A DNA stretch of 64,000 nt from an uncultured Alcanivorax sp. (GTDB lineage: Bacteria; Pseudomonadota; Gammaproteobacteria; Pseudomonadales; Alcanivoracaceae). The DNA lies in contig NZ_CAMYIV010000012.1 in NCBI RefSeq assembly GCF_947258575.1, forward strand, positions 186,001 through 250,000, read 5' to 3'. Positions 1-64,000 of the stretch are shown piece by piece; within the stretch, counting starts at the first letter, position 1; every line of letters begins with the position of its first letter. Under the pieces are notes generated by a model, which had not been told where the DNA came from, ran no database searches, and was given only the letters and a program-made list of their open reading frames with translations. The translations under genes and the position numbers were made by a program.

Positions 1-775
1 GGTCGTGGCCTGGGTTTTCGCGCAGGCGTAGCAGCATTTCCTGAAGCTTTAGGTCGTCTTCCGGGTAATGCGCCTTGAATCCCTGCGGCGTCTGCACCAG
101 GGCGGGATGGGTGTCCAGCAGAAGGGTGGCCAGGTCATTGCAGTAGCGGATGCGGCTGTCCCTGTCGATGATGACAGTGCCCAGCATGACTTTGGACAGG
201 GCGTACTGGAGTGTTTGTGCCCGGCTTTCCTGAAGGTGCAACTGACGCTGGATCAGCAAGGCCCGCTGGAAATGGGGGGCCAGCTGATCGAGCAGCTGCA
301 GTTCCCGTTTCCCGAAGGGCTCCGCCTTGAAGGAGCGGTGAACGCCAATACCTACATGCCAGTGGTCATCGTTGAAAAAGCTGATGGCGGCCACGTAGCC
401 CAGATCGTTGGGTTTGGCGATCAGCCGGTAGTAGAGCGGGTGGGCCAGGCGGGCCTCATCATGTCGGCAGACCAGGCCGGCCCTGCCGATGGGGCGAAGG
501 CTCTGGATCTGATAGATGGGATCATATTTGGCCATGCCCAGCCGGTAGGATAACTCGGCCACTTTGGGCAGCCCGTAACAGGCCATCATGTAGCGGGTAT
601 TCTGGTGGTGGTCCTCCACGTGGATGCCGCCGGACTTGGCATTCAGGCGTCGGCACAGCTCGGTAATGACCACTTTCCAGTGCTCGTGGTGGTATGAGGC
701 TTCATAAATGTCCCCGATAAACTCAAGAAGCTCTTCCGCGGTGCCCTCTGCAGCATTGTTTATGGCTCGTTCCAT
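1..775 (-). CDS. LuxR-type transcriptional regulator, 3' end beyond the window
   Basis: An open frame runs on the minus strand from the ATG at 775 to the left edge without a stop (258 codons visible). The translation starts MERAINNAAEGTAEELLEF and continues as a soluble sensor-like region that includes MLGTVIIDRDSRIRYCND, a typical PAS-like stretch before a C-terminal LuxR helix-turn-helix. The DNA-binding part itself would lie outside the window, so the class is inferred from the architecture and not from the HTH. The frame is intact, with no shift. The ligand and targets cannot be told. The 294 bases between it and glyA hold a probable glyA promoter and nothing else I can name. Confidence 0.7.
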   Translation of the reverse strand, partial: MERAINNAAEGTAEELLEFIGDIYEASYHHEHWKVVITELCRRLNAKSGGIHVEDHHQNTRYMMACYGLPKVAELSYRLGMAKYDPIYQIQSLRPIGRAGLVCRHDEARLAHPLYYRLIAKPNDLGYVAAISFFNDDHWHVGIGVHRSFKAEPFGKRELQLLDQLAPHFQRALLIQRQLHLQESRAQTLQYALSKVMLGTVIIDRDSRIRYCNDLATLLLDTHPALVQTPQGFKAHYPEDDLKLQEMLLRLRENPGHD

Positions 776-1022
776 GGCGCTCCCCGCAGCACGTTTCGCG
801 GCATTATCCGGGGTGAAACAGGTGCCCGGCATTCACCCGATGCTGCGTTCCCTTAGAATTATTATGGGTATTGCCCGTGGTCAACAGTGTAGGCAGCCTG
901 CTCCGCTGTTGGCAATAAGTGTGATACAGGTCTCAACCAGGGGGCGATGAACGGGCCGGAGCAATGAAAGTTGGTCATGGAGAAATGAAAGGCCTTCATG
1001 TGCCAAGCCGCTGGCTTTTGGG

Positions 1023-1028
1023 TAGAAT
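1023..1028 (+). promoter_or_regulatory. Probable -10 box of glyA
   Basis: TAGAAT stands 41 bases before the glyA ATG in an otherwise GC-rich stretch and resembles a sigma-70 -10 hexamer. No good -35 box is seen at 16-18 bases upstream, so this is a weak call. Confidence 0.35.
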
Positions 1029-1069
1029 ACGCGCCCCAACCCATCTCTTTGCATGCTGACAGGTAGCCC

Positions 1070-2326
1070 ATGTTCCCGAAATCCATGTCCATCGCCGAGT
1101 TCGATCCGGAAATCCAGGCGGCCATTGAGGCCGAGGAAGTTCGCCAGGAAGAGCATATCGAGCTGATTGCCTCTGAAAACTACGCGTCTCCACGGGTCAT
1201 GGAAGCCCAGGGGTCCGTGCTGACCAACAAATACGCGGAAGGCTACCCGGGCAAGCGCTATTACGGCGGTTGCGAGAATGTGGACGTGGTCGAGCAGCTG
1301 GCCATCGACCGTGCCTGCGAACTGTTTGGCGCCGATTGGGCCAACGTGCAGCCGCATTCCGGTTCCCAGGCCAACGGTGCGGTCTACATGGCCATGCTGC
1401 AGCCCGGCGACACCGTATTGGGCATGAGCCTGGACGCCGGTGGCCACCTGACCCACGGCGCCAAGCCGAACTTCTCCGGCAAGACCTACAACGCGGTGCA
1501 GTACGGCCTGGACAACGACACCGGTCTGATCGACTACGACCAGGTGGAAGCCCTAGCCCGTGAGCACAAGCCGAAGATGATCGTGGCCGGCTTCTCCGCC
1601 TACTCCCAAGTGGTGGATTGGCAGCGTTTCCGTGACATCGCCGACGAAGTGGGTGCCATCCTGCTGGTGGACATGGCCCACGTGGCCGGCCTGGTTGCTG
1701 CGGGTGTCTACCCGAGCCCGGTTGGCATCGCCGATATCACCACCACCACTACCCACAAGACGCTGGGTGGTCCCCGTGGTGGCCTGATCATGGGCAAGAC
1801 CAACGAAGCCATTCAGAAGAAGATCAACTCTGCGGTATTCCCCGGTGGTCAGGGTGGCCCTCTGGAGCACGTGATTGCCGCCAAGGCGATCTGCTTCAAG
1901 GAAGCCATGCAGGCCGATTTCAAAGGCTACCAGCAGCAGGTAGTGAAGAACGCCCAGGCCATGGCCGGCGTGTTCATCGAGCGTGGCTTTGATGTGGTTT
2001 CCAACGGCACCGAAAACCACCTGTTCCTGCTCAGCCTGATCAAGCAGGACATCACTGGTAAAGATGCGGATGCCGCCCTGGGCAGCGCCAACATCACCGT
2101 GAACAAGAACGCTGTCCCCAACGACCCGCGTTCCCCGTTCGTCACCTCCGGCCTGCGCATCGGCTCCCCCTCCATCACCCGCCGCGGCTTTAACGAAGCC
2201 GATGCCAAAGAATTGGCCGGCTGGATCTGCGACATCCTCGACAACATGGGCGATGAGTCCGTGATCGAGACCGTGAAGGGGAAAGTGAAAGAGATTTGTG
2301 CGCGGTTGCCGGTGTATGAGCGCTAG
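1070..2326 (+). CDS. glyA: Serine hydroxymethyltransferase
   Basis: PLP enzyme that interconverts serine and glycine and charges tetrahydrofolate with a one-carbon unit in the cytoplasm. At 418 aa it has the usual bacterial length. The PLP-binding motif [15 protein letters not shown] is intact, with the Schiff-base lysine at about residue 230, and the substrate-binding start of the family ([19 protein letters not shown]) is visible near residue 35. A second in-frame ATG at 1085 gives MSIAEFDPE and is a possible shorter start. It lies upstream of nrdR in the order usual for gammaproteobacteria, but here a four-helix-bundle gene framed by heptad repeats separates the two. Confidence 0.97.
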
Positions 2327-2332
2327 AAGATG

Positions 2333-2792
2333 AGTTGACAGTGGATAGTTGACAGCGAAAAGCGAACAAATACGTAGGGTCACGGATGACGACGAGGTAT
2401 GCAGCGCGGGAGAAATCCCGCGCTTTTGCTTTGCGGATGATAAAGGTTTATCAGTATCTACAAGAGCAGAAGCGAGAATTCATATTAAGTAAGCAATTGC
2501 TGCGCAGTGGAACAGCAATTGGAGCCTTGGTCAGGGAAGCTGAGCAGGCTGAGAGTCGTGCAGACTTCGTGCATAAGCTGTCTATCGCTCTCAAAGAGGC
2601 TAATGAAACGGAATATTGGCTGGAGTTATTGACGGAGTCCGGCTATTTGGAGCCTTCGTCTGGTCAGTCAGTTATGGCTGACGCCAAAGAGCTACTAAAG
2701 ATATTGACGGCAATTATCAAAACCACCAAAACGCGCCGATAAACGGGTTTCAAGGTTTTAGCTGTCAATTGTCAACTATCAACTGTCAACTG
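2333..2792. repeat. Heptad-arm inverted repeat enclosing a gene (locus A)
   Basis: Left arm (2333-2357) is a run of 7-base units of the form AGTKGAY, such as AGTTGAC and AGTGGAT. Right arm (2761-2792) is the same kind of run in the opposite orientation and can pair with the left over roughly 25-30 bases. The left arm begins a few bases after the glyA stop and the right arm ends just before the nrdR start at 2801. Between them sits the four-helix-bundle gene. This is the only heptad locus in the window that encloses a protein gene. Confidence 0.85.
2386..2742 (+). CDS. Four-helix-bundle protein of the 23S rRNA intervening-sequence type
   Basis: A 118-aa, all-helical protein with the family signature KSRAFALRMIKVYQYL near residues 10-25 and LLRSGTAIGALVREAEQAES near residues 38-57. 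Members are found in 23S rRNA intervening sequences and as free intergenic genes; the fold is shared with the Avd accessory protein of diversity-generating retroelements, which binds nucleic acid and partners a reverse transcriptase. No reverse transcriptase is present here. The gene lies entirely between two inverted heptad arms in the glyA-nrdR gap. Its early codons contain a hairpin (GCGCGGG at 2404-2410 against CCCGCGC at 2417-2423, followed by TTTT) that looks like an intrinsic terminator. Molecular function is unknown. Confidence 0.85.
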   Translation: MTTRYAAREKSRAFALRMIKVYQYLQEQKREFILSKQLLRSGTAIGALVREAEQAESRADFVHKLSIALKEANETEYWLELLTESGYLEPSSGQSVMADAKELLKILTAIIKTTKTRR

Positions 2793-2800
2793 GGGTTTCC

Positions 2801-3271
2801 ATGTATTGCCCGTTTTGTTCGGCCCAAGACACCAAAGTGATCGACTCCCGTCTGGTCGCGGATGGCGGGCAGGTGCGTCGTCGGCGTGAGTGTCTTAGCT
2901 GCAACGAACGCTTTACCACCTTTGAAACGGCGGAGCTGGTGATGCCGCGGCTGGTGAAGTCCGATGGGACGCGTCAGCCGTTTGATGAAGCCAAGTTGCG
3001 GGCCGGCATGTTGCGGGCGCTGGAGAAGCGGCCGGTAAGCATGGAAGATCTGGAGGCCGCGATCAGTCGTGTCTGCCACCGCTTGCGGGCCACCGGGGAG
3101 CGTGAGTTGCCGGCCCGGGAGCTGGGTGAGTTCGTGATGGAAGAGCTGCAGCAACTGGATGATGTGGCCTATGTGCGTTTCGCGTCCGTGTATCGCAGCT
3201 TTCAGGATATTTCCGAGTTTTCCGCAGAAGTGGATCGCCTGCGCGGGAGAAGTGACAAGAAAGACGACTAG
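2801..3271 (+). CDS. nrdR: Transcriptional repressor NrdR
   Basis: Nucleotide-sensing repressor of ribonucleotide reductase genes. The 156-aa protein opens with the zinc ribbon (C3, C6, C31, C34 in MYCPFC and CLSCNERF) followed by an ATP-cone domain at about residues 49-139. Length and motif order fit the family exactly. The start follows the right arm of heptad locus A by only a few bases, and no strong Shine-Dalgarno is visible. An intrinsic terminator follows at 3294-3328. Confidence 0.97.
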
Positions 3272-3293
3272 TCTTTCAGTTGAACATTGGAAA

Positions 3294-3328
3294 GCCACCG
3301 GTCACCGGACGTGACCGGTGGCTTTTTT
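3294..3328 (+). terminator. Intrinsic terminator after nrdR
   Basis: GCCACCGGTCAC pairs perfectly with GTGACCGGTGGC across a 5-base loop and is followed by six T. It ends the glyA-nrdR unit and faces the convergent permease gene, which stops at 3351. Confidence 0.9.
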
Positions 3329-3350
3329 CGTTGTGCTGCAAGAAGGATGC

Positions 3351-4286
3351 TCAGCTGCCGTGCAGCCATTGGGCAAGCAGCAGATACAGCGGGATACCTG
3401 CCAGCACATTGAACGGAAAGGTAATGCCCAGTGACGCGGCCATGGACAGGGTGGCGTTGGCCTGGGGCAGGGCGACGCGCATGGCTGCTGGCACCGCGAT
3501 GTAGGATGCGCTGGCTCCCAGAACGGCCAGCAGGGTGATGCCGCCCACCGACAGGCCCAGCCCCTGGCCCAGCAGGGCGCCTAATCCGCCTGCTAGTAGC
3601 GGCATGAAGATGCCGAAGGCGGTCAGGAACGGGCCATCCTGCTTGAGAGCGCCCAGCTGTTCCGTAGTGATCAGCCCCATTTTCAGTAGGAACAGCGCCA
3701 GAGCCCCCTGGAACAGGTCCATGAAGAAGGGGGAGATCTTGCTCAGGCTATCGCCGGCGAAGGCACCGATCAGCAGGCCGCCCACCATCAACACGATCCC
3801 CGGGCTGAGCAGGGTTTCATGGGCCAGCTTGCGGCTGGCCAGGCCGGCGGACAAACCTTTTGCGAGCACCAGGCCGACAATGATGGCGGGAATCTCCAGC
3901 AACACCACAAACAGCGGAAAGTAGGGCTCGTAGGCCACGCCAGCGGCATCCAGCACTGCCACGGCGACAGCATAGGTGGCCACACTGACGCTGCCATAGT
4001 GGGCGGCAATGGCGGCTGAATTGACCCGGTTCAGGCCGCCCACATAGCGTAGCAGCGGGAAGGCCATTAACGGCAGAACCACACCGAAGCCCACCACCAG
4101 TAACGATTCCCGGACAATCCGCAGGCTGGCGTGCTCCGCCAGGGCGGCGCCACCCTTCAGGCCGATGGCCAGTAGCAGGAACAGGGTCAGGGTCTGATAA
4201 AGCCCGCCGGGAAAGGGAAGGCGAACCTTCAATATCCCGGCAGCCAGCCCCAGCACGAAGAAAAGCACTACCGCATCAAGCTGCAT
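3351..4286 (-). CDS. SbtA-like sodium-dependent bicarbonate permease
   Basis: A 311-aa integral membrane protein with about ten hydrophobic segments, matching the SbtA/DUF897 family of sodium-bicarbonate symporters. The stretch PFPGGLYQTLTLFLLLAIGLKGG near the N terminus and AAHYGSVSVATYAVAV near residue 95 are typical. Cyanobacterial SbtA is longer (about 370 aa) and is paired with the PII-like SbtB; no SbtB gene is present here. Instead a 68-aa membrane protein gene precedes it and overlaps its start by 11 bases, which implies translational coupling. The divergent LysR gene resembles CmpR/CbbR, regulators of inorganic-carbon genes, and supports the bicarbonate assignment. Substrate is inferred. 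Confidence 0.82.
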   Translation of the reverse strand: MQLDAVVLFFVLGLAAGILKVRLPFPGGLYQTLTLFLLLAIGLKGGAALAEHASLRIVRESLLVVGFGVVLPLMAFPLLRYVGGLNRVNSAAIAAHYGSVSVATYAVAVAVLDAAGVAYEPYFPLFVVLLEIPAIIVGLVLAKGLSAGLASRKLAHETLLSPGIVLMVGGLLIGAFAGDSLSKISPFFMDLFQGALALFLLKMGLITTEQLGALKQDGPFLTAFGIFMPLLAGGLGALLGQGLGLSVGGITLLAVLGASASYIAVPAAMRVALPQANATLSMAASLGITFPFNVLAGIPLYLLLAQWLHGS

Positions 4287-4482
4287 AGCTATCCCCGCCT
4301 CGCTGGGTGTCAGTGGCGGCGGCCGGGTTGCGCCCTGCCAGCCATGCCAGGGGCAGCAAGGCGATGCCGATGACTCCCAGTGGCAGGCCGGCGTGCCCGT
4401 TGGCGATCAGGGCCGTGGCCAGTCCAAGGTTGAGCAGGGCAACGAAGAGAATGAAAAAACGCTGTCGAGAGTGTTGTGGCAT
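4276..4482 (-). CDS. Small two-helix membrane protein ahead of the SbtA-like permease
   Basis: 68 aa with two hydrophobic segments (about residues 8-26 and 31-50). A GGAGG sits four bases before the ATG at 4482, and the end of the gene overlaps the permease start by 11 bases, so the two are probably translated together. I do not recognise the family. Position suggests an accessory or regulatory subunit of the permease, but this is only inference. Confidence 0.6.
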   Translation of the reverse strand: MPQHSRQRFFILFVALLNLGLATALIANGHAGLPLGVIGIALLPLAWLAGRNPAAATDTQRGGDSYAA

Positions 4483-4527
4483 GGGACCTCCGGGTGAAAT
4501 CGGAGGCCATTATCAGAGAGAGAAAGA

Positions 4528-4575
4528 TTAGATAAAAATAGATACTATCTAGGTTTTATATAGATAAAGGTCTAA
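4528..4575. promoter_or_regulatory. Probable LysR operator between divergent genes
   Basis: The divergent gap holds an AT-rich block with a perfect dyad TAGAT-ACT-ATCTA at 4539-4551 and outer half sites TTAGAT (4528) and TCTAA (4571). LysR proteins typically bind such dyads between their own gene and the divergent target. The sites lie directly before the LysR ATG at 4578, so the regulator would also control itself. Confidence 0.5.
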
Positions 4576-4577
4576 TC

Positions 4578-5546
4578 ATGAGCCGGTTACATGCCCGCGT
4601 GGGTACCCTGAGGCAACTGGAGATCCTGCTGGCAGTGCATGAGGCGGGCACCGTAACCGGGGCGGCGGAAATGCTGCATCTGACGCAGCCCACGGTATCC
4701 ATGCAGCTGCGCAAACTGGTGGATGCCATGGGCATGCCGCTCTACCAGCAACAGGGCCGCAAATTACGTTTTACCGATGCCGGCCTGGCGGCGGTGGCCA
4801 GCGCCCGCCGGGTGCTGGAGGAGTTCGAGCATCTGGATATGACCCTGGCGGATTTGCGCGGACTCAAGGCCGGCACCCTGCGCCTGGCGGTGGTCACCAC
4901 GGCCAAGTACTTCGTGCCCCATCTGCTGGGGCCTTTCTGTGCCCTGTATCCCGGCGTGGAGGTGTCCTTCCATGTGGGCAACCGTGAGCAGATCATCGAG
5001 CGGCTGGAGCAGGGGCTGGATGATTTCTGCGTCTTCAGTCATGTTCCCGGCGGCCGCCCGCTGATCTCCAGTGCCTTTCTGGATAATCCGCTGGTGGCCA
5101 TTGCCGCGGAAAATCACCCGCTGGCCCGCCGTGACCATCTGACCCTGGATGACATCGCCGGCGAGCCCTTTCTGATGCGCGAACCCGGCTCCGGCACCCG
5201 TCACGCCATCGAGCACTACCTGCAGCAACAGGGCAAGCAGCTGAATGTGAAGATGACGGTGGAAAGCAATGAGGCCATCCGCCATTCGGTGATGGCCGGG
5301 CTGGGTATTTCCATTCTCTCCGCCCATACCCTCAATCTGGGTGGCTGGGTGGGGTTGGCGCCGCTGAAGGTAGTGGGCCTGCCAATTGTCACCCAGTGGT
5401 ACCTGGTGCGGCCTTCCGGGAAAAAACTGTCGATTGTGGCGCAGGCGTTCCAGCAGTTCATGGCTAACGAGGGCAGAGCGGTGCTGGCGGATTTTGTGGA
5501 AGATGCGGATCGCTTTGTTGCGGCACCGGGCGCCGGCATCCAGTAG
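4578..5546 (+). CDS. LysR-family regulator, CmpR/CbbR-like
   Basis: 322 aa: N-terminal winged helix-turn-helix (about residues 8-67, with TVTGAAEMLHLTQPTVSMQL as recognition region) and a LysR substrate-binding domain from about residue 95. The opening of the effector domain (GTLRLAVVTTAKYFVPHLLGPFCALYPGV) is the form seen in CmpR/CbbR/RbcR regulators of carbon-fixation and inorganic-carbon uptake genes. It is divergent from the SbtA-like permease, which is the likely target. No carbon-fixation gene is in the window. Confidence 0.85.
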   Translation: MSRLHARVGTLRQLEILLAVHEAGTVTGAAEMLHLTQPTVSMQLRKLVDAMGMPLYQQQGRKLRFTDAGLAAVASARRVLEEFEHLDMTLADLRGLKAGTLRLAVVTTAKYFVPHLLGPFCALYPGVEVSFHVGNREQIIERLEQGLDDFCVFSHVPGGRPLISSAFLDNPLVAIAAENHPLARRDHLTLDDIAGEPFLMREPGSGTRHAIEHYLQQQGKQLNVKMTVESNEAIRHSVMAGLGISILSAHTLNLGGWVGLAPLKVVGLPIVTQWYLVRPSGKKLSIVAQAFQQFMANEGRAVLADFVEDADRFVAAPGAGIQ

Positions 5547-5549
5547 AAT
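5544..5549 (+). promoter_or_regulatory. Possible -10 box of ribD overlapping the LysR stop codon
   Basis: TAGAAT, whose first three bases are the LysR gene stop codon, ends seven bases before the ATG at 5557. If used, transcription would begin at or next to that ATG, and the in-frame ATG at 5548 would lie in the promoter. No convincing -35 box is seen. Confidence 0.35.
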
Positions 5550-5556
5550 GCCTGCC

Positions 5557-6687
5557 ATGTTTACGCGTCTGGATTATCAATATATGGCCCGTGCCCTGCA
5601 GTTGGCAGAGCAGGGCCTCTACACCACCGACCCCAACCCGCGGGTGGGGTGTGTGTTGGTGCGTGATGGTGAGATTGTCGGGGAAGGGTTTCATGCCCGT
5701 GCCGGCGAGCCCCATGCCGAACGTCATGCCCTGGCAGCAGCGGGTGATCGGGCCCGCGGGGCCACTGCCTATGTGACCCTGGAGCCCTGTTCCCACACCG
5801 GTCGTACCGGGCCCTGCGCGGATGCGCTGGTGGCTGCCGGGGTGGCCAGGGTGGTGGCTGCCATGGAAGACCCGAATCCCCAGGTGGCCGGTAATGGCAT
5901 GCAAACGCTGGCGGCAGCGGGTATTGAAACCGCCTCTGGTCTGCTGGAAGCCGACGCGCGGGCGCTGAATCCGGGCTTTATCTCGCGCATGACACGCCAG
6001 CGGCCCTACCTGCGCATCAAGATTGCCGCCAGTGTGGATGGCCGCACGGCAATGGCCAGTGGCGAATCCCAGTGGATTACCGGCCCTGCGGCCCGCGAGG
6101 ATGTGCAGCGCCTGCGCGCCCGCAGCTCTGCGGTGATTACCGGTGTCGGCACCGTACTGGCGGACCGGCCTTCCTACACGGTTCGCCCGCAGCAGTGGGC
6201 CCTGACCGACTATCAGGAACACTCGGGGGGCAGTGACCGCGTGCGTCAGCCCCTGCGGGTGATCCTGGATCGTACCCTGCAGACTCCGCCGGATGTGCCG
6301 GTGGTCAGTGCCCCGGGCCATTGCCTGCTGGTGGCAGGCGAACAGCATCCCGGGCGGCAGAATGCCCTGGAATCCGCCGGTGCCGAGGTGATGCTTTTGC
6401 CCGCCTCCGGGTCCGGGATCGACCTGCAACAGTTACTGATCGAACTGAACCGGCGCGAATGCAATGAAGTACTGGTAGAATGTGGCGCCACGCTGGCCGG
6501 GGCCTTCGTTCGCGAGGGGCTTTTCGACGAGCTGATCGTCTATATGGCGCCGGCCCTGCTGGGCTCATCGTCCCGTCCTCTGCTGGGGTTGCCGCAGCTT
6601 GCCAGCATGAGCGAGAAGGTATCGCTGAAGTGGCAGGATGTGCGCCAGGTCGGTGATGACCTGCGCCTGACGCTGGTTCCGGCGTGA
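5557..6687 (+). CDS. ribD: Riboflavin biosynthesis deaminase/reductase RibD
   Basis: Bifunctional enzyme that deaminates and then reduces the pyrimidine intermediate of riboflavin synthesis. The deaminase half carries the zinc motif HAE (H53, E55) and PCSHTGRTGPC (C78, C87). The reductase half runs from about residue 145 (RPYLRIKIAASVDGRTAM) to the end. The start at 5557 (MFTRLDYQYMARAL, 376 aa) fits the usual N terminus and a nearby TAGAAT; 5548 is the alternative. Frames reaching further upstream overlap the LysR gene and are spurious. ribE follows after a REP hairpin. Confidence 0.95.
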   Translation: MFTRLDYQYMARALQLAEQGLYTTDPNPRVGCVLVRDGEIVGEGFHARAGEPHAERHALAAAGDRARGATAYVTLEPCSHTGRTGPCADALVAAGVARVVAAMEDPNPQVAGNGMQTLAAAGIETASGLLEADARALNPGFISRMTRQRPYLRIKIAASVDGRTAMASGESQWITGPAAREDVQRLRARSSAVITGVGTVLADRPSYTVRPQQWALTDYQEHSGGSDRVRQPLRVILDRTLQTPPDVPVVSAPGHCLLVAGEQHPGRQNALESAGAEVMLLPASGSGIDLQQLLIELNRRECNEVLVECGATLAGAFVREGLFDELIVYMAPALLGSSSRPLLGLPQLASMSEKVSLKWQDVRQVGDDLRLTLVPA

Positions 6688-6698
6688 TTCAGACACCG

Positions 6699-6730
6699 CT
6701 GTAGGAGCCATGCAAGCATGGCTCCTACAG
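6699..6730. repeat. REP-type palindrome between ribD and ribE
   Basis: A near-perfect 32-base palindrome: CTGTAGGAGCCATGC pairs over 15 bases with its inverted copy, leaving a two-base centre. It shares the TGTAGGAGC head with the REP/REPIN copies at 48690, 55204, 56202, 58072 and 61865. It ends 22 bases before the ribE start and could stabilise the upstream message or lower read-through. Confidence 0.8.
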
Positions 6731-6752
6731 TGTGACATCAAGAGGCATTTCC

Positions 6753-7418
6753 ATGTTTACCGGCATTATTGAAGCCATGGGCCAGGTCGCGGCCATGACC
6801 CCGAAGGGGGGCGACGTGACGTTGCTGATCAAGAGCGATGCGCTGGATTTTTCCGATGTGCAGCTGGGGGATTCCATTGCCGTTAACGGCGTCTGCCTGA
6901 CCGCCACGGCTCTGCCCGGCGGAGCTTTTGAGGCGGATGTGTCCGGGGAGACCCTGTCGCTGACCTCCCTCAAGCAGATCGCTGTAGGCAGCCAGGTGAA
7001 CCTGGAAAAAGCCCTGACACCGACCACCCGGCTGGGCGGTCATCTGGTCAGCGGCCACGTGGATGGCCTGGGCAAGATCGTGCAGATGAAGCAGGATGCC
7101 CGCTCGGTGCGCATCGATATCGAAGCCCCGGCGGAGCTGGCCCGCTACATTGCCCACAAGGGCTCGATTACCGTGGATGGCATCAGCCTGACGGTGAACA
7201 GTGTGGACGGCGCGGTGTTTTCCCTGAACATCATCCCCCATACCCAGGATGTCACCACTATTGGTCAATGGCAGGTGGGGACGCCAGTGAACCTGGAAGT
7301 TGATATAATCGCCCGCTATCTGGAGCGCCTGTTGCTGGGCGACAAGGCCGCCGAGCCGAATGCGGAAGGTATCTCCATGGCATTTCTGGCCGAAAACGGG
7401 TTTTTGAAAGGCGGCTGA
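6753..7418 (+). CDS. ribE: Riboflavin synthase alpha chain
   Basis: Converts two 6,7-dimethyl-8-ribityllumazine molecules into riboflavin. The 221-aa protein shows the two tandem lumazine-binding barrels: MFTGIIEAMGQV opens the first and the second begins around residue 98 (LGGHLVSGHVDGLGKI is at the junction). The start at 6753 has AGAGG at the right distance; a longer frame from 6732 lacks family similarity in its first seven residues. It lies between ribD and ribB. Confidence 0.95.
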   Translation: MFTGIIEAMGQVAAMTPKGGDVTLLIKSDALDFSDVQLGDSIAVNGVCLTATALPGGAFEADVSGETLSLTSLKQIAVGSQVNLEKALTPTTRLGGHLVSGHVDGLGKIVQMKQDARSVRIDIEAPAELARYIAHKGSITVDGISLTVNSVDGAVFSLNIIPHTQDVTTIGQWQVGTPVNLEVDIIARYLERLLLGDKAAEPNAEGISMAFLAENGFLKGG

Positions 7419-7430
7419 CGCCGCCAGAAA

Positions 7431-7567
7431 CAAGCTGCAAGCGACAAGCTTCAACGCGATAAAAGCGAGTTGCCATCAATTGCAGGCTTGAGTGCGCGAA
7501 TATCGCGTACCGGAAAGACAGGGTTTGCACTGGTTTTCCTTGTAGCTTGCGGCTTGTAGCTTGCAGC
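7431..7567. repeat. Heptad-arm inverted repeat (locus B) between ribE and ribB
   Basis: Left arm at 7431-7455 is built of CAAGCNN units (CAAGCTG, CAAGCGA). Right arm at 7539-7567 is built of CTTGNNG units (CTTGTAG, CTTGCGG), the complement. The interior contains a small CGCGA/TCGCG hairpin. I looked for an FMN riboswitch in this 215-base gap before ribB and did not see the conserved elements. Confidence 0.75.
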
Positions 7568-7633
7568 TCATCACCGGTGAAAAATGCAGAGGAAGTGCAG
7601 TTTGCTTCCACGCTTGATAGGTCGAGTACCACT

Positions 7634-8743
7634 ATGCAGCTCAATAGTATTGAAGAACTGATCGAAGACATCCGCCAGGGCAAGATGGTTGTCCTGATGG
7701 ATGATGAAGACCGGGAAAACGAGGGCGATCTGGTGATGGCCGCCGAGCATGTCACCGCCGAGGCCATCAATTTCATGGCCCGCTACGGCCGTGGTCTGAT
7801 CTGTATGCCCATGTCCCGGGAACGCTGTGAGCTGCTGGAACTGCCGTTGATGGTACAGAGCAACGGCAGTGGTTTCGGTACCAAGTTCACTGTGTCCATT
7901 GAGGCCCGTGAAGGGGTCACCACCGGGATTTCCGCTGCCGATCGTGCCCGCACCGTGCAGGCCGCCGTTGCCCGTAATGCCCGCGCCTATGACATCGTCC
8001 AGCCTGGCCACATTTTCCCGTTGATGGCTGAGCCGGGTGGCGTGCTGCGTCGCGCTGGTCATACCGAAGCGTCATGCGACCTGGCCATGCTGGCCGGTTG
8101 CGAGTCTGCCGGGGTGATCTGTGAGGTGATGAACGACGATGGCTCCATGGCCCGTCGTGAAGACCTGGAAGTGTTTGCCAAGGAGCACGACCTGAAGATT
8201 GGCACCATTGCCGACCTGATCCAGTATCGCGCGCTCAACGAGAAAACCATCGAGTTGATGTCCGATAACACGCTGGATACCTGGTACGGTGATTTCCGTC
8301 TGGTCGCCTTCCGCGACACCGTGGATGGTCTGACTCATGTGGCCCTGGTCAAAGGTGAGATCAGCGAAGATAAGGAAGTGACCGTTCGGGTGCATCAGGT
8401 GGATCCCCTGCGAGATCTGATGAGCGCCAAGATGAACGGCCGCACCGGTTGGAACATGCATCGCGTTCTGGAGTCTGTCTCCCAGGCGGATGCCGGCGTG
8501 GTGATTATTCTGGGTCAGGATTATGAATCCCAGGATACCGTGGAGCGGCTGGAAGCCTTCTTCGGCGGCACGGCCAGCAAACCGAAAGGGGAATCCCGGG
8601 CCTACCGCAACATCGGTACCGGCTCCCAGATTCTCAAGGCCCTGGGAGTGCGCAAGATGCGCCTGCTCAGCTCGCCAATGAAGTTTAATGCGCTCAGTGG
8701 TTTCGATCTGGAAATCACCGAGTATGTGGAAGCAGACAGTTAA
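7634..8743 (+). CDS. ribB: 3,4-dihydroxy-2-butanone 4-phosphate synthase with degenerate GTP cyclohydrolase II-like C-terminal domain
   Basis: Residues 1-200 are a complete RibB domain that makes the four-carbon unit of riboflavin from ribulose 5-phosphate: the acidic loop [10 protein letters not shown] lies at residues 23-32 and [13 protein letters not shown] near 140. Residues from about 205 align with GTP cyclohydrolase II in overall form, but the three zinc cysteines of that enzyme are absent (the region reads [13 protein letters not shown]). The second half is therefore unlikely to open GTP, and a separate RibA should exist elsewhere in the genome. Start at 7634 gives 369 aa; the upstream extension to 7547 runs through repeat DNA. 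The same domain form is known in pseudomonads. Confidence 0.93.
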
Positions 8744-8749
8744 ATTAAC

Positions 8750-8815
8750 GCTTGCACGCAACATGCTCCACGCTTGCACGCGTGAGGCTTGCTAGCGTGG
8801 AGCGTGTTAGCGAGG
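8750..8815. repeat. Heptad-type imperfect hairpin (locus C) between ribB and ribH
   Basis: A 7-base periodic run of units containing ACGCT or GCACGC fills the gap. CGCAACATGCTCCACGCT at 8757-8774 pairs imperfectly with AGCGTGGAGCGTGTTAGCG near 8796-8814. It ends at the Shine-Dalgarno GAGGA of ribH. Confidence 0.6.
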
Positions 8816-8822
8816 AATAAAC

Positions 8823-9293
8823 ATGCAAAACATCAAAACCCTGGAAGGCACTCTGAATAATGTGGGCGGCCGTTACGGCATCGTCGTGGCCCGCTTCAAC
8901 AGCTTTGTGGTGGAAGCCCTGCTGGAAGGCGCGGTGGATGCGCTGGTTCGTCACGGCGTCAGCCCCGATGACATCGAGATCATCCGTGTGCCTGGTGCCT
9001 GGGAAATGCCGGTGGCAGTGAAGAAGATCATCGAAAAGCGTGACTACGACGCAGTGATCACCCTGGGTGCGGTGATTCGCGGTGGCACCGCCCACTTCGA
9101 ATATGTGGCCGGCGAAGCGGCCAAGGGTATTGCCTCTGTGCAGAACGCCACGGGTGTGCCGGTGGTCTTCGGTGTACTGACCGTGGATACCATCGAGCAG
9201 GCTATCGAGCGTTCCGGCACCAAGGCCGGCAACAAGGGTGCCGAAGCGGCCATGAGCGCGCTGGAAATGGTCTCCCTGTTTAAGGCACTGTAA
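8823..9293 (+). CDS. ribH: 6,7-dimethyl-8-ribityllumazine synthase
   Basis: Condenses the pyrimidine intermediate with the butanone phosphate made by RibB; product goes to RibE. The 156-aa sequence has the family landmarks: [15 protein letters not shown] (residues 23-37), [12 protein letters not shown] (about 57-68), [14 protein letters not shown] (about 81-94) with the catalytic histidine. GAGGA precedes the ATG by six bases. nusB follows 60 bases downstream. Confidence 0.97.
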
Positions 9294-9353
9294 TTATTCG
9301 GGACGCGGCGCGGGGCGCAGGCGTCCCGCACCACTTCCTGACGTTGAGGCAGC

Positions 9354-9806
9354 ATGAACAATCCTTCCACACCCAGTGCCCGCCGCAAGGCGCGCCGATT
9401 CACCATGCAGGCCCTGTATCAATGGCAGCTGGCCGGTGCCGCCGTAAGCGACATCGAAGCCCAGTTCCTGGCTAACCAGGATTTTGCCAAGGCAGATCGC
9501 GAGTACTTCCATGACCTGCTGCACGGGGTGCCGGCCCAGGTGAAAGAGCTCGACGAGCTGCTGACGCCCTATCTGGATCGTCGGGTAGAGGAGCTGTCCC
9601 AGATCGAGAAAGCGATCCTGCGACTCGGCGCCTACGAGCTGAAAGAGCGCCTGGATGTACCCTATCGGGTGGTGATCAACGAAGGTATCGAACTGGCCAA
9701 GGTGTTCGGCGCCGACGATTCCTTCAAGTACGTCAACGGCGTACTCGACAAGCTGGCGCGCAAGCTGCGCTACCAGGAAGCGTCAGAACGTCCTTTCCGC
9801 GATTGA
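9354..9806 (+). CDS. nusB: Transcription antitermination factor NusB
   Basis: RNA-binding partner of NusE (S10) in rRNA antitermination. The 150-aa, helical protein opens with [21 protein letters not shown] and ends with [16 protein letters not shown], both conserved in the family. It follows ribH, as in many gammaproteobacteria, and precedes thiL by about 40 bases. Confidence 0.96.
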
Positions 9807-9846
9807 GCGGATGCGCGCAGGGCTCCCTGCGCGCTATGCTTCTCCC

Positions 9847-10800
9847 ATGACAGACACCCCAAAGCCGCAGAGCCTGGATGAGTTTTCCCTGATCCGGCGC
9901 TACTTTCATCGCCATGGTCACCACGGCCCTGATACCGGCGTGGTGCTCGGCCCCGGTGATGATGCGGCCATCCTGACTCCCCCTGCCGGTCAGCAACTGG
10001 TGATGACCCAGGACACCAGCCTGGCCGGTCGCCATTTCCCTGACGACATGGATGCCGCCGATGTGGGCTATCGCTGCCTGGCGGTGAATCTGTCCGACCT
10101 GGCGGCGATGGGCGCCGATCCCCTCTGGTTTCTGCTTTCGCTGACGCTACCCGACGTGGATGAAGGCTGGCTGGCCGGCTTTGCCGATGGCATGTTTACC
10201 CTGGCGGACCAGGCCGTCATCTCCCTGGTGGGGGGCGACGTGACCCGGGGCCCGCTGTCTGTTTCCATTCAGGCCACCGGGGCGGTGCCGCCGGGGCAGG
10301 CCCTGCGGCGTGATGGCGCGCAGCCAGGCGATCGCATCTGTGTGGGCGGTGTCACTGGGGCAGGCCTGCTGGGTTTGCAGCAATGGCAACAGGGGATGCG
10401 CAGCGGTGCCGCCATCGATCATTTCCGGCGTCCGTCTCCGCAACTCAGTCTGGGGCTGGCGCTGCGTGGTCGCGCTACGGCCTGCATTGATATCTCCGAC
10501 GGGGTGCTGGCGGACCTGGGCCATATTCTGGCCGCGTCCGGTAGTCTGGGGGCCTGTTTGCAGGAAGATGCCCTGCCGCTGGGCAGTGCGGTGCTGGCCG
10601 GTTGCAGCGAGGCAGAACAACGTCGCCTGCAGCTCCAGGGTGGCGATGATTACCTGCTGCTTTTTACCCTGCCAGCGCAGGAAAGCCTGCCGCCGGGCTG
10701 CTATTGTCTGGGCACGGTGGAGCAGCAGGAGGGCCTGCGACTGGCAGGCCGGGACGGAACAATAACGACGTTGCACGCCACTGGCTGGCAGCATTTTTGA
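9847..10800 (+). CDS. thiL: Thiamine-monophosphate kinase
   Basis: Phosphorylates thiamine monophosphate to thiamine diphosphate with ATP. The 317-aa sequence shows DEFSLIRRYF at the start, GPGDDAAIL at about residue 35, the metal/ATP loops DTSLAGRHFP and GGDVTRGPLSVS, and CIDISDGVLADLGH. The start at 9847 (MTDTPKPQ) fits family length better than 9811, whose extra residues come from the intergenic stretch. pgpA follows after a short degenerate heptad region. Confidence 0.93.
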   Translation: MTDTPKPQSLDEFSLIRRYFHRHGHHGPDTGVVLGPGDDAAILTPPAGQQLVMTQDTSLAGRHFPDDMDAADVGYRCLAVNLSDLAAMGADPLWFLLSLTLPDVDEGWLAGFADGMFTLADQAVISLVGGDVTRGPLSVSIQATGAVPPGQALRRDGAQPGDRICVGGVTGAGLLGLQQWQQGMRSGAAIDHFRRPSPQLSLGLALRGRATACIDISDGVLADLGHILAASGSLGACLQEDALPLGSAVLAGCSEAEQRRLQLQGGDDYLLLFTLPAQESLPPGCYCLGTVEQQEGLRLAGRDGTITTLHATGWQHF

Positions 10801-10857
10801 GTAACGCACACGGGCTTGTCGGCATGTGGGGTGACGCATGTTGCGTGTTGCGTACAA
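10801..10857. repeat. Degenerate heptad-type repeat (locus D) between thiL and pgpA
   Basis: The gap shows 7-base periodicity with units such as GTTGCGT and a left part, GTAACGCACAC, that pairs imperfectly with GTGTTGCGTAC at 10843-10853. It is the least clear member of the heptad set. Because it could also be read as the first codons of pgpA from 10838, it bears on the choice of that start. Confidence 0.4.
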
Positions 10858-10864
10858 GCGAGAG

Positions 10865-11356
10865 ATGTCGATGGAACTGAAACGCCCGAAGATGACAAAC
10901 CCGGTCCACTTTCTTGCCTTCGGCTTTGGCTCGGGCCTGGCGCCCATTGCGCCGGGGACCTTCGGCACGGTGGCTGCCATGCCGATCTGGTGGCTATGTG
11001 CCCAGCTGCCGCTGTGGGGCTATCTGCTGGTGACGGCGCTGGTGATCGCAGTAGGCCCGTTCCTGTGTGGGAAAACCTCCCATGACATGCACGTACACGA
11101 TCACCCGGGTATTGTCTGGGATGAAATCGCTGGCCTGCTGATCACCATGATTGCGGTGCCGGTGACCTGGTGGGGGGCGCTGGCGGGGTTCGTGGCTTTC
11201 CGGGTGTTCGACATTATCAAGCCCTGGCCCATCGGCTGGCTGGACCGTCGCGTGGAAGGCGGGCTGGGGATCATGGTGGACGACCTGCTGGCCGGGGTGT
11301 ATGCGGCGGTGGTGGTACAGCTGCTGATTGTTTTCCTGCCGCAGTGGTTTACCTGA
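10865..11356 (+). CDS. pgpA: Phosphatidylglycerophosphatase A
   Basis: Inner-membrane phosphatase that makes phosphatidylglycerol from its phosphate. The sequence NPVHFLAFGFGSGLAPIAPGTFGT, the acidic motif DHPGIVWDEIAGLLITM and the end region RRVEGGLGIMVDDLLAG with D and E residues are the family hallmarks; four hydrophobic segments are visible. Start at 10865 (163 aa) gives the usual N terminus; the frame also opens at 10838, inside the repeat. The thiL-pgpA order is common in gammaproteobacteria. Confidence 0.92.
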   Translation: MSMELKRPKMTNPVHFLAFGFGSGLAPIAPGTFGTVAAMPIWWLCAQLPLWGYLLVTALVIAVGPFLCGKTSHDMHVHDHPGIVWDEIAGLLITMIAVPVTWWGALAGFVAFRVFDIIKPWPIGWLDRRVEGGLGIMVDDLLAGVYAAVVVQLLIVFLPQWFT

Positions 11357-11543
11357 GCAATCGCAGGAAACGTCGCCAGGGTGGGCAGAGGTTGCAGGTC
11401 GCCGGTATGTGTCTTGTTGCACTGGTTTGAATTGCCCTAATATCGTTTTGTCACTACCGCTGGCACGAAAAGGATAGCGCCACACCGGGTTAGCTTTTAG
11501 CCTGAATGGATAATAACTGACCAACCGCAGGCAGGGATTTGCC

Positions 11544-12764
11544 ATGTCGGATACCGATCCCCGTACCAGACGGGTGGTGGTGCCGGGGGTGCGCTGGCTA
11601 CGCTTTCCCCGGCGCCTGGAAACGGAATATCGTGAATATCAGTGCCGGGAAGCCGTGGAAGGTTTCCGGGTTAATGCCTTTTATATTCTTCTGCTTTATC
11701 TCCTTCTGATCTCCGGTATCTATGCGTTGGCGCCGGAAGCGGTACGTGGCCGCTGGCTGGCGACCTATATCTGGGTAGGGGTCATCGTGCTGGTGGCTGG
11801 CGGTCTTGCCCAGGTGTCGGCCCTGAATCGTTATTTTCCCTGGTATGCGGGGCTGGGAAGTTTTCTGGCGGTGGCGGTGTCCATGGCCATCCCTGGTTTC
11901 ATTGATGGATCGGTCTCCGTCCAGCTGGCCCATGTGTCGGTGATCTATGCGTTGGTGATTGTTTACGCGATGGTGGGCCTGCGCTTCCCGGTGGCGGTAG
12001 CGGCGTGTTGGGGAGGGGGGCTGCTGGGTTGGTGGCTGTCTGAGCGCTTCGGCCACGGAGTGGACTGGCAGGTGACCCACCGTACCTATACCGGGGTGAG
12101 CCTGCTGGGGATGTTCCTGTGCTATACCTCCGAAGTGCGAGATCGCCTGCTGTTTTTCAATCAGCGGCAATTGCTGCGCCAGCAACAACGCACCCAGGCG
12201 CTGGCCGAACGGCTCCATCGGCTCAGTCGGGAAGACAGCCTGACCGGGCTTGCCAATAGGCGTTCCTTTGATGAGGCCCTGGATCGGGAATGGCGCCGCT
12301 GCCAGCGTGAGCAGCAACCGCTGACGATCATGCTGGTGGATGTGGACTGCTTCAAAGCCTACAACGACCATTACGGACACCTGCAGGGAGACCGCTGTCT
12401 TCAGCAGCTGTCCAATGAACTGCGGCGTTACGGGCGACGGGGTGGCGACGTGGTGGCACGCTTCGGTGGTGAGGAATTCGTGTTGCTCTATCCCGGCATT
12501 GCTGACACCGAGGCACAACAACTGGCCTCACGGGTATGCCGCTCGATACGCGCTCTGGCAATGCCTCATGCCTGTAATCCCGGCACCGGCGAAGTCACTG
12601 TCAGCGTGGGCGTGGCCGTATTGACCCCCAGCCCGAAACAGACCGCAAGGGCCCTGCTGGATGCGGCGGACCGCGCCCTGTATCAGGCAAAACAAAGCGG
12701 CCGGGACACCTGGCGACTGTATGAACCGCCACCCAGGGTGCGGCTGGTCAAGGATGACAGGTGA
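11544..12764 (+). CDS. Membrane-bound diguanylate cyclase (GGDEF)
   Basis: 406 aa. Residues 40-200 hold about six hydrophobic segments, a MASE-like membrane sensor of no family I can name. A short coiled segment (NQRQLLRQQQRTQALAERLH) links to a GGDEF domain at about residues 230-395, with SLTGLANRRSFD and the active-site motif RFGGEEF. The site is intact, so cyclic di-GMP synthesis is expected. No RxxD inhibitory site is obvious just before the motif. AGGGA precedes the ATG. It stands alone and ends next to convergent dxs. Confidence 0.92.
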   Translation: MSDTDPRTRRVVVPGVRWLRFPRRLETEYREYQCREAVEGFRVNAFYILLLYLLLISGIYALAPEAVRGRWLATYIWVGVIVLVAGGLAQVSALNRYFPWYAGLGSFLAVAVSMAIPGFIDGSVSVQLAHVSVIYALVIVYAMVGLRFPVAVAACWGGGLLGWWLSERFGHGVDWQVTHRTYTGVSLLGMFLCYTSEVRDRLLFFNQRQLLRQQQRTQALAERLHRLSREDSLTGLANRRSFDEALDREWRRCQREQQPLTIMLVDVDCFKAYNDHYGHLQGDRCLQQLSNELRRYGRRGGDVVARFGGEEFVLLYPGIADTEAQQLASRVCRSIRALAMPHACNPGTGEVTVSVGVAVLTPSPKQTARALLDAADRALYQAKQSGRDTWRLYEPPPRVRLVKDDR

Positions 12765-12776
12765 ATCGCCTGATGC

Positions 12777-12860
12777 TCGACGCCAGACGCCGAACGCAAA
12801 GAATCAAAAACCGGTTGATGCGAAAGCGGCGCCCTTGCGCTGACTAGCGTCGGAGGCCTC
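12777..12860. repeat. Heptad-type repeat (locus E) between convergent diguanylate cyclase and dxs
   Basis: Left units at 12777-12797 read CTCGACG, CCAGACG and a third of the same type. A weaker inverted counterpart (GACTAGCGTCGGAG) lies at 12842-12855. The interior has a GCG-rich hairpin. No clear T-run terminator is seen for either gene, so this structure is the best candidate for 3'-end formation here. Confidence 0.5.
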
Positions 12861-12861
12861 T

Positions 12862-14778
12862 TCAGCGTGCTTCGCGCAGGCGTTGCTGTTCGCTCAGGCG
12901 GGTGCGTATTTGCGTCTCGATACCCTGGGCATCCAGTCCGGCCTCGGCCAGTAGCACATCCCGCTTGCCGTGGTGGATGAAGTGATCCGGCAGGGCCAGG
13001 TTGAGCACATCCACCAGCAGACCTTCCTCGTGAAGCAGCTCGTTCACTGCCGAGCCGGCCCCGCCCATACGCTGGTGGTCTTCCACGGTCACCAGCAGGG
13101 TGTGGCTGGCGGCGGCCTTGAGGATGCCGTCACGATCCAGAGGCTTCACCCAGCGCATATCCAGCACCGTGGCATTGATCGCCTTTCCCGCTTCCTGCGC
13201 TGCCGGGGTGAGGGCGCCGAAGGCCAGGATCGCCACCTGCTGGCCGTCGCGCAGGGTACGCGCCTGGCCGATGGGCAGGGCTTCCATGGTCTCTTCAATC
13301 TCTACGCCGGGCCCGGTGCCGCGGGGGTAGCGCACTGCCGCCGGGCCTTCGTGCTGGTAGGCGCTATACAGTAATTGCCGGCACTCGTTCTCGTCGGAGG
13401 GGGCGGCGATGATCATGTTGGGCACGGTGCGCAGGTAGGCCAGGTCAAACACGCCGCCATGGGTAGCGCCGTCTTCGCCGACCAGGCCGGCCCGGTCCAG
13501 GCCGAAGGTTACATCCAGATCCTGCAGGGCCACGTCATGGATCAGCTGGTCGTAGCCGCGCTGCAGGAAGGTGGAGTAGATCGCCACCACCGGTTTCTGC
13601 TTTTCGCAGGCCAGGCCGCCGGCCAGGGTTACCGCGTGCTGTTCGCAGATCGCCACGTCATGAAAGCGGTCCGGAAAGCGCTGGCTGAATTCCACCATGC
13701 CGGAGCCTTCGCACATGGCCGGGGTAATGCCCACCAGGCGTTTGTCTTGTTCGGCCATGTCGCACAGCCACTGGCCAAAGATGTCCTGGTACTTGGGTTT
13801 CTTCGGCTGGCTGGGGACGGCCACCTGTACCTTCGGTTTGGGCTCGATCTTGTTGATGGCGTGGTAGCCCACCGGGTCCGCTTCGGCGGGGGCGAAGCCC
13901 TTGCCCTTGGTGGTGTAGATATGCAGTAACTGCGGCCCTTCCAGGGCGCGCATGTTGCCCAGGGTGCGCACCAGTTCGTCCACATTATGGCCGTCGATGG
14001 GACCGATGTAGTTGAAGCCGATGGCCTCGAACAGCATGTCCGGGCTCACCATGTTCTTCATGCTTTCTTCGGTACGGCGGATAAAATCCCAGGCCGCCGG
14101 CATGGTGGAGAGCACCTTCTTGCCGCCTTCGCGCAGGGCGATATAGCTCTTGCTGGCCCAGATGCGGGCGAAGTAGTTGGACAGGCCTCCCACATTGTGG
14201 GAAATCGACATGTTGTTGTCGTTGAGGATCACCAGCAGGTTGGAGCGGGTGTGGGCGGCGTGGCTCATGGCCTCGAAGGCCTGGCCGGCGGTCATGGCGC
14301 CGTCACCGATGATGGCCACGGCACGACGGTCGCTGCCCGCCATTTCCGCGCCCAACGCCATGCCCAGGGCCGCGCTGATGGAGGTGGAGGAGTGGCCCAC
14401 ACCAAAGGTGTCGTACTCGGATTCGCTACGCTTGGGAAAACCGGACAGGCCATCCTGCTGGCGGATACTGGTAATGCCTTCGCGGCGGCCGGTGAGAATC
14501 TTGTGAGGGTAGCACTGGTGGCCCACATCCCATACCAGCCGGTCGTCGGGGGTGTTGTACAGGTAGTGGAGGGCGACGGTCAGCTCCACCACGCCCAGGC
14601 CGGCGCCGAAGTGTCCACCACACTGGCCCACCGCATAAAGCAGGTATTCACGCAGTTCGTCCACCACCTGCTCCAGCCGGGTGGCTGGCAGCCGTCGCAA
14701 CTCGGCGGGGCTGGTCAGAGTGTCCAGCAGCGGAGTGGCCGGGCGAGTCAGCGGGATTTGCGTAAATGTCTTGGGCAT
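12862..14778 (-). CDS. dxs: 1-deoxy-D-xylulose-5-phosphate synthase
   Basis: Thiamine-diphosphate enzyme that starts the MEP isoprenoid pathway from pyruvate and glyceraldehyde 3-phosphate. The 638-aa protein shows [22 protein letters not shown], the ThDP motif [26 protein letters not shown], the pyrimidine domain with [12 protein letters not shown] and [15 protein letters not shown], and the C-terminal transketolase domain. Start at 14778 ([19 protein letters not shown]) matches the pseudomonad N terminus; the longer frame from 14802 is less likely. It is the last gene of an xseB-ispA-dxs unit. Confidence 0.96.
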
Positions 14779-14844
14779 AGAGGTATGCAGCCTGAAATGC
14801 ACGGCGAAATGAGTGCCTAGTATACCTTCACCGGGCGTCAGGCG

Positions 14845-15741
14845 TCAGTGATCGCGGGAGATGATGTATTGTGCCAATTGTTGCAATGGTTGGGCGCGTT
14901 CTCCATAGCCGGCCAGGGTCTGCTGGGCTTGTTGGCACAGTTCCCGCGCCCGCTGCTGGCTCTGTTCCAGACCAAGCAGGGAGGGAAAGGTGCTTTTCTG
15001 CAGTTTCTGGTCGGAGCCGGAGGGTTTGCCCAGCTGCTCGGTGCCGGCGGTGATATCGAGAATATCGTCCTGTATCTGGAAGGCCAGGCCGATGGCATCG
15101 CCAAACCGGTTCAGGTCATCGAGCAGGGCAGGGGCGTCCACTTCCGCGGCGAAATAGCCCAGTTGCAGGCTGGCAGTGATAAGCCGACCGGTCTTCAGAT
15201 AATGCATTTCTTCCAGTGCCGCGACAGTCTGCTGCTGGCCCTGGGCGAGCATGTCCTGCATCTGGCCGGCGGCCATGCCGTCCACGCCGGCGGCCAGACA
15301 CAGGTGCTGGATCATGGCGATGCGGGTTTCTGCGCGGTAATGGCCGCTGTTGGCGAGCAATTCGAAAGCACGGGTATGCAGGGTGTCGCCGGCGAGGATG
15401 GCGGTGGCCTCGTCGAAAGCCTTGTGACAGGTGGGCTGGCCCCGACGCAGATCGTCGTCGTCCATGGCTGGCAGGTCGTCGTGGACCAGCGAATAGGCAT
15501 GGATCAATTCTACCGCGGCGGCGGGCACATCGGCTTTGCCAGATTTGGCCCCGGCCAGCTGGGCGGCGCCGTAGACCAGTAGCGGGCGAATTCGCTTACC
15601 GCCGCTGAGTGCGGCATAGCGCATGGCCTGGCTCAGCCGCGGTGCGGCGCTGGCGGCAGGCACGAAGGTATCCAGTGCCTGCTCCAGGCGGGCCCGGCTG
15701 ATTTCACCAAGCTGGTCCAGGGCGGGGAAGCTACTGGCCAT
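14845..15741 (-). CDS. ispA: Farnesyl diphosphate synthase
   Basis: Condenses isopentenyl units to farnesyl diphosphate. The 298-aa helical prenyltransferase has both aspartate-rich motifs (DDLPAMDDDD, and DDILD near residue 226) and GGKRIRPLLVYGAA near residue 45. Start at 15741 (MASSFPALDQLGEI) overlaps the xseB end by 11 bases, a coupling typical of this pair; the frame upstream to 15864 is only an xseB shadow. dxs follows 66 bases downstream, so two isoprenoid steps are made from one transcript. Confidence 0.95.
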   Translation of the reverse strand: MASSFPALDQLGEISRARLEQALDTFVPAASAAPRLSQAMRYAALSGGKRIRPLLVYGAAQLAGAKSGKADVPAAAVELIHAYSLVHDDLPAMDDDDLRRGQPTCHKAFDEATAILAGDTLHTRAFELLANSGHYRAETRIAMIQHLCLAAGVDGMAAGQMQDMLAQGQQQTVAALEEMHYLKTGRLITASLQLGYFAAEVDAPALLDDLNRFGDAIGLAFQIQDDILDITAGTEQLGKPSGSDQKLQKSTFPSLLGLEQSQQRARELCQQAQQTLAGYGERAQPLQQLAQYIISRDH

Positions 15742-15973
15742 TATCTTCACCGGCAAAAGGAGCCGGCTCGGCGTCAGTGTTCTGCTCCAGCAGAATACGT
15801 ACCTTCTGCTCGGCCTGCTGCAGGGCCTGTTGGCATTCCCGGGACAGGCGAACCCCTTCTTCAAAGGCTTTCAGGGATTCTTCCAGGGTCAGGTCACCGG
15901 ATTCCATCCGTTCCACCAGGGATTCCAGATTGTCCAGTGAGGTTTCCAGCGCGGGGGCTGCCTGCTTTGCCAT
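15731..15973 (-). CDS. xseB: Exodeoxyribonuclease VII small subunit
   Basis: 80-aa helical subunit that partners XseA to degrade single-stranded DNA. The core reads LDNLESLVERMESGDLTLEESL then KAFEEGVRLSRECQQALQQAEQKV, the standard family sequence. It is the first gene of the xseB-ispA-dxs unit; a GGAGA lies just before the ATG. Confidence 0.95.
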   Translation of the reverse strand: MAKQAAPALETSLDNLESLVERMESGDLTLEESLKAFEEGVRLSRECQQALQQAEQKVRILLEQNTDAEPAPFAGEDNGQ

Positions 15974-16466
15974 GGGTATCTCCTAGCCTGAGTGTGTCAC
16001 CAAAACGCGCTGAGCTATTCACAGGTGCGATGATAGCAGTCAGAAAGGCAGTTTGGGCGGTCTGGGTCAGTGCATCCGGCGGGAACAGTAATGCACAGGC
16101 GGTAGTGAATCAATTGCTATCTACCGATCTGCGGGGGCCCGATGGTCCATTGTTCGATTTTTTTGATGGGTTGCAAGTGGCTGATAATGAAAGGGTAAAC
16201 ACGGGATTTCAGAAGCAGGAGGGGATTGATTCCAAATGGTTCTAAACAGGGGGTTCCGGTGCTGGCGGCGGCTTGCTTATAGTGAAATGCCCGCCGGAGG
16301 CCGCAGGCAGCTTCTTCCTCTGATCTCCTAAGCTATGGCGTTTAGTCTGCGTCACCGGCGGGGATCCTCTCAAAGCGGCAACAGCGTAACCCCCAAGCAT
16401 AAACAACGTAACAGGCCGCGCCCTGGCTGGGCGCGGCCTGTTACGTTTTAAGCCGTGCCGTCGCGT
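15974..16466. other. 493-base intergenic stretch between xseB and the porin gene
   Basis: Carries the promoter region of xseB and, near its left-gene side, the long hairpin annotated at 16407-16449. Open frames crossing it have no family resemblance and start or end in neighbours' shadows. I see no further gene, repeat or RNA here. Confidence 0.5.
16407..16449. terminator. Strong hairpin with AGGCCGCGCCC core, terminator of the porin unit
   Basis: A 17-bp perfect stem (left 16407-16423, right 16429-16445) with a 5-base loop, then TTTT on the plus strand. It lies just beyond the porin stop at 16467. The core AGGCCGCGCCC/GGGCGCGGCCT recurs at 56085 and 62931, and in a variant form at 32267, as the central hairpin of heptad-arm loci. 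Here the heptad arms are missing. Confidence 0.75.
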
Positions 16467-17534
16467 TCAGAAATCGTAGCGCAGCCCCACCGTGAAGACC
16501 TGTCCGTCGCTTTGTACCTGGTAGCCAGCCAACGGATTGAAGCTGTCCGAGTTGGGGGTGTAGATGGCGTAGCCCAGCTCTTCATAGAAGTATTCGGCGA
16601 AGAACTTGAGCGCCTCGGTATGCTGGTAGTCCATGCCCACATGGACGGAATCACCCTGGAAAAAGGCTTCCCCTTCTCCGTCGGACTCTTCCCCTTGAGC
16701 GTACATGGCCTTGAAGGTGTACTTGTTCCAGCTGTAGGAGCCGTACAGGTTGTAGGTGACGGGATCGTCATCGACGGTGACGCTGCTGTGGGACAGCAGT
16801 TGTTCCACCTTGGCCGCAAAACGCCAGGGCCCGGTGGTGTACGTGGCTGACGCGCCGACCTGATCCGGGCGGTCACCTGAGTCCTGTTCGGTGTCCTGAT
16901 AGGCAGCTGCCAGTGTCAGGTTATCCACTGACCAGGACAGGGCATATTGCATGGTATCCAGGTAGCTGGTGCCGGCTTCGTCTGTCATGTCCACCCCGGA
17001 GACCGTGGCGGTGATTCCGGCCATGCTCGGCGAGGTATAGGTCAGGGCGTCGCGGCGAAAGGCGGCCTGGGTGGCATAACCGGAATAGAACGAACTGAAG
17101 AAATCCACCGGGTAGGCCACGTTGTTGTAGTAGGCCAGCCACTGGGTGCCCACCGTCACGCTGCCGTATTGATCATGGGCCGCAGAAATCGTCGCCACCC
17201 GCGGCATGCTGTTGTTGTCTTCTTTATAGAGTTCATGAAAGAAGGTGGGGTCCTCGGCACGCAGACGGGCAGAGTTGATCGGAAATTCCAGCGTGGCAGT
17301 GATATCCACGTTGTCGAAGTCGTTGTAGATAGCGCTGACGCCGAGCCGCGAATAGGCGTCTCGCAGGCCGGTATAGGAGTCGTCCTCTCCGGGCTGGGCT
17401 TCATCCACGGAAACCGCTTCCGCCTGGATGCGCAATGAACCGTAGGGGGTCACCGTCAGTTCCGCATTGGCGGGCAGGGTGGCCATGCCGGTGAGCAGCG
17501 CCGCGCTGAGCGGCAGAGTGTATGGGTATTTCAT
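16467..17534 (-). CDS. Outer-membrane porin linked to the ectoine TRAP genes
   Basis: 355 aa: a signal peptide (MKYPYTLPLSAALLTGMATLPANA), then a beta-rich chain with alternating aromatic strands and a terminal phenylalanine (VGLRYDF), the barrel-assembly signal. It resembles general gram-negative porins. GGGAG stands seven bases before the ATG at 17534, which decides the start against a longer frame from 17570. It begins 28 bases after the teaD-like gene, so it is likely the last gene of the TRAP operon and may give the solute passage through the outer membrane. Substrate is inference only. Confidence 0.85.
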   Translation of the reverse strand: MKYPYTLPLSAALLTGMATLPANAELTVTPYGSLRIQAEAVSVDEAQPGEDDSYTGLRDAYSRLGVSAIYNDFDNVDITATLEFPINSARLRAEDPTFFHELYKEDNNSMPRVATISAAHDQYGSVTVGTQWLAYYNNVAYPVDFFSSFYSGYATQAAFRRDALTYTSPSMAGITATVSGVDMTDEAGTSYLDTMQYALSWSVDNLTLAAAYQDTEQDSGDRPDQVGASATYTTGPWRFAAKVEQLLSHSSVTVDDDPVTYNLYGSYSWNKYTFKAMYAQGEESDGEGEAFFQGDSVHVGMDYQHTEALKFFAEYFYEELGYAIYTPNSDSFNPLAGYQVQSDGQVFTVGLRYDF

Positions 17535-17562
17535 CCTTGAGCTCCCTTCTTTTGTTTTAAAT

Positions 17563-18003
17563 TCAGACAATCAGTACCGGGCAGTGCGACAGGCTGGCGA
17601 CCCGCTGGGAAACACTGCCCAGAAAGTAGCCGTCCACATCGCCACTGGTGCCCCGTGAACCCATCACGATCAGGTCCACATTGTTGTCCTTGGCAAAACG
17701 GATAATGGCCCGGGAGGGCCTGCCTCCCTTGACGAAGGCCCTCACCTGTTTGGCACCGGCGTCGGAGGCCAGCTGTTTTGCCTGGTCTGCAACGGAAGAG
17801 GCATATTCCTTCAGCGCATCATCCGGCAGCTGCACATCGTTGGGGCGAACCATTGAAAGGGACGCCTCGAACAGACTGTGGTGTTTGAAGACGCAGAGCA
17901 GATACAGCTCGGCATCGTTGTCCTGCTGCAGCTTGGCGGCATGGTCCAGCGCCTTGAGCGAGCCCTGGGAGCCATCCACGGGAACCAGAATCCTTTGGTA
18001 CAT
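17563..18003 (-). CDS. teaD: TeaD-like universal stress protein
   Basis: 146-aa UspA-type ATP-binding protein. [18 protein letters not shown] and [11 protein letters not shown] are near-identical to what I recall of TeaD of Halomonas elongata, the protein that tunes ectoine import by TeaABC. The nucleotide loop reads GSRG, ten residues, then GS; the usual spacing is nine. It lies directly after the large TRAP subunit, the same place as teaD in teaABCD. Confidence 0.9.
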
Positions 18004-18039
18004 AACTGCCTCCTTGCGGGGAGTTATTCCTCGCTCCAG

Positions 18040-19326
18040 TTAGTTGAAGACCAGATCTCGCAGGGATAAGGCGATCTGTGGAAACACGATAACCAGCAGC
18101 GTGGCTGCCAGAAGCATGATGACGAAAGGTGGAGTGCCTCGTATCACTTCCCAGTACGGGCGTTTGAAAATGGCGATGGCCGTAAAGATGTCACAGCCAA
18201 AGGGCGGCGTAGCCGAGCCGACCGCCACCATCATGGTGATCAGTATCCCCACATGTACCGGGTCGAGACCGGCAGAGGCCACTGCCGGCGCGAAAATGGG
18301 GGTGAGGACCAGGATCACCACGATGGGATCCACAAACATGCAGGCAATAAAGAAGGCCACGGCAATGGCCATCAATACGCCGAAAGGGCCGGCTTCATTG
18401 ATACCCACGGCTCCGAGCAAGGTCTGCGGGATCTGGGCAAAGGAGATAATCCAGGAGAAGCCGTTGCCGACTGCCACCAGAATAAACACCACTGCGGTGA
18501 TCAGGCCGGTGGACTTGGCAATGGCATAGATATCCATGGCCTTGAGTGATCGGAAAATCACGAACTCCAGAATGACCGCATACAGCACACAAGCCGCGGC
18601 CGCTTCCGTGGGGCTGAAAATGCCGCCGTAGATACCCCCGACAATGATGACGGGAAAACCTAGAGGCCAGAGCGCTTTTCGCACCGAGGAAAAGCGTTCA
18701 TTCCAGCTGGCCTTGGGTTCGGTGGGTACTTTCTGGATATGGGCGTAGACCACACAGTAGGCGGAGAACATCAGCAGGATGAGCAGGCCGGGGCCAATGC
18801 CGGCGATAAACAGTTCGGCGATGGAGGTGCCGGTAATCACCCCGTAAATAATCATGCCGATGCTGGGCGGAATCAGAAAAGCGATATCGCTGGCGTTAAT
18901 GATCAGCGCCAGAGTAAAGGAATCCTTGTAACCCGATTCCAGCATGCGCGGTCGCAGCGGTGAGCCAACGGCAACCACAGTGGCCTGGGTAGAGCCAGAC
19001 ACCGCCCCGAACAGGGTGCAGGAGGCGGCGGTGCTGACCGCCAGGCCTCCTTTTATGTGGCCGATAAAGGCCATCACCATGTTAACCAGCCGATTGGCAG
19101 ACTGGCCGCGGGTCATGATGTCGGCGGCAAGGATGAACATGGGCACCGCTATCAGGGCCGTCGGGCGAATGCCAGCGAGCATTTGCTGGATAAAGAAATC
19201 CATGCGATCGAAACCGTCGAACATCATCACGAAGCCGACCACGGCGCCGACGATCAGCGGTACCATCATCGGAAACCCGAACAGCAACAGCACCAGCATG
19301 ACGAGAAACATGATCCAGGCCATCAT
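18040..19326 (-). CDS. teaC: TRAP transporter large permease, TeaC-like (DctM)
   Basis: 428-aa integral membrane subunit with a dozen hydrophobic segments, the sodium-coupled translocation channel of a TRAP transporter. Family features visible are FGFPMMVPLIVGAVVGF at the start, LFGAVSGSTQATVVAVG near residue 100 and IPPSIGMIIYG near residue 150. It starts three bases after the small-subunit stop. The adjoining binding protein identifies the ligand as ectoine/hydroxyectoine by homology. Confidence 0.92.
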   Translation of the reverse strand: MMAWIMFLVMLVLLLFGFPMMVPLIVGAVVGFVMMFDGFDRMDFFIQQMLAGIRPTALIAVPMFILAADIMTRGQSANRLVNMVMAFIGHIKGGLAVSTAASCTLFGAVSGSTQATVVAVGSPLRPRMLESGYKDSFTLALIINASDIAFLIPPSIGMIIYGVITGTSIAELFIAGIGPGLLILLMFSAYCVVYAHIQKVPTEPKASWNERFSSVRKALWPLGFPVIIVGGIYGGIFSPTEAAAACVLYAVILEFVIFRSLKAMDIYAIAKSTGLITAVVFILVAVGNGFSWIISFAQIPQTLLGAVGINEAGPFGVLMAIAVAFFIACMFVDPIVVILVLTPIFAPAVASAGLDPVHVGILITMMVAVGSATPPFGCDIFTAIAIFKRPYWEVIRGTPPFVIMLLAATLLVIVFPQIALSLRDLVFN

Positions 19327-19329
19327 CAG

Positions 19330-19905
19330 TCAGATCTCCGTTTCTTGTTCGTCGTAACCATCCAGCACCGTGGTGGACAGGTACACGTCCCGGGAGAAAA
19401 TATTCTTTATCCCGGCCATGAAGTACTGAATGCCTGTGACAGTGAGACCCACCGGTACCCACAGATAAATCAGATAAATGGGAAAGCCCAGAGTGGGTAG
19501 CACCCGGCCGCTGCTATACACCGAGTAGATGTAGCTGACCGAATACCAGCAAAGGAAAAACATGATCGCGGAGGTGACGAAACTGATCAGAATCATCATC
19601 CACCGGCGGACCGTAGTCGGGAACACATCATAGATGGCGGACATGCGAATATGACGACCATGTCGGGCTGCATAACCCAGTCCGGCAAAGGTGATCATGA
19701 CGATCAGGATGCGGTTCAGCTCTTCGGAAAAGTGCAGGCTTTCGCCAAGAACGAAACGGCCTACGACGTTTGCCACCGTGTTGATGGCCATGAGCAGAAC
19801 GCCGGTAGCGAGAATAACGGCTTCGACTTTGGCGATGCCGTTGTCGAGGGTGCCGAGAAAGCCTGGCAGGGTGGACTTCTGCGGTGATGGTGCCCCATCG
19901 TTCAT
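19330..19905 (-). CDS. teaB: TRAP transporter small permease, TeaB-like (DctQ)
   Basis: 191 aa with four hydrophobic segments; FVLGESLHFSEELNRILIVMITFAG is typical of DctQ subunits. The ATG at 19905 has GAAGGA seven bases upstream, which is better than the frame start at 19923. It pairs with the large subunit that follows. A 181-base gap separates it from the binding-protein gene upstream, room for an internal regulatory or RNA-stability signal, although I see no clear hairpin there. Confidence 0.9.
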   Translation of the reverse strand: MNDGAPSPQKSTLPGFLGTLDNGIAKVEAVILATGVLLMAINTVANVVGRFVLGESLHFSEELNRILIVMITFAGLGYAARHGRHIRMSAIYDVFPTTVRRWMMILISFVTSAIMFFLCWYSVSYIYSVYSSGRVLPTLGFPIYLIYLWVPVGLTVTGIQYFMAGIKNIFSRDVYLSTTVLDGYDEQETEI

Positions 19906-20086
19906 GATTGCGTCCTTCTGCAATTACCGGTTGAGCGGATCATCCTGATCCGCGCCCCCGGCTTGTGGTGATTCTGGTGTTGCCGGGGAACCCCGTGGAA
20001 TCCTGTACTGCTATTCAGAGTTCCGGAATTGATCGGTCGCCGGGAGCCGACCGCAGAGCTGTTCGGCCCCGGCGTGGTATTGCCTG

Positions 20087-21139
20087 TTATTCTTTTTCAA
20101 TAGCTTCAAGGTCAGCCTTGAACTGCTCAAGCAGTTCGGCGCCGCTCTCACCGGTCATTTCCACGAACCGGTTTTCCACCTGCGGAGCCCGTTCCCGGAA
20201 TGCCTGACGCTGTTCTTTGCTCAGACGGGTGACGGTAACCTCGTCACTGTCCTCAAGAATCTTGTCGAGCATTTTTTCGCCAAGACCGGGCACGTAGTCT
20301 GCAATATGTTCAAAGGCATGATCGGTGGCATTGCGAACCAGTTCTTTATCTTCCTCAGACAAGCCGTTGAAGAATTCCTGGTTGGCCATCATGGCCGTGG
20401 TGAACTGGTTATGGCCGGTGAAAATCAGGTTTGGCGACACTTCATAGAGCCCGCCGGACTGGATCCAGAAAATCGGATTCTCCTGCCCCTGAATGATATT
20501 GGTCTGCAGTGCACCGTACACTTCGCCCCAGGGCAGGGGAGTCGGGGTGGCACCGAAAGCCTGGTAGGTTTCGGAAAGCAGAGGATTGGTCATGGTACGA
20601 ATATTCTTGCCCTGGAAACCTTCCGGCGACGTCACTGGCTCATCCGCTGTGATGACCACTTCCCCTTCCGGGTACATGGTCAGCAGTTCCAGGCCCTGTT
20701 CGGCGTAGAGCTTGGGAAACATCTCGTTGATGGCTTTGCTTTCCTCAAAGAAGGTAACCACTTTTTCGGATTCCACCGGCAGCAGGTAAGGAATGAAGAA
20801 AATCTGTGCCTCGGGGATCAGGGAGCCGGTAAAGCCCGGTGACTGGTTGACGAATTGCAGGACGCCGGCCTGGGTCAGTTCCATGATGTCGTCGGATTCA
20901 CCCAACTCACCAAAGCGATGAATCTGTAACGTATGTGCCGAGTTTTCTTCGATGTATTCCTTGAACTTGTGTGCGAAAACATCCTGCACATCACCTTCGT
21001 ATTCTTCGTGGGCATAGCGCCAGTTCTGTCCCTGTGCTTCGGCGCTGGCGGCGGGCTCTTCAGCGTTATCGCTACATGCTGCCAGTGACGCCATCATCAC
21101 CGTGGCTGCGACGGCGCCTGCTAGTGATCGAATGGTCAT
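20087..21139 (-). CDS. teaA: TRAP substrate-binding lipoprotein, TeaA-like (ectoine)
   Basis: 350 aa. The signal ends in SLAAC, a lipobox, so the protein is probably anchored to a membrane; the H. elongata protein as I recall it is soluble. The mature part reads NWRYAHEEYEGDVQDVF and RFGELGESDDIMELTQ, matching TeaA almost residue by residue, including NPLLSETYQAFGATPTPLPW and GQENPIFWI of the binding pocket. It should bind ectoine and hydroxyectoine and feed TeaBC. GAGGG lies six bases before the ATG. The ectABC genes sit 16 kb away. Confidence 0.9.
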   Translation of the reverse strand: MTIRSLAGAVAATVMMASLAACSDNAEEPAASAEAQGQNWRYAHEEYEGDVQDVFAHKFKEYIEENSAHTLQIHRFGELGESDDIMELTQAGVLQFVNQSPGFTGSLIPEAQIFFIPYLLPVESEKVVTFFEESKAINEMFPKLYAEQGLELLTMYPEGEVVITADEPVTSPEGFQGKNIRTMTNPLLSETYQAFGATPTPLPWGEVYGALQTNIIQGQENPIFWIQSGGLYEVSPNLIFTGHNQFTTAMMANQEFFNGLSEEDKELVRNATDHAFEHIADYVPGLGEKMLDKILEDSDEVTVTRLSKEQRQAFRERAPQVENRFVEMTGESGAELLEQFKADLEAIEKE

Positions 21140-21409
21140 TGTGTACCCTCATGTCTGGTTGGCGGTGAAACAATGCCCGCAAAATCTTCCATTTTTCACG
21201 AACATTGAGGTTCACCTTGGCAAAGGAAAACCGGAAGTGCAAGAAACCGGGTCCCGTTTATGTCAGGAGTATCACGGGTTTTGTGGACCGATACCGGTTG
21301 TCTCGAAGTGCGTCTTTTTGCTGTTTTTCGGGTAGTCGGATTGCCGGGAAGTGGTGGTGCTCTGCTGATTTCAGCGGAAAACAGCAGGGGAGCTGGCGAC
21401 GCTTTCTGT

Positions 21410-21415
21410 TAGAAT
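21410..21415 (+). promoter_or_regulatory. Probable -10 box of dusC, leaderless
   Basis: TAGAAT ends seven bases before the dusC ATG. Transcription would start at or next to the ATG, giving a leaderless message; no Shine-Dalgarno is visible before the ATG, which agrees. The -35 match is weak. Confidence 0.45.
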
Positions 21416-21422
21416 TCGCGCC

Positions 21423-22376
21423 ATGAAACTGATCCTTGCCCCCATGGAAGGCCTGGCTGACTTCTGGGTTCGCCAGGCTCTCACCGACGTGGGCCGTTAT
21501 GACTGGTGTGTCAGCGAGTTTGTCCGTTTCAGCGGCCAGCTGCTGCCGCCGCGTGTCTTCTATCGCTGGTGTCCGGAGCTGAAACAGGGCTCCCGTACCC
21601 GGGCGGGAATTCCTGTGCATGTTCAACTGCTGGGCTCGGACCCTGCCTGTATGGCGGAGAATGCGGCCCGGGCGGTGGAGCTGGGCGCGCCGGCCATCGA
21701 TCTGAATTTCGGTTGCCCGGCAAAAACCGTCAATCGCCATCGTGGTGGGGCTGTGCTGCTTGATGAGCCGGACGTGGTGCATGCCGTCACGGCGGCAGTG
21801 CGCCGGGCGGTGCCGTCATCCATTACCGTGTCGGTGAAGATGCGCCTGGGTAATGAGGAGGATGCGCTGGCACTGGATAATGCCCGGGCGGTGGAGGCGG
21901 CGGGGGCTGCCTGGCTGACGGTTCATGGTCGCACCAAGCGTCAGGGTTATCGACCGCCGGCCTACTGGGACCGGATCAGCCATATCCGTGAGGCCATATC
22001 GCTGCCGGTGATTGCCAACGGGGAGATCTGGACTCCGCAAGACGCCCGCCGCTGTCAGCATGAAAGTGGTTGTCAGGATTTGATGTTGGGTCGCGGCGCA
22101 GTGGCTGATCCCTGGCTGGTCAATGCGCTACGGGATGAAAGCCGCGCTACTCGCTGGGAGGATATCCCGCCGGTGTTGAGCCGGTTCCTGGCCGATGTTA
22201 TCGGCACAGGCACTGATGCCCAGGTGGCAGGACGGGTCAAACAGTGGCTCAGCTATTTGCGTCGTCAGTGGCCCCAGGCTGGCGTGCTGCTGGAGCAGAT
22301 CAAGCGGGAATCCGACCCTCTGGCTATGGCGCCGTTTCTGCCGGCACCGGAGAACTCTGTGCCGATGCCGAAGTAG
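21423..22376 (+). CDS. dusC: tRNA-dihydrouridine(16) synthase DusC
   Basis: Flavin enzyme that reduces U16 of tRNA. The 317-aa sequence has LAPMEGLADFWVRQALT, the catalytic-cysteine motif LNFGCPAKTVNRHRGG, and VHGRTKRQGY and GRGAVADPWL in the barrel. The residue pattern (MEGLAD) marks the DusC subfamily over DusA/B. Its last 53 bases overlap the convergent metallo-hydrolase gene. Confidence 0.93.
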   Translation: MKLILAPMEGLADFWVRQALTDVGRYDWCVSEFVRFSGQLLPPRVFYRWCPELKQGSRTRAGIPVHVQLLGSDPACMAENAARAVELGAPAIDLNFGCPAKTVNRHRGGAVLLDEPDVVHAVTAAVRRAVPSSITVSVKMRLGNEEDALALDNARAVEAAGAAWLTVHGRTKRQGYRPPAYWDRISHIREAISLPVIANGEIWTPQDARRCQHESGCQDLMLGRGAVADPWLVNALRDESRATRWEDIPPVLSRFLADVIGTGTDAQVAGRVKQWLSYLRRQWPQAGVLLEQIKRESDPLAMAPFLPAPENSVPMPK

Positions 22377-23346
22377 GCGGCGTCAGGGTAAAGCGTTGGA
22401 ACGGCGGCAACACAAAGAAATCACCATCATGACGGTCGGCCATGGCATGGAATGAGGCATCCAGATTGTCCAGTGCCCATGGTAATGGCGCCACGTCGTC
22501 ACGAAGTTCTGCGAAAAAATCATCCCAGTGCACCGGTATCACCGTGTGCGCCCCCACCGCCTGGGCGGTTTCCTCCATGAATGCCTGCTGGTAGGCCTCG
22601 CTTTGCTTGCCAAGGCTGGCGCTGGCCAGCAGCGCATAATCCGCCTGGTAACGGTCCAGTTCGCCGGGTTGCATGCCGGCGCTACCCTGAATAAGCAGGC
22701 TGCCGGCCGGGTGGCTGATCACCAGCCCGTAGCTGGTGCCTTCTTCCCAGGCGCCCAGTGGCGCCGGTGGCGTTACCGGTTCGGTAATCTCGCCCTTGCC
22801 GGTCCAGTTTTCGATGGCTGCCGGCAATGGCACGTGACCGGCGGGTACAAAGTAGAGCGTGAAATCGCCGAACCGGTAAGGGTGGTGGGTCTGTACCGTG
22901 GTGATGCGTGCTTCCGGCAAGCCGCCACCGCGGCCCACCATGGCGGTGGACGCAGATCCCAGCAGCTGAGCACCGGTACGCTGCGCCACCATGGGTGAAT
23001 CCATGGCATGGTCGAAATGGGAATGCAGAACCGGGATGGCATCCAGCTCGCTGATGTTCGCCTGTTTCAGGGCGCTATCGATACGTTGCTGATTGGGTTC
23101 GATCATGCCAAAAAGCTGGGGGGTGCTGACCCGGGAAAAGTAGCCGTCGGTGAGCAAGTGGGTGGTGCCGTCGCTGACCAGCACGGTGCTGGTGCCGAGA
23201 AAGGTAAGGGTAACCTCGCCGGGCCGAGCCTGAGACTGAACCTGGGCAACGGGCCAGTGATCCCGTGAGGGGGATAGCTGGAGTGACACGGTGATAGCAA
23301 CAGCCGCTACCAAAAGGGCGCCGATCATCCATCGCGCAATTTTCAT
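22324..23346 (-). CDS. Exported metallo-beta-lactamase-fold hydrolase
   Basis: 340 aa with an N-terminal membrane segment or signal (about residues 4-22). The zinc motif HSHFDHAMD lies at residues 108-116 and further histidines at HVPLP and HWDDF fit an MBL-fold active site. The substrate is not known; the family includes many lactonase- and phosphodiesterase-like enzymes. The C-terminal 17 codons overlap dusC on the other strand, so the two genes end in each other. It is divergent from the DUF4212-symporter operon across a 295-base gap. Confidence 0.85.
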   Translation of the reverse strand: MKIARWMIGALLVAAVAITVSLQLSPSRDHWPVAQVQSQARPGEVTLTFLGTSTVLVSDGTTHLLTDGYFSRVSTPQLFGMIEPNQQRIDSALKQANISELDAIPVLHSHFDHAMDSPMVAQRTGAQLLGSASTAMVGRGGGLPEARITTVQTHHPYRFGDFTLYFVPAGHVPLPAAIENWTGKGEITEPVTPPAPLGAWEEGTSYGLVISHPAGSLLIQGSAGMQPGELDRYQADYALLASASLGKQSEAYQQAFMEETAQAVGAHTVIPVHWDDFFAELRDDVAPLPWALDNLDASFHAMADRHDGDFFVLPPFQRFTLTPPTSASAQSSPVPAETAP

Positions 23347-23641
23347 GGGACATCCAATGTTGTTCTGTGGGCAGGCCGTTCCGGGCCTGGGGGCGCATTT
23401 TAACGGAAAACCTGCATTCTGACAGGGACTCTACCGCAATAGACGGTGCTTTTTCGCAAAGTCGGCACGATGCTGACGGATTCTTCTGTCAGCCATATCG
23501 TCGCCCCATCCCGTCTGCCCGATCTGTCTGGGCTTCGACTAAAGTCATACTGTGCCGCCGGTGCCCTTTGGCTAGTCTTGATAGCGAGCCTATCCCGATT
23601 TGTGGATAGCCCGCTACAACGAGGACGCAGAGGGACGAGTA

Positions 23642-23899
23642 ATGAAAGAAGAAAATGCCCGCGCCTATTGGGCTGCCAACCTGCGATTGATTCTGACCTA
23701 CCTGGCTATCTGGTTCGCCGTTTCCTATGGCTGCGGAATCCTGCTGGTGGATGAACTCAATCACATTCAATTTTTCGGATTCAAGCTGGGTTTCTGGTTT
23801 GCGCAGCAAGGGGCCATCTATGTGTTCCTGGTGCTGATCGTCATGTATGCGCGGTCTATGAACAAGCTGGATCGTAAATTCGACGTCCACGAAGACTGA
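23642..23899 (+). CDS. DUF4212 small membrane partner of the acetate symporter
   Basis: 85 aa with two hydrophobic segments (about residues 15-37 and 50-70). The sequence ARAYWAANLRLILTYLAIWFAVSYG is typical of DUF4212 proteins, which almost always precede a VC_2705-type sodium:solute symporter. Start at 23642 is preceded by GGGACGAGTA; the frame opens earlier at 23600 without similarity. The 295 bases upstream would hold the promoter, likely under CrbR, but I see no site I can defend. Confidence 0.88.
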   Translation: MKEENARAYWAANLRLILTYLAIWFAVSYGCGILLVDELNHIQFFGFKLGFWFAQQGAIYVFLVLIVMYARSMNKLDRKFDVHED

Positions 23900-23912
23900 G
23901 AGGGGTAAGATT

Positions 23913-25709
23913 ATGGATGTTCAAACACTCACCTATCTCTTTGTGGGCGGTTCCTTTGCGCTCTACATCGGGATTGCGATCTGGTCACGAGCCGGGTCGA
24001 CCAAAGACTTTTACGTGGCTGGTGGCGGTGTGTCTCCCATTGCCAACGGCGCGGCGACGGCGGCGGACTGGATGTCCGCAGCCTCTTTTATTTCCATGGC
24101 GGGGATCATTGCTTACTCCGGTTACGACGCTTCGGTCTATCTGATGGGGTGGACGGGGGGCTATGTGTTGCTGGCCATGTTGCTGGCACCTTATCTTCGC
24201 AAGTTCGGCAAGTTTACGGTGCCCGATTTTATCGGTGACCGTTACTACTCGAATGTGGCGCGTACCGTGGCCGTGATCTGCGTGATTTTTGTGTCCTTTA
24301 CCTACGTGGCCGGGCAGATGCGTGGCACCGGTATTGTGTTTGCCCGTTTTCTGGAAGTGAACGTGAATACCGGTGTGGTTATCGGTATGGGCATCGTTTT
24401 CTTCTATGCGGTACTCGGCGGCATGAAAGGGATTACCTATACCCAGGTGGCTCAGTATTGCGTGCTTATCTTTGCCTTCCTGGTGCCGGCAGTCTTCCTG
24501 TCCATCATGATGACCGGTCATGTGCTGCCGCAGACCGGTTTTGGTGCCACCGTGCTGGACGCGGCGGGTAATGATTCCGGTGTCTATCTGCTCAATAAAC
24601 TGGATCAGGTGGTGACGGACCTGGGCTTTACTGAATATACCGATGGCTCCAAGTCCACCATTGATGTGTTTTTCATCGCCGCTGCGCTGATGTGTGGTAC
24701 TGCCGGTCTGCCCCACGTGATCGTTCGTTTCTTCACCGTGCCGCGCGTGAAGGATGCTCGCATCAGTGCTGGCTGGGCGCTGTTCTTTATTGCCCTGCTG
24801 TACACCTCTGCCCCTGCAGTGGGCGCCTTTGCCCGCCTCAACCTGATTGATACGGTTCACCAGACCCAGTATGAAAAACTGCCTGACTGGTTCTATAACT
24901 GGGAAAACTCCGGCCTGATCGGTTGGGTGGACAAGAATGGTGATGGTGCGGTGCAAATGAGTGCCGGCGCCCCCTTCGAAGGCAAGCCTACATTTGCGGG
25001 CACCCGTGCCGAAGTCCAGGGCAGCTATGGCGAGCGGGTTCTGACCAATACGCCCACCGACAACGATGCCGAGGTATATATCGACCGCGACATCATCGTG
25101 CTGGCCAACCCGGAAATCGGCAACCTGCCGGCCTGGGTGATTGCGCTGGTCGCGGCCGGTGGGGTCGCGGCAGCATTGTCCACAGCGGCAGGGCTGTTGC
25201 TGGTGATTTCCAGTGCCATTTCCCATGACCTGCTGAAGAAGACCCTGAAGCCTGATATCACCGAGAAACAGGAGCTGCTGGCTGCCCGTGGGGCGGCGGT
25301 GGTGGCGATCTGTATCGCCGGCTACTTCGGTATCAATCCGCCGGGCTTTGTGGCCCAGGTGGTGGCATTCGCCTTCGGGCTGGCAGCGGCGAGCTTCTTC
25401 CCGGTCATCCTCATGGGCATCTTCTACAAGCGCATGAACAAGGAAGGCGCCATCGCGGGCATGCTCACCGGGTTGGTCTTTACCTTCTGCTACATCGTCT
25501 TCTTCAAGTTCGTGTCTCCGGAGCTGAACAGCGCCGAGCACTGGCTGATGGGCGTGTCTCCGGAAGGTATCGGTACCGTTGGCATGCTGCTCAACTTTGC
25601 CGTGGCCTTTACCGTATCCCGGTTCACCGCCCCACCGCCGGAGCATATCCAGCATATCGTGGAAGACATCCGTGTTCCGCGGGGTGCCGGGGAAGCTGTG
25701 GCGCACTAA
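23913..25709 (+). CDS. ActP-like sodium:solute symporter (VC_2705 family)
   Basis: 598 aa with about thirteen membrane segments. Conserved stretches include KDFYVAGGGVSPIANGAATAADWMSAASFISMAG (residues 30-63) and GLPHVIVRFFTVPRVKDAR near residue 268. This subfamily includes acetate/cation symporters. A soluble loop of about 90 residues (near 310-400) separates the middle helices. GAGGGG precedes the ATG. The neighbouring CrbS/CrbR and acs genes make acetate or a related short-chain acid the probable substrate. Confidence 0.9.
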   Translation: MDVQTLTYLFVGGSFALYIGIAIWSRAGSTKDFYVAGGGVSPIANGAATAADWMSAASFISMAGIIAYSGYDASVYLMGWTGGYVLLAMLLAPYLRKFGKFTVPDFIGDRYYSNVARTVAVICVIFVSFTYVAGQMRGTGIVFARFLEVNVNTGVVIGMGIVFFYAVLGGMKGITYTQVAQYCVLIFAFLVPAVFLSIMMTGHVLPQTGFGATVLDAAGNDSGVYLLNKLDQVVTDLGFTEYTDGSKSTIDVFFIAAALMCGTAGLPHVIVRFFTVPRVKDARISAGWALFFIALLYTSAPAVGAFARLNLIDTVHQTQYEKLPDWFYNWENSGLIGWVDKNGDGAVQMSAGAPFEGKPTFAGTRAEVQGSYGERVLTNTPTDNDAEVYIDRDIIVLANPEIGNLPAWVIALVAAGGVAAALSTAAGLLLVISSAISHDLLKKTLKPDITEKQELLAARGAAVVAICIAGYFGINPPGFVAQVVAFAFGLAAASFFPVILMGIFYKRMNKEGAIAGMLTGLVFTFCYIVFFKFVSPELNSAEHWLMGVSPEGIGTVGMLLNFAVAFTVSRFTAPPPEHIQHIVEDIRVPRGAGEAVAH

Positions 25710-25784
25710 AGAAAGGCGTTGAGCAAACCGGTGTGGAAGTAGTCAATCCGCACCGGTTTTGCGCTTTATGAAACAAGAGAGGAG

Positions 25785-25885
25785 AGTTAAAAGTTGAAAG
25801 TTTAAAGTTGCAACGCGGGCACGGCATTTCTGCTCCTGGCGCGCCATCTCCGCGCTTTTACACTTTGAACTTTCAACTTTTAACT
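25785..25885. repeat. Heptad-arm inverted repeat (locus F)
   Basis: Left arm at 25785-25812 uses AGTTNAA units (AGTTAAA, then AGTTGAA, then AGTTTAA). Right arm at 25861-25885, read inverted, gives the same units in the same order, with one base changed in the third. The interior holds GCGGGCACGG, also seen inside locus H, and GCGCGCC. It lies between two genes on the same strand (symporter and DUF294 gene), so it is not confined to convergent ends. Confidence 0.85.
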
Positions 25886-25900
25886 AACCGGTCCGTGGCC

Positions 25901-27712
25901 ATGATTGAAAAGGAACTCGACCAGTATCCGTTCAGCCTGCTGGGAACAGCAGGCCGGCATCGCTTGAACCAGGGCACTGATCTGGCCTATTACGAGCCCG
26001 GCGATATTATTCTGGAGGCGGCCAGCCCCAGTGATTACGTCTACGTGGTTCACAAGGGCAGCGTGGCGGAGCTGGACGTGAATGCCCCGGATGGGCGCAG
26101 CCAGGTGGGAGTATATGCCGCCGGGGATCTTTTCGGGGCTATCAGTGTACTCAACGGAAAAAGCCGTTACCGCTTCCGTGCCGAGCAACAGACCCTGTGC
26201 CACCTGATTCCCGCCGCCCTGTTTCTGGAGCTGTGCGACAGCGAGCCGGAATTTGGCCGCTTCTTCCGCCAGACGCTGGCGGAAAAAAGTCAGCGTCTGG
26301 CGGAGCGTCGAGAAGGAGGCGTCACTCTGGCCGGCTTTATGCTGGCACGGGTGGATCAGTGCATGCGCGAGCCCCTGGTTATGGCGCCAAAGGCTACCCT
26401 GCGTGATGCAGTGACGGCGCTCAAGCAGCACGGTGTCGACAGCGTGCTGATCCACGGTGATGAGGGCTTTGCCATTGTCACCAAGACCGATCTGCTGACC
26501 GCCCTGGTACTCAATGAACAAACTGCCGACACGCCGTTGGAAGCGGCGGCAGAGCGGCAGCTGGTGACCACCCGCCCGGACGACTATCTGTTTACCGCGC
26601 TGACCCGCATGACCCGCCACAAAGTTGCCCGTGTAGTGGTGATGGCCGGCGAGCAGGCGGTGGGTGTGGTGGAGCTCACCGATGTGCTCAGCTTCTTCTC
26701 CAGCCGTTCCTATGTGGTGGGTCTGGAAATCGAGAAGGCAGAATCCCTGGATGAGTTACGGCAGGCCAGTGAACGTTTGCCGGAGCTGGTGGAAGCACTG
26801 ATGGCCCAGGGCGTAAAGATGCGCTTTGCCATGGATCTGCTGGCCGCGCTGAATGGGCGCATCATGGCCAAAGCCTTCGGCATGGTGGTGCCGGCAGAGC
26901 AGCAGCAAGCCTGTCTGATCATCATGGGCAGCGAGGGGCGCGGGGAGCAGATACTGAAAACCGATCAGGATAATGGCCTGATCCTGGCGGACGGTCAGCA
27001 CTGGCCCCGCTGTGAAACCGACGCCCGTCGTTTTACCGAAACACTACTGACCCTGGGCTACCCGCCTTGCCCCGGCAAGGTCATGGTGTCCAACCCGGAA
27101 TGGGTGGGCAGTCTGAGCCAGTGGCAGCAGCGCATTCATGACTGGGCGGGGGATGTCGGAGGCGAAGGCTTGATACGCATCACGACCCTGATGGATGCCC
27201 ACTGTGTAGCAGGGGATAACCGGTTGCTGGAAACCGTTCGTTCGGCCTTGTTCGATCGCTGTAGTAATGACGATCTGTTCATGGCCCATTTTGCCCGTCC
27301 TGTTCTGCAGTTTGCCACGCCACTGAATCTGTTCGGCTCCCTGAAAAAACCGCAGCATGGCATCGATATCAAGAAGGGCGCCCTGTTTCCTGTGGTCCAT
27401 GGCGTGCGCGCTCTGGCGTTGCAGCAGCGGATTCGTGAAACCTCAACACTGTCGCGGCTGGAAAAGCTGGTGGCAGCGAAGGTGCTGGAGCCTGGCATTG
27501 CGGAAGACCTGGGCGAAGCCATGGAGCTGTTCAGTGAGCTGCGTCTGAATCATCAACTGGAGCACCTTCATGGCGATGCCATGAATATTCCCGACAACCA
27601 TATTGTGGTGCAGCGGCTGTCATCCCTGGAGCGGGATCTGCTCCGTGATGCCCTGCATCTGGTCAGTGAGTTCAAGCAGCGCCTGTCCCGTCGTTTCCAT
27701 CTGGAATACTGA
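25901..27712 (+). CDS. cNMP-binding, CBS and DUF294 putative nucleotidyltransferase
   Basis: 603 aa in four parts: a cyclic-nucleotide-binding-like domain (about residues 15-130, with YEPGDIILEAASPSDYVYVV), a CBS pair (about 150-270), a DUF294 nucleotidyltransferase-like domain with GSEGRGEQILKTDQDNGLIL near residue 345, and the DUF294 C-terminal domain. The domain order is the same as in proteins next to acetate-symporter genes of other gammaproteobacteria. Ligand and target are unknown; it may modify or sense a partner of the acetate module. ATG 25901 is chosen because upstream codons lie inside heptad DNA. Confidence 0.9.
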   Translation: MIEKELDQYPFSLLGTAGRHRLNQGTDLAYYEPGDIILEAASPSDYVYVVHKGSVAELDVNAPDGRSQVGVYAAGDLFGAISVLNGKSRYRFRAEQQTLCHLIPAALFLELCDSEPEFGRFFRQTLAEKSQRLAERREGGVTLAGFMLARVDQCMREPLVMAPKATLRDAVTALKQHGVDSVLIHGDEGFAIVTKTDLLTALVLNEQTADTPLEAAAERQLVTTRPDDYLFTALTRMTRHKVARVVVMAGEQAVGVVELTDVLSFFSSRSYVVGLEIEKAESLDELRQASERLPELVEALMAQGVKMRFAMDLLAALNGRIMAKAFGMVVPAEQQQACLIIMGSEGRGEQILKTDQDNGLILADGQHWPRCETDARRFTETLLTLGYPPCPGKVMVSNPEWVGSLSQWQQRIHDWAGDVGGEGLIRITTLMDAHCVAGDNRLLETVRSALFDRCSNDDLFMAHFARPVLQFATPLNLFGSLKKPQHGIDIKKGALFPVVHGVRALALQQRIRETSTLSRLEKLVAAKVLEPGIAEDLGEAMELFSELRLNHQLEHLHGDAMNIPDNHIVVQRLSSLERDLLRDALHLVSEFKQRLSRRFHLEY

Positions 27713-27742
27713 GGGCGGCCCGTGGGTGCGAGGATACAAGCC

Positions 27743-28354
27743 ATGCTGAGACAACTGCGACGTATTAGTGACCGACACCGTCATGGGCATGGGCCTTTCG
27801 CGCATCTTTTCATGCCCTATGAAGGCAGCGATGTCATCGCCATCGATTGTGAAACCACCGGCCTGGATAGCCGCCATGCAGAACTGGTATCCATTGCCGC
27901 GGTGCCCGTGAAGCAGGGGCGGGTGCTGACCAGTCAGGCGCTGGATATCAAACTGGCAGCCCCGGATAGCCTGGAAGGCAGTTCCATCCGAATTCACCGT
28001 TTGCGGCCGGTGGACCTGGATGAGGGGGAGTCCGTGGTTGCCACGCTGGAGCAGCTGCTGGACTTTATCGGCAATCGGCCCCTCGTGGGCTGGTGCGTGG
28101 ATTTCGATGTGGCCATGGTCAACCGCTACCTGCGCCCTCTGATGGGGTTTGATCTGCCCAACCCCACCATCGAGCTGTCGTCCCTGTATCAGAAAAAAAT
28201 GCGCCACTGGAAGCCAGAGCTGGAACCGGATCTGCACTTCGATGCCATGGCCGCTGCCCTGCAGGTTCCCGTCATTGAGCGTCACACCGCCCGTGGCGAT
28301 GCGGTAACCGCGGCGTTGATGTATCTGCAGCTGCAGAAGCCGGTGCTCAACTAA
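27743..28354 (+). CDS. DnaQ-like 3'-5' exonuclease
   Basis: 203 aa, DEDDh-type exonuclease similar to the epsilon subunit of DNA polymerase III. IAIDCETTGLD gives the first acidic motif (DxE), VGWCVDFDVAMVNRYL the second and HTARGDAVTAALMY the third. GAGGA eight bases before the ATG at 27743 supports this start over the GTG at 27722. It is not the main dnaQ by context: it belongs to the acetate-module gene order, where such a gene is commonly found for reasons not understood. Confidence 0.88.
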   Translation: MLRQLRRISDRHRHGHGPFAHLFMPYEGSDVIAIDCETTGLDSRHAELVSIAAVPVKQGRVLTSQALDIKLAAPDSLEGSSIRIHRLRPVDLDEGESVVATLEQLLDFIGNRPLVGWCVDFDVAMVNRYLRPLMGFDLPNPTIELSSLYQKKMRHWKPELEPDLHFDAMAAALQVPVIERHTARGDAVTAALMYLQLQKPVLN

Positions 28355-28498
28355 GGAACGTATGAATAACTCTCAATATTCCAGATATTCCCTGATAAAG
28401 AGCACTTGAGACGACAGACAAAGAAAAACGGACCGCGCATGACGAGGCAGGCGAATGCCCTGACCGATGCTCAACCGGATTGCTCGAGGAGACGACAC

Positions 28499-28714
28499 AT
28501 GTTGTACGCAGAAAAAATAACCCTGATCGCCGGTCTGTGTGTGGTGCTCTATGCCTACCTGCGTTACTGGCAGCGCACCCGTGATACCCGTGGCCTGCTG
28601 ACCTTCTGGCGGCGGGAAATGACCCTGACGGTATCCGAGTTCAAATGGCAGCGAGCGGGCATCGCCCTGTTGCTGGTGGCGGTGGCGCTACGCTTCACCC
28701 AATCCTTGTTATAA
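28499..28714 (+). CDS. Small membrane protein preceding crbS
   Basis: 71 aa with hydrophobic stretches at about residues 6-22 and 53-68. GAGGAG lies seven bases before the ATG. It is the gene found just ahead of crbS in related genomes; I do not know its function. It ends 37 bases before the crbS start. Confidence 0.75.
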   Translation: MLYAEKITLIAGLCVVLYAYLRYWQRTRDTRGLLTFWRREMTLTVSEFKWQRAGIALLLVAVALRFTQSLL

Positions 28715-28751
28715 GCTCAAAGAAAATAACGGCAACCAACCGGGAGCGGCG

Positions 28752-31700
28752 GTGTTTTCATTGTGGCAGCTGAGTGGCCTGGCACTGGGGTATGTGCTGG
28801 TGCTGTTCGTGATCGCCTGGTGGGGCGACCGGGCGGCACGCCAGGATCGCAAAACCTTTCAGAATGCCTGGGTCTACAGCCTGGGTCTGGGTGTCTATTG
28901 CACCTCCTGGACCTTCTACGGGGCGGTGGGAGAAGCCGCCCAGAACGGCTGGAACTACCTGCCCATCTACCTTGGTCCGATTCTCACCGTGCTGCTGGGG
29001 GGAGCCCTGATCTACAAGATGGTCACGGTGGCCCAGCAGCATCATATTACCTCCATCGCCGATTTCCTTGCTGCCCGTTACGGCAAGTCCCGCCGGCTGG
29101 CGGTGCTGGTCACCCTGGTGGCGATCATCGGTGTGCTCCCCTATATCGCCCTGCAGCTGAAAGCCGTCACCCTGTCGTTTGATTATGTCCTCAAGGATTC
29201 TGCCCAGTACGGGGTCGATACGGCTTTGATAGTGGCGGCGCTGATGGCGGTCTTTACCCTGCTGTTCGGCACTCGCCACATCGATACCACCGAGCACCAG
29301 TCCGGCCTGATGTTGGCGGTCAGTTTCGAATCCTTTATCAAGGTGGTGGCCTTTGTGTTGCTCGGGCTCTACTGCCTGTATGCCATTTTCGATGGCCCCA
29401 TGGATATGTGGCAGCAACTGGCGTTGCAAGGTGACGTGCTGCAGATTTTCGAGCCCACCCTGTTTTCCCAGAGTTTTGTCACCGCCCTGTTGCTATCCAT
29501 GGTCGCGATCCTTTGTCTGCCCCGTCAGTTCCATGCGGGGGTGGTGGAAAATAATGACCTGCGACACCTGCGCACTACCCGTTGGCTGTTTCCGCTGTAT
29601 CTTCTGATGTTTGCCATCTTTGTGTTGCCGATCGTGGTGGCCGGGGTCATCACCCAGCCTTATCTGATCGGTCAGGCAGACACCTATATGTTGTCGTTGC
29701 CCATGGCGCAGGACAATTCCGCCATGCTGATGGTGTCTTTTATCGGCGGCATCGCGGCGGCAACCGGCATGGTGATTGTGTCCACCATCTCGCTGGCCAT
29801 CATGCTCACCAACGAGGTGCTGTTGCCCCTGTGGTTGCAGTCCCGGCTCCATGAGAAGGATCAACTGGCCGGCTTGAGCCGACAGCTGCGATTCCTGCGC
29901 CGGGCCAGCATTCTGGTATTGCTGGGCCTGGCCTTTGCCTTCCATACGCTGATAGATCGTTTCGATGGGCTGGCCAGTATCGGCCTGCTGTCCTTTGCAG
30001 CGGTAGCCCAGTTTGCGCCAGCGCTGGTGGGGGCGCTGTACTGGCGCACCGGCCACAAGCAGGGCGCCTTTGCGGGTCTCGGTGTCGGCTTTCTGCTGTG
30101 GTTTTTCTGTTTGTTGGTGCCGGTGATATTGCCCATGGAATGGGTGCAGGTGATGAACGACCGGGGCCTGCTGGGGCTGGGCTTGTTGCGCCCCCATGCG
30201 CTGTTTGGCATCGAGGGGCTGGAGCCGCTCACCCATGGCGTGTTCTGGTCTCTGTTGGGGAACCTGGCCGCGTTTATCTATTTTTCCCGGCGTGCGACCC
30301 ACGATGCCCTGGACGAGGCTCAGGCGGCCCGGTTTGTGGACATGCCCATGGACTGGTGGCGCGAAGGCATTGGCCACCCCTCCATTACTACCGCAGAGCT
30401 GCTGGAAGTGTGTAAACGCGGGCTGGGCCATCCCCGAGCCGAGCCGTTGTTCTTCGATTACATGCGTCGGCGCAGTGTGTCTGAGGAGCTGGAATTGCCG
30501 GCGCCTTTGCATCTGGTGCGCTATGTGGAGCGGTTGTTGGCGGGCACCATGGGGGCCTCTACCGCGCGGATCGTGATGAGCACGCTGCTGCGCAAGCAGA
30601 ATAGTCGCCATGACGATGTGGTGCGGATGATGGATGAGGCCTCCGAGCTCATCCAGTTCAATCACCAGTTGCTGCGCACCACCATCGAAACCATCAGCCA
30701 GGGTATCTGCGTGGTAGATCGAGAGATGCAGGTGGTGGCCTGGAATCAGGCCTATGTGAAGCTGTTCGATTACCCGGAGGGGCTGATCCGTCTGGGGCGT
30801 CCCATTGAGGATGTGTATCGCTATAACGCGGAGCGCGGTTACTACGAGGGTGAAAACCTGGAAGAAGATGTGAGCAAGCGGGTGCAGTTGCTGCGTGAAG
30901 GCCACTCCCACCAGTTCGAGCGGGCACTGCCCAACGGTATTGTTGTGGAAGTGCGCGGCACGCCCATGATCGGGGGTGGCTTTGTCAGTACCTACATGGA
31001 TATCACCGAACGCAAACGCGACGAACAGGCCCTGCTTCAGATCAATGAAAATCTGGAGAACATGGTCTCCGAGCGCACCCGCAAACTCACCGAAGTGAAT
31101 GAAAAACTGGCCCGCGCCAACGAGGGCAAGACCCGTTTCCTGGCTGCCGCTGGCCATGACCTGATGCAGCCACTCAATGCTGCCCAGCTGTTTACCTCTT
31201 CACTGCGCCAGCAGTTGATCAAGCGTGATGGTAGTAGCTTTGTTCATGAGGTGGATGTACTCGGGCATGTAGACACCTCCCTGCAGGCTGCCGAGCAGAT
31301 CATTAGCGCACTGATGGAAATCAGCAAACTGGATACCGGCACCATGCCGGCCCACGTGCACCCGCTGCGCCTGGGGAGTCTGATGGAACCGTTAAGCCAG
31401 GAGTTTTCTGCGCTGGCCGCCGCCAATGACCTCAGCCTGCGAGCGGTCATCTGTCACGCCGTGGTGGAAACGGATGAAGGCCTGTTGCGCCGTGTGCTGC
31501 AGAATCTGCTTTCCAATGCCATTCGCTATACCGAGCAGGGGCGCATCCTGTTTGGCTGTCGTCGCCAACACAATGCCATCCGCATTGACGTGTGGGACAC
31601 AGGCCCGGGGATTCCCGATGATCAGCACGAGGCGATCTTCCGGGAATTCCAGCGGCTGCCGCAACAAAGCCGTAAAGCGATAAAGGGCCTGGGGCTGGGC

Positions 31701-32219
31701 CTGGCCATTGCCGATCGCATCTGTCGTCTGCTGGGGCACCGCTTAACGGTCCGCTCCTGGCCGGGCAAGGGCACCGTGTTCAGTGTCACCGTGCCGCTGG
31801 CCAAGGGTGAGGTGCCGCCGGTGCTGCAAGAAACAGTAACCGTTAGCCAGGGCATTCAGGGCATGCGGGTTTTCTGCGTGGATAACGACCCGGCTCTGCT
31901 CGCCAGCCTGGTGGCTGCCCTGGAGATGCTCGACTGTGAGGTGATCGCCGCCAGCGGTCTTGAGGACGCCCTGAAAAAAGCCGCCACCAGCCCGGTTCCG
32001 GATGTGCTGCTGGTGGATTACCAGCTGGATGACGAAGACGGCTTTACCGTTATCGACGGCCTGGACAGCGGCTGGGACGATGTGGTCCCCGCCATCCTCA
32101 TGACCGCCGACCGCAACCCGGCAGTACGCGAACATGCGGAAGAACAGGGTATTGGGTTTCTACAGAAGCCGTTGACGGAGGGGATGCTTAGGAGAGCGTT
32201 GGAGGCAGTGAATAGTTAA
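28752..32219 (+). CDS. crbS: CrbS-type hybrid sensor kinase with sodium:solute symporter domain
   Basis: 1155 aa with a GTG start. Residues 1 to about 500 form a symporter-like membrane domain of thirteen segments; then a PAS domain (about 640-750), a coiled coil, HisKA with the phospho-acceptor H802 (AAAGHDLMQPLNAAQ), HATPase (LLSNAIRYTEQGRI, DTGPGIPD, KGLGLGLAIA) and a receiver domain with D1089 (VLLVDYQLDDEDG). This is the CrbS architecture, which governs the acetate switch with CrbR. The stop codon lies inside the left arm of heptad locus G. Confidence 0.94.
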   Translation: MFSLWQLSGLALGYVLVLFVIAWWGDRAARQDRKTFQNAWVYSLGLGVYCTSWTFYGAVGEAAQNGWNYLPIYLGPILTVLLGGALIYKMVTVAQQHHITSIADFLAARYGKSRRLAVLVTLVAIIGVLPYIALQLKAVTLSFDYVLKDSAQYGVDTALIVAALMAVFTLLFGTRHIDTTEHQSGLMLAVSFESFIKVVAFVLLGLYCLYAIFDGPMDMWQQLALQGDVLQIFEPTLFSQSFVTALLLSMVAILCLPRQFHAGVVENNDLRHLRTTRWLFPLYLLMFAIFVLPIVVAGVITQPYLIGQADTYMLSLPMAQDNSAMLMVSFIGGIAAATGMVIVSTISLAIMLTNEVLLPLWLQSRLHEKDQLAGLSRQLRFLRRASILVLLGLAFAFHTLIDRFDGLASIGLLSFAAVAQFAPALVGALYWRTGHKQGAFAGLGVGFLLWFFCLLVPVILPMEWVQVMNDRGLLGLGLLRPHALFGIEGLEPLTHGVFWSLLGNLAAFIYFSRRATHDALDEAQAARFVDMPMDWWREGIGHPSITTAELLEVCKRGLGHPRAEPLFFDYMRRRSVSEELELPAPLHLVRYVERLLAGTMGASTARIVMSTLLRKQNSRHDDVVRMMDEASELIQFNHQLLRTTIETISQGICVVDREMQVVAWNQAYVKLFDYPEGLIRLGRPIEDVYRYNAERGYYEGENLEEDVSKRVQLLREGHSHQFERALPNGIVVEVRGTPMIGGGFVSTYMDITERKRDEQALLQINENLENMVSERTRKLTEVNEKLARANEGKTRFLAAAGHDLMQPLNAAQLFTSSLRQQLIKRDGSSFVHEVDVLGHVDTSLQAAEQIISALMEISKLDTGTMPAHVHPLRLGSLMEPLSQEFSALAAANDLSLRAVICHAVVETDEGLLRRVLQNLLSNAIRYTEQGRILFGCRRQHNAIRIDVWDTGPGIPDDQHEAIFREFQRLPQQSRKAIKGLGLGLAIADRICRLLGHRLTVRSWPGKGTVFSVTVPLAKGEVPPVLQETVTVSQGIQGMRVFCVDNDPALLASLVAALEMLDCEVIAASGLEDALKKAATSPVPDVLLVDYQLDDEDGFTVIDGLDSGWDDVVPAILMTADRNPAVREHAEEQGIGFLQKPLTEGMLRRALEAVNS

Positions 32220-32367
32220 TAGTGAACAGTTAATAGTGCGCGGCGAGCGCATGTGTTTTTAATACGCACGAGGCCGTGACCAAACCATGGTCGCGGCCTC
32301 GTGTCTTGAAGAAACCATAAACCCAAAACCGCGAGCTGTTAACTGTTCACTATTAACTGTTAACTAC
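32206..32367. repeat. Heptad-arm inverted repeat (locus G) between convergent crbS and crbR
   Basis: Left arm 32206-32240 and right arm 32332-32367 are built of YAGTKAA units (TAGTTAA, TAGTGAA, CAGTTAA). Read inverted, the right arm repeats the left in the same order over about four units. The crbS stop (TAA at 32217-32219) and the crbR stop (complement of 32360-32362) both lie inside their arms. The centre is a GC-rich hairpin at 32267-32303. Confidence 0.9.
32267..32303. terminator. Central GC hairpin of heptad locus G
   Basis: CACGAGGCCGTGACC pairs with GGTCGCGGCCTCGTG over 15 positions with one G-T, around a 7-base loop. The loop and flanking bases CAAACCATGG are also found in the hairpin at 56085-56119. 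There is no good T-run, so termination would be imperfect or rely on the arms. Confidence 0.6.
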
Positions 32368-33016
32368 CTTCCACCCCCTGCGGTTCAATCGCCAAATCCT
32401 TCAACGCCAGTACCGCCTGGGTGCGGTTGCGTACGCCCAGTTTGCGGAAGATGGCGGTCATGTGGGCCTTGATGGTGGCTTCTGACACATCCAGTTCGTA
32501 GGCGATGACCTTGTTCTGCATGCCTTCCATGAGCATTCCCATCACCCGAAATTGCTGGGGTGTGAGGCTGGCGATGCGCTCGCTCATGGCGGAATGGTCG
32601 GGCAGGGTGGGGGGCATGGCCCGGCGGGCATGCTCCGGAAGCCAGCGCTCACCCTCCATGATCTTGCGCATGGCATCGGTCATGGTATCGATGGAGGCCG
32701 ATTTGGGAATAAAACCATCGGCACCAAAGTGAATGGCGCGCTGAATGACATCGACGCTTTCCGTGGCGGAAATCACCACCAGCGGCACCTTGCGATATTG
32801 CTCGCGCAGATAGACCAGGCCGGAAAAGCCATGGGTACCCGGCATGTGCAAGTCGAGCAGAATTACATCAAAAGGAATGGCCTGCTGGCCCAGGGTTTCC
32901 AGGGTGGCAAGAGAGTCTGCTTCGTGGATGGTGGCATCGACAAAGCTGGCCTCCACCGCCTGTTTCAGGGCAGCGCGGAAAAGGGGGTGGTCATCGGCTA
33001 TCAGTATTGTTGTCAT
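32360..33016 (-). CDS. crbR: CrbR-type response regulator (NarL/FixJ family)
   Basis: 218 aa: receiver domain with the phosphorylation site in DVILLDLHMPGTHG and a LuxR-type helix-turn-helix at about residues 148-205 (LTPQQFRVMGMLMEGMQNKVIAYELDVSEATIKAHM, residues conserved). It is convergent with crbS and downstream of acs, the arrangement of the acetate switch known in Vibrio, Shewanella and Pseudomonas, where CrbR activates acs. A 184-base gap separates it from acs. Confidence 0.92.
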   Translation of the reverse strand: MTTILIADDHPLFRAALKQAVEASFVDATIHEADSLATLETLGQQAIPFDVILLDLHMPGTHGFSGLVYLREQYRKVPLVVISATESVDVIQRAIHFGADGFIPKSASIDTMTDAMRKIMEGERWLPEHARRAMPPTLPDHSAMSERIASLTPQQFRVMGMLMEGMQNKVIAYELDVSEATIKAHMTAIFRKLGVRNRTQAVLALKDLAIEPQGVEGS

Positions 33017-33200
33017 GACCTTGATTTAAGCATGAAAGAAAAAAAGATGCTGCCCTGGCGGGCAGCATGGAAGGTGGAATAAAACAACAGACTCCCTTCA
33101 GCGTAAATTCTCTGGCACTTTCTGTATGGCGCCCTTAGCTCCGGATGGTTCGCAGCCGAGGCCGCGGGCGGCTCTTCGTGCGCCCTGTGCTGATCTGAAA

Positions 33201-35150
33201 TCACCGGTTCACCCGGGTTTCCACCAGGCTGGCCACCACGGCCGGGTCCGCCAGTGTGGAAATATCCCCCAGGCTGTCGTGCTCGTTGGAAGCAACCTTC
33301 CTGAGGATGCGGCGCATGATTTTGCCGGAACGGGTTTTCGGTAGCCCGGCAGTGAAATGGATCAAATCCGGGGTGGCGATGGGGCCGATTTCCCGGCGTA
33401 CCCACTGGCGCAGTTCCTGGAGAAGAGCATCGCTGGCAGCTTCGCCGTCATTGAGCGTCACATAGACATAGATGCCCTGGCCCTTGATGTCGTGGGGGTA
33501 GCCGACCACGGCGGCTTCGCACACCTTGGGGTGGGCGACCAGCGCGCTTTCCACTTCTGCGGTACCCATGCGGTGGCCGGACACGTTGAGCACATCATCC
33601 ACGCGCCCGGTGATCCAGTAGTAACCGTCTTCGTCGCGGCGGGCGCCGTCCCCGGTGGTGTAGTAGCCGGGGAAGCTGCTGAAGTAAGTCTGCACAAAAC
33701 GCTCATGGTCACCCCACAGGGTGCGGGCCTGCCCTGGCCAGCTATCGGCGATCACCAGGTTGCCTTCGGCGGGGCCATCCAGCAGGTTGCCATCGTTATC
33801 GACCAGGGCCGGTTGCACGCCGAAGAAGGGCAGGGTGGCGGCACCGGGTTTGGCTTCTATGGCAGCCGGTAACGGACAGATCATGATGCCGCCGGTCTCC
33901 GTCTGCCACCAGGTATCCACCACGGCAGCCTGGCCGTTACCGACCACATCGTGGAACCACTGCCAGGCCGCCGGATTGATCGGCTCGCCGGCGGTGGCCA
34001 GCACGCGCAGTTTGTCACGGCGGCTGCTCTCGCAGCAGTGGTTGCCACCTGCCATCAGGGCGCGAATGGCGGTGGGGGCGGTATAGAGAATTTCCACCTC
34101 GTAGCGATCGATGATATCGCCCACCCGCTGGTCGTTGGGATAGTTGGGCACCCCTTCAAACATGACGCAAGTGGCACCGTTGGCCAGCGGGCCGTAGACC
34201 AGATAGGTGTGGCCGGTGATCCAGCCCACATCGGCCGTGCACCAGTACACCTGGCCGGGCTGGTAATCGAAGGCGAGCTGATGGGTCAATGAGGCGTAGA
34301 CCATATAGCCGCCGGTGGTATGCAGCACCCCCTTGGGCTTACCGGTGGAGCCGGAGGTATAAAGGATGAACAGCGGGTCTTCCGCGTTCATGGCTTGCGC
34401 CGGGCAGTGGCTGTCGCTTTGAGCCTGCTCTTCTGCGTAGTCCAGGTCGCGGCCGGGTTGCCAGTGAATGTCATTGCCCACGTGGCGAACGACCAGCACG
34501 TTTTCCACCACATCGGTGCCGTCCTGGAGCAGGGCCTCATCCACATTGGCCTTGAGTGGAACCGGCTTGCCGCCACGGCGACCGGCATCGGCGGTGATCA
34601 CCATCCTGGCGCCGCAATCGGCAATACGACCGGCCAGGGCATCCGGGGAAAAACCGGCAAACACCACAGAATGAATAGCGCCAATGCGGGCGCAGGCAAG
34701 CATGGCGAAAACGGCCTCCGGGATCATCGGCATATAGATCATCACCCGGTCGCCTTTGCCGACACCTTGTCGCTTGAGCGTATTGGCAAGCTGGCAGACA
34801 TGCAGGTGCAGGGCCTGGTAGGTGATCTCCCGGCTCGGTTGGCCGGGTTCATCCGCTTCCCAATACAGAGCGACCGCATCGCCATTGCCGGCCAGGTGAC
34901 GGTCGATGCAGTTGCTGCTGGCGTTCAGCTCGCCGTCATGAAACCAGCGAATATGGACATCATCCGGGTGGAAGCGGGTGTCGCGAATGTGTTGCGGTTC
35001 GCGTAGCCAGTCGATTCGCTGAGCCTGGCTGCGCCAGAAACCGACACTGTCCTGCAGACTTTGCTGGTAGAGAGACTGGTAGTCGTTGGCGTCGATCCAG
35101 CAATGGGATTTCAGTGTGGCTTTTACCGGCACGCGTTTACCCGTTTCCAT
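33201..35150 (-). CDS. acs: Acetate-CoA ligase (acetyl-CoA synthetase)
   Basis: Activates acetate to acetyl-CoA through acetyl-AMP. The 649-aa protein has the adenylation motif [11 protein letters not shown], the WWQTETGG motif near residue 415, [21 protein letters not shown] and the acetylatable lysine K610 in [17 protein letters not shown] lies five bases before the ATG. Expected to be the main target of CrbS/CrbR encoded next to it. Confidence 0.97.
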
Positions 35151-35578
35151 GGGACTTCCTCACTGAAGTGATGAAATTATTTTTAGCAGTCTTGGCAGTG
35201 TGCGAAAGCAAGGCTCTGGCCTGAATTAGACCTTGGTCGTAATGACGCAACAGGCGGCACGCTTCAGGTAGCAGGTAAAACCAGCAAGGCGCCGCTCCGG
35301 CGTTATCCATCTTGTCCTGGGAAGCGATGCTTGCATCGCGAAGAAGTTGGCAGGGCGTGGGGTATTCACGATGCAAGCATCGTTTCCCTCGGGGTGTTGG
35401 GAACATGGCAAGGAATCACCTGGCCGCTTTCATGTGATTTCGTCTTCGCCGGGCGTCCAGCATCAGCCGTATGGCATTTTCACTGCGTTCGACCTATGGC
35501 TAATAGTTGAGCGCACAGGGTCCGAGCAAGCTGTTCGTGGAGTGACTTACGTGTTGATGAAAACAAGAGGACAGGGCC
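35151..35578. other. 428-base divergent gap between acs and the DcaP-like porin
   Basis: Must contain both promoters. The middle (35319-35390) is occupied by two inverted REP-like hairpins. Outside those I see no gene, no ribosomal RNA or tRNA and no operator that I can defend. Confidence 0.5.
35319..35390. repeat. Paired REP-like hairpins (REPIN form)
   Basis: GCGATGC-TT-GCATCGC at 35324-35339 and ACGATGC-AA-GCATCGT at 35368-35383 are each small hairpins. Their surrounding sequence is also inverted relative to each other (GGGAA before the first, TTCCC after the second). Such a paired form is typical of REPIN elements. The head differs from the TGTAGGAGC copies. Confidence 0.65.
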
Positions 35579-36772
35579 ATGACAGCAATAAAACCCACGT
35601 ACCTGTGTGCCGCCGTGTTGTTTGCCCATGCGGGTATCGCAGGTGCTGCAACGCTGGAGGAGCGCGTTGCCGATCTGGAAAACAAACTGCAGCACAGCGG
35701 TGGTAACAGTCAGATCACCTTCGGCGGTTTTATCAAAGCCGATACCATCTTCAGCAAATATAGTGATGGGGAAGACGCATCATCCGCCATCGGGGAGGAC
35801 TTTATGGTGCCCTCTACCATCCCCGTCGCTGGTGAAGAGGGTTCCGGCAAGCTGCACATGATCGCCAAACAAAGCCGCTTCTGGCTAAAGAGCGTGACGC
35901 ATACTCCGGTGGGGGATGTGAAGGGCCATATCGAGATTGATTTTCAGACCAATGGCCTGGGCAATGAACGTATTACCAACAGCTATGCACCGCGGATTCG
36001 TCACGCCTACCTGAGCTGGGATAAATGGTTGTTCGGGCAAACCTGGTCGACCTTCTTCAATGTCAGCGCGCTACCGGAAACCCTGGATTTTGTCGGCGCT
36101 GCCGGCACCGTGTTCCAGCGGCAAGCGCAGATCCGCTACACCCGTGGCCCAATCATGCTGGCCCTGGAAAACCCGTCTACCACCCTCTACGGCGGTGCGG
36201 AAAACCCCTACGACGATAACGGAGTACCCGATGTGGTGCTGCGCTACAACCTGGCCGGCGACTGGGGCAATGTCAGCCTTTCCGGCATGGGTCGTGAGCT
36301 GGCCTATCAGGATAATATCGGTGGCCAGGACCGTGACGAAAGCGAATACGGGTATGGTCTGGCTGTGGCGGGCAAGATGATGCTGGGTGAGAGTGACGAC
36401 GTGCGTTTCCAGCTCAATTACGGCAACGCCATTGGCCGTTACCATACGCTGAATGCGTTCCGCTCCGGGCAGATTGAAGCGGATGGCGATATCGAACTGA
36501 TTGATCAGTGGAGCGCGGTTCTGGCCCTGCGTCACCACTGGAATGATACCTGGCGGTCCAATGTTGCGGTATCCATGAGCGAAGCGGACAACCCGGATAC
36601 CGTGGCCGGCACCAGTAATGAAAGCGTGCAGAGCGCCCACGCCAACCTGATTTGGCAGGTGGCCAAACCGCTGTCTCTGGGGGGCGAGTTGATCTATGGC
36701 GAGCGGGAAACCGAGGCCGGCGATGACGGTAACCTGAAGCGCGTACAGCTCACTGCCAAGTACGCATTCTGA
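35579..36772 (+). CDS. DcaP-like outer-membrane porin
   Basis: 397 aa: signal peptide ending near AGIAGA, a short coiled coil (ATLEERVADLENKLQ), then a beta barrel beginning ITFGGFIKADTIFSKYSDG and ending in LTAKYAF with terminal phenylalanine. This layout (coiled coil plus barrel) is that of the trimeric DcaP family, which passes dicarboxylates and other small acids. Position next to acs suggests a role in carboxylic-acid entry, but this is inference. A terminator follows at 36845. Confidence 0.87.
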   Translation: MTAIKPTYLCAAVLFAHAGIAGAATLEERVADLENKLQHSGGNSQITFGGFIKADTIFSKYSDGEDASSAIGEDFMVPSTIPVAGEEGSGKLHMIAKQSRFWLKSVTHTPVGDVKGHIEIDFQTNGLGNERITNSYAPRIRHAYLSWDKWLFGQTWSTFFNVSALPETLDFVGAAGTVFQRQAQIRYTRGPIMLALENPSTTLYGGAENPYDDNGVPDVVLRYNLAGDWGNVSLSGMGRELAYQDNIGGQDRDESEYGYGLAVAGKMMLGESDDVRFQLNYGNAIGRYHTLNAFRSGQIEADGDIELIDQWSAVLALRHHWNDTWRSNVAVSMSEADNPDTVAGTSNESVQSAHANLIWQVAKPLSLGGELIYGERETEAGDDGNLKRVQLTAKYAF

Positions 36773-36844
36773 GAAACGAGGCTTTATTGATTTAACCGTT
36801 GTCCCGAAATGACAGCGACGGTAAATCGAGAAAGGGGAAAAAAA

Positions 36845-36873
36845 ACGGGGCGCATTAAGCGCCCCGTTTTTTT
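36845..36873. terminator. Bidirectional intrinsic terminator
   Basis: ACGGGGCGC pairs with GCGCCCCGT around a 5-base loop, followed by seven T on the plus strand and preceded by a run of A that serves the minus strand. It ends both the DcaP-like gene and ectC. Confidence 0.92.
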
Positions 36874-36915
36874 GCATGCAAGCCTTCTGCATGCCGCGTG
36901 TAGCGGCTGGTGATC

Positions 36916-37311
36916 TTAGTCCAGATCCGCCGGGTACACGCCGTGCTCGTCGTGCACTTCCTTGCCGCTCAGGGGCGGGGTGAAGGCACAGGCCACCACC
37001 ATGTCTTCGTCACCACCATAAAGCCAGTGCTCGTCGTGTTCGTCGAGCAGGTAGATGGTGCCCGGCAGCAGGTCGTAGATCTTGCCGTCGGCGATGGTTT
37101 CGATCTTGCCGTTGCCGGAAATCACATACACGGATTCCCAGTGGTTCTTGTAATGGATGTGGGTCTTGGTGCCCTTGAAGATGGTGGTGATGTTGAAGGA
37201 ATGACCCATCTTGTCATCTTTCAGGGACAGGCGCACAGACTGCCAGTTGCCGTTTTCGGCTTTGACACAACGCTCTGATTTTTCGGCTTCAGCCAGAGTA
37301 CGAACGATCAT
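36916..37311 (-). CDS. ectC: L-ectoine synthase
   Basis: Closes N-gamma-acetyl-diaminobutyrate to ectoine. The 131-aa cupin has GTKTHIHYKNHWESVYVISGNG with metal-binding residues and a second half DLLPGTIYLLDEHDEHWL, both conserved. It is the last gene of the ectR-ectABC unit. No ectD (hydroxylase) or dedicated aspartokinase gene follows. Confidence 0.96.
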   Translation of the reverse strand: MIVRTLAEAEKSERCVKAENGNWQSVRLSLKDDKMGHSFNITTIFKGTKTHIHYKNHWESVYVISGNGKIETIADGKIYDLLPGTIYLLDEHDEHWLYGGDEDMVVACAFTPPLSGKEVHDEHGVYPADLD

Positions 37312-37379
37312 GAATATGACTCCTGAGCAAAAAAGGGAGGGAGGAAAGGCTCCCCCGGGGAGGGGGAGCGGGCAGCCTG

Positions 37380-39277
<1,898 letters not shown>

Positions 39278-39281
39278 GGTT

Positions 39282-39824
39282 TCACTTTTGGTCCGTTTTA
39301 GAGAAAGAGTTGGCTTCGCGTTCGCGGCGGCTACTCATGTCCACCGCTGGTTGGGCGCGGTCAATAGCGCCCAGGTCCAGTACTGGAGACGCATCGATGT
39401 CTCCGGCATTCATCATGGCGGCCACCCGTTGCAGGGAGCTCAGTATCAAGGACTGCTCCCAATCTTCCAGGCGGTCAAAACGCTCGATGAATTCGTCCTG
39501 AAGCGGGGTAGGGGCCTTGTCGATAATTTCATCGCCGGCCCGGGTAAGGTGGGCATACACCCGGCGTTTGTCCTGCTCGCCGCGCTTGCGCTCGACCAGC
39601 TCCCGCTTTTCCAGGCGATCCAGAATCGTGGTAATGGTGGCCTGGCTGAGGGAAACCTCATTGGCCAGATCACCCATGGTGATTTCACCGTGGGCAGAGA
39701 TCGCCTGCATGATAAGCAGTTGCGGCGATGTCAGGCCGGAGACCTTGCTCAATTTCCGTGAGTACAGGTCGGTGGCGCGGATAATCTGTCGTAAAGCGAT
39801 CAGCACGTCTTCGTGTCTGGCCAT
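39282..39824 (-). CDS. ectR: MarR-family regulator EctR
   Basis: Repressor of ectoine genes in halotolerant methylotrophs and relatives. From the ATG at 39824 (MARHEDVLIALRQIIRATD) the protein has 180 aa, the size I recall for EctR1; an ATG at 39872 would add 16 residues. The winged helix lies at about residues 40-110 (EITMGDLANEVSLSQATITTILDRLEKRELV). It heads the ectR-ectABC unit, so it probably controls itself too. The frame upstream of 39872 runs towards the MITE-like element and is not supported. Confidence 0.9.
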   Translation of the reverse strand: MARHEDVLIALRQIIRATDLYSRKLSKVSGLTSPQLLIMQAISAHGEITMGDLANEVSLSQATITTILDRLEKRELVERKRGEQDKRRVYAHLTRAGDEIIDKAPTPLQDEFIERFDRLEDWEQSLILSSLQRVAAMMNAGDIDASPVLDLGAIDRAQPAVDMSSRREREANSFSKTDQK

Positions 39825-39908
39825 TGCCGTGAGTTCTCTTGATAACAAAGTAATGTGACCGTTATTAGACATAGGATGTCTGCAATCACCTTTGAGATGT
39901 AAGGATTT

Positions 39909-40175
39909 AAGGAGCCTCTGAGTAACTCCTTGCGTACTAAGCGTGGCCTGAAGGGTGCAGCTGTTGTGTTTTGTTGCGACGGTCAGGGTGGTTCCCTTTC
40001 CTAGCGACAAAGCGCAGCAGATGTGCCCTTCAGGCCGCGCCCTCCGGGTCTTCCAGGCTGGCCCGCACTCTTTGTTGCAATGTCTCGATGGGTGGACACA
40101 CACCTTCAACATTGCGCCTAGATTGCGAACCAGCCTGAAAGACTGAGCATGCAAGGAGTTATTCAGAGGCTCCTT
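39909..40175. mobile_element. 267-base MITE-like element upstream of ectR
   Basis: Left end AAGGAGCCTCTGAGTAACTC and on to 39933 matches the right end (40151-40175) as an inverted repeat, 24 of 25 bases. A second, nested inverted pair lies inside: GCGTGGCCTGAAGGG (39941-39955) against CCCTTCAGGCCGCGC (40026-40040). No open frame fits a transposase, so it would be a non-autonomous element. I cannot see a clear target duplication. It ends 85 bases before the ectR start and may move or carry promoter signals of the ectoine genes. Confidence 0.75.
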
Positions 40176-40257
40176 GACCTCGCACCGTTCAGGGCAACGC
40201 CAAGTAATTCCTTGCTAAAAGTGATAAGCTATTTTAGAGATAAAACATTTAGAAGTC

Positions 40258-40503
40258 AAAGTAACTGCCGGCGGGAACCCGCCGAAACCGCGCGACTCTA
40301 CGCCCTCTCTGGCCTGCGCGGGATTTGCCGCAAGCCCTGTAATAGGCCGAACCCCCTCCTCTTGCTGAATCAATATTGCTTGCTTGGTTGAGCTGCTGTC
40401 CGTGCCCGGTTGTCCTGGCCAATGTGCCCACAGTGGTGGCGCATGGCAGGGCTTAATGCGACCATACCCTGGGCCTGAAGTTACTGCTTCGGGGCCGTTT
40501 TTT
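40258..40503 (+). ncRNA. Structured leader or small RNA candidate ending in a terminator
   Basis: Two stems are visible, GGCGGG/CCCGCC (40270-40283) and CCGCGC/GCGCGG (40288-40321), and the stretch ends in an intrinsic terminator at 40471-40503. AGTAACT at 40259-40265 is complementary to AGTTACT inside the terminator hairpin, which could form an alternative pairing. The sequence fits none of the riboswitch classes I can recall. It could be an attenuator of the TPR gene or an independent small RNA; the evidence is structural only. Confidence 0.3.
40471..40503 (+). terminator. Intrinsic terminator just before the TPR gene
   Basis: GGGCCTGAAG pairs with CTTCGGGGCC (one mismatch, one G-T) around a 6-base loop and is followed by six T. 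No gene on the plus strand lies upstream for it to end, which is why a small RNA or attenuation is considered. Confidence 0.7.
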
Positions 40504-40534
40504 GAACGTAAGTCGACAGATTGAGGATAGAGTC

Positions 40535-41437
40535 TTGCAGACAATGCGACTTGCGCGCCTGGCTTTGCTGGGGGTGTTGTTTATGGGCCTGGTGCCCACG
40601 GTATTGGCGGAAACCCACGAGGCTCCCCGCCAGGAAGCTGAAAGCGAAATCGAGAAGGGGCCGGTGATTTCCCAGTTTCGGGAAAACTGGATCCTTGGCG
40701 AGCTGCGTAACCTCCGTCAGGACATGATGGAGTACCGTAACCAGATGAACCTGCTGGTCACCGACCGGGAGCTGGAAGTGGCCGACAAGGCCATGGGCTA
40801 CGCCACCAATACGGTGACCTATTTCTTCTACCTGATTGCTGGCGCCGCCTCCATTCTGGCCCTGGTGGGCTGGTCCACCATCCGTGACCTGAAGGACAAC
40901 GTGCGGGTCTACGCGGAAAAGGAAATGGCCCGCCTCACCAGTGAGTACGAGGCTCGCCTGGCGGACCTGGAACGGGAGCTGCGCAAGAAGTCCCTGACCA
41001 TCGCCGAAAACCAGGAAGAGATCGAGCGTACCAACGAGATCCACAGCCTTTGGCTGAAGGCCACCAAAGAGCCCAGTGCCCAGGCCAAGATCGAGCTCTA
41101 CGACCGGATTCTGGAACTGCGCCCGGACGACCCGGAAGCCCTGGCCTGGAAGGCGGATGCGGCCCTGGAGCTGGGGGAGCAGCGCTGGGCCCTGAGCCTG
41201 TGCGACCGGGTACTGGAAGTGGATGAAGAGAACTCCCATGCCCTATACCAGCGCGCCTGCGCCTGGGCCGGGCTGGGCGAAATCGATAATGCCTTTACCG
41301 ATCTGGAGGCTGCCATCCAGACCTCGGAAACCCTGCGTCGCCACGCCCGTAGCGAAGAAATGTTCCGGCCGCTGCACGAGTTGGCCCGCTTTCAGGAACT
41401 GGTTGGAGTTACTGACGATAGCGGCCTGGCTGACTGA
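40535..41437 (+). CDS. TPR-repeat membrane protein with signal peptide and coiled coil
   Basis: 300 aa from a TTG at 40535, chosen because GAGGA lies seven bases upstream; the ATG at 40544 is the alternative. A signal peptide (RLARLALLGVLFMGLVPTVLA), then an acidic stretch, a membrane segment at about residues 94-115 (TYFFYLIAGAASILALVGW), a coiled coil (about 122-175) and two to three TPR-like repeats (about 185-270). I do not recognise the family. folE2 follows after 174 bases, possibly as a separate unit. Confidence 0.8.
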   Translation: MQTMRLARLALLGVLFMGLVPTVLAETHEAPRQEAESEIEKGPVISQFRENWILGELRNLRQDMMEYRNQMNLLVTDRELEVADKAMGYATNTVTYFFYLIAGAASILALVGWSTIRDLKDNVRVYAEKEMARLTSEYEARLADLERELRKKSLTIAENQEEIERTNEIHSLWLKATKEPSAQAKIELYDRILELRPDDPEALAWKADAALELGEQRWALSLCDRVLEVDEENSHALYQRACAWAGLGEIDNAFTDLEAAIQTSETLRRHARSEEMFRPLHELARFQELVGVTDDSGLAD

Positions 41438-41473
41438 TAGCCCACTTCTGTCAATCCCATAGACAAAGCCGCG

Positions 41474-41496
41474 CCCGCAAATGGTCAATTTGCGGG
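41474..41496. promoter_or_regulatory. Inverted repeat upstream of folE2
   Basis: CCCGCAAA and TTTGCGGG form a perfect 8-bp dyad with a 7-base spacer. It could be a weak terminator for the TPR gene (no T-run) or an operator. It does not look like the AT-rich Zur box known upstream of many folE2 genes. Confidence 0.4.
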
Positions 41497-41579
41497 ATAC
41501 TTTCTGCTAGACTTGCCCCCCTTGTCAGTCAGGGCGATGACGACCGGGTTACCGTTTTGTTCACCCGGAGAGTCCTACC

Positions 41580-41615
41580 ATGGCCTCTTGCACGCCCCTA
41601 TGGAGAATCCCATGA
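41580..41615 (+). CDS. Possible 11-residue leader peptide coupled to folE2
   Basis: GGAGAG lies seven bases before an ATG at 41580, the best ribosome site in the region. It opens [11 protein letters not shown] and stops at TGA (41613-41615), which overlaps the folE2 ATG as ATGA. Translational coupling or a regulatory leader is suggested. It may also be chance. Confidence 0.4.
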
Positions 41616-42571
41616 CACGTGAAACGGGTGCCGGTGGCACCAAACAGATGCCGGACGTTGCGTCCAATTCCATGGTGGATCACATCCATAGCACCCTGGA
41701 TTGGGTCGGCATGAGCGAAATCCATCTGCCTGCCCGGGTTAGTGACACCCTGGCCGGCGAGCGCCCGGTAAGCACGTCCATTCAGGCCTATGTGAACCTG
41801 GCCAATCCGGACGCCAAGGGCATTCATATGTCCCGGCTATTCCTGATGCTCGAAGAGACCTTCGGCGACCATTCGGTCAGTGCCGCGTCTATCGAGCAGC
41901 TGCTGCGTAATTTCCTGCAGACCCACGAAGGGCTCAGTACGCGTGGCTTTGTACAGCTGGACTTTGAATACTCCATGCGTCGCCCGGCACTGAAGAGCAG
42001 CTACTCCGGCTGGAAGAGCTATCCGGTGAGCATCAAGGGCACCCTGTGTGAAGAAGGCATGCGTATCGAGATGTACGTGGAAGTGCCGTACTCTTCTACC
42101 TGCCCCTGTTCTGCGGCGCTGTCCCGCCAGCTGATTCAGGAACAGTTCCGCCGTGACTTTGCCGAAGGCAAAGTGGATGCGGATGCGGTGTTCGAATGGC
42201 TCGGCACAGAAGAGGGCATCCTGGCGACTCCGCACAGCCAGCGTTCGGTGGCCCAGGTGAGAGTGTTGCTGGACCACACCGAAGGGGATGCTTTCCCGAT
42301 CACCGCGTTGATCGACTCCATCGAGGGTTCCCTGAAAACCCCGGTGCAGACCGCCGTGAAACGGGTGGACGAGCAGGAGTTTGCCCTGCTGAATGGTCAG
42401 AACCTGATGTTCTGCGAAGATGCGGCGCGCCGTCTCAAGCAGGCCTTGAACCCGCAGGGTTGCTACAAGGATTTCTGGCTGCGTGTGAACCACCTGGAAA
42501 GCCTGCATGCCCACAACGCAGTGGCGATCGTCACCAAAGAAGTGGACGGTGGCTACCTGCCGATTCCCTGA
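41612..42571 (+). CDS. folE2: GTP cyclohydrolase FolE2 (type IB)
   Basis: Makes dihydroneopterin triphosphate from GTP, for folate and queuosine synthesis; unlike FolE it does not depend on zinc and serves in zinc shortage in several bacteria. 319 aa with [18 protein letters not shown] (catalytic cysteine region) and [18 protein letters not shown] at the end, both conserved. GGAG six bases before 41612 fixes the start; the ATG at 41600 and the longer frame from 41513 are less likely. A terminator follows. Confidence 0.95.
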
Positions 42572-42589
42572 TCCACCCAGGGAATGTTG

Positions 42590-42627
42590 AAAAAGCCTCC
42601 TTCCTTAACGGGAAGGGGGCTTTTTTT
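42590..42627 (+). terminator. Intrinsic terminator after folE2
   Basis: AAAAAGCCTCCTTCC pairs with GGAAGGGGGCTTTTT (one G-T) across a short loop and is followed by seven T in total. It ends folE2 transcription. Confidence 0.9.
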
Positions 42628-42865
42628 ATGGTGAATGATCCGCGCTCTTCTCCGTTGGCGCCGCGCTCGTAAGGCGAAAGCGGGGCGTTCCCGTTGCCTT
42701 TTCCCCCTCAGCAAACGGCGTTGTGATTTGCGGCCATGGGGCTACCCGGTTGCTCAAGTTGTGATCAAATGCCGGGCCGGTCGTACCGATATCCGCTAGT
42801 TTGCATATCGGCACTGGCGTCCCAGCCCGGCCGACAACAATAAAAACACGCTAGGCAGACCAGAA

Positions 42866-45496
42866 ATGAGTACGACTGATGCGTCCCGGCCCGCTGCGGG
42901 TCGGTTCTACCGGAAGGAACTGGTGGCATTGCTGGATCATTGCGCCCGGGTTCCACTGACCCTGTTGCTGGCCCCGGCCGGGGCCGGCAAATCCACCTTG
43001 CTCAGCCAGTGGCAGACCGGGGCCGAGCCCCGTGGGGTGGTGTCCCTGAACCTGCGCCCGGCGGATGATGATCCGGTGCGCTTTCTGCGCCGTTTCGCCG
43101 AGCAGACCCGGGCAGTGGTGCCGGCGTTTGATACCTCCTGGTTCATGCCCTTCGATGTGGCCGAGTTGCCACCATCGTCCATTGCCGATGCCCTGTTTGA
43201 TGCTCTCGAGCAGGTCAGTGAGCCCCTGTTCATTGTCTTTGATGACTTCCAGCATATTCGCAGCCCGGAAACCCTCAGCGTCATCAGCACCCTGCTGGAC
43301 CAGCCACCGGCAGACGTCCATCTGATTATTGCCAGTCGTACCCAGCCGTCCTTTGATGTCAGTCGTCTGCGGCTGGACGATGCTGTGGTGGAGATCGGCG
43401 CCGCCGACCTGAAGATACGTCGCGAGGAAGTTACCGCGCTTAATGAAGGCCTGGGTGGCACGGCCCTGGATGAGGACGAGCTGGCTCACCTGCTTACCAT
43501 CACCGAAGGCTGGATGGCGGGGGTCAAGATTGCCCTGCTTGCGGCCATGCGTTCCGGTATGCAGACCCTGCAGGACTTTGATGCCAGCCAGCCGGAGTTG
43601 ATGGAGTACTTCGGCCATGCAGTCTTGAAAGGCCTGCCCGATACCGCCCGCACCCTGTTCATGCAGAGCTCGCTGCTGGACAGTTTCAATGCCGAGCTGT
43701 GCGACCAGGTGCTGCACAGCGATCGCGCCGCCCGCCTGATTGAGGAGCTGACCTCCCGGGAGCTGTTTCTGATCCCGGTGCCCGGCAAGCCCGGCTGGTA
43801 TCGTTACCATGCATTGCTCAAGGATTTCCTGCGCGCCCGGGTGGCCATCGACATGCCCGACTGCATCGCGCCGATTCATCGCCGGGCCACCCGCTATTTC
43901 GTGCGTCAGCAGAATTTTCGCCAAGCGGTGTGGCACGCTAAACGGGCCGGGGACGACACTCTGTTCATTCATTGCCTGGAGCAGGCCTTCGACTACTGGC
44001 TGCGCGAAGGCTACACCGCCCACATTCTCGACTGGGCGGAAACCCTGCCCGATAGCGTGATTCTCAGTCGCGACGAATTGTCCGCCCCCCTGATCAGCAC
44101 CCTGACCCTGTCGCGCCGTTTTTTTCGTGCCCGCTATTACCTGGATGCCTTGAAAGAGGCGCCACGCAGTGGTGACGCGGCCTGGGGAAATCATGCCCGG
44201 GTGATCGATTTTCTGGAAATGCACCTGCAACTGTTCCAGCACGACACCGACTTCATGGAAGGCGCCAATCTGTCGCTACTGATGGAAAGCAGCGGGCACC
44301 GGGATATCCGCGCCTTCTCCCTGGCCATGGTGGCCTACTACCATTTGCAGCATGGCCGGCTGGAATCCGCGCTGGCGTTTTCCTGCCAGGCCCGGGACGT
44401 GCTGCTGCGGCTGGGGCATCATTTTACCGCCGGTTATGCCGGGTTGATTACCGCCCTGGCCAATCACCAGCTTGGCCACATCGGCGAAGCGGTCGCCTTT
44501 ATCAACGAACACTTTCACGGCACCTCGCGGGATTGCCCCACCTGGTCCCTGTGGGCGACGGGCATGGTGGTAGTACTGTACGACCAGAACCGGCTGGAAG
44601 AAGCCCAGCAACTGTGCGAAGACTTGTTGCCCATGGTGTCGTCTGCCTCGGCCACGGAAGTGATCTCCACCGTCTACCTGACGCTGTCTCGGCTGCAGCA
44701 CTTGCAGGGCAAGCAAAAGCCCTCCGAACGCATGCTGGAAAAACTGCTCGGCATCTTGCAGCTGGGAAATTACCAACGCTTCGTCAACATGGCGGTGCTG
44801 GAAATGATGCGCCAGGCGTTCACGACCGGCCACTGGGCCCGACTGGATGCGGTAGCGGAACGCTTCGACCTGGCCGGCTGGGTGGCTGACAACGCCACGC
44901 GTACCCCGGCCACCTACAGCCAGAGCTGGGAACGCAAAGGGCTTGCCGCGGCCTACTGGCTGATCGCCAATGGCCGTCTTGCCGAAGCGGAAGCCGTGTT
45001 GCAGCGGCTGCTGGCGGTAGTGAAGGCGGCGGGCATCATGACTCGGGCTTCCATCATCGAGGCCAACCTGTTGGTGATCACCGGCAAGGGGCTTTCTGCC
45101 AGCGAGCAGGCCAAGCGGGTGGATGAACTGATCACCCGTTACGGTTTGCTGAACATCAACCGATCCGTGTTTGACGAAGCGCCGGGGCTGGCCAGCCTGA
45201 TGCAGGGGCTATGGGGCAGCGGTGCCCTGATGTTGCCGGATTTCTATACCCAGCTGTTCCCCACTGTGTTCGATGCCGCACCCGCCAACGATCCCCTGGC
45301 AGTGGATCCGGATTCGGTACTCACGCCGAAAGAACTGGAGATCTTCGAGCTGCTGCAGGGTGGCCTGAGCAATGCGGGCATCAGCGAAAAGACCGGCACC
45401 TCCATCACCACCACCAAGTGGCACCTGAAAAACATCTACAGCAAACTCGGCGTCTCCAGCCGCACCGAAGCCGTCCTGCGCGCCGCGCCGAGATGA
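42866..45496 (+). CDS. MalT/AlkS-type ATP-dependent LuxR regulator
   Basis: 876 aa. A Walker A (LLAPAGAGKSTLLSQW) lies near residues 33-48 and Walker B (LFIVFDDFQHI) near 120; a long helical-repeat middle region follows; the LuxR helix-turn-helix (LTPKELEIFELLQGGLSNAGI, residues conserved) is at about 815-870. Size and layout match MalT-type activators, among which AlkS controls alkane hydroxylase genes. No alkane gene is next to it; the heme-peroxidase gene 290 bases downstream is a candidate target. The stop (TGA) abuts the left arm of heptad locus H. Confidence 0.87.
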   Translation: MSTTDASRPAAGRFYRKELVALLDHCARVPLTLLLAPAGAGKSTLLSQWQTGAEPRGVVSLNLRPADDDPVRFLRRFAEQTRAVVPAFDTSWFMPFDVAELPPSSIADALFDALEQVSEPLFIVFDDFQHIRSPETLSVISTLLDQPPADVHLIIASRTQPSFDVSRLRLDDAVVEIGAADLKIRREEVTALNEGLGGTALDEDELAHLLTITEGWMAGVKIALLAAMRSGMQTLQDFDASQPELMEYFGHAVLKGLPDTARTLFMQSSLLDSFNAELCDQVLHSDRAARLIEELTSRELFLIPVPGKPGWYRYHALLKDFLRARVAIDMPDCIAPIHRRATRYFVRQQNFRQAVWHAKRAGDDTLFIHCLEQAFDYWLREGYTAHILDWAETLPDSVILSRDELSAPLISTLTLSRRFFRARYYLDALKEAPRSGDAAWGNHARVIDFLEMHLQLFQHDTDFMEGANLSLLMESSGHRDIRAFSLAMVAYYHLQHGRLESALAFSCQARDVLLRLGHHFTAGYAGLITALANHQLGHIGEAVAFINEHFHGTSRDCPTWSLWATGMVVVLYDQNRLEEAQQLCEDLLPMVSSASATEVISTVYLTLSRLQHLQGKQKPSERMLEKLLGILQLGNYQRFVNMAVLEMMRQAFTTGHWARLDAVAERFDLAGWVADNATRTPATYSQSWERKGLAAAYWLIANGRLAEAEAVLQRLLAVVKAAGIMTRASIIEANLLVITGKGLSASEQAKRVDELITRYGLLNINRSVFDEAPGLASLMQGLWGSGALMLPDFYTQLFPTVFDAAPANDPLAVDPDSVLTPKELEIFELLQGGLSNAGISEKTGTSITTTKWHLKNIYSKLGVSSRTEAVLRAAPR

Positions 45497-45647
45497 GTTG
45501 AAAGTTCAAAGTTTAAAGTTGAAAAGCGCGACTGATCGCGGAGTGTTGTTGTTGGCCGTGCCCGCGTCTTGCCATTAAACGCGGGCACGGCCTGGTCGGT
45601 TGCAAGGTCCTGCCCGCGTTTCAACTTTAAACTTTCAACTTGTAACT
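45497..45647. repeat. Heptad-arm inverted repeat (locus H)
   Basis: Left arm 45497-45524 is built of GTTNAAA units (GTTGAAA, GTTCAAA and so on). Right arm 45615-45647 is the same series inverted; two inner units match in order. The centre is a perfect 14-bp hairpin (GGCCGTGCCCGCGT at 45554-45567 against 45579-45592) with an 11-base loop. GCGGGCACGG inside is shared with locus F. Confidence 0.9.
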
Positions 45648-45783
45648 GCTTTCCCCAAACCATGACCCGGTTCGCGATTTCCGCTTACCCCCTCCCGCAG
45701 GAGGGGGTGGAGGGGTCGACCCCGTTGCTAGAGTCCGGGCGTTGTCATCCGACATACCCGAGAACAAAAGACGGAGGCTTATC

Positions 45784-48531
45784 ATGGCTATGACCCCCTG
45801 GGTTACCTGGCCGGCCCTCACCAAATTCGGCACCCTGGGCGTTATGGGTGCGTTGCTGGTACTGGCTGGGCAGCGGGAAGACCTGCTCGAAAACAACATG
45901 TTCGACATGGAAAGCTGGGACGAAAAGAACGCCAGCATTGTCTGCGACGAACGCAGTCTCACCGCCCGTACCGAAGACGGCACCTGTAATATTCTCGACA
46001 ATCCGGCGGAAGGCTCCGCCCACGCCAACTTCGGCCGTAACGTAGACCCCGCGTCGGTGTATGCGGAAAACGCCAGTGGCAACCTGCTGACCCCCAACCC
46101 CCGGGAAGTCAGTAACCTGATCATGTCCCGTGGCGGTGATTTCAAGCCTGCCACCACCCTGAATTTTATCGCCACCTCCTGGATTCAGTTCATGGTGCAC
46201 GACTGGTTCGACCACGGTCCGCGCACCGAGGCCAACCCGATTGAATTCCCGCTGCCGCCGGGCGATGTGCTGGGCGATGGCACCATGTCCGTGCAGCGTA
46301 CCCGCCCGGACCCGGATGTCAGTGGCGATGAATCCATCGTCACCTACGAGAACATCAACACCCACTGGTGGGATGGCTCCCAGCTCTACGGTAGCGATAA
46401 GGACACCAACGACGAAGTGCGCTCGTTCGTGGACGGCAAGCTGAAAGTGGACGGCAACGGCCGCCTGCCCACGGAATTTCTCAGCGGCAAACCCATCACC
46501 GGCTTCAATGAAAACTGGTGGGTGGGGCTGAGCATGATGCATCATCTGTTCACCTTGGAGCACAATGCCATCGCCGACATGCTCAAGGCCAACAATCCGG
46601 GCAAGTCTGATCAGTGGCTGTTCGACAAGGCGCGCCTGATCAACTCCGCGCTGATGGCCAAGATCCACACCGTGGAATGGACCCCGGCGATTCTGGCCAA
46701 CCCGGTGCTCGAGCGGGCCATGTACGCCAACTGGTGGGGCCTGGGCGGCGATCGCGACACCCGCGACAAATTCCAGGAAGACCTGGACGTGCTCAACAAC
46801 AACCTGGGTCAACTGGGCAGCCTGTTTGATCTGGTCGGTATCGACACCGGCCTGGGCGACAGCCCCACCAGTTCCATCGAGCATGCCCTGGCCGGCCTGG
46901 TCGGCTCGCGCACCCCGAACAACTACGGCGTCCCTTACACCCTGACCGAAGAATTTGTCTCCGTGTACCGCATGCACCCGTTGCTGCGCGACGAGATCAA
47001 GGTGTACGACATCGGTTCCAACATCGTCGATCAGGAAATTCCTATTGAGGACACCCGTAACGGCGACGCGGAAGACCTGCTCGGCGACGTGGGCCAGGAT
47101 CGCCTGTGGTATTCCTTCGGCATCACCCATCCGGGCTCACTGACCCTGAACAACTACCCGGACTTCCTGCGTAACCTGTCCATGCCGCTGATCGGTGACA
47201 TCGACATGGCCGCCATCGACGTACTGCGTGACCGGGAACGTGGCGTGCCGCGCTACAACGAATTCCGTCGTCAGATCGGCCTCAAGCCCATCACCCAGTT
47301 CGAAGATCTCACCAGCGATCCCCAGCTGCTGGCAGACCTGAAGTCGCTCTACAACAACGACATCGAAATGATCGATACCCTGGTGGGGCAGCTGGCGGAA
47401 GAAACCCGTCCGGAAGGCTTCGGCTTCGGCGAAACCTCCTTCCAGATCTTCATCCTCAATGCCTCCCGTCGTCTGATGACCGACCGCTTCTTTACCACCG
47501 ACTACACCGACGAGGTCTACACCGCCGGCGGGATCGACTGGGTGGAAGATCACACCATGGTGGACGTGATTCGTCGTCACTTCCCGGCGCTGGCTACCAG
47601 CCTGGTAGGCATGGACAACGCCTTCAAACCCTGGGGCCTGAACATGCCCGACGACTATCAGGACTGGTCCGCCCAGGCGAAACAGGACCACCTGTGGGTC
47701 AACGGCGCCCTGCGCACCAGCTACGAAGAAAGCGAAGTGCCCGCCATCGAACCCATCGACATCGGCGGCCTGATCAACTCGGTACTGTGGAAGAAAGTCC
47801 AGGATGTCACCGACGTGGCGCCCCCGGGCTACAGCAAGCCGATCCACCCGCGCGGTGCCCTGGCCAAGGTGCAGTTCCAGTCTGCCGCCGGCCATGATTA
47901 CAGCGGCCTGTTCCAGGGCGCCGACCACGGCTTGCTGCGCCTGTCCGTCACCGGCGACCCGTCCGACCGTGGTTTCGCCCCCGGCCTGGCGCTGAAACTG
48001 CTGGTGGATGGCAAACGCTCCGAAAACGTGTCGGCGCTCTATACCCTCAGCGGGCAGGGCGACAACCACAACATTTTCGCCAACGAACTGTCCAACTACG
48101 TGCAGGCGGAAGTGAACGAAACCCTGGGCACCACCGCGCTGTTCTCGCTGGTATCCACCAAGCCGACGCTGCTGGTGATGAGCGACATGGCAAAAGTGAA
48201 CCAGGACGGTAGCGCCGCAGGCAGCGTCAAAACCCCGACGCAGATCTACTTCGTGCCCAACCCGGATCTGAGAAACACCATCAGCACCGCCCCTCACGAT
48301 TTCCGTGATGACCTCACGGCCATCCCGGCGGGCACCAAGGTGTACGACGTCTACGGCACCGACATGCAGATCCGCAAATCCATCTGGCCCTGGGTCACCG
48401 CCCGCTATGCCCGCGAGCGTCGCAACAGCGCCGTCAAAATCGGCGAACTGGTCACCCAGTCTGAGTTCACTCTGTCCCAATTCGGTGACACCGGCATCTT
48501 CTTCAAGCACCAGCGTTACGAAGACCGTTAA
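45784..48531 (+). CDS. Heme peroxidase / alpha-dioxygenase-like protein
   Basis: 915 aa, with a hydrophobic N-terminal segment (about residues 10-27). It belongs to the animal heme-peroxidase superfamily in the form of fatty-acid alpha-dioxygenases: distal histidine H139 in FMVHDWFDHG, the helix MMHHLFTLEHNAIADML near residue 250, and the probable proximal histidine H398 in VYRMHPLL. The long C-terminal part after about residue 650 is not assigned. GGAGG lies seven bases before the ATG. Substrate could be a fatty acid, but this is inference. A terminator follows. Confidence 0.85.
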   Translation: MAMTPWVTWPALTKFGTLGVMGALLVLAGQREDLLENNMFDMESWDEKNASIVCDERSLTARTEDGTCNILDNPAEGSAHANFGRNVDPASVYAENASGNLLTPNPREVSNLIMSRGGDFKPATTLNFIATSWIQFMVHDWFDHGPRTEANPIEFPLPPGDVLGDGTMSVQRTRPDPDVSGDESIVTYENINTHWWDGSQLYGSDKDTNDEVRSFVDGKLKVDGNGRLPTEFLSGKPITGFNENWWVGLSMMHHLFTLEHNAIADMLKANNPGKSDQWLFDKARLINSALMAKIHTVEWTPAILANPVLERAMYANWWGLGGDRDTRDKFQEDLDVLNNNLGQLGSLFDLVGIDTGLGDSPTSSIEHALAGLVGSRTPNNYGVPYTLTEEFVSVYRMHPLLRDEIKVYDIGSNIVDQEIPIEDTRNGDAEDLLGDVGQDRLWYSFGITHPGSLTLNNYPDFLRNLSMPLIGDIDMAAIDVLRDRERGVPRYNEFRRQIGLKPITQFEDLTSDPQLLADLKSLYNNDIEMIDTLVGQLAEETRPEGFGFGETSFQIFILNASRRLMTDRFFTTDYTDEVYTAGGIDWVEDHTMVDVIRRHFPALATSLVGMDNAFKPWGLNMPDDYQDWSAQAKQDHLWVNGALRTSYEESEVPAIEPIDIGGLINSVLWKKVQDVTDVAPPGYSKPIHPRGALAKVQFQSAAGHDYSGLFQGADHGLLRLSVTGDPSDRGFAPGLALKLLVDGKRSENVSALYTLSGQGDNHNIFANELSNYVQAEVNETLGTTALFSLVSTKPTLLVMSDMAKVNQDGSAAGSVKTPTQIYFVPNPDLRNTISTAPHDFRDDLTAIPAGTKVYDVYGTDMQIRKSIWPWVTARYARERRNSAVKIGELVTQSEFTLSQFGDTGIFFKHQRYEDR

Positions 48532-48561
48532 GGGAGAGCGGCGCTAACACCGCCACCACCG

Positions 48562-48595
48562 GCCCGGGCAGCCACAAGCTGCCCGGGCTTTTTTT
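48562..48595 (+). terminator. Intrinsic terminator after the heme peroxidase
   Basis: GCCCGGGCAGC pairs perfectly with GCTGCCCGGGC around CACAA and is followed by seven T. Confidence 0.93.
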
Positions 48596-48618
48596 ATGCC
48601 CGCCACATCACCACTCAG

Positions 48619-48642
48619 TGGGAGCGGTCGTTCGACCGCGAA
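48619..48642. repeat. REP copy, pseudomonad-like type
   Basis: TGGGAGCGGTCGTTCGACCG followed by CGAA: a GGGAGC head and a palindromic GGTCG-TT-CGACC stem, the form of REP elements known from Pseudomonas. It marks the boundary between the core peroxidase gene and the AT-rich block. Confidence 0.7.
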
Positions 48643-48689
48643 ACCTAGTTGGCACTGCCGCCCCGGCACTTGGTAAACACTCTCCCTCC

Positions 48690-48716
48690 GTTGGAGCCAT
48701 GCTCGCATGGCGAACC
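48690..48716. repeat. REP copy of the TGGAGCCATGC type
   Basis: TTGGAGCCATGCTCGCATGG continues into CGAACCC. GCCATGC-TC-GCATGGC forms the stem. It is a relative of the copies at 55204 and 56202. Confidence 0.7.
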
Positions 48717-49032
48717 CTTATCCACAGGCAGCAACCCTCCAAAACCATCCGTGCTCAACAGAACGAACGATAAATTTGTAGGATATGGCTTACAGAAAAA
48801 AATAAACGGTTGAGATAAGGTGTTTTTCAGAAAGGGGCGATATCGGGAAAATCCAGGAAATAGGCCGCTCTTTCGAGTTTTTTCAGGTGAGAATGACTCC
48901 CATTTTTTTATAAGGCCCTAGCCTGGCGGCGCTTTTCTGTGCTTTGTGCGGGTGCCAGAAAATAATTATGTCCAGCCGTAAAAAGGAAATATTGTACCAA
49001 TATCACCAAAAGATACTTTTGATTTCGCTTTC

Positions 49033-49785
49033 ATGAGGGCTGAACATTTCTTAACTCTCTATGACATTGTCCACAATAGCAGGCAAAGGAATGGTAGGAG
49101 TGATTGGCTATCCTCGTTTAAGCGCTTTATGCACTGGCCTCGGCGGGAAAATATTGTCCGAATTGATGGGAAGGACAAGAATAGCCTTCTGATTCTTCGT
49201 GAGACACTTGGCATCAGCCGCGAACACTTTTCTCATGAGTACGCTTCGGAGTTGTTGAGGTCATCGATAGTCTGCTCAATTTCTGCTCTTGATAGATATA
49301 TGCACGATGTTGTTGTTGATCGATGTTGGGCGCTTCTTTCTCAGGCAGAAAAAGATGTACCGAAAGAACTAAAGAAAGTCCGGCTTCCAGTGTTGGCAAC
49401 AAAAAAAGCTTTGGAGAAGCTCAAATCTAACCCTAACTCAAGGCCTGGGACTCTTGTAAAAAAAGAAATTCAAAAAGCTATCCATATCGATTTTACTTTC
49501 CAGAAAAAAAGTGATATTGAAAAAGGCGCTAAACTATTAGGGGTTTCTGATTTTTGGAGAAAAATGGCTGCGGAAATGCCCGGTGGTCCCAGTCCAGGAG
49601 AGGTTCAAGAGGAGCTCACAAGAATCACTAAAAGAAGAAATCAGATAGTTCATGAGTCAGATTTGATTCTAAAGACAAGTGCGAAAGAAATATCGCAAAG
49701 AGAGATTTCTGGGTCTGATGCTCAGGATGCGGTTATGTGGATATCATCATTTGTCGAGGCTCTTGATAGTGTCTTCTACCCGTAA
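49033..49785 (+). CDS. HEPN-domain protein, putative RNase
   Basis: 250 aa, mostly helical. The C-terminal part has R202-N203-Q-I-V-H207, the Rx4H motif with a polar residue after the arginine that marks the active site of HEPN ribonucleases. The context and length resemble RiboL-PSP-HEPN-type proteins. HEPN proteins serve in toxin-antitoxin and phage-defence systems, but no nucleotidyltransferase (MNT) partner is beside it. No Shine-Dalgarno precedes the ATG at 49033, so the start is uncertain. Codon use is AT-rich, unlike the neighbours, which suggests transfer. Confidence 0.65.
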   Translation: MRAEHFLTLYDIVHNSRQRNGRSDWLSSFKRFMHWPRRENIVRIDGKDKNSLLILRETLGISREHFSHEYASELLRSSIVCSISALDRYMHDVVVDRCWALLSQAEKDVPKELKKVRLPVLATKKALEKLKSNPNSRPGTLVKKEIQKAIHIDFTFQKKSDIEKGAKLLGVSDFWRKMAAEMPGGPSPGEVQEELTRITKRRNQIVHESDLILKTSAKEISQREISGSDAQDAVMWISSFVEALDSVFYP

Positions 49786-49843
49786 CTGCATGCTAAAAGC
49801 GGATTATGGCGCGCGTTAGGCAGCTTCAGGATTAGGAGATTAA

Positions 49844-50344
49844 ATGATAGATCAGCTATCTCAATGGATTGAGTCGCATCAGCTTCTCGTTATTTCAATA
49901 TTTGTTCCGTTACTTAGTGCATTTTTTGCAGCGGCATCATCTTGGTATACAGCTCGTAAGGCGCTTAAAAAAGAACATCTAAAGATGAAATTTGATGGTG
50001 TTATGAAAATAGCTAATTACCGTCAAGCCTGGATAAACACCTTGCGTGACGAGATGGCTGAGTTTCAGAGTTATGGGGTGCTGCCTGATAGCGATCCAAC
50101 TAGGGAAAGAGATTTTTACCGTCTAGGAACAAAAATTGAATTGCTTATGAATCCTGGCGATCCTGATTATGAAGAATTGCAGAATTATATGTATAACTTC
50201 CTTTTGGTCTCTGATGGGGGTGTCATTGATAAATATAGTAAAAACGCAGAGTTTGTTGAGTTGTGCCAAAAAATCCTCAAACGAGAGTGGGATAGGCTCA
50301 AGCTAGATATAGAAAAGGCGGTTAATCCCGGGGTGCTAAATTAA
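49844..50344 (+). CDS. Membrane-anchored hypothetical protein downstream of the HEPN gene
   Basis: 166 aa with one hydrophobic segment (about residues 14-33) and a charged, helical cytoplasmic part. AGGAG lies five bases before the ATG. It resembles short membrane proteins of unknown role found in accessory regions. AT-rich composition is shared with the HEPN gene; 58 bases separate them, so they may be one operon. Confidence 0.7.
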   Translation: MIDQLSQWIESHQLLVISIFVPLLSAFFAAASSWYTARKALKKEHLKMKFDGVMKIANYRQAWINTLRDEMAEFQSYGVLPDSDPTRERDFYRLGTKIELLMNPGDPDYEELQNYMYNFLLVSDGGVIDKYSKNAEFVELCQKILKREWDRLKLDIEKAVNPGVLN

Positions 50345-50410
50345 TAAAGAATTAGCTGATCGCATCCGGCGATGGTTGTTTTAATCGCGCCGTTTATTGA
50401 GGTTATTAAA

Positions 50411-50740
50411 GTGAGAAAGACCGACAAAAAAATAGAAAAATCCCTGAGGGAGGCGCTGACCGAAGCTTGCGAGACAGCATTGGAGAGATACGAAGGATTC
50501 CAGTGGCTTACGCACTTCGTGAGCTATGACGATTTCCCTGCGTCACTATCGATTGTCTGTGTGTATGACACTAATGCCCATCTCGCCAAGACGAATAATG
50601 AAAGCATGCGTGCGCTTATCAAAGAAAAACTGGCGTCAATTGGTATCAAGATGAAAGATTGTCGCCAGCAGGTGCGCTTCGATACGGAAGAGGACTGCGA
50701 CAATGACAATGATGGAAGATGGAATGAGCGTTTCAGATAG
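50411..50740 (+). CDS. Conserved small protein, sometimes labelled Fis-type regulator
   Basis: 109 aa from a GTG at 50411 with GAGG eight bases upstream; the first-listed ATG at 50372 lacks such a site. VRKTDKKIEKSLREALTEAC and EGFQWLTHFVSYDDFPASL match a family of about 107 residues from marine gammaproteobacteria that databases often call Fis-family regulator. I see no Fis helix-turn-helix in it, so the label is doubtful and the function unknown. Confidence 0.7.
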   Translation: MRKTDKKIEKSLREALTEACETALERYEGFQWLTHFVSYDDFPASLSIVCVYDTNAHLAKTNNESMRALIKEKLASIGIKMKDCRQQVRFDTEEDCDNDNDGRWNERFR

Positions 50741-50835
50741 TCGTAGCCTGAAAAGTCAGAGCTGGGCCCGGCCTCGTTTTAGCCTGCTGACCTATTGCTA
50801 GTTCACTAGCGCGGGGCGATGCACAGGCCCAAACC

Positions 50836-50863
50836 AAAACGCCCACCTTCCGGTGGGCGTTTC
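50836..50863. terminator. Bidirectional intrinsic terminator
   Basis: AACGCCCACC pairs with GGTGGGCGTT around TTCC; T-runs are short on both sides (TTT on plus, TTTTGGTTT on minus). It ends the small barrel gene on the minus strand and closes the AT-rich block on the plus strand. Confidence 0.8.
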
Positions 50864-50891
50864 TCGTTCAGCCTTCAGCCATCAACAGACC

Positions 50892-51413
50892 TCAGAACCG
50901 CCCGTTAATCCCGAAACCAAGGTTCGACACTTCATCACCGCTGCGATCCACTGCGCGCAGGTATTCCACGCTGAGGAAGATCTGGTTGGTGATGGTGATG
51001 TCGGCGCCCAGTCCCAGGGACAAGTCCTTGTAGTTTTCACCGTCGGAACCGCCGCCGGGGAAGTTGGCGGTGGTTTCGATGTAGGACACGCCGATCAGGC
51101 CGTAGGGGCGTACCGGCAGGGTGTTGGGGAACTGGCCGCGGAAGTAGGCGCCGTACATGCGGTCAATTTCCAGGTCCACGTTGTTGCTCAGTTCGTCATC
51201 GCCGACACCCAGGCCCAGGCGCAGTTCGCCGCCGAGGGTTTCATCCTTGTTGATCCAGGTGCCGAATTTGAATTGCAGGGCGTTCGGCTTGGCGGAGGAG
51301 CTGGTGTTGTCCGGCTCGATCTTGCTGCTGACAATTTCCAGACCGGCGTAGCCGCTGGCATTGGCCAATAGGGGTAGGCTGACAAGTGCAGCGATGAGTG
51401 TTTTTTTCAGCAT
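50892..51413 (-). CDS. Small outer-membrane beta-barrel protein
   Basis: 173 aa: signal peptide (MLKKTLIAALVSLPLLANA) and an eight-stranded barrel-like pattern ending NLGFGINGRF with a terminal phenylalanine. It resembles OmpA/OmpW-type porin-family barrels. Start at 51413 is preferred to the frame start at 51443, which has no signal sequence. It follows znuB by 51 bases on the same strand, so it may belong to the metal operon. Confidence 0.8.
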   Translation of the reverse strand: MLKKTLIAALVSLPLLANASGYAGLEIVSSKIEPDNTSSSAKPNALQFKFGTWINKDETLGGELRLGLGVGDDELSNNVDLEIDRMYGAYFRGQFPNTLPVRPYGLIGVSYIETTANFPGGGSDGENYKDLSLGLGADITITNQIFLSVEYLRAVDRSGDEVSNLGFGINGRF

Positions 51414-51464
51414 TATTGAAGTGGTCCTTTCGCAGAGAGACATCTTGCTTTGATTGTAGCCAAT

Positions 51465-52199
51465 TCACTGCCTGGCTGCGATGACTCGGATCACGGCGGC
51501 AAGAATGGCCGCTACGGCGAGGGTGGTGACGATGGCGGGACCGCTGGGCCAGTCCAGCCACAGGCTAGCGGCCAGGCCGCTGAGGTAGCCGGCGATGCCG
51601 ACGGCACCGGCAATCAGCAATGGGCGCTGGCTGTGCCAGGCCGACAGGGCCGGGAAGATCAGTGAAGCAAACACCAGGTACACGCCCACGGCTTGTACCG
51701 AGGCGGTAATAGCGATGGCGAAGGGCAGGTAGAAGGCCAGTAATGGGTGGCGGAACAGGGCCATTGCGGCGCTGGCGGCGATGGCGCTGGCGGCCAGACC
51801 CTGCAGTTGCGAGGTGTCTACCCAGAGGATTTGTCCGGCCAGGCTGGCGCTGAGGTGTTCGCCGCCGTGGGGGTCGTTGGCAAGCATGAGTACGCTGGCG
51901 CTGGCCAGTACCACGAAGGTGGCGCCGATCAGGGCTTCCTGCACCCGGTGGCCGAGTTTTTCCAGCTGGTGCAGCAGCAGGGCAAAGCCCAGCGCGGTGG
52001 CGATGGCCACCAGCTGAAGCTGCCAGTCGCTTTCCACATGGGCGAAGTGACGCACGGCCAGCAGACCGGTGGCGGCGGCTTGCGCCACCGCCAGGTCGAT
52101 AAAGATGATACCCCGTGCCAGTACCTGCCGGCCCAGAGGGATGTGGCTGGCGAGGACCAGCATGCCGGCGATGAACGCCGGCAGCAGGATATCAATCAT
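51465..52199 (-). CDS. znuB: Zinc/manganese ABC transporter permease, ZnuB-like
   Basis: 244 aa with about eight membrane segments and the family stretches RGIIFIDLAVAQAAATG and VYLVFASLIFPALSA. Overlaps the binding-protein gene by four bases (ATGA). The ATP-binding subunit (ZnuC) is missing from this operon and from the window; the permease would need an ATPase from elsewhere. Confidence 0.9.
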   Translation of the reverse strand: MIDILLPAFIAGMLVLASHIPLGRQVLARGIIFIDLAVAQAAATGLLAVRHFAHVESDWQLQLVAIATALGFALLLHQLEKLGHRVQEALIGATFVVLASASVLMLANDPHGGEHLSASLAGQILWVDTSQLQGLAASAIAASAAMALFRHPLLAFYLPFAIAITASVQAVGVYLVFASLIFPALSAWHSQRPLLIAGAVGIAGYLSGLAASLWLDWPSGPAIVTTLAVAAILAAVIRVIAARQ

Positions 52200-53131
52200 G
52201 CATTCCCCTGCTTGCAGGTCTGATGGGCGCCAATCAGCCGCTGAATCAGGGTGTCATAGAGGCTGGCCAAGGTGTCGGTGCCTTCCTCTCCGGGAGACAG
52301 TGGCAGCTCCACGGCACAGGCCGGGGTGCGGCTGGCCAGCCAGTTGGCGGCGTCGTCTCCGTTGATGGGCCGGTAGAGGATCAGCTTCACCTGCTGCTTT
52401 TCTGTCTTGCTGACCAGCTTGGCCAGGTGCCCCGGTGTTGGCGGCAGGCCAGGCTTGGGCTCCAGTTCATCCGCACGGTGCATGCCCAGCCAGTCCAGCA
52501 GGTAGATCCAGGAACGGTGATGGGTAATCACGTTCAGTCCTTTCAGGCTGGACGCCTGTTGCTCCCATTCACCGATCTTCGGTTCGAAGTCAGCCTGCCA
52601 GACCTGTTGCTGCTGCCGGTACTGATCCGCGTTGTTTGGGTCCAGTGTGGCAAAGCGTTCGGCAAGCTGGCCCGAGAGGGTCAGCATTCGGCGCGGGTCC
52701 AGATGCACATGGGGGTTGCCCATCGCATGGACGTCACCGTCGGCCCGGTCCAGGGTGGTGGGGATTTCCAGGCGATCTACCTGTTCGGCGGCCATGAACA
52801 GGCCGGGGGCCTGGCGGACATCCGGGTTGCCTCCGCGGTTGAGCAGTACCGGCAACCAGCCGGCTTCCAGCCCGGCGCCGTTACACAACACCAGGTCGGC
52901 ACGGCGTACTTGGGCGAGCAGGCTGGGGCGGGCCTGGATGTGGTGGGCATCCTGTCCTGGGGCGCTGGCGGTCTTGACGGTGACCAGGTCGCCGCCAATT
53001 TCCGTGGCCAGCTGGCCCCATTCCGGTTCACAAGCAAGAATGCGCAGGTCGGCCCGGGCGCTGAATGACGCCGCGCAAAGCGCGGCGACCAGCAGACGGA
53101 GGATCACTAGTGAGAGTGTCTGCAATTTCAT
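52196..53131 (-). CDS. znuA: Periplasmic zinc-binding protein, ZnuA-like
   Basis: 311 aa with a signal peptide (residues 1-27). Metal-ligand histidines are found at DAHHIQARPS (H63, H64), GNPHVHLDP (H141, H143) and ITHHRSW (H204, H205), the pattern of cluster A-I metal-binding proteins. The charged His-rich loop of typical ZnuA is short here. Ligand may be zinc or manganese; context favours zinc. Confidence 0.9.
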   Translation of the reverse strand: MKLQTLSLVILRLLVAALCAASFSARADLRILACEPEWGQLATEIGGDLVTVKTASAPGQDAHHIQARPSLLAQVRRADLVLCNGAGLEAGWLPVLLNRGGNPDVRQAPGLFMAAEQVDRLEIPTTLDRADGDVHAMGNPHVHLDPRRMLTLSGQLAERFATLDPNNADQYRQQQQVWQADFEPKIGEWEQQASSLKGLNVITHHRSWIYLLDWLGMHRADELEPKPGLPPTPGHLAKLVSKTEKQQVKLILYRPINGDDAANWLASRTPACAVELPLSPGEEGTDTLASLYDTLIQRLIGAHQTCKQGNA

Positions 53132-53141
53132 GATGGCTTCC

Positions 53142-54443
53142 TCAGAATGAGTGCGCGCCGTGGGCGCCCAGGCTCAGGTTGTACTGCAGGAACACCTGGT
53201 TGTATTCCTCGTTGCCGTCTTCCCCGTGCACGTCGTTACGATTGAATTGCAGGCGTAATTTGGAGAACTCGGTGGCATACCAGGTAAGGGCGGCGCTGTG
53301 CTGGCGTGACAGGCGTACTTCCTCGGTTTCGTTGCCTTCGCTAAATTCGCCGCCAATGCCACTGGCGGCGGTGCGCAGGCCGATCTGCCAGCGTGGGGCA
53401 AATCCGTAGGTGGCTTCTACATAGGCGGCGCCCTGTTTGCTCTCCACAGGCAGACCCAGCTCCGCTGCGTCGCTGTGGAAGACCGCTTTCTGGTCGGAGT
53501 CGGCATGGAAGTACTCGCCGGTGACGCTCCAGCCGCCTTTGCCGTACTGACCGCTGGGGAAGTGTTTGTAGATTGCCTGGGCACCGAAGATATCGGTGTC
53601 GCCCTGGGTAACGAACAGTTCGCCGCCGCCTTCCTCGTGGAAGGCCTGGCTATCCTGGTGGCGTGCTGCAGATAAACCCAGCTGCACGGCACGGTGGGCG
53701 CCCAGGTCCGGCGCGTAGCGCAGGGTGAAGACGCCCAGTTGAGGCCCGTTCTGGTCGGCCAGGTTCAGATCTTCGGCGGTGACGTTGGCGCCCAGTTCCT
53801 CGCTGATGTCAGCAGCCACATCGTCGGCATCAATGATGCTGCCTACCGGCTCCAGATTGTCGCCCTGGACCACTTCCAGACCCAGTTGCAGGTAGCTGTC
53901 GGTGGGCGCCAGCCAGGTTAGCTGAACGCCGTCGCCGGCAACGCCGTGGTCGCCGAACAGGCTCAGGTAGGCCAGGTTCTGGTCGGCGAAGTTCCAGCTG
54001 TGAGGGTGCTTTTCGTTGTGGTAGCCGATGGCGCTGAGGAAGCGACCGGCTTTCACCTGCAGGCCGGCAGGGAGGGATTGGCTTCGGATCCAGGCCTCTT
54101 CCAGCTCGAATTCGCCGCCACTGCTGATGGCGGCGGAGAGCCAGGCATCAAAGTAACTGTCCACGCTGCCGCTCATGGTCAGCTCGGTTTCGTTCAGGTT
54201 GAAACCGCGTTTGATGTCTTCGTGGCCATGTTCTTCGTGACCGCCATGGCTATGAAAGGCGCTGTCGGCATCTTCCAGAAGAGCAGTGCCTTCTCCGTCT
54301 GCATTGTCGTGGTAGTACATGCCGTTGAATATCACCGAGAAGGCCGGGTTAAAGGCGGCCATGGGGTTACTGGCATTGTCGTCGGCAGCAAGCGCTGAAG
54401 AGGAGGCGGCCAGCATCGCGCTGGCGAGGTAGAACTTTTTCAT
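53142..54443 (-). CDS. Outer-membrane protein with His-rich segment, metal-linked
   Basis: 433 aa: signal peptide, then a beta-barrel with terminal phenylalanine. A His-rich stretch HSHGGHEEHGH at residues 64-74 could bind zinc, and further histidines follow (NEKHPHSW). It lies 10 bases before znuA and probably passes or captures zinc at the outer membrane. It is not a TonB-dependent receptor: there is no plug domain or TonB box. Confidence 0.82.
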   Translation of the reverse strand: MKKFYLASAMLAASSSALAADDNASNPMAAFNPAFSVIFNGMYYHDNADGEGTALLEDADSAFHSHGGHEEHGHEDIKRGFNLNETELTMSGSVDSYFDAWLSAAISSGGEFELEEAWIRSQSLPAGLQVKAGRFLSAIGYHNEKHPHSWNFADQNLAYLSLFGDHGVAGDGVQLTWLAPTDSYLQLGLEVVQGDNLEPVGSIIDADDVAADISEELGANVTAEDLNLADQNGPQLGVFTLRYAPDLGAHRAVQLGLSAARHQDSQAFHEEGGGELFVTQGDTDIFGAQAIYKHFPSGQYGKGGWSVTGEYFHADSDQKAVFHSDAAELGLPVESKQGAAYVEATYGFAPRWQIGLRTAASGIGGEFSEGNETEEVRLSRQHSAALTWYATEFSKLRLQFNRNDVHGEDGNEEYNQVFLQYNLSLGAHGAHSF

Positions 54444-54570
54444 GTCAGGTCCTGAATGTTTTGTCTCTATCGGCGACGGGCATGGGAAACGGGCGCACGG
54501 ACCTCTTAAAAGGGAAAGAGGGCTGGGCGCTCACCACGACCGTTCATGGTCAAATCAGTGGATAGGGTAT

Positions 54571-54864
54571 TCAGGCGTAATGCGGGGGAGCCCGGGCTTG
54601 TGCCGGCAGGGCGAAACAGGGGGGCAGGAAAGGTTGTGCGTGTGCCTGGCCGATTACCGGGGCGCTTGCCGGCATGGCCGGTACACCGTTGCTGGGCAGG
54701 GCGACAAAGCCGCCGTGGCCACACAGATCGCAGTCTGCCGCCTGCAGGGCCAGTTCATGGGGGCTGCTGGCCGGGTCGATGTGGCTGGGGGCGTGCCAGG
54801 AAAGGAACAGCTGGGCACACAGCAGCGACAGCACCAGGGTGAACGACAGGCGAGCTCGGATCAT
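54571..54864 (-). CDS. DUF2946-type small protein
   Basis: 97 aa with an N-terminal hydrophobic signal (residues 7-24) and a CDLCGHGG motif. DUF2946 proteins are often found next to metal-uptake genes. The ATG overlaps the yidD stop by four bases. A 127-base gap follows before the His-rich protein gene. Confidence 0.75.
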
Positions 54865-55106
54865 TTCGATGCCTCTGCGCTGTCATTGGGCTCGGTGCCC
54901 GGCACATAGTCAAAACCGCCGGGGTGCCAGGGGTGACACTTGCACAGGCGCTTCGCCGCCAGCGCGCTGCCGCGCAGGCTGCCATGGACTTCCACCGCCT
55001 GTCGGGCGTATTCCGAGCAGGTGGGGTAGAAGCGGCATTGGTTGCCGATCCAGGGGCTCAGCAGCTTCTGGTACAACCAGAGCATGCCGAGCAGAAGCGA
55101 TTTCAC
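54861..55106 (-). CDS. yidD: YidD membrane-insertion efficiency factor
   Basis: 81 aa with [30 protein letters not shown] and [14 protein letters not shown]-like [15 protein letters not shown], the family signature. YidD is normally in the rpmH-rnpA-yidC region; here it heads a metal-uptake operon and overlaps DUF2946 by ATGA, so it is probably a second or displaced copy. Confidence 0.9.
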
Positions 55107-55203
55107 GGTATCAAGACCTGTGTAGTGTCAACTCAACGGGGCATGATACGGCTAATTTGGTGGCGGATGCCACCTTGATGCGGGGGCGGGCTGATTCTGT
55201 CCC

Positions 55204-55267
55204 TGTAGGAGCTATGCTTGCATGGCGAACCGGTGGGGTGGTTCGCCATGCAAGCATAGCTCCTACA
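55204..55267. repeat. Perfect REPIN, 28-bp arms
   Basis: TGTAGGAGCTATGCTTGC continuing to 55231 is matched without mismatch by its inverted copy at 55240-55267, with an 8-base loop. This is the cleanest REPIN in the window. It lies between divergent yidD and START-domain genes. Confidence 0.9.
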
Positions 55268-55366
55268 AGAAACGTTGGCCGGTTGTGCCAATCTGCGGGA
55301 GGGGCCTTGTTTGGCGGCAAGCGCGGTGCATACTGCGCCACGGAGATGATTGTGAGGAGTGTGTTT

Positions 55367-56026
55367 GTGAAAGCCATTGTTCTGGCGATGTTGATGTTGG
55401 CGGCACCCACCTGGGCGGCCGATTGGGAGCTGAACCACGAGGGGGCGCAGCGGGGTGAGGTGACCACCTATGTGCGTGAGGTGTCCGACAGCCCGGTGAA
55501 GGCCTTCAAGGGCGTGGTGGAGCTGCAGACCAGCGCCACCTCGGTGCTGGCGGTGCTCACCGCCGTGGATACTTTCCCGGAGTGGATATTCCAGAGCCAG
55601 GGTGCGGAGCGGCTCAGCATGGCAGAAAAAGAGCGTATTCACATGCGCTTCAATGGCATCTGGCCGGTGGCGGACCGGGATGTGGTGCTGGCCAATACGC
55701 TGACCCAGACCGCCGATGGCGAGATTCACCTGCACAGCGAGAACGCCGAGGGCTTCAAGGACAAGCAGCAGGGCTTCGTGCGCATCCCGGCCCTGGATAA
55801 CCAGTTCGTGATCACGCCGCTGGCGGACGGCTGGGTACGGGTGAAATTCGAGACCTTCGTGGACCCGGGCGGCAACGTGCCGGTATGGCTGGCCAACCTG
55901 GTGTCTACCAGGGCGCCACTGGTGACTCTGGAAGGGTTGAAGGAGCAGTTGCAGCAGCCGCGGTTTGCCAACGCCACGCGGGAGGATCTGCCGGGGTTGC
56001 CGGGGATGGATGCGTTGAGGCTTTGA
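55367..56026 (+). CDS. Exported START-domain lipid-binding protein
   Basis: 219 aa with a signal peptide (VKAIVLAMLMLAAPTWA) and a START-like fold (FPEWIFQSQGAERLSMAEKERIHMRF). GAGGAG lies seven bases before the GTG at 55367, which fixes the start against an ATG at 55346 and a much longer frame that runs through yidD's complement. The ligand is probably a lipid, but unknown. Its stop TGA overlaps the start of heptad locus I. Confidence 0.85.
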   Translation: MKAIVLAMLMLAAPTWAADWELNHEGAQRGEVTTYVREVSDSPVKAFKGVVELQTSATSVLAVLTAVDTFPEWIFQSQGAERLSMAEKERIHMRFNGIWPVADRDVVLANTLTQTADGEIHLHSENAEGFKDKQQGFVRIPALDNQFVITPLADGWVRVKFETFVDPGGNVPVWLANLVSTRAPLVTLEGLKEQLQQPRFANATREDLPGLPGMDALRL

Positions 56027-56123
56027 GTTGAAAGTTTAAAGTTCAAAGTTGAAACGCGAGTAGAGGCCAGAAGTGCTCAAGCAAAAGAGGCCGCGCCCAA
56101 ACCATGGACGCGGCCTCTTGCGT
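56025..56123. repeat. Half heptad locus (I) with central hairpin
   Basis: Left arm 56027-56054 has four GTTNAAA units and begins on the START gene stop. The hairpin AAGAGGCCGCG at 56085-56095 pairs with CGCGGCCTCTT at 56109-56119, followed by GCGTTTT. The matching right arm is missing; a different 7-base-periodic stretch (CTTGTGG, CTGCAAG) stands in its place near 56156-56175. Confidence 0.75.
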
Positions 56124-56201
56124 TTTCGGTCATGAACACTTTCTGCCGGACTGCGGCTTGTGGCTGCAAGCTTGCCGCTATGGCGGCCGTTATCGCTAGC
56201 A

Positions 56202-56229
56202 GGTTCGCCATGCGAGCATGGCTCCTACA
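56202..56229. repeat. Single REP copy next to the cysS end
   Basis: GGTTCGCCATGCGAGCATGG then CTCCTACA: an inverted copy of the head family, with GCCATGC-GA-GCATGGC as stem. It lies six bases beyond the cysS stop. Confidence 0.75.
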
Positions 56230-56234
56230 GGGGG

Positions 56235-57617
56235 TTAGCGACTCCAGCGGGTGCCTTCGCGGGTGTCTTCCAGCTGGATGCCGGCGTCGGTGAGTTGCTG
56301 GCGGATCTCGTCGGCGCGGGCGAAGTTCTTGTCTTTCTTGGCCTGGGTCCGCTCGGCGACCAGGGCGTCGATCTCTTCGTTGCTGAGGCCGTCTTCGCTC
56401 ACGTTCTTGTTCTGGAACCAGGCGGTGGGCTCGACCGTCAGCAGGCCGAGCAGGTCGGCGGCAGCCAGCAGTTCGGCTTTCAGGGCTGGTTTGTCGGCCA
56501 GCTCGGCCTTGTTCAGTTCACCGGCGATGGCGTGCAGGGCGCTGACCGCTTCTGAGGTGTTCAGGTCGTCCTTGAGGGCTTCCAGTACCGGGTGGTTGTC
56601 CGGCAGTTGGTAATCCGCCTGCGGTGCCACGGTTTCGCCGCGACCCAGCAGGGCGTAGTAGAGGGTATCCAGGCCTTTCTCGGCATTCTCCAGCACGTCG
56701 GCGGAGAAATTCAGCGGCGAGCGGTAGTGGCTGGAGAGCAGGGCGAAGCGCAGGATTTCGCCGTGGTACTGGGTGAGCAGGTCACGGACCAGACGGAAGT
56801 TGCCCAGGGACTTGGACATCTTCTCGCCGTCGATATTGATGTAGCCGTTGTGCAGCCAGTAGCGCACGTAGTCGGTGCCGTGGGCGCAGCAGCCCTGGGC
56901 GATTTCGTTTTCGTGGTGCGGGAAGATCAGGTCCTGGCCGCCACCGTGGATGTCGATCACGTCACCCAGGTGCTTGTGGATCATGGCGGAGCACTCGATG
57001 TGCCAGCCCGGGCGGCCACGGCCCCAGGGCGACTCCCAGCCCGGTTGCTCGTCGGTGGATGGCTTCCAGAGGATGAAGTCGCCGGGGTGGCGTTTGTAGT
57101 CGGCCACTTCCACCCGGGCGCCGGCGAGCATGTCTTCCAGCTTGCGACCGGACAGCTTGCCGTAATCGGGCATGGATTCCACTGCGAACAGCACCTGGCC
57201 GTCGGCCTCGTAGGCGTGGCCCTTTTTCACCAGGGTCTCGATCATGGCGATCATTTCGCTGATGTGATCGGTGGCCTTGGGGATGATGTTCGGGGTTTTC
57301 GCGTTCAGGGACGCCATGTCCTCGGCGAAGGCAGCGGTGAAACGCTCGGTGAGCTCGCCGATGTCTTCGTTGTTTTCCGCCGCAGCCTTGATGATCTTGT
57401 CATCAATGTCGGTAATGTTGCGGGCGTAGACCACTTCCGGGTAGAGCCGTTGCAGTAGCCGGTACAGCACATCAAAGACCACCACCGGGCGGGCGTTACC
57501 GATATGGACGAAGTTGTAGACCGTGGGGCCGCACACGTAGAGGGTGATGCGGTTGGGATCCAGCGGAATGAAGTCGTCCTTTTGCCCGGTGAGGGTGTTG
57601 TGCAGTTTCAGGCTCAT
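56235..57617 (-). CDS. cysS: Cysteinyl-tRNA synthetase, probably a second copy (CysS2)
   Basis: 460 aa, class-I synthetase with the zinc site residues in place (C29 in [10 protein letters not shown] in WHIECSAM, H and E in FPHHENE) and KMSKS. The N-terminal region [32 protein letters not shown] is the form I recall from alphaproteobacteria and differs from the usual pseudomonad CysS (CGMTVYDYCHLGHARS). It overlaps hisI by four bases. Known Zur-linked paralogs include cysS and hisI, and zinc-uptake genes are close by. Confidence 0.92.
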
Positions 57618-58042
57618 TTTTTGTAAAGCTCTTTCGGATCGATGATCGGCGTTTTGTCGATGGTTACGCTGTCGGCGTCGGCTTTCCAGTAGAAGCAGTC
57701 GCGGCGGCCGGTGTGGCAGGCGGGGCCGGTCTGGTCCACTTTCACCAGCACGGTGTCGGCGTCGCAGTCGATGCGCAGTTCTTTCAGCATCTGCACCTGG
57801 CCGGAAGATTCGCCTTTGCGCCAGAGTGTTTTCCGGGAGCGGGAAAAGTAGCAGACGCGACCGGTGGCCAGGGTTTCCTCCAGGGCTTCCCGGTTCATCC
57901 AGGCCATCATCAGCACTTCGCCGGTGTCATGCTGCTGGGCGATGGCGGCGATCAGGCCGTCGTCGGTAAGCTTCAGGTTGTCCAGGGCCTCCTGCAGAGG
58001 TACCTGGAAGCCTTCGGGCTGTTGTTCGTTGTCTTTGAACAT
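57614..58042 (-). CDS. hisI: Phosphoribosyl-AMP cyclohydrolase
   Basis: 142-aa histidine-pathway enzyme. The substrate loop [18 protein letters not shown] and the zinc residues [25 protein letters not shown] are conserved. It stands outside any his operon and is coupled to cysS by an ATGA overlap; GGAGG precedes its ATG. Its sequence resembles alphaproteobacterial HisI. Together with cysS and thrS it looks like a zinc-related extra copy. Confidence 0.93.
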
Positions 58043-58071
58043 GACGCCTCCGGGGCGGAGATTAAATCCGC

Positions 58072-58152
58072 TGTAGGAGCTCCTCTTGAGGGGCGAACTG
58101 TGCCTGGCAAAATTGTCGCAAGCAGGTTCGCCCCTCGAGAGGGGCTCCTACA
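58072..58152. repeat. REPIN between thrS and hisI
   Basis: TGTAGGAGCTCCTCTTGAGG plus GGCGAA (58072-58097) pairs with the inverted TTCGCCCC...GCTCCTACA end at 58127-58152. The 30-base middle is unpaired. It occupies nearly all of the 120-base gap between thrS and hisI. Confidence 0.8.
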
Positions 58153-58162
58153 GGTGCTTCGT

Positions 58163-60079
58163 TCAGATCGGCAGGCGGGTGGCGTTGGCCAGGGCGGTGA
58201 CGGCGGCGTCCAGGCTGGTCGTATCGGTGGCCTGGGAGCCCAGGGTCCGGATGGCCACCAGTTGCTCGTCCGCTTCTTTCTCACCGATTACCCAGATCTG
58301 CGGCACCTTGGCGCGGGAATGTTCGCGCACCTTGAAGCCGATCTTTTCGTTACGCAGGTCCAGTTCCGCCGGGATACCAGCGGCTTCCAGCTTTTCCTTC
58401 ACGCTGCGGGCGTAATCATCCGCCGCATTGGTGATGGTGCACACCGCCACCGGTACCGGTGCCAGCCACAGGGGCAGGTGGCCGGCGGTGGATTCGATCA
58501 GGATGCCCAGGAAGCGCTCCAGGGACCCCAGCACCGCGCGGTGCAGCATCACCGGACGCTGGCGGGAGCCGTCTTCGGCCACGTATTCCGCATCCAGACG
58601 CTCGGGCAGCACGAAGTCCACCTGCAGGGTGCCGCACTGCCAGTCACGGCCAATGGCGTCGCGCAGGACAAATTCCAGTTTCGGGCCGTAGAAGGCCCCT
58701 TCACCCGGGTTCAATTCGCATTCCAGGCCCAGGGATTCCACCGCTTCGCGCAAAGCGCCTTCCGCCTTGTCCCAGGTCTCGTCGGCACCGGCACGTTTTT
58801 CCGGGCGGTCGGAGAACTTGATGCGGAAGCTCTCGAAGCCGAAGTCCTTGTAGACCTCACGCAGCATGGTGATGAAAGCGGCGGTTTCCTCGTTGATCTG
58901 CCCTTCGGTACAGAAGATGTGGGCATCGTCCTGGCTGAAGGAGCGGGCACGCATCAGGCCGTGCAGGGCGCCGTGAGCTTCGTTACGGAACAGGGTGGTG
59001 AACTCGCCCAGGCGAATGGGCAGGTCCCGGTAGCTCTTGATGCCCTGGTTGAAGATCTGCACGTGGCCCGGGCAGTTCATGGGCTTGACCGCCATTTCCC
59101 GATGATCGTGGGTGCAGACGGTGAACATGTCATCGCCGTACTTGTCCCAGTGACCGGACTTTTCCCAGAGGATGCGGTCCATCATCTGCGGGGTGGCTAC
59201 TTCCTGATAGCCGCCTTTTTCCATCTTGCCGCGGATGTAGTTTTCCAGGTTCTTGCGCATGCGCCAGCCTTTCGGGTGCCAGAACATGCTGCCCACCGCT
59301 TCCTGCTGGATATGGAACAGGCCCATTTCCTTGGCCAGTTTGCGGTGGTCGCGCTTTTCCGCTTCCTCAAGCTGTTTGAGGTAGGCGTTGAGTTCTTTCT
59401 TGTCGCGCCAGGCGGTGCCGTAGATACGCTGCAGCTGGGCCTTGCTGGCATCGCCGCGCCAGTAGGCGCCGGCCACTTTCATCAGCTTGAAGCCGTCGCC
59501 CAGCTTGCTGGTGCTGGGCAGGTGGGGGCCACGGCACAGGTCGATGAAATCGCCCTGGCGGTAGAGGCTCACTTCCTGGTCGGCGGGCAGGTCACGGATG
59601 ATTTCCGCCTTGAATTCCTCGCCTTCTTTCAGGAAGAAGCTGACGGCTTCGTCCCGGTCCCAGACTTCACGCCGTATATCCTCGTTGCGGCGTACGATTT
59701 CCATCATGCGCTTTTCGATGGCCTTGAGGTCTTCCGGGGTGAAGGAATCTTCCCGGTAGAAGTCGTAGTAAAAGCCGTTTTCGATAGTCGGGCCAATGGT
59801 GACCTGGGTTCCCGGAAACAGCTCCTGCACCGCTTCTGCCATGACATGGGCAGCATCGTGGCGGATCAGATCCAGGCCGTCGTCAGTGTCGCGGGTGATG
59901 ATTTCCACCGTGGCGCCATCGTCGATGGGCAAGTAAACATCGATCAACTTGCCGTCCACTTTGGCGGCAAGGGCCTGTTTGGCGAGTTTTTTACTGATAC
60001 GCTCGGCGATGTCCAGGGCGGACGCCGGCTGATCAAACGCCATGGTTGCCCCGTCGGGCAGTTGATAGCTGACACTCAT
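58163..60079 (-). CDS. thrS: Threonyl-tRNA synthetase, probably a second copy (ThrS2)
   Basis: 638 aa, TGS-editing-catalytic-anticodon layout. Zinc ligands are kept (C in KPMNCPGH, H in DDAHIFC, H in PVMLHRAVLGS). The catalytic part (YRQGDFIDLCRGPHLPSTSKLG, LRDAIGRDWQCGTLQVDFVLP) is the alphaproteobacterial form. In gammaproteobacteria the main thrS is followed by infC-rpmI-rplT; here hisI-cysS follow. It is therefore probably an acquired paralog. No Zur-like site is seen upstream. Confidence 0.92.
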   Translation of the reverse strand: MSVSYQLPDGATMAFDQPASALDIAERISKKLAKQALAAKVDGKLIDVYLPIDDGATVEIITRDTDDGLDLIRHDAAHVMAEAVQELFPGTQVTIGPTIENGFYYDFYREDSFTPEDLKAIEKRMMEIVRRNEDIRREVWDRDEAVSFFLKEGEEFKAEIIRDLPADQEVSLYRQGDFIDLCRGPHLPSTSKLGDGFKLMKVAGAYWRGDASKAQLQRIYGTAWRDKKELNAYLKQLEEAEKRDHRKLAKEMGLFHIQQEAVGSMFWHPKGWRMRKNLENYIRGKMEKGGYQEVATPQMMDRILWEKSGHWDKYGDDMFTVCTHDHREMAVKPMNCPGHVQIFNQGIKSYRDLPIRLGEFTTLFRNEAHGALHGLMRARSFSQDDAHIFCTEGQINEETAAFITMLREVYKDFGFESFRIKFSDRPEKRAGADETWDKAEGALREAVESLGLECELNPGEGAFYGPKLEFVLRDAIGRDWQCGTLQVDFVLPERLDAEYVAEDGSRQRPVMLHRAVLGSLERFLGILIESTAGHLPLWLAPVPVAVCTITNAADDYARSVKEKLEAAGIPAELDLRNEKIGFKVREHSRAKVPQIWVIGEKEADEQLVAIRTLGSQATDTTSLDAAVTALANATRLPI

Positions 60080-60283
60080 GAGAGGTAGGAATCCAGATTG
60101 GCTCGGAACCGGCAGATGGTAGGCAATCGCGCCCCCGGCTTCAACCGGAACCGGCGGTATATGCGCCGGTCGGAAGGAAATAGACGTATAGCGGTGTGTT
60201 TTGCCTGAAATCCCGGCTCAGCCTATGCTTGCTGGGTAAATACACGATTTTGTTACGGATGATCATTGGGAGCTGGATTGCTC

Positions 60284-61855
60284 ATGAACTCCTCTTTGCC
60301 CGACACCGCACCGGTGGCGGATGAAAACCTGATGCCGCGACTGTTGCGGGTAGCGCAACATCTCAGCGAGCAGCGCGACGTGCCACGTCTGCTACAGGTG
60401 TTGCTGGATGAGGCCCTGTATCTGTGTGAGGCCGATACCGGCTGGGTGTGGCTGTATGCGGATGGCAAGCCCGAGCCGGGCCTGAGCTGCCTGTGCCGCC
60501 GGTCCGGTGATGCTTCCCTGCACGAGGAGGCCAGCCTGTTCTGCCCCATGGCGCGCAAAAGCGGTCTGCCCGAGCAGTGTTATGAAGACGGCAAGCCGCT
60601 GGCGGTAGATCTGTCGGAAAACGCCCTCAGCGAGGAGGACCAGCATTTACTGGATGCGCTGGCCCCGGATGCTGGCGGCTTACGACTGTGGCCCCTGCGC
60701 AACCACGAAGGGGTGGTCATCGGTGTGCTGCAGCTGGCCTATAACCGCGCGCTGCCGGCCCGGTTGCACCGGCTGGGCAAGCACAGCGACCTGATCTTCC
60801 AGTCCCTGCTCACCTATGCGGGCATTGCCCTGAGCAACCTGAGCCAGGTGCAGGAACTCAAGGAACTGCTGGATGCCTTTATCAAGGTGCTGGCCCAGGC
60901 CATTGATGCCAAGAGCCCGCACACCAGTGCCCACTGTCAGCGGGTGCCGGTGATCACCGAGATGCTGGCCCAGGCGGCCTGTGAGGATAATTCGGACTTT
61001 GCGGACTTTTCCCTGGATGAGGATGGCTGGTACGAGTTGCACGTGGCGGCCTGGTTGCACGATTGCGGCAAGTTGGCCACGCCGGACTCGGTACTGGACA
61101 AGTCCACCAAGCTGCACACCCTGCATGATCGCATCGATGAGGTGGCCAGTCGCTTTGCCGCCCTGCGTGCAGAGATCCAGTTCCGTTACGAAAAGGCCTG
61201 CCTGCTTGATCCCGCTGACGAGCCCGCCAGCCGGGAGCGCATGGAAGCGGAAATCGGCCAGTTGAAGGAAGATCTGGCGTTTCTGGAGCGGATCAACCGG
61301 GGCGGTGAAGCCATGGCTCAGGTGGATCAGCAACGGGTACGTGACATCGCTGCGCGGCGCTGGACCGATGCCTGGGGCCAGAAAAAGCCCCTGCTCACTG
61401 ACGACGAGGTCTACAACCTGTGCATTCCCCGGGGCACCCTGACTCCGGAGGAGCGGCAAATCATCAATGGCCACATGGATGTGACCCTGGACATGCTCGG
61501 CTCCCTGCCGTTCCCGCCCAAGCTGCGCCAGGTGCCGGAATATGCGGGCGGCCACCATGAAAAAATGGACGGCACCGGCTTTCCGCTGGGGCTGACCCGC
61601 GACCAGATGTCGATTCCGGCGCGCATCATGGCCATCGCCGACGTGTTCGAGGCCCTGACTGCCAAGGAACGACCCTACAAGACGCCACTGAAACTCAGCG
61701 AAGCGCTTGGCATCCTGCAACGCATGCGCGACAACGATCACCTGGACCCGGATCTGTACCGGCTGTTCATCCGTTCCCGGGTGTGGCGCCAGTACGCCGA
61801 GAAACATCTGGATCCGGTGCAGCTGGATGTGGAGGATGGCAGCGCGTTTTTGTGA
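60284..61855 (+). CDS. HD-GYP-like phosphodiesterase with GAF domain
   Basis: 523 aa: a GAF domain (about residues 20-185) and an HD-type phosphohydrolase (about 205-480) with HCQR, HDCGK and GGHHEKMDGTGFP. The last motif is the HD-GYP signature with F for Y. Cyclic di-GMP breakdown is likely, opposing the two cyclases in the window. GGGAG lies 11 bases before the ATG at 60284; TTG at 60266 is an alternative. It stands alone. Confidence 0.88.
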   Translation: MNSSLPDTAPVADENLMPRLLRVAQHLSEQRDVPRLLQVLLDEALYLCEADTGWVWLYADGKPEPGLSCLCRRSGDASLHEEASLFCPMARKSGLPEQCYEDGKPLAVDLSENALSEEDQHLLDALAPDAGGLRLWPLRNHEGVVIGVLQLAYNRALPARLHRLGKHSDLIFQSLLTYAGIALSNLSQVQELKELLDAFIKVLAQAIDAKSPHTSAHCQRVPVITEMLAQAACEDNSDFADFSLDEDGWYELHVAAWLHDCGKLATPDSVLDKSTKLHTLHDRIDEVASRFAALRAEIQFRYEKACLLDPADEPASRERMEAEIGQLKEDLAFLERINRGGEAMAQVDQQRVRDIAARRWTDAWGQKKPLLTDDEVYNLCIPRGTLTPEERQIINGHMDVTLDMLGSLPFPPKLRQVPEYAGGHHEKMDGTGFPLGLTRDQMSIPARIMAIADVFEALTAKERPYKTPLKLSEALGILQRMRDNDHLDPDLYRLFIRSRVWRQYAEKHLDPVQLDVEDGSAFL

Positions 61856-61863
61856 CGGGTTTT

Positions 61864-62040
61864 CTGTAGGAGCGTCGCTAGCGAGGCGATAAGTCAGTCA
61901 CGAGTCACGAGTCACGAGAAGCGAAAATCATCAGGCTTTACCGCGTTTTGGGGTTTGCCTTTCGAAACTCGCTTCTCGCAACTCGAAACTCTGGCTATCG
62001 CGCTGCCAACGACGTTATTCGCTACGCTCCTACAACAAGA
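61864..62040. repeat. Heptad locus J nested inside REP arms
   Basis: Inner arms: left 61893-61927 has units of GAGTCAC; right 61962-61991 has the inverted units (GAGTTTC, GAGTTGC, then GAGAAGC) and shares GAGAAGCGA with the left. Outer REP arms: TGTAGGAGCGTCGC at 61865 and an inverted GCTACGCTCCTACA ending at 62035. It is the only place where the two repeat families are nested. Confidence 0.75.
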
Positions 62041-62066
62041 TTGCTGACTTTTTCTTGAGGTTTCCT

Positions 62067-62879
62067 GTGCGTATTTATTTTTTTGTAGTGCTCTGTCTGC
62101 TGTCACCTCTGTCGCTTGCCAGCGACTGGCTGCTATCCCTGGAAGGGGAGCGTACCCAGGGGGCGCTGTTGCGTGGGCAGGTGGCGCCGGAGGTGACGGT
62201 CAAACTGGGCGACCGGGCCGTGCGGACCACGCCGGAAGGTTTTTTTGCCGTTGGTTTCGGCCGTGATGACGCCCTTGAGCAGGTGTTGGTACTGGAAAGG
62301 CAGGGTGAGGCACAGCAGGTACCTGTGACGCTTAGCAAACGGGAATACGACATCCAGCGAATTGAGGGCGTGCCCAAGCGTACCGTGGAGCCGCCGCCGG
62401 AAGCGGTGCTGAAGCGGATCCGGCATGAAGTGGCCGAGATCAAGACAGCGCGGGATACCGACTCTGCCTTGCTGGCCTTCCTCAGTGATTTTCAGTGGCC
62501 TCTCACCGGGCGTATCAGCGGTGTTTACGGCAGCCAGCGGGTCTACAACGGCAAGCCGGGCCGCCCCCACTATGGTGTGGACGTGGCACGGCCCACCGGT
62601 ACCGTGGTGGTGGCCCCGGCGGATGCGGTGGTGACCCTGGTGCAGGACGATAACTATTATTCCGGCGGCACCCTGATCATGGATCACGGCTACGGCGTAT
62701 CCTCCACCATGATCCACCTCAGCGAGGTACTGGTGGAAAAAGGCCAGACCGTGAAGCAGGGCGACCCGGTGGCCAAAGTCGGCGCCTCCGGCCGCGCCAC
62801 CGGCCCGCACCTGGACTGGCGGTTGAACTGGTTTGAGGTGAAGCTGGATCCGGTGACGGTGGTGGGGGAGATGCAGTGA
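62067..62879 (+). CDS. M23-family peptidase (LytM-type), exported
   Basis: 270 aa from a GTG with GAGG six bases upstream; the frame also opens at TTG 62055. Signal peptide (MRIYFFVVLCLLSPLSLA), a beta domain, and a C-terminal LytM domain with H168 and D172 (HYGVD) and H248 (HLDW), the zinc ligands of an active peptidoglycan endopeptidase. The stop TGA lies inside heptad locus K. Confidence 0.92.
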   Translation: MRIYFFVVLCLLSPLSLASDWLLSLEGERTQGALLRGQVAPEVTVKLGDRAVRTTPEGFFAVGFGRDDALEQVLVLERQGEAQQVPVTLSKREYDIQRIEGVPKRTVEPPPEAVLKRIRHEVAEIKTARDTDSALLAFLSDFQWPLTGRISGVYGSQRVYNGKPGRPHYGVDVARPTGTVVVAPADAVVTLVQDDNYYSGGTLIMDHGYGVSSTMIHLSEVLVEKGQTVKQGDPVAKVGASGRATGPHLDWRLNWFEVKLDPVTVVGEMQ

Positions 62880-63036
62880 ACAGTTAATAGTGAATAGTTA
62901 ACAGCTGCGCGATCCAGGGTTTTCATGTTTGAAACGCAAGAGGCCGCGCCCATTCTCTGGGCGCGGCCTCTTGCGTTTCAAAACCTATAGTCCGCAACCG
63001 CGTCGCTGTTAGCTATTCACTATTAACTGTTAACTA
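62874..63036. repeat. Heptad-arm inverted repeat (locus K), the cleanest copy
   Basis: Left arm 62874-62905 and right arm 62999-63036 have YAGTKAA units (CAGTTAA, TAGTGAA and others). Two inner units are in the same order in both arms; two outer ones differ by one or two bases. The M23 gene stop lies in the left arm and the cyclase stop in the right. The centre is a 21-bp perfect hairpin at 62931-62979. Confidence 0.93.
62931..62983. terminator. 21-bp perfect hairpin at the centre of locus K
   Basis: GAAACGCAAGAGGCCGCGCC at 62931 to 62951 pairs without mismatch with 62959-62979; the loop is 7 bases. It ends in TTGCGTTTC. It lies between convergent genes and should terminate or protect both messages. 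Its core recurs at 16407 and 56085. Confidence 0.85.
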
Positions 63037-64000
63037 ACTCAACATCTCCACCAACCCCTGACTGTTCATCAACGCCACCCGATTACGCCCGGCGCCCTTG
63101 GCCTGATAGAGGGCTTCGTCGGCCTGTTTGAGCAATTCGGCACTATTGCTGGCGCCGTGGTCGGAGCAGGAGACGCCCACACTGATGGTGACCACCTGGC
63201 TGACCCGGGAGCCGCTATGGGGCAGGCCCAGCTGCTCCACCCGATTGCGCATCCGTTCGGCAAACACCAGGGCGTCGTTGAAGCTGGAATCGGTAAGCAC
63301 GATGACAAATTCCTCGCCGCCATAGCGCGCGACGAAATCGGTCTCTGCCTGAACCATGGAAAGGGGGACGTTGGATATTTTCTTCAGGCATTCATCCCCG
63401 GCCGGGTGGCCGTAGGTATCGTTGTACTGTTTGAAAAAATCGATATCGAACAGCAGCAGGCTGATGCGTTCCGGTGCATCCGGGTTACCCTGCTTGTGCA
63501 GATGGAACAGGTGATTGAGCCGGGACTCCATGCCGCGCCGGTTGATGCAACCGGTGAGGCCATCCACGGTGGCCTGGTTTTCCAGAACCAGGTTGGCGGA
63601 ATGCAGTTCGTTACGATGCTGGTAAAGCACGTGTTCGGAGAGGAAGTGCTGGCGCAACAGCCGCTCGTACACATACTGGCCAAACAGGCTCATGCTGGCA
63701 AAGGCCATAGCCACCATAGTCAGAGTAGTAGCCTCGAAGGGGGTTCGTTCCGGGTTGGCGATCAGCGTGGCGACCATGGCGCTGATCATCACCGTGGAGC
63801 TGAGCAGAGCGGAGTAGAACGGCACACGAACCAGGATGCAGATCATGATGATCGACATCGGGGTGTGCAGGAAAAAGGTATAGGCAAGCGGGTGCTCGAC
63901 ATGCACGCCGAGATAATTGCCGGTCAGTGCGATGGCGAAAGCCAGGGCCAGCGTGGCCGGGTGAAGCCACTCTCGCCACTGGAGTGTGCGGGCGAGAATA
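63034..64000 (-). CDS. Membrane diguanylate cyclase, 5' end beyond the window
   Basis: The frame continues to the right edge without a stop (about 322 codons). Several membrane segments (beyond 63640) are followed by a GGDEF domain with GLTGCINRRGME-type start and ARYGGEEFVIVL active site, both intact. The visible GTG at 63906 is internal; the real start lies outside. The stop TAG is inside the right arm of locus K. Confidence 0.9.
   Translation of the reverse strand, partial: ILARTLQWREWLHPATLALAFAIALTGNYLGVHVEHPLAYTFFLHTPMSIIMICILVRVPFYSALLSSTVMISAMVATLIANPERTPFEATTLTMVAMAFASMSLFGQYVYERLLRQHFLSEHVLYQHRNELHSANLVLENQATVDGLTGCINRRGMESRLNHLFHLHKQGNPDAPERISLLLFDIDFFKQYNDTYGHPAGDECLKKISNVPLSMVQAETDFVARYGGEEFVIVLTDSSFNDALVFAERMRNRVEQLGLPHSGSRVSQVVTISVGVSCSDHGASNSAELLKQADEALYQAKGAGRNRVALMNSQGLVEMLS

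Follow-up and report, generated by a model that had tools for sequence, protein, structure and literature searches.

Inverted arms of tandem heptamers as probable ends of mobile S23 cassettes in Alcanivorax and other bacteria

REP and REPIN sequences are dispersed, intergenic, hairpin-forming copies that are tied to a gene family residing elsewhere in the genome, and MITEs are short, have inverted ends and lack a transposase gene. Another gene with a place among such elements may be that of the "23S rRNA intervening-sequence protein" (S23; PF05635 / TIGR02436), which is known from insertions in rRNA genes; the family of apparently mobile DNA elements of which it is the only gene is little studied, and insertions in rRNA genes of CPR bacteria are reportedly the subject of one published study. 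In the intervening sequence of Coxiella, according to the accessible text of PMC4990558, tandem heptamers stand 5′ of the S23 gene and the stem is cut by RNase III; the same text calls the function and origin of S23 intervening sequences unclear. Among the papers listed in a search that covered subscription papers and preprints thinly, this is the only one we saw to join intervening sequences with heptamers, and an earlier description is possible. Heptameric repeats as such have been described as GGGAATC in Xanthomonas, as TAACTGA in Beggiatoaceae and as heptanucleotide elements in Geobacter (PMC4692102, PMC4679880, PMC2700814). In the portions of these papers open to us, the Xanthomonas study mentions some inverted repeats (PMC4692102), the TAACTGA repeats are nearly all direct (169 sets, one indirect; PMC4679880), and a heptanucleotide GGGACCG element occupies 49 places in Geobacter metallireducens (PMC2700814). 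As a lead only, an S23 gene of Xanthomonas codiaei (L147) is flanked by arms of GGGACCG units. Here we describe arms of this kind in a stretch of 64,000 nucleotides from an uncultured Alcanivorax sp. (contig NZ_CAMYIV010000012.1, positions 186,001 to 250,000; hereafter the window), and compare them with the flanks of S23 genes in many bacteria. It is probable, in our judgement, that inverted heptamer arms are the ends of mobile S23 cassettes, that is, cassettes of the 23S-rRNA-intervening-sequence kind, outside rRNA.

Paired heptamer arms in the window

When the window was scanned with 18-nt windows requiring at least 14 matches at lag p, for periods from 4 to 14, 13 runs of period 7 were obtained; the counts at p = 4, 5, 6, 8, 9, 10, 11, 12 and 13 were 0, 1, 6, 0, 1, 0, 0, 2 and 0, and p = 14, a multiple of 7, gave 8. 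An inverted partner (18 nt, at least 15/18, within 600 nt) exists for 12 of the 13 period-7 runs, which are the arms of seven loci, and for one of 200 random 28-nt windows used as a control. A pair scan with a looser run cut (13 instead of 14) returned complete pairs at 7430/7538, 25776/25855, 32205/32333, 45493/45615, 61891/61966 and 62872/63003. In a 200-kb sample of the same genome (G000), period 7 gave 12 inverted pairs, two of them with a common right arm, and one direct pair, and periods 5, 6 and 8-11 gave no inverted and no direct pair at all. Paired seven-base-repeat arms are a real feature of this DNA. The first-pass annotation, made from the letters alone, had seen facing heptamer arms at six clear loci, all of which are borne out, and less clearly at four others, of which the one at 61893 is confirmed as a pair by the pair scan; that at 56025 turned out to be a lone arm whose best partner reaches 10/18, that at 8750 is a short hairpin, and at 12777 neither the window scan nor the pair scan yielded a pair or a period-7 run.

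The arms are given here on the forward strand. Directly after the stop codon of glyA (SHMT) at 2326 stands a left arm of the AGTTGAC class (2333..2361), and its counterpart (2756..2794) ends just 5′ of nrdR (2801). This 2333/2756 pair was returned by an inverted-repeat search (29 nt at 83% plus 22 nt at 95%), the left arm lying under the period-7 cut with 12/18. Between glyA and nrdR the two arms bracket an S23 gene at 2386..2742 (PF05635 23S_rRNA_IVP, 1.8e-25; TIGR02436 four helix bundle protein, 2.5e-29), which had been overlooked when the arms, themselves real, were noted. Among the window elements it is the only one with an S23 gene inside; in the other paired elements 37-96 nt separate the arms, and since such an interior is too short, an S23 gene cannot fit there. 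An S23-less element of the AAGCTNC class has its left arm at 7430..7455, between two ORFs taken by eye for ribE and ribBA, and its right arm at 7538..7570; this right arm, like the six arms that follow, was found in both the window scan and the pair scan. Left arms of the AGTTNAA class at 25782..25814 and 45494..45526 face partners at 25856..25887 and 45617..45648, and one of the AGTCACG class at 61892..61927 faces a partner at 61967..61992.

Two elements of the AGTKAAY class are placed between convergent genes so that the arms contain the ends of both. At 32206..32238 the left arm holds the stop codon of the upstream ORF (ending at 32219), and the right arm at 32334..32366 holds that of the convergent ORF (32360). 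In the 62874 element the left arm (62873..62906) holds the stop codon of an M23 peptidase gene (ending at 62879), the right arm (63009..63037) holds that of a convergent GGDEF gene (63034), and a terminator-like hairpin with a GGCCGCGCCC stem lies inside at 62931..62979; folded as single-stranded DNA, the whole element is very stable (z -15.4 against 200 shuffles). The lone arm, of the AGTTNAA class (56024..56056), is followed by a terminator-like hairpin. A short degenerate hairpin (22 nt, 86%) without a period-7 run was found by the inverted-repeat search at 8760..8808, and the corresponding gap in several relatives holds heptamer arms, recognised by eye and also as pairs by scan.

Several window arms are at the 3′ ends of ORFs, holding or adjoining stop codons, and window cassettes are mostly located directly behind stop codons. 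A role of the arms in supplying stop codons was considered and rejected, three-frame stops being present in 30 of 96 left arms compared with 48% of shuffled units. Nor can terminators alone account for the arms, which also bracket S23 genes; a terminator-like hairpin at 16405 has no period-7 run beside it. Intrinsic terminators are GC-rich hairpins with a T run behind them; the inner hairpins are terminator-like by eye, and the arms lie outside them. A recurring terminator-like stem, GGCCGCGCCC / GGGCGCGGCC, is seen in the window at 16405-16447 and in many S23-less elements, both with and without heptamer arms. Separately, near-perfect inverted pairs with GTAGGAGC and GCGAAC are located at 55204-55267 and 58071-58153, with a related-looking pair at 35319-35388; the pairs at 55204-55267 and 58071-58153 resemble REP/REPIN repeats.

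S23 genes, their flanks and S23-less copies in other genomes

How general is the arrangement found at glyA-nrdR? S23 loci were collected in four groups: 30 from the own genus, 30 from a phylum sample, the top 80 among at least 576 relatives found in a named genome collection, and a further 20 loci of the phylum sample. The flank test asked for an 18-nt complementary pair of at least 15 between 200-nt flanks and was applied to 159 usable loci; L242, with a short flank, is outside this test, L315-L317 are outside the 159, and L003, a partial S23 match of 26.8 bits, is outside all counts. Complementary flanks were present at 124/159 loci (30/30, 21/30, 61/80 and 12/19 by group) and a repeat period common to both flanks at 101/159 (25, 20, 48 and 8), the shared periods being 7 in 89 hits, 8 in 11, and 6, 9 and 13 in one hit each. 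In control windows moved 600 nt outward, against which Fisher tests were run, pairing was seen in 7/145 and a shared period in 0/145. Because the 30 own-genus loci come from few chromosomal sites and L253 and L254 are identical, the counts outside the own genus are given as well: 94/129 for pairing and 76/129 for a shared period. At 25 of the 159 loci neither complementary flanks nor a shared period were found. The record titles in the best-80 group include Bacteroidota, Clostridia, Planctomycetes, Chloroflexi, candidate phyla and two archaea, one of the archaeal-titled records having arms (L103) and the other showing neither sign (L141). Left arms contain more G than C in 78 of 96 cases. Inverted arms built of tandem units, 7 bases long or in some cases 8, enclose most of the S23 genes examined.

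The units at L238 and L242 (period 8, CAGTAGGG) look related to those at L049, L052 and L056 (period 7, CAGTAGG), as if one extra base had spread through both arms. At L001, L021, L023 and L024, one arm is expanded to about 10 or more near-perfect copies and the other has about four. Within the genus, 16 of 17 genomes have an S23 match, and in the genome of the window a second S23 gene exceeds the cut-off and is likewise flanked by heptamer arms, of which one is a long TTGTAGC array. Solved structures of S23 relatives are available (2gsc and 2rld, five chains each). A weak profile similarity to Avd, the accessory protein of diversity-generating retroelements, was seen in one of the three S23 proteins scanned (2.9e-5, 24 bits against a cut-off of 80).

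As for rRNA itself, an Rfam search of 40 S23 loci placed one, L253, within bacterial LSU rRNA. The heptamer arms of this 23S rRNA insertion pair at 17/18, with period-7 scores of 12 on the left and 16 on the right, and the identical pair L253/L254 sits in an rRNA duplication of at least 2.3 kb. Taken with the heptamers of Coxiella, the arms of L253 therefore indicate a common architecture for at least these rRNA insertions and the intergenic elements. The window elements are not located in 23S rRNA, the window having zero Rfam matches; since only one of 40 loci is in LSU rRNA and none in the window, we call the window elements intergenic relatives of rRNA intervening sequences and not intervening sequences proper.

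The S23-less copies in G000 belong mainly to the classes AAGCTNC, GTTRAC/AGTKAAY and AGTTNAA. Copies of the GTTRAC kind measure about 165 bp and have a GCGCG clamp and, in most, a GAGGCCGCGCCC hairpin, their interiors being otherwise diverged; most GTTAAC-type S23-less arms of this genome are one substitution away from its own S23 class and not identical with it. Inverted period-7 pairs per 200 kb number 12 in G000, 2 in G001 (no S23 match), 5 in G206 (with S23) and none in G302 (of the same genus, no S23). There were also none per 200 kb in G066, G062, G087 and G235, all of which but G062 carry S23, and none per 100 kb in G202 and G250 (S23) and in G078 and G174 (no S23). Presence of S23 is thus not sufficient for S23-less copies, the samples of 100-200 kb from the S23-bearing G066, G087, G235, G202 and G250 having none.

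Across the order, S23 exceeds the cut-off in 16/145 genomes. The single-arm pattern AAGCTNC has at least 16 hits on several contigs in 4/145 genomes, all with S23, and one hit in one S23-less genome (hypergeometric 1e-4, or 9e-4 with the own genome left out and 0.02 by genus); the reversed pattern, used as a control, hits the S23-free G102 17 times and G328 twice. Hits of AGTTNAA are distributed over contigs in two genomes with S23, G000 (49, against 4 for the control) and G209 (176, against 17), and fall into single arrays in G434 and G438, both without S23. The GAGTNNC pattern proved uninformative, with four places in the own genome and elsewhere one contig each in five genomes that have no S23 match in the same sample. 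The class of the S23 arms is that of the other heptamers in G206 and G209, and in G398 by eye on weak arms; in G423 the arms of the one S23 found do not match the AAGCTNC arrays. The link between S23-less copies and genomes with S23 is suggestive only and confounded by shared ancestry.

Exchange of cassettes and turnover of their units

The gap of the 62874 element could be compared in the genomes with the M23 neighbour, which is present in 11/17 (the remaining six yielded no M23 gene, which leaves no comparable gap). Six have two arms, two have one arm by eye (G006 and G009), and three have none (G002, with a gap of 29 nt, G008 and G011). G000 and G004 have interiors identical at 90/90 positions between flanks of 0.92 and 0.89 identity. 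G003 is nearest to G000 in the GGDEF gene (0.94; 0.89 on the M23 side), yet it carries a different element, whose interior agrees with that of G012 at 87/91 positions (96%) only as the reverse complement, and at 0.65 directly. S23-less cassettes have been exchanged at this gap, one of them inverted between two species.

At glyA-nrdR, four arm classes were found in 16 genomes, and each class marks both arms. On the tree of the element interiors, arm class requires three changes, which is the minimum (shuffled mean 8.7, 0/200 as low), while on the tree of the flanking genes it requires eight (shuffled 8.8, 78/200 as low); class C2 is a weak clade in the interior tree, present in 49% of bootstrap trees. 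In all five pairs compared that combine near flanks with different classes, the elements agree clearly less (0.60-0.85) than the flanks do (0.88-1.00), as in G006/G009 (element 0.67-0.75, flanks 0.93-1.00). Among 11 pairs of the same class, the interior exceeds both adjoining gene ends in similarity in six and fails to do so in five; in G010/G016 the element is 0.98-1.00 alike and the flanks are 0.78-0.94. Cassette and arms have been exchanged between species at this site as one unit, and such swaps could also have come about by recombination in the conserved flanks. The proposal that the arms belong to an element beyond known terminators or REPs gains support here, since the same arm design ends S23 elements that are exchanged as units. 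A second S23 site, before a gene read by eye as cysC, gave 13 elements of AAGCTAC, AGCTACG, AGTTTCG and AGTTGAA types, again in both arms; there G001 (L287) has a broken S23-like remnant with degraded arms, judged by eye, and G004 has other DNA. The arms of L315 and L316, one site in two genomes of one genus, are by eye of different classes, possibly a further class change at one site. Different species also carry different element classes in the ribE-ribBA and ribBA-ribH gaps (names by eye). L043, in the ribE-ribBA gap, is by eye a hybrid, its left arm belonging to the ACGCNNC class and its right arm to the AAGCTNC class. Where gap boundaries were compared, at two gaps, the cassettes occupy most of the gap and no target-site duplication could be read; a filter for copies at a new site within one genome, as expected from recent transposition, listed no case.

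How closely do the two arms of an element agree? Units were compared in the 98 of 160 elements in which both arms score at least 14/21, at least two of the 98 being runs of N, which lowers the own-arm value. Own left and own right units agree at 5.67/7, and units of different loci at 3.56/7. Between different sites, unit similarity is near background (3.3-3.9 of 7) for S23 proteins 30-79% identical, and it reaches 5.6 where proteins at a single site are more than 80% identical; a fixed protein-DNA specificity was rejected as the sole cause, because units decorrelate from protein similarity at different sites. It had also been claimed that the order of variant units agrees between arms and that this comes from arm-to-arm copying. 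Observed order does beat permuted arms in 15/17 S23-less and 61/74 S23 elements, in a test where pairing was fixed before permuting, which favours the observed order; every permutation is beaten in only 3/17 and 1/74, respectively. In 12/17 S23-less elements, some other element supplies a right arm that matches at least as well as the own one, so that order agreement is largely a family property, and private copying from arm to arm falls as the only explanation. Copying itself is compatible with the data (both arms change together, G.U pairs are not in excess, one copy is inverted) and is left unproved by the 12/17. Chance pairing and independent drift of the two arms had been named as findings that would speak against the whole idea; neither was found, although single arms and one hybrid element exist. 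In the aligned arms of 106 distinct S23 elements, from the first 140 loci, there are 2107 Watson-Crick pairs, 37 G.U, 57 A.C and 121 other mismatches. Because G.U mismatches are not in excess over A.C, the pairing looks DNA-level, and we infer that maintenance of the arms as DNA is a better reading than selection for an RNA stem.

Origin of the arms and comparison with known systems

What, then, keeps the two arms alike? One answer is that each heptamer is a site for S23 and that both arms change as the specificity of the protein changes. Arm class tracks S23 lineage at glyA-nrdR, and S23-less or dispersed heptamers are of the class of the S23 element in G206, in G209 and, judging weak arms by eye, in G398, which would suit this answer; we nevertheless consider it unlikely, as the period can be 8 and, since units are near background (3.3-3.9/7) between proteins 30-79% identical at different sites, S23 specificity would need very fast change. 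Selection for a long RNA stem, through processing by RNase III or protection of 3′ ends and with compensatory changes, appears rather less probable still. It is true that the Coxiella intervening sequence is excised by RNase III within its stem (PMC4990558, as far as its accessible text goes), that the 62874 element folds very stably (z -15.4, although computed as DNA) and that several window arms are at ORF 3′ ends, but an excess of G.U would be expected, and 37 G.U were seen against 57 A.C (binomial p 0.049, in the opposite direction); moreover, all units of both arms switch class together, beyond what pairwise compensation needs.

Slippage might grow the arrays while recombination of flanking genes swaps the cassettes, S23 being a passenger. 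Heptamers are over-represented in bacterial genomes and polymerase slippage has been proposed for them (PMC4692102, PMC4679880, in the parts open to us), long arrays are found in one arm of some elements (L001), and S23-less single arrays exist (G434, G438 and, for GAGTNNC, five further genomes), as do the 17 hits of the reversed control in the S23-free G102. This combination leaves unexplained the single period of the inverted arms around S23 genes in many phyla, the rarity of direct pairs (1 versus 12 inverted in G000) and the occurrence of different elements between near-identical flanks; we give it only a slim chance, below that of the RNA stem. An artefact of composition or chance in low-complexity intergenic DNA can be practically dismissed: two weak loci, 12777 and 8750, were missed by the period-7 scan, but other periods, random windows, shuffles and displaced windows are all near zero, which refutes it.

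If the arms are the ends of mobile S23 cassettes, as we think probable chiefly on the strength of the glyA-nrdR tree and the displaced-window control, the cassette would move as DNA, folded into a hairpin by pairing of its arms. While the units turn over, copying and recombination between these arms, by template switching and inversion, might keep them alike, and cassettes would replace one another at sites behind stop codons. S23, a small four-helix-bundle protein, probably binds the paired arms, and it may serve S23-less copies in trans. An RNA route is also conceivable, given the weak, below-cut-off likeness of one S23 protein to Avd. A bolder picture, which we offer tentatively and would not ourselves bet on, is that S23 elements are a widespread unrecognised kind of mobile DNA, in Bacteria and at least one archaeal-titled record, the ends of which are self-renewing inverted arrays of 7-8 bases: S23 would act by shape and period, the arms would rewrite each other, and many dispersed bacterial heptamers would be footprints or passengers. 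The elements present a case in which the sequence of element ends turns over while period and inverted symmetry persist. They join two puzzles, the function and origin of S23 intervening sequences (PMC4990558) and the excess of heptamers in bacteria, for which slippage is only hypothesised in the text at hand (PMC4692102), and a puzzle of scattered bacterial repeats can now be put to the test on a single small gene with its two arms.

Among known systems, rRNA intervening sequences share with the present elements the S23 family, a length of a few hundred bases and complementary ends, the last of which the window elements also possess. The present elements differ in that they are intergenic, with S23-less copies around terminator-like hairpins, and in that their arms change freely in sequence and their cassettes are exchanged between species. 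To Avd of diversity-generating retroelements the likeness is limited to the weak profile similarity of one S23 protein, below the cut-off. The heptamers of Xanthomonas, Beggiatoaceae and Geobacter are likewise intergenic heptamer units, but the descriptions of them, in their accessible portions, contain no link to S23. Like MITEs, the elements are short with inverted ends, although these ends have an internal period and are not the same in different families. Like REP and REPIN sequences, they include dispersed intergenic hairpin-forming copies; a REP is a conserved palindrome that a REP-associated tyrosine transposase moves, whereas the arms here are tandem heptamers whose sequence varies by locus, and the associated gene is S23.
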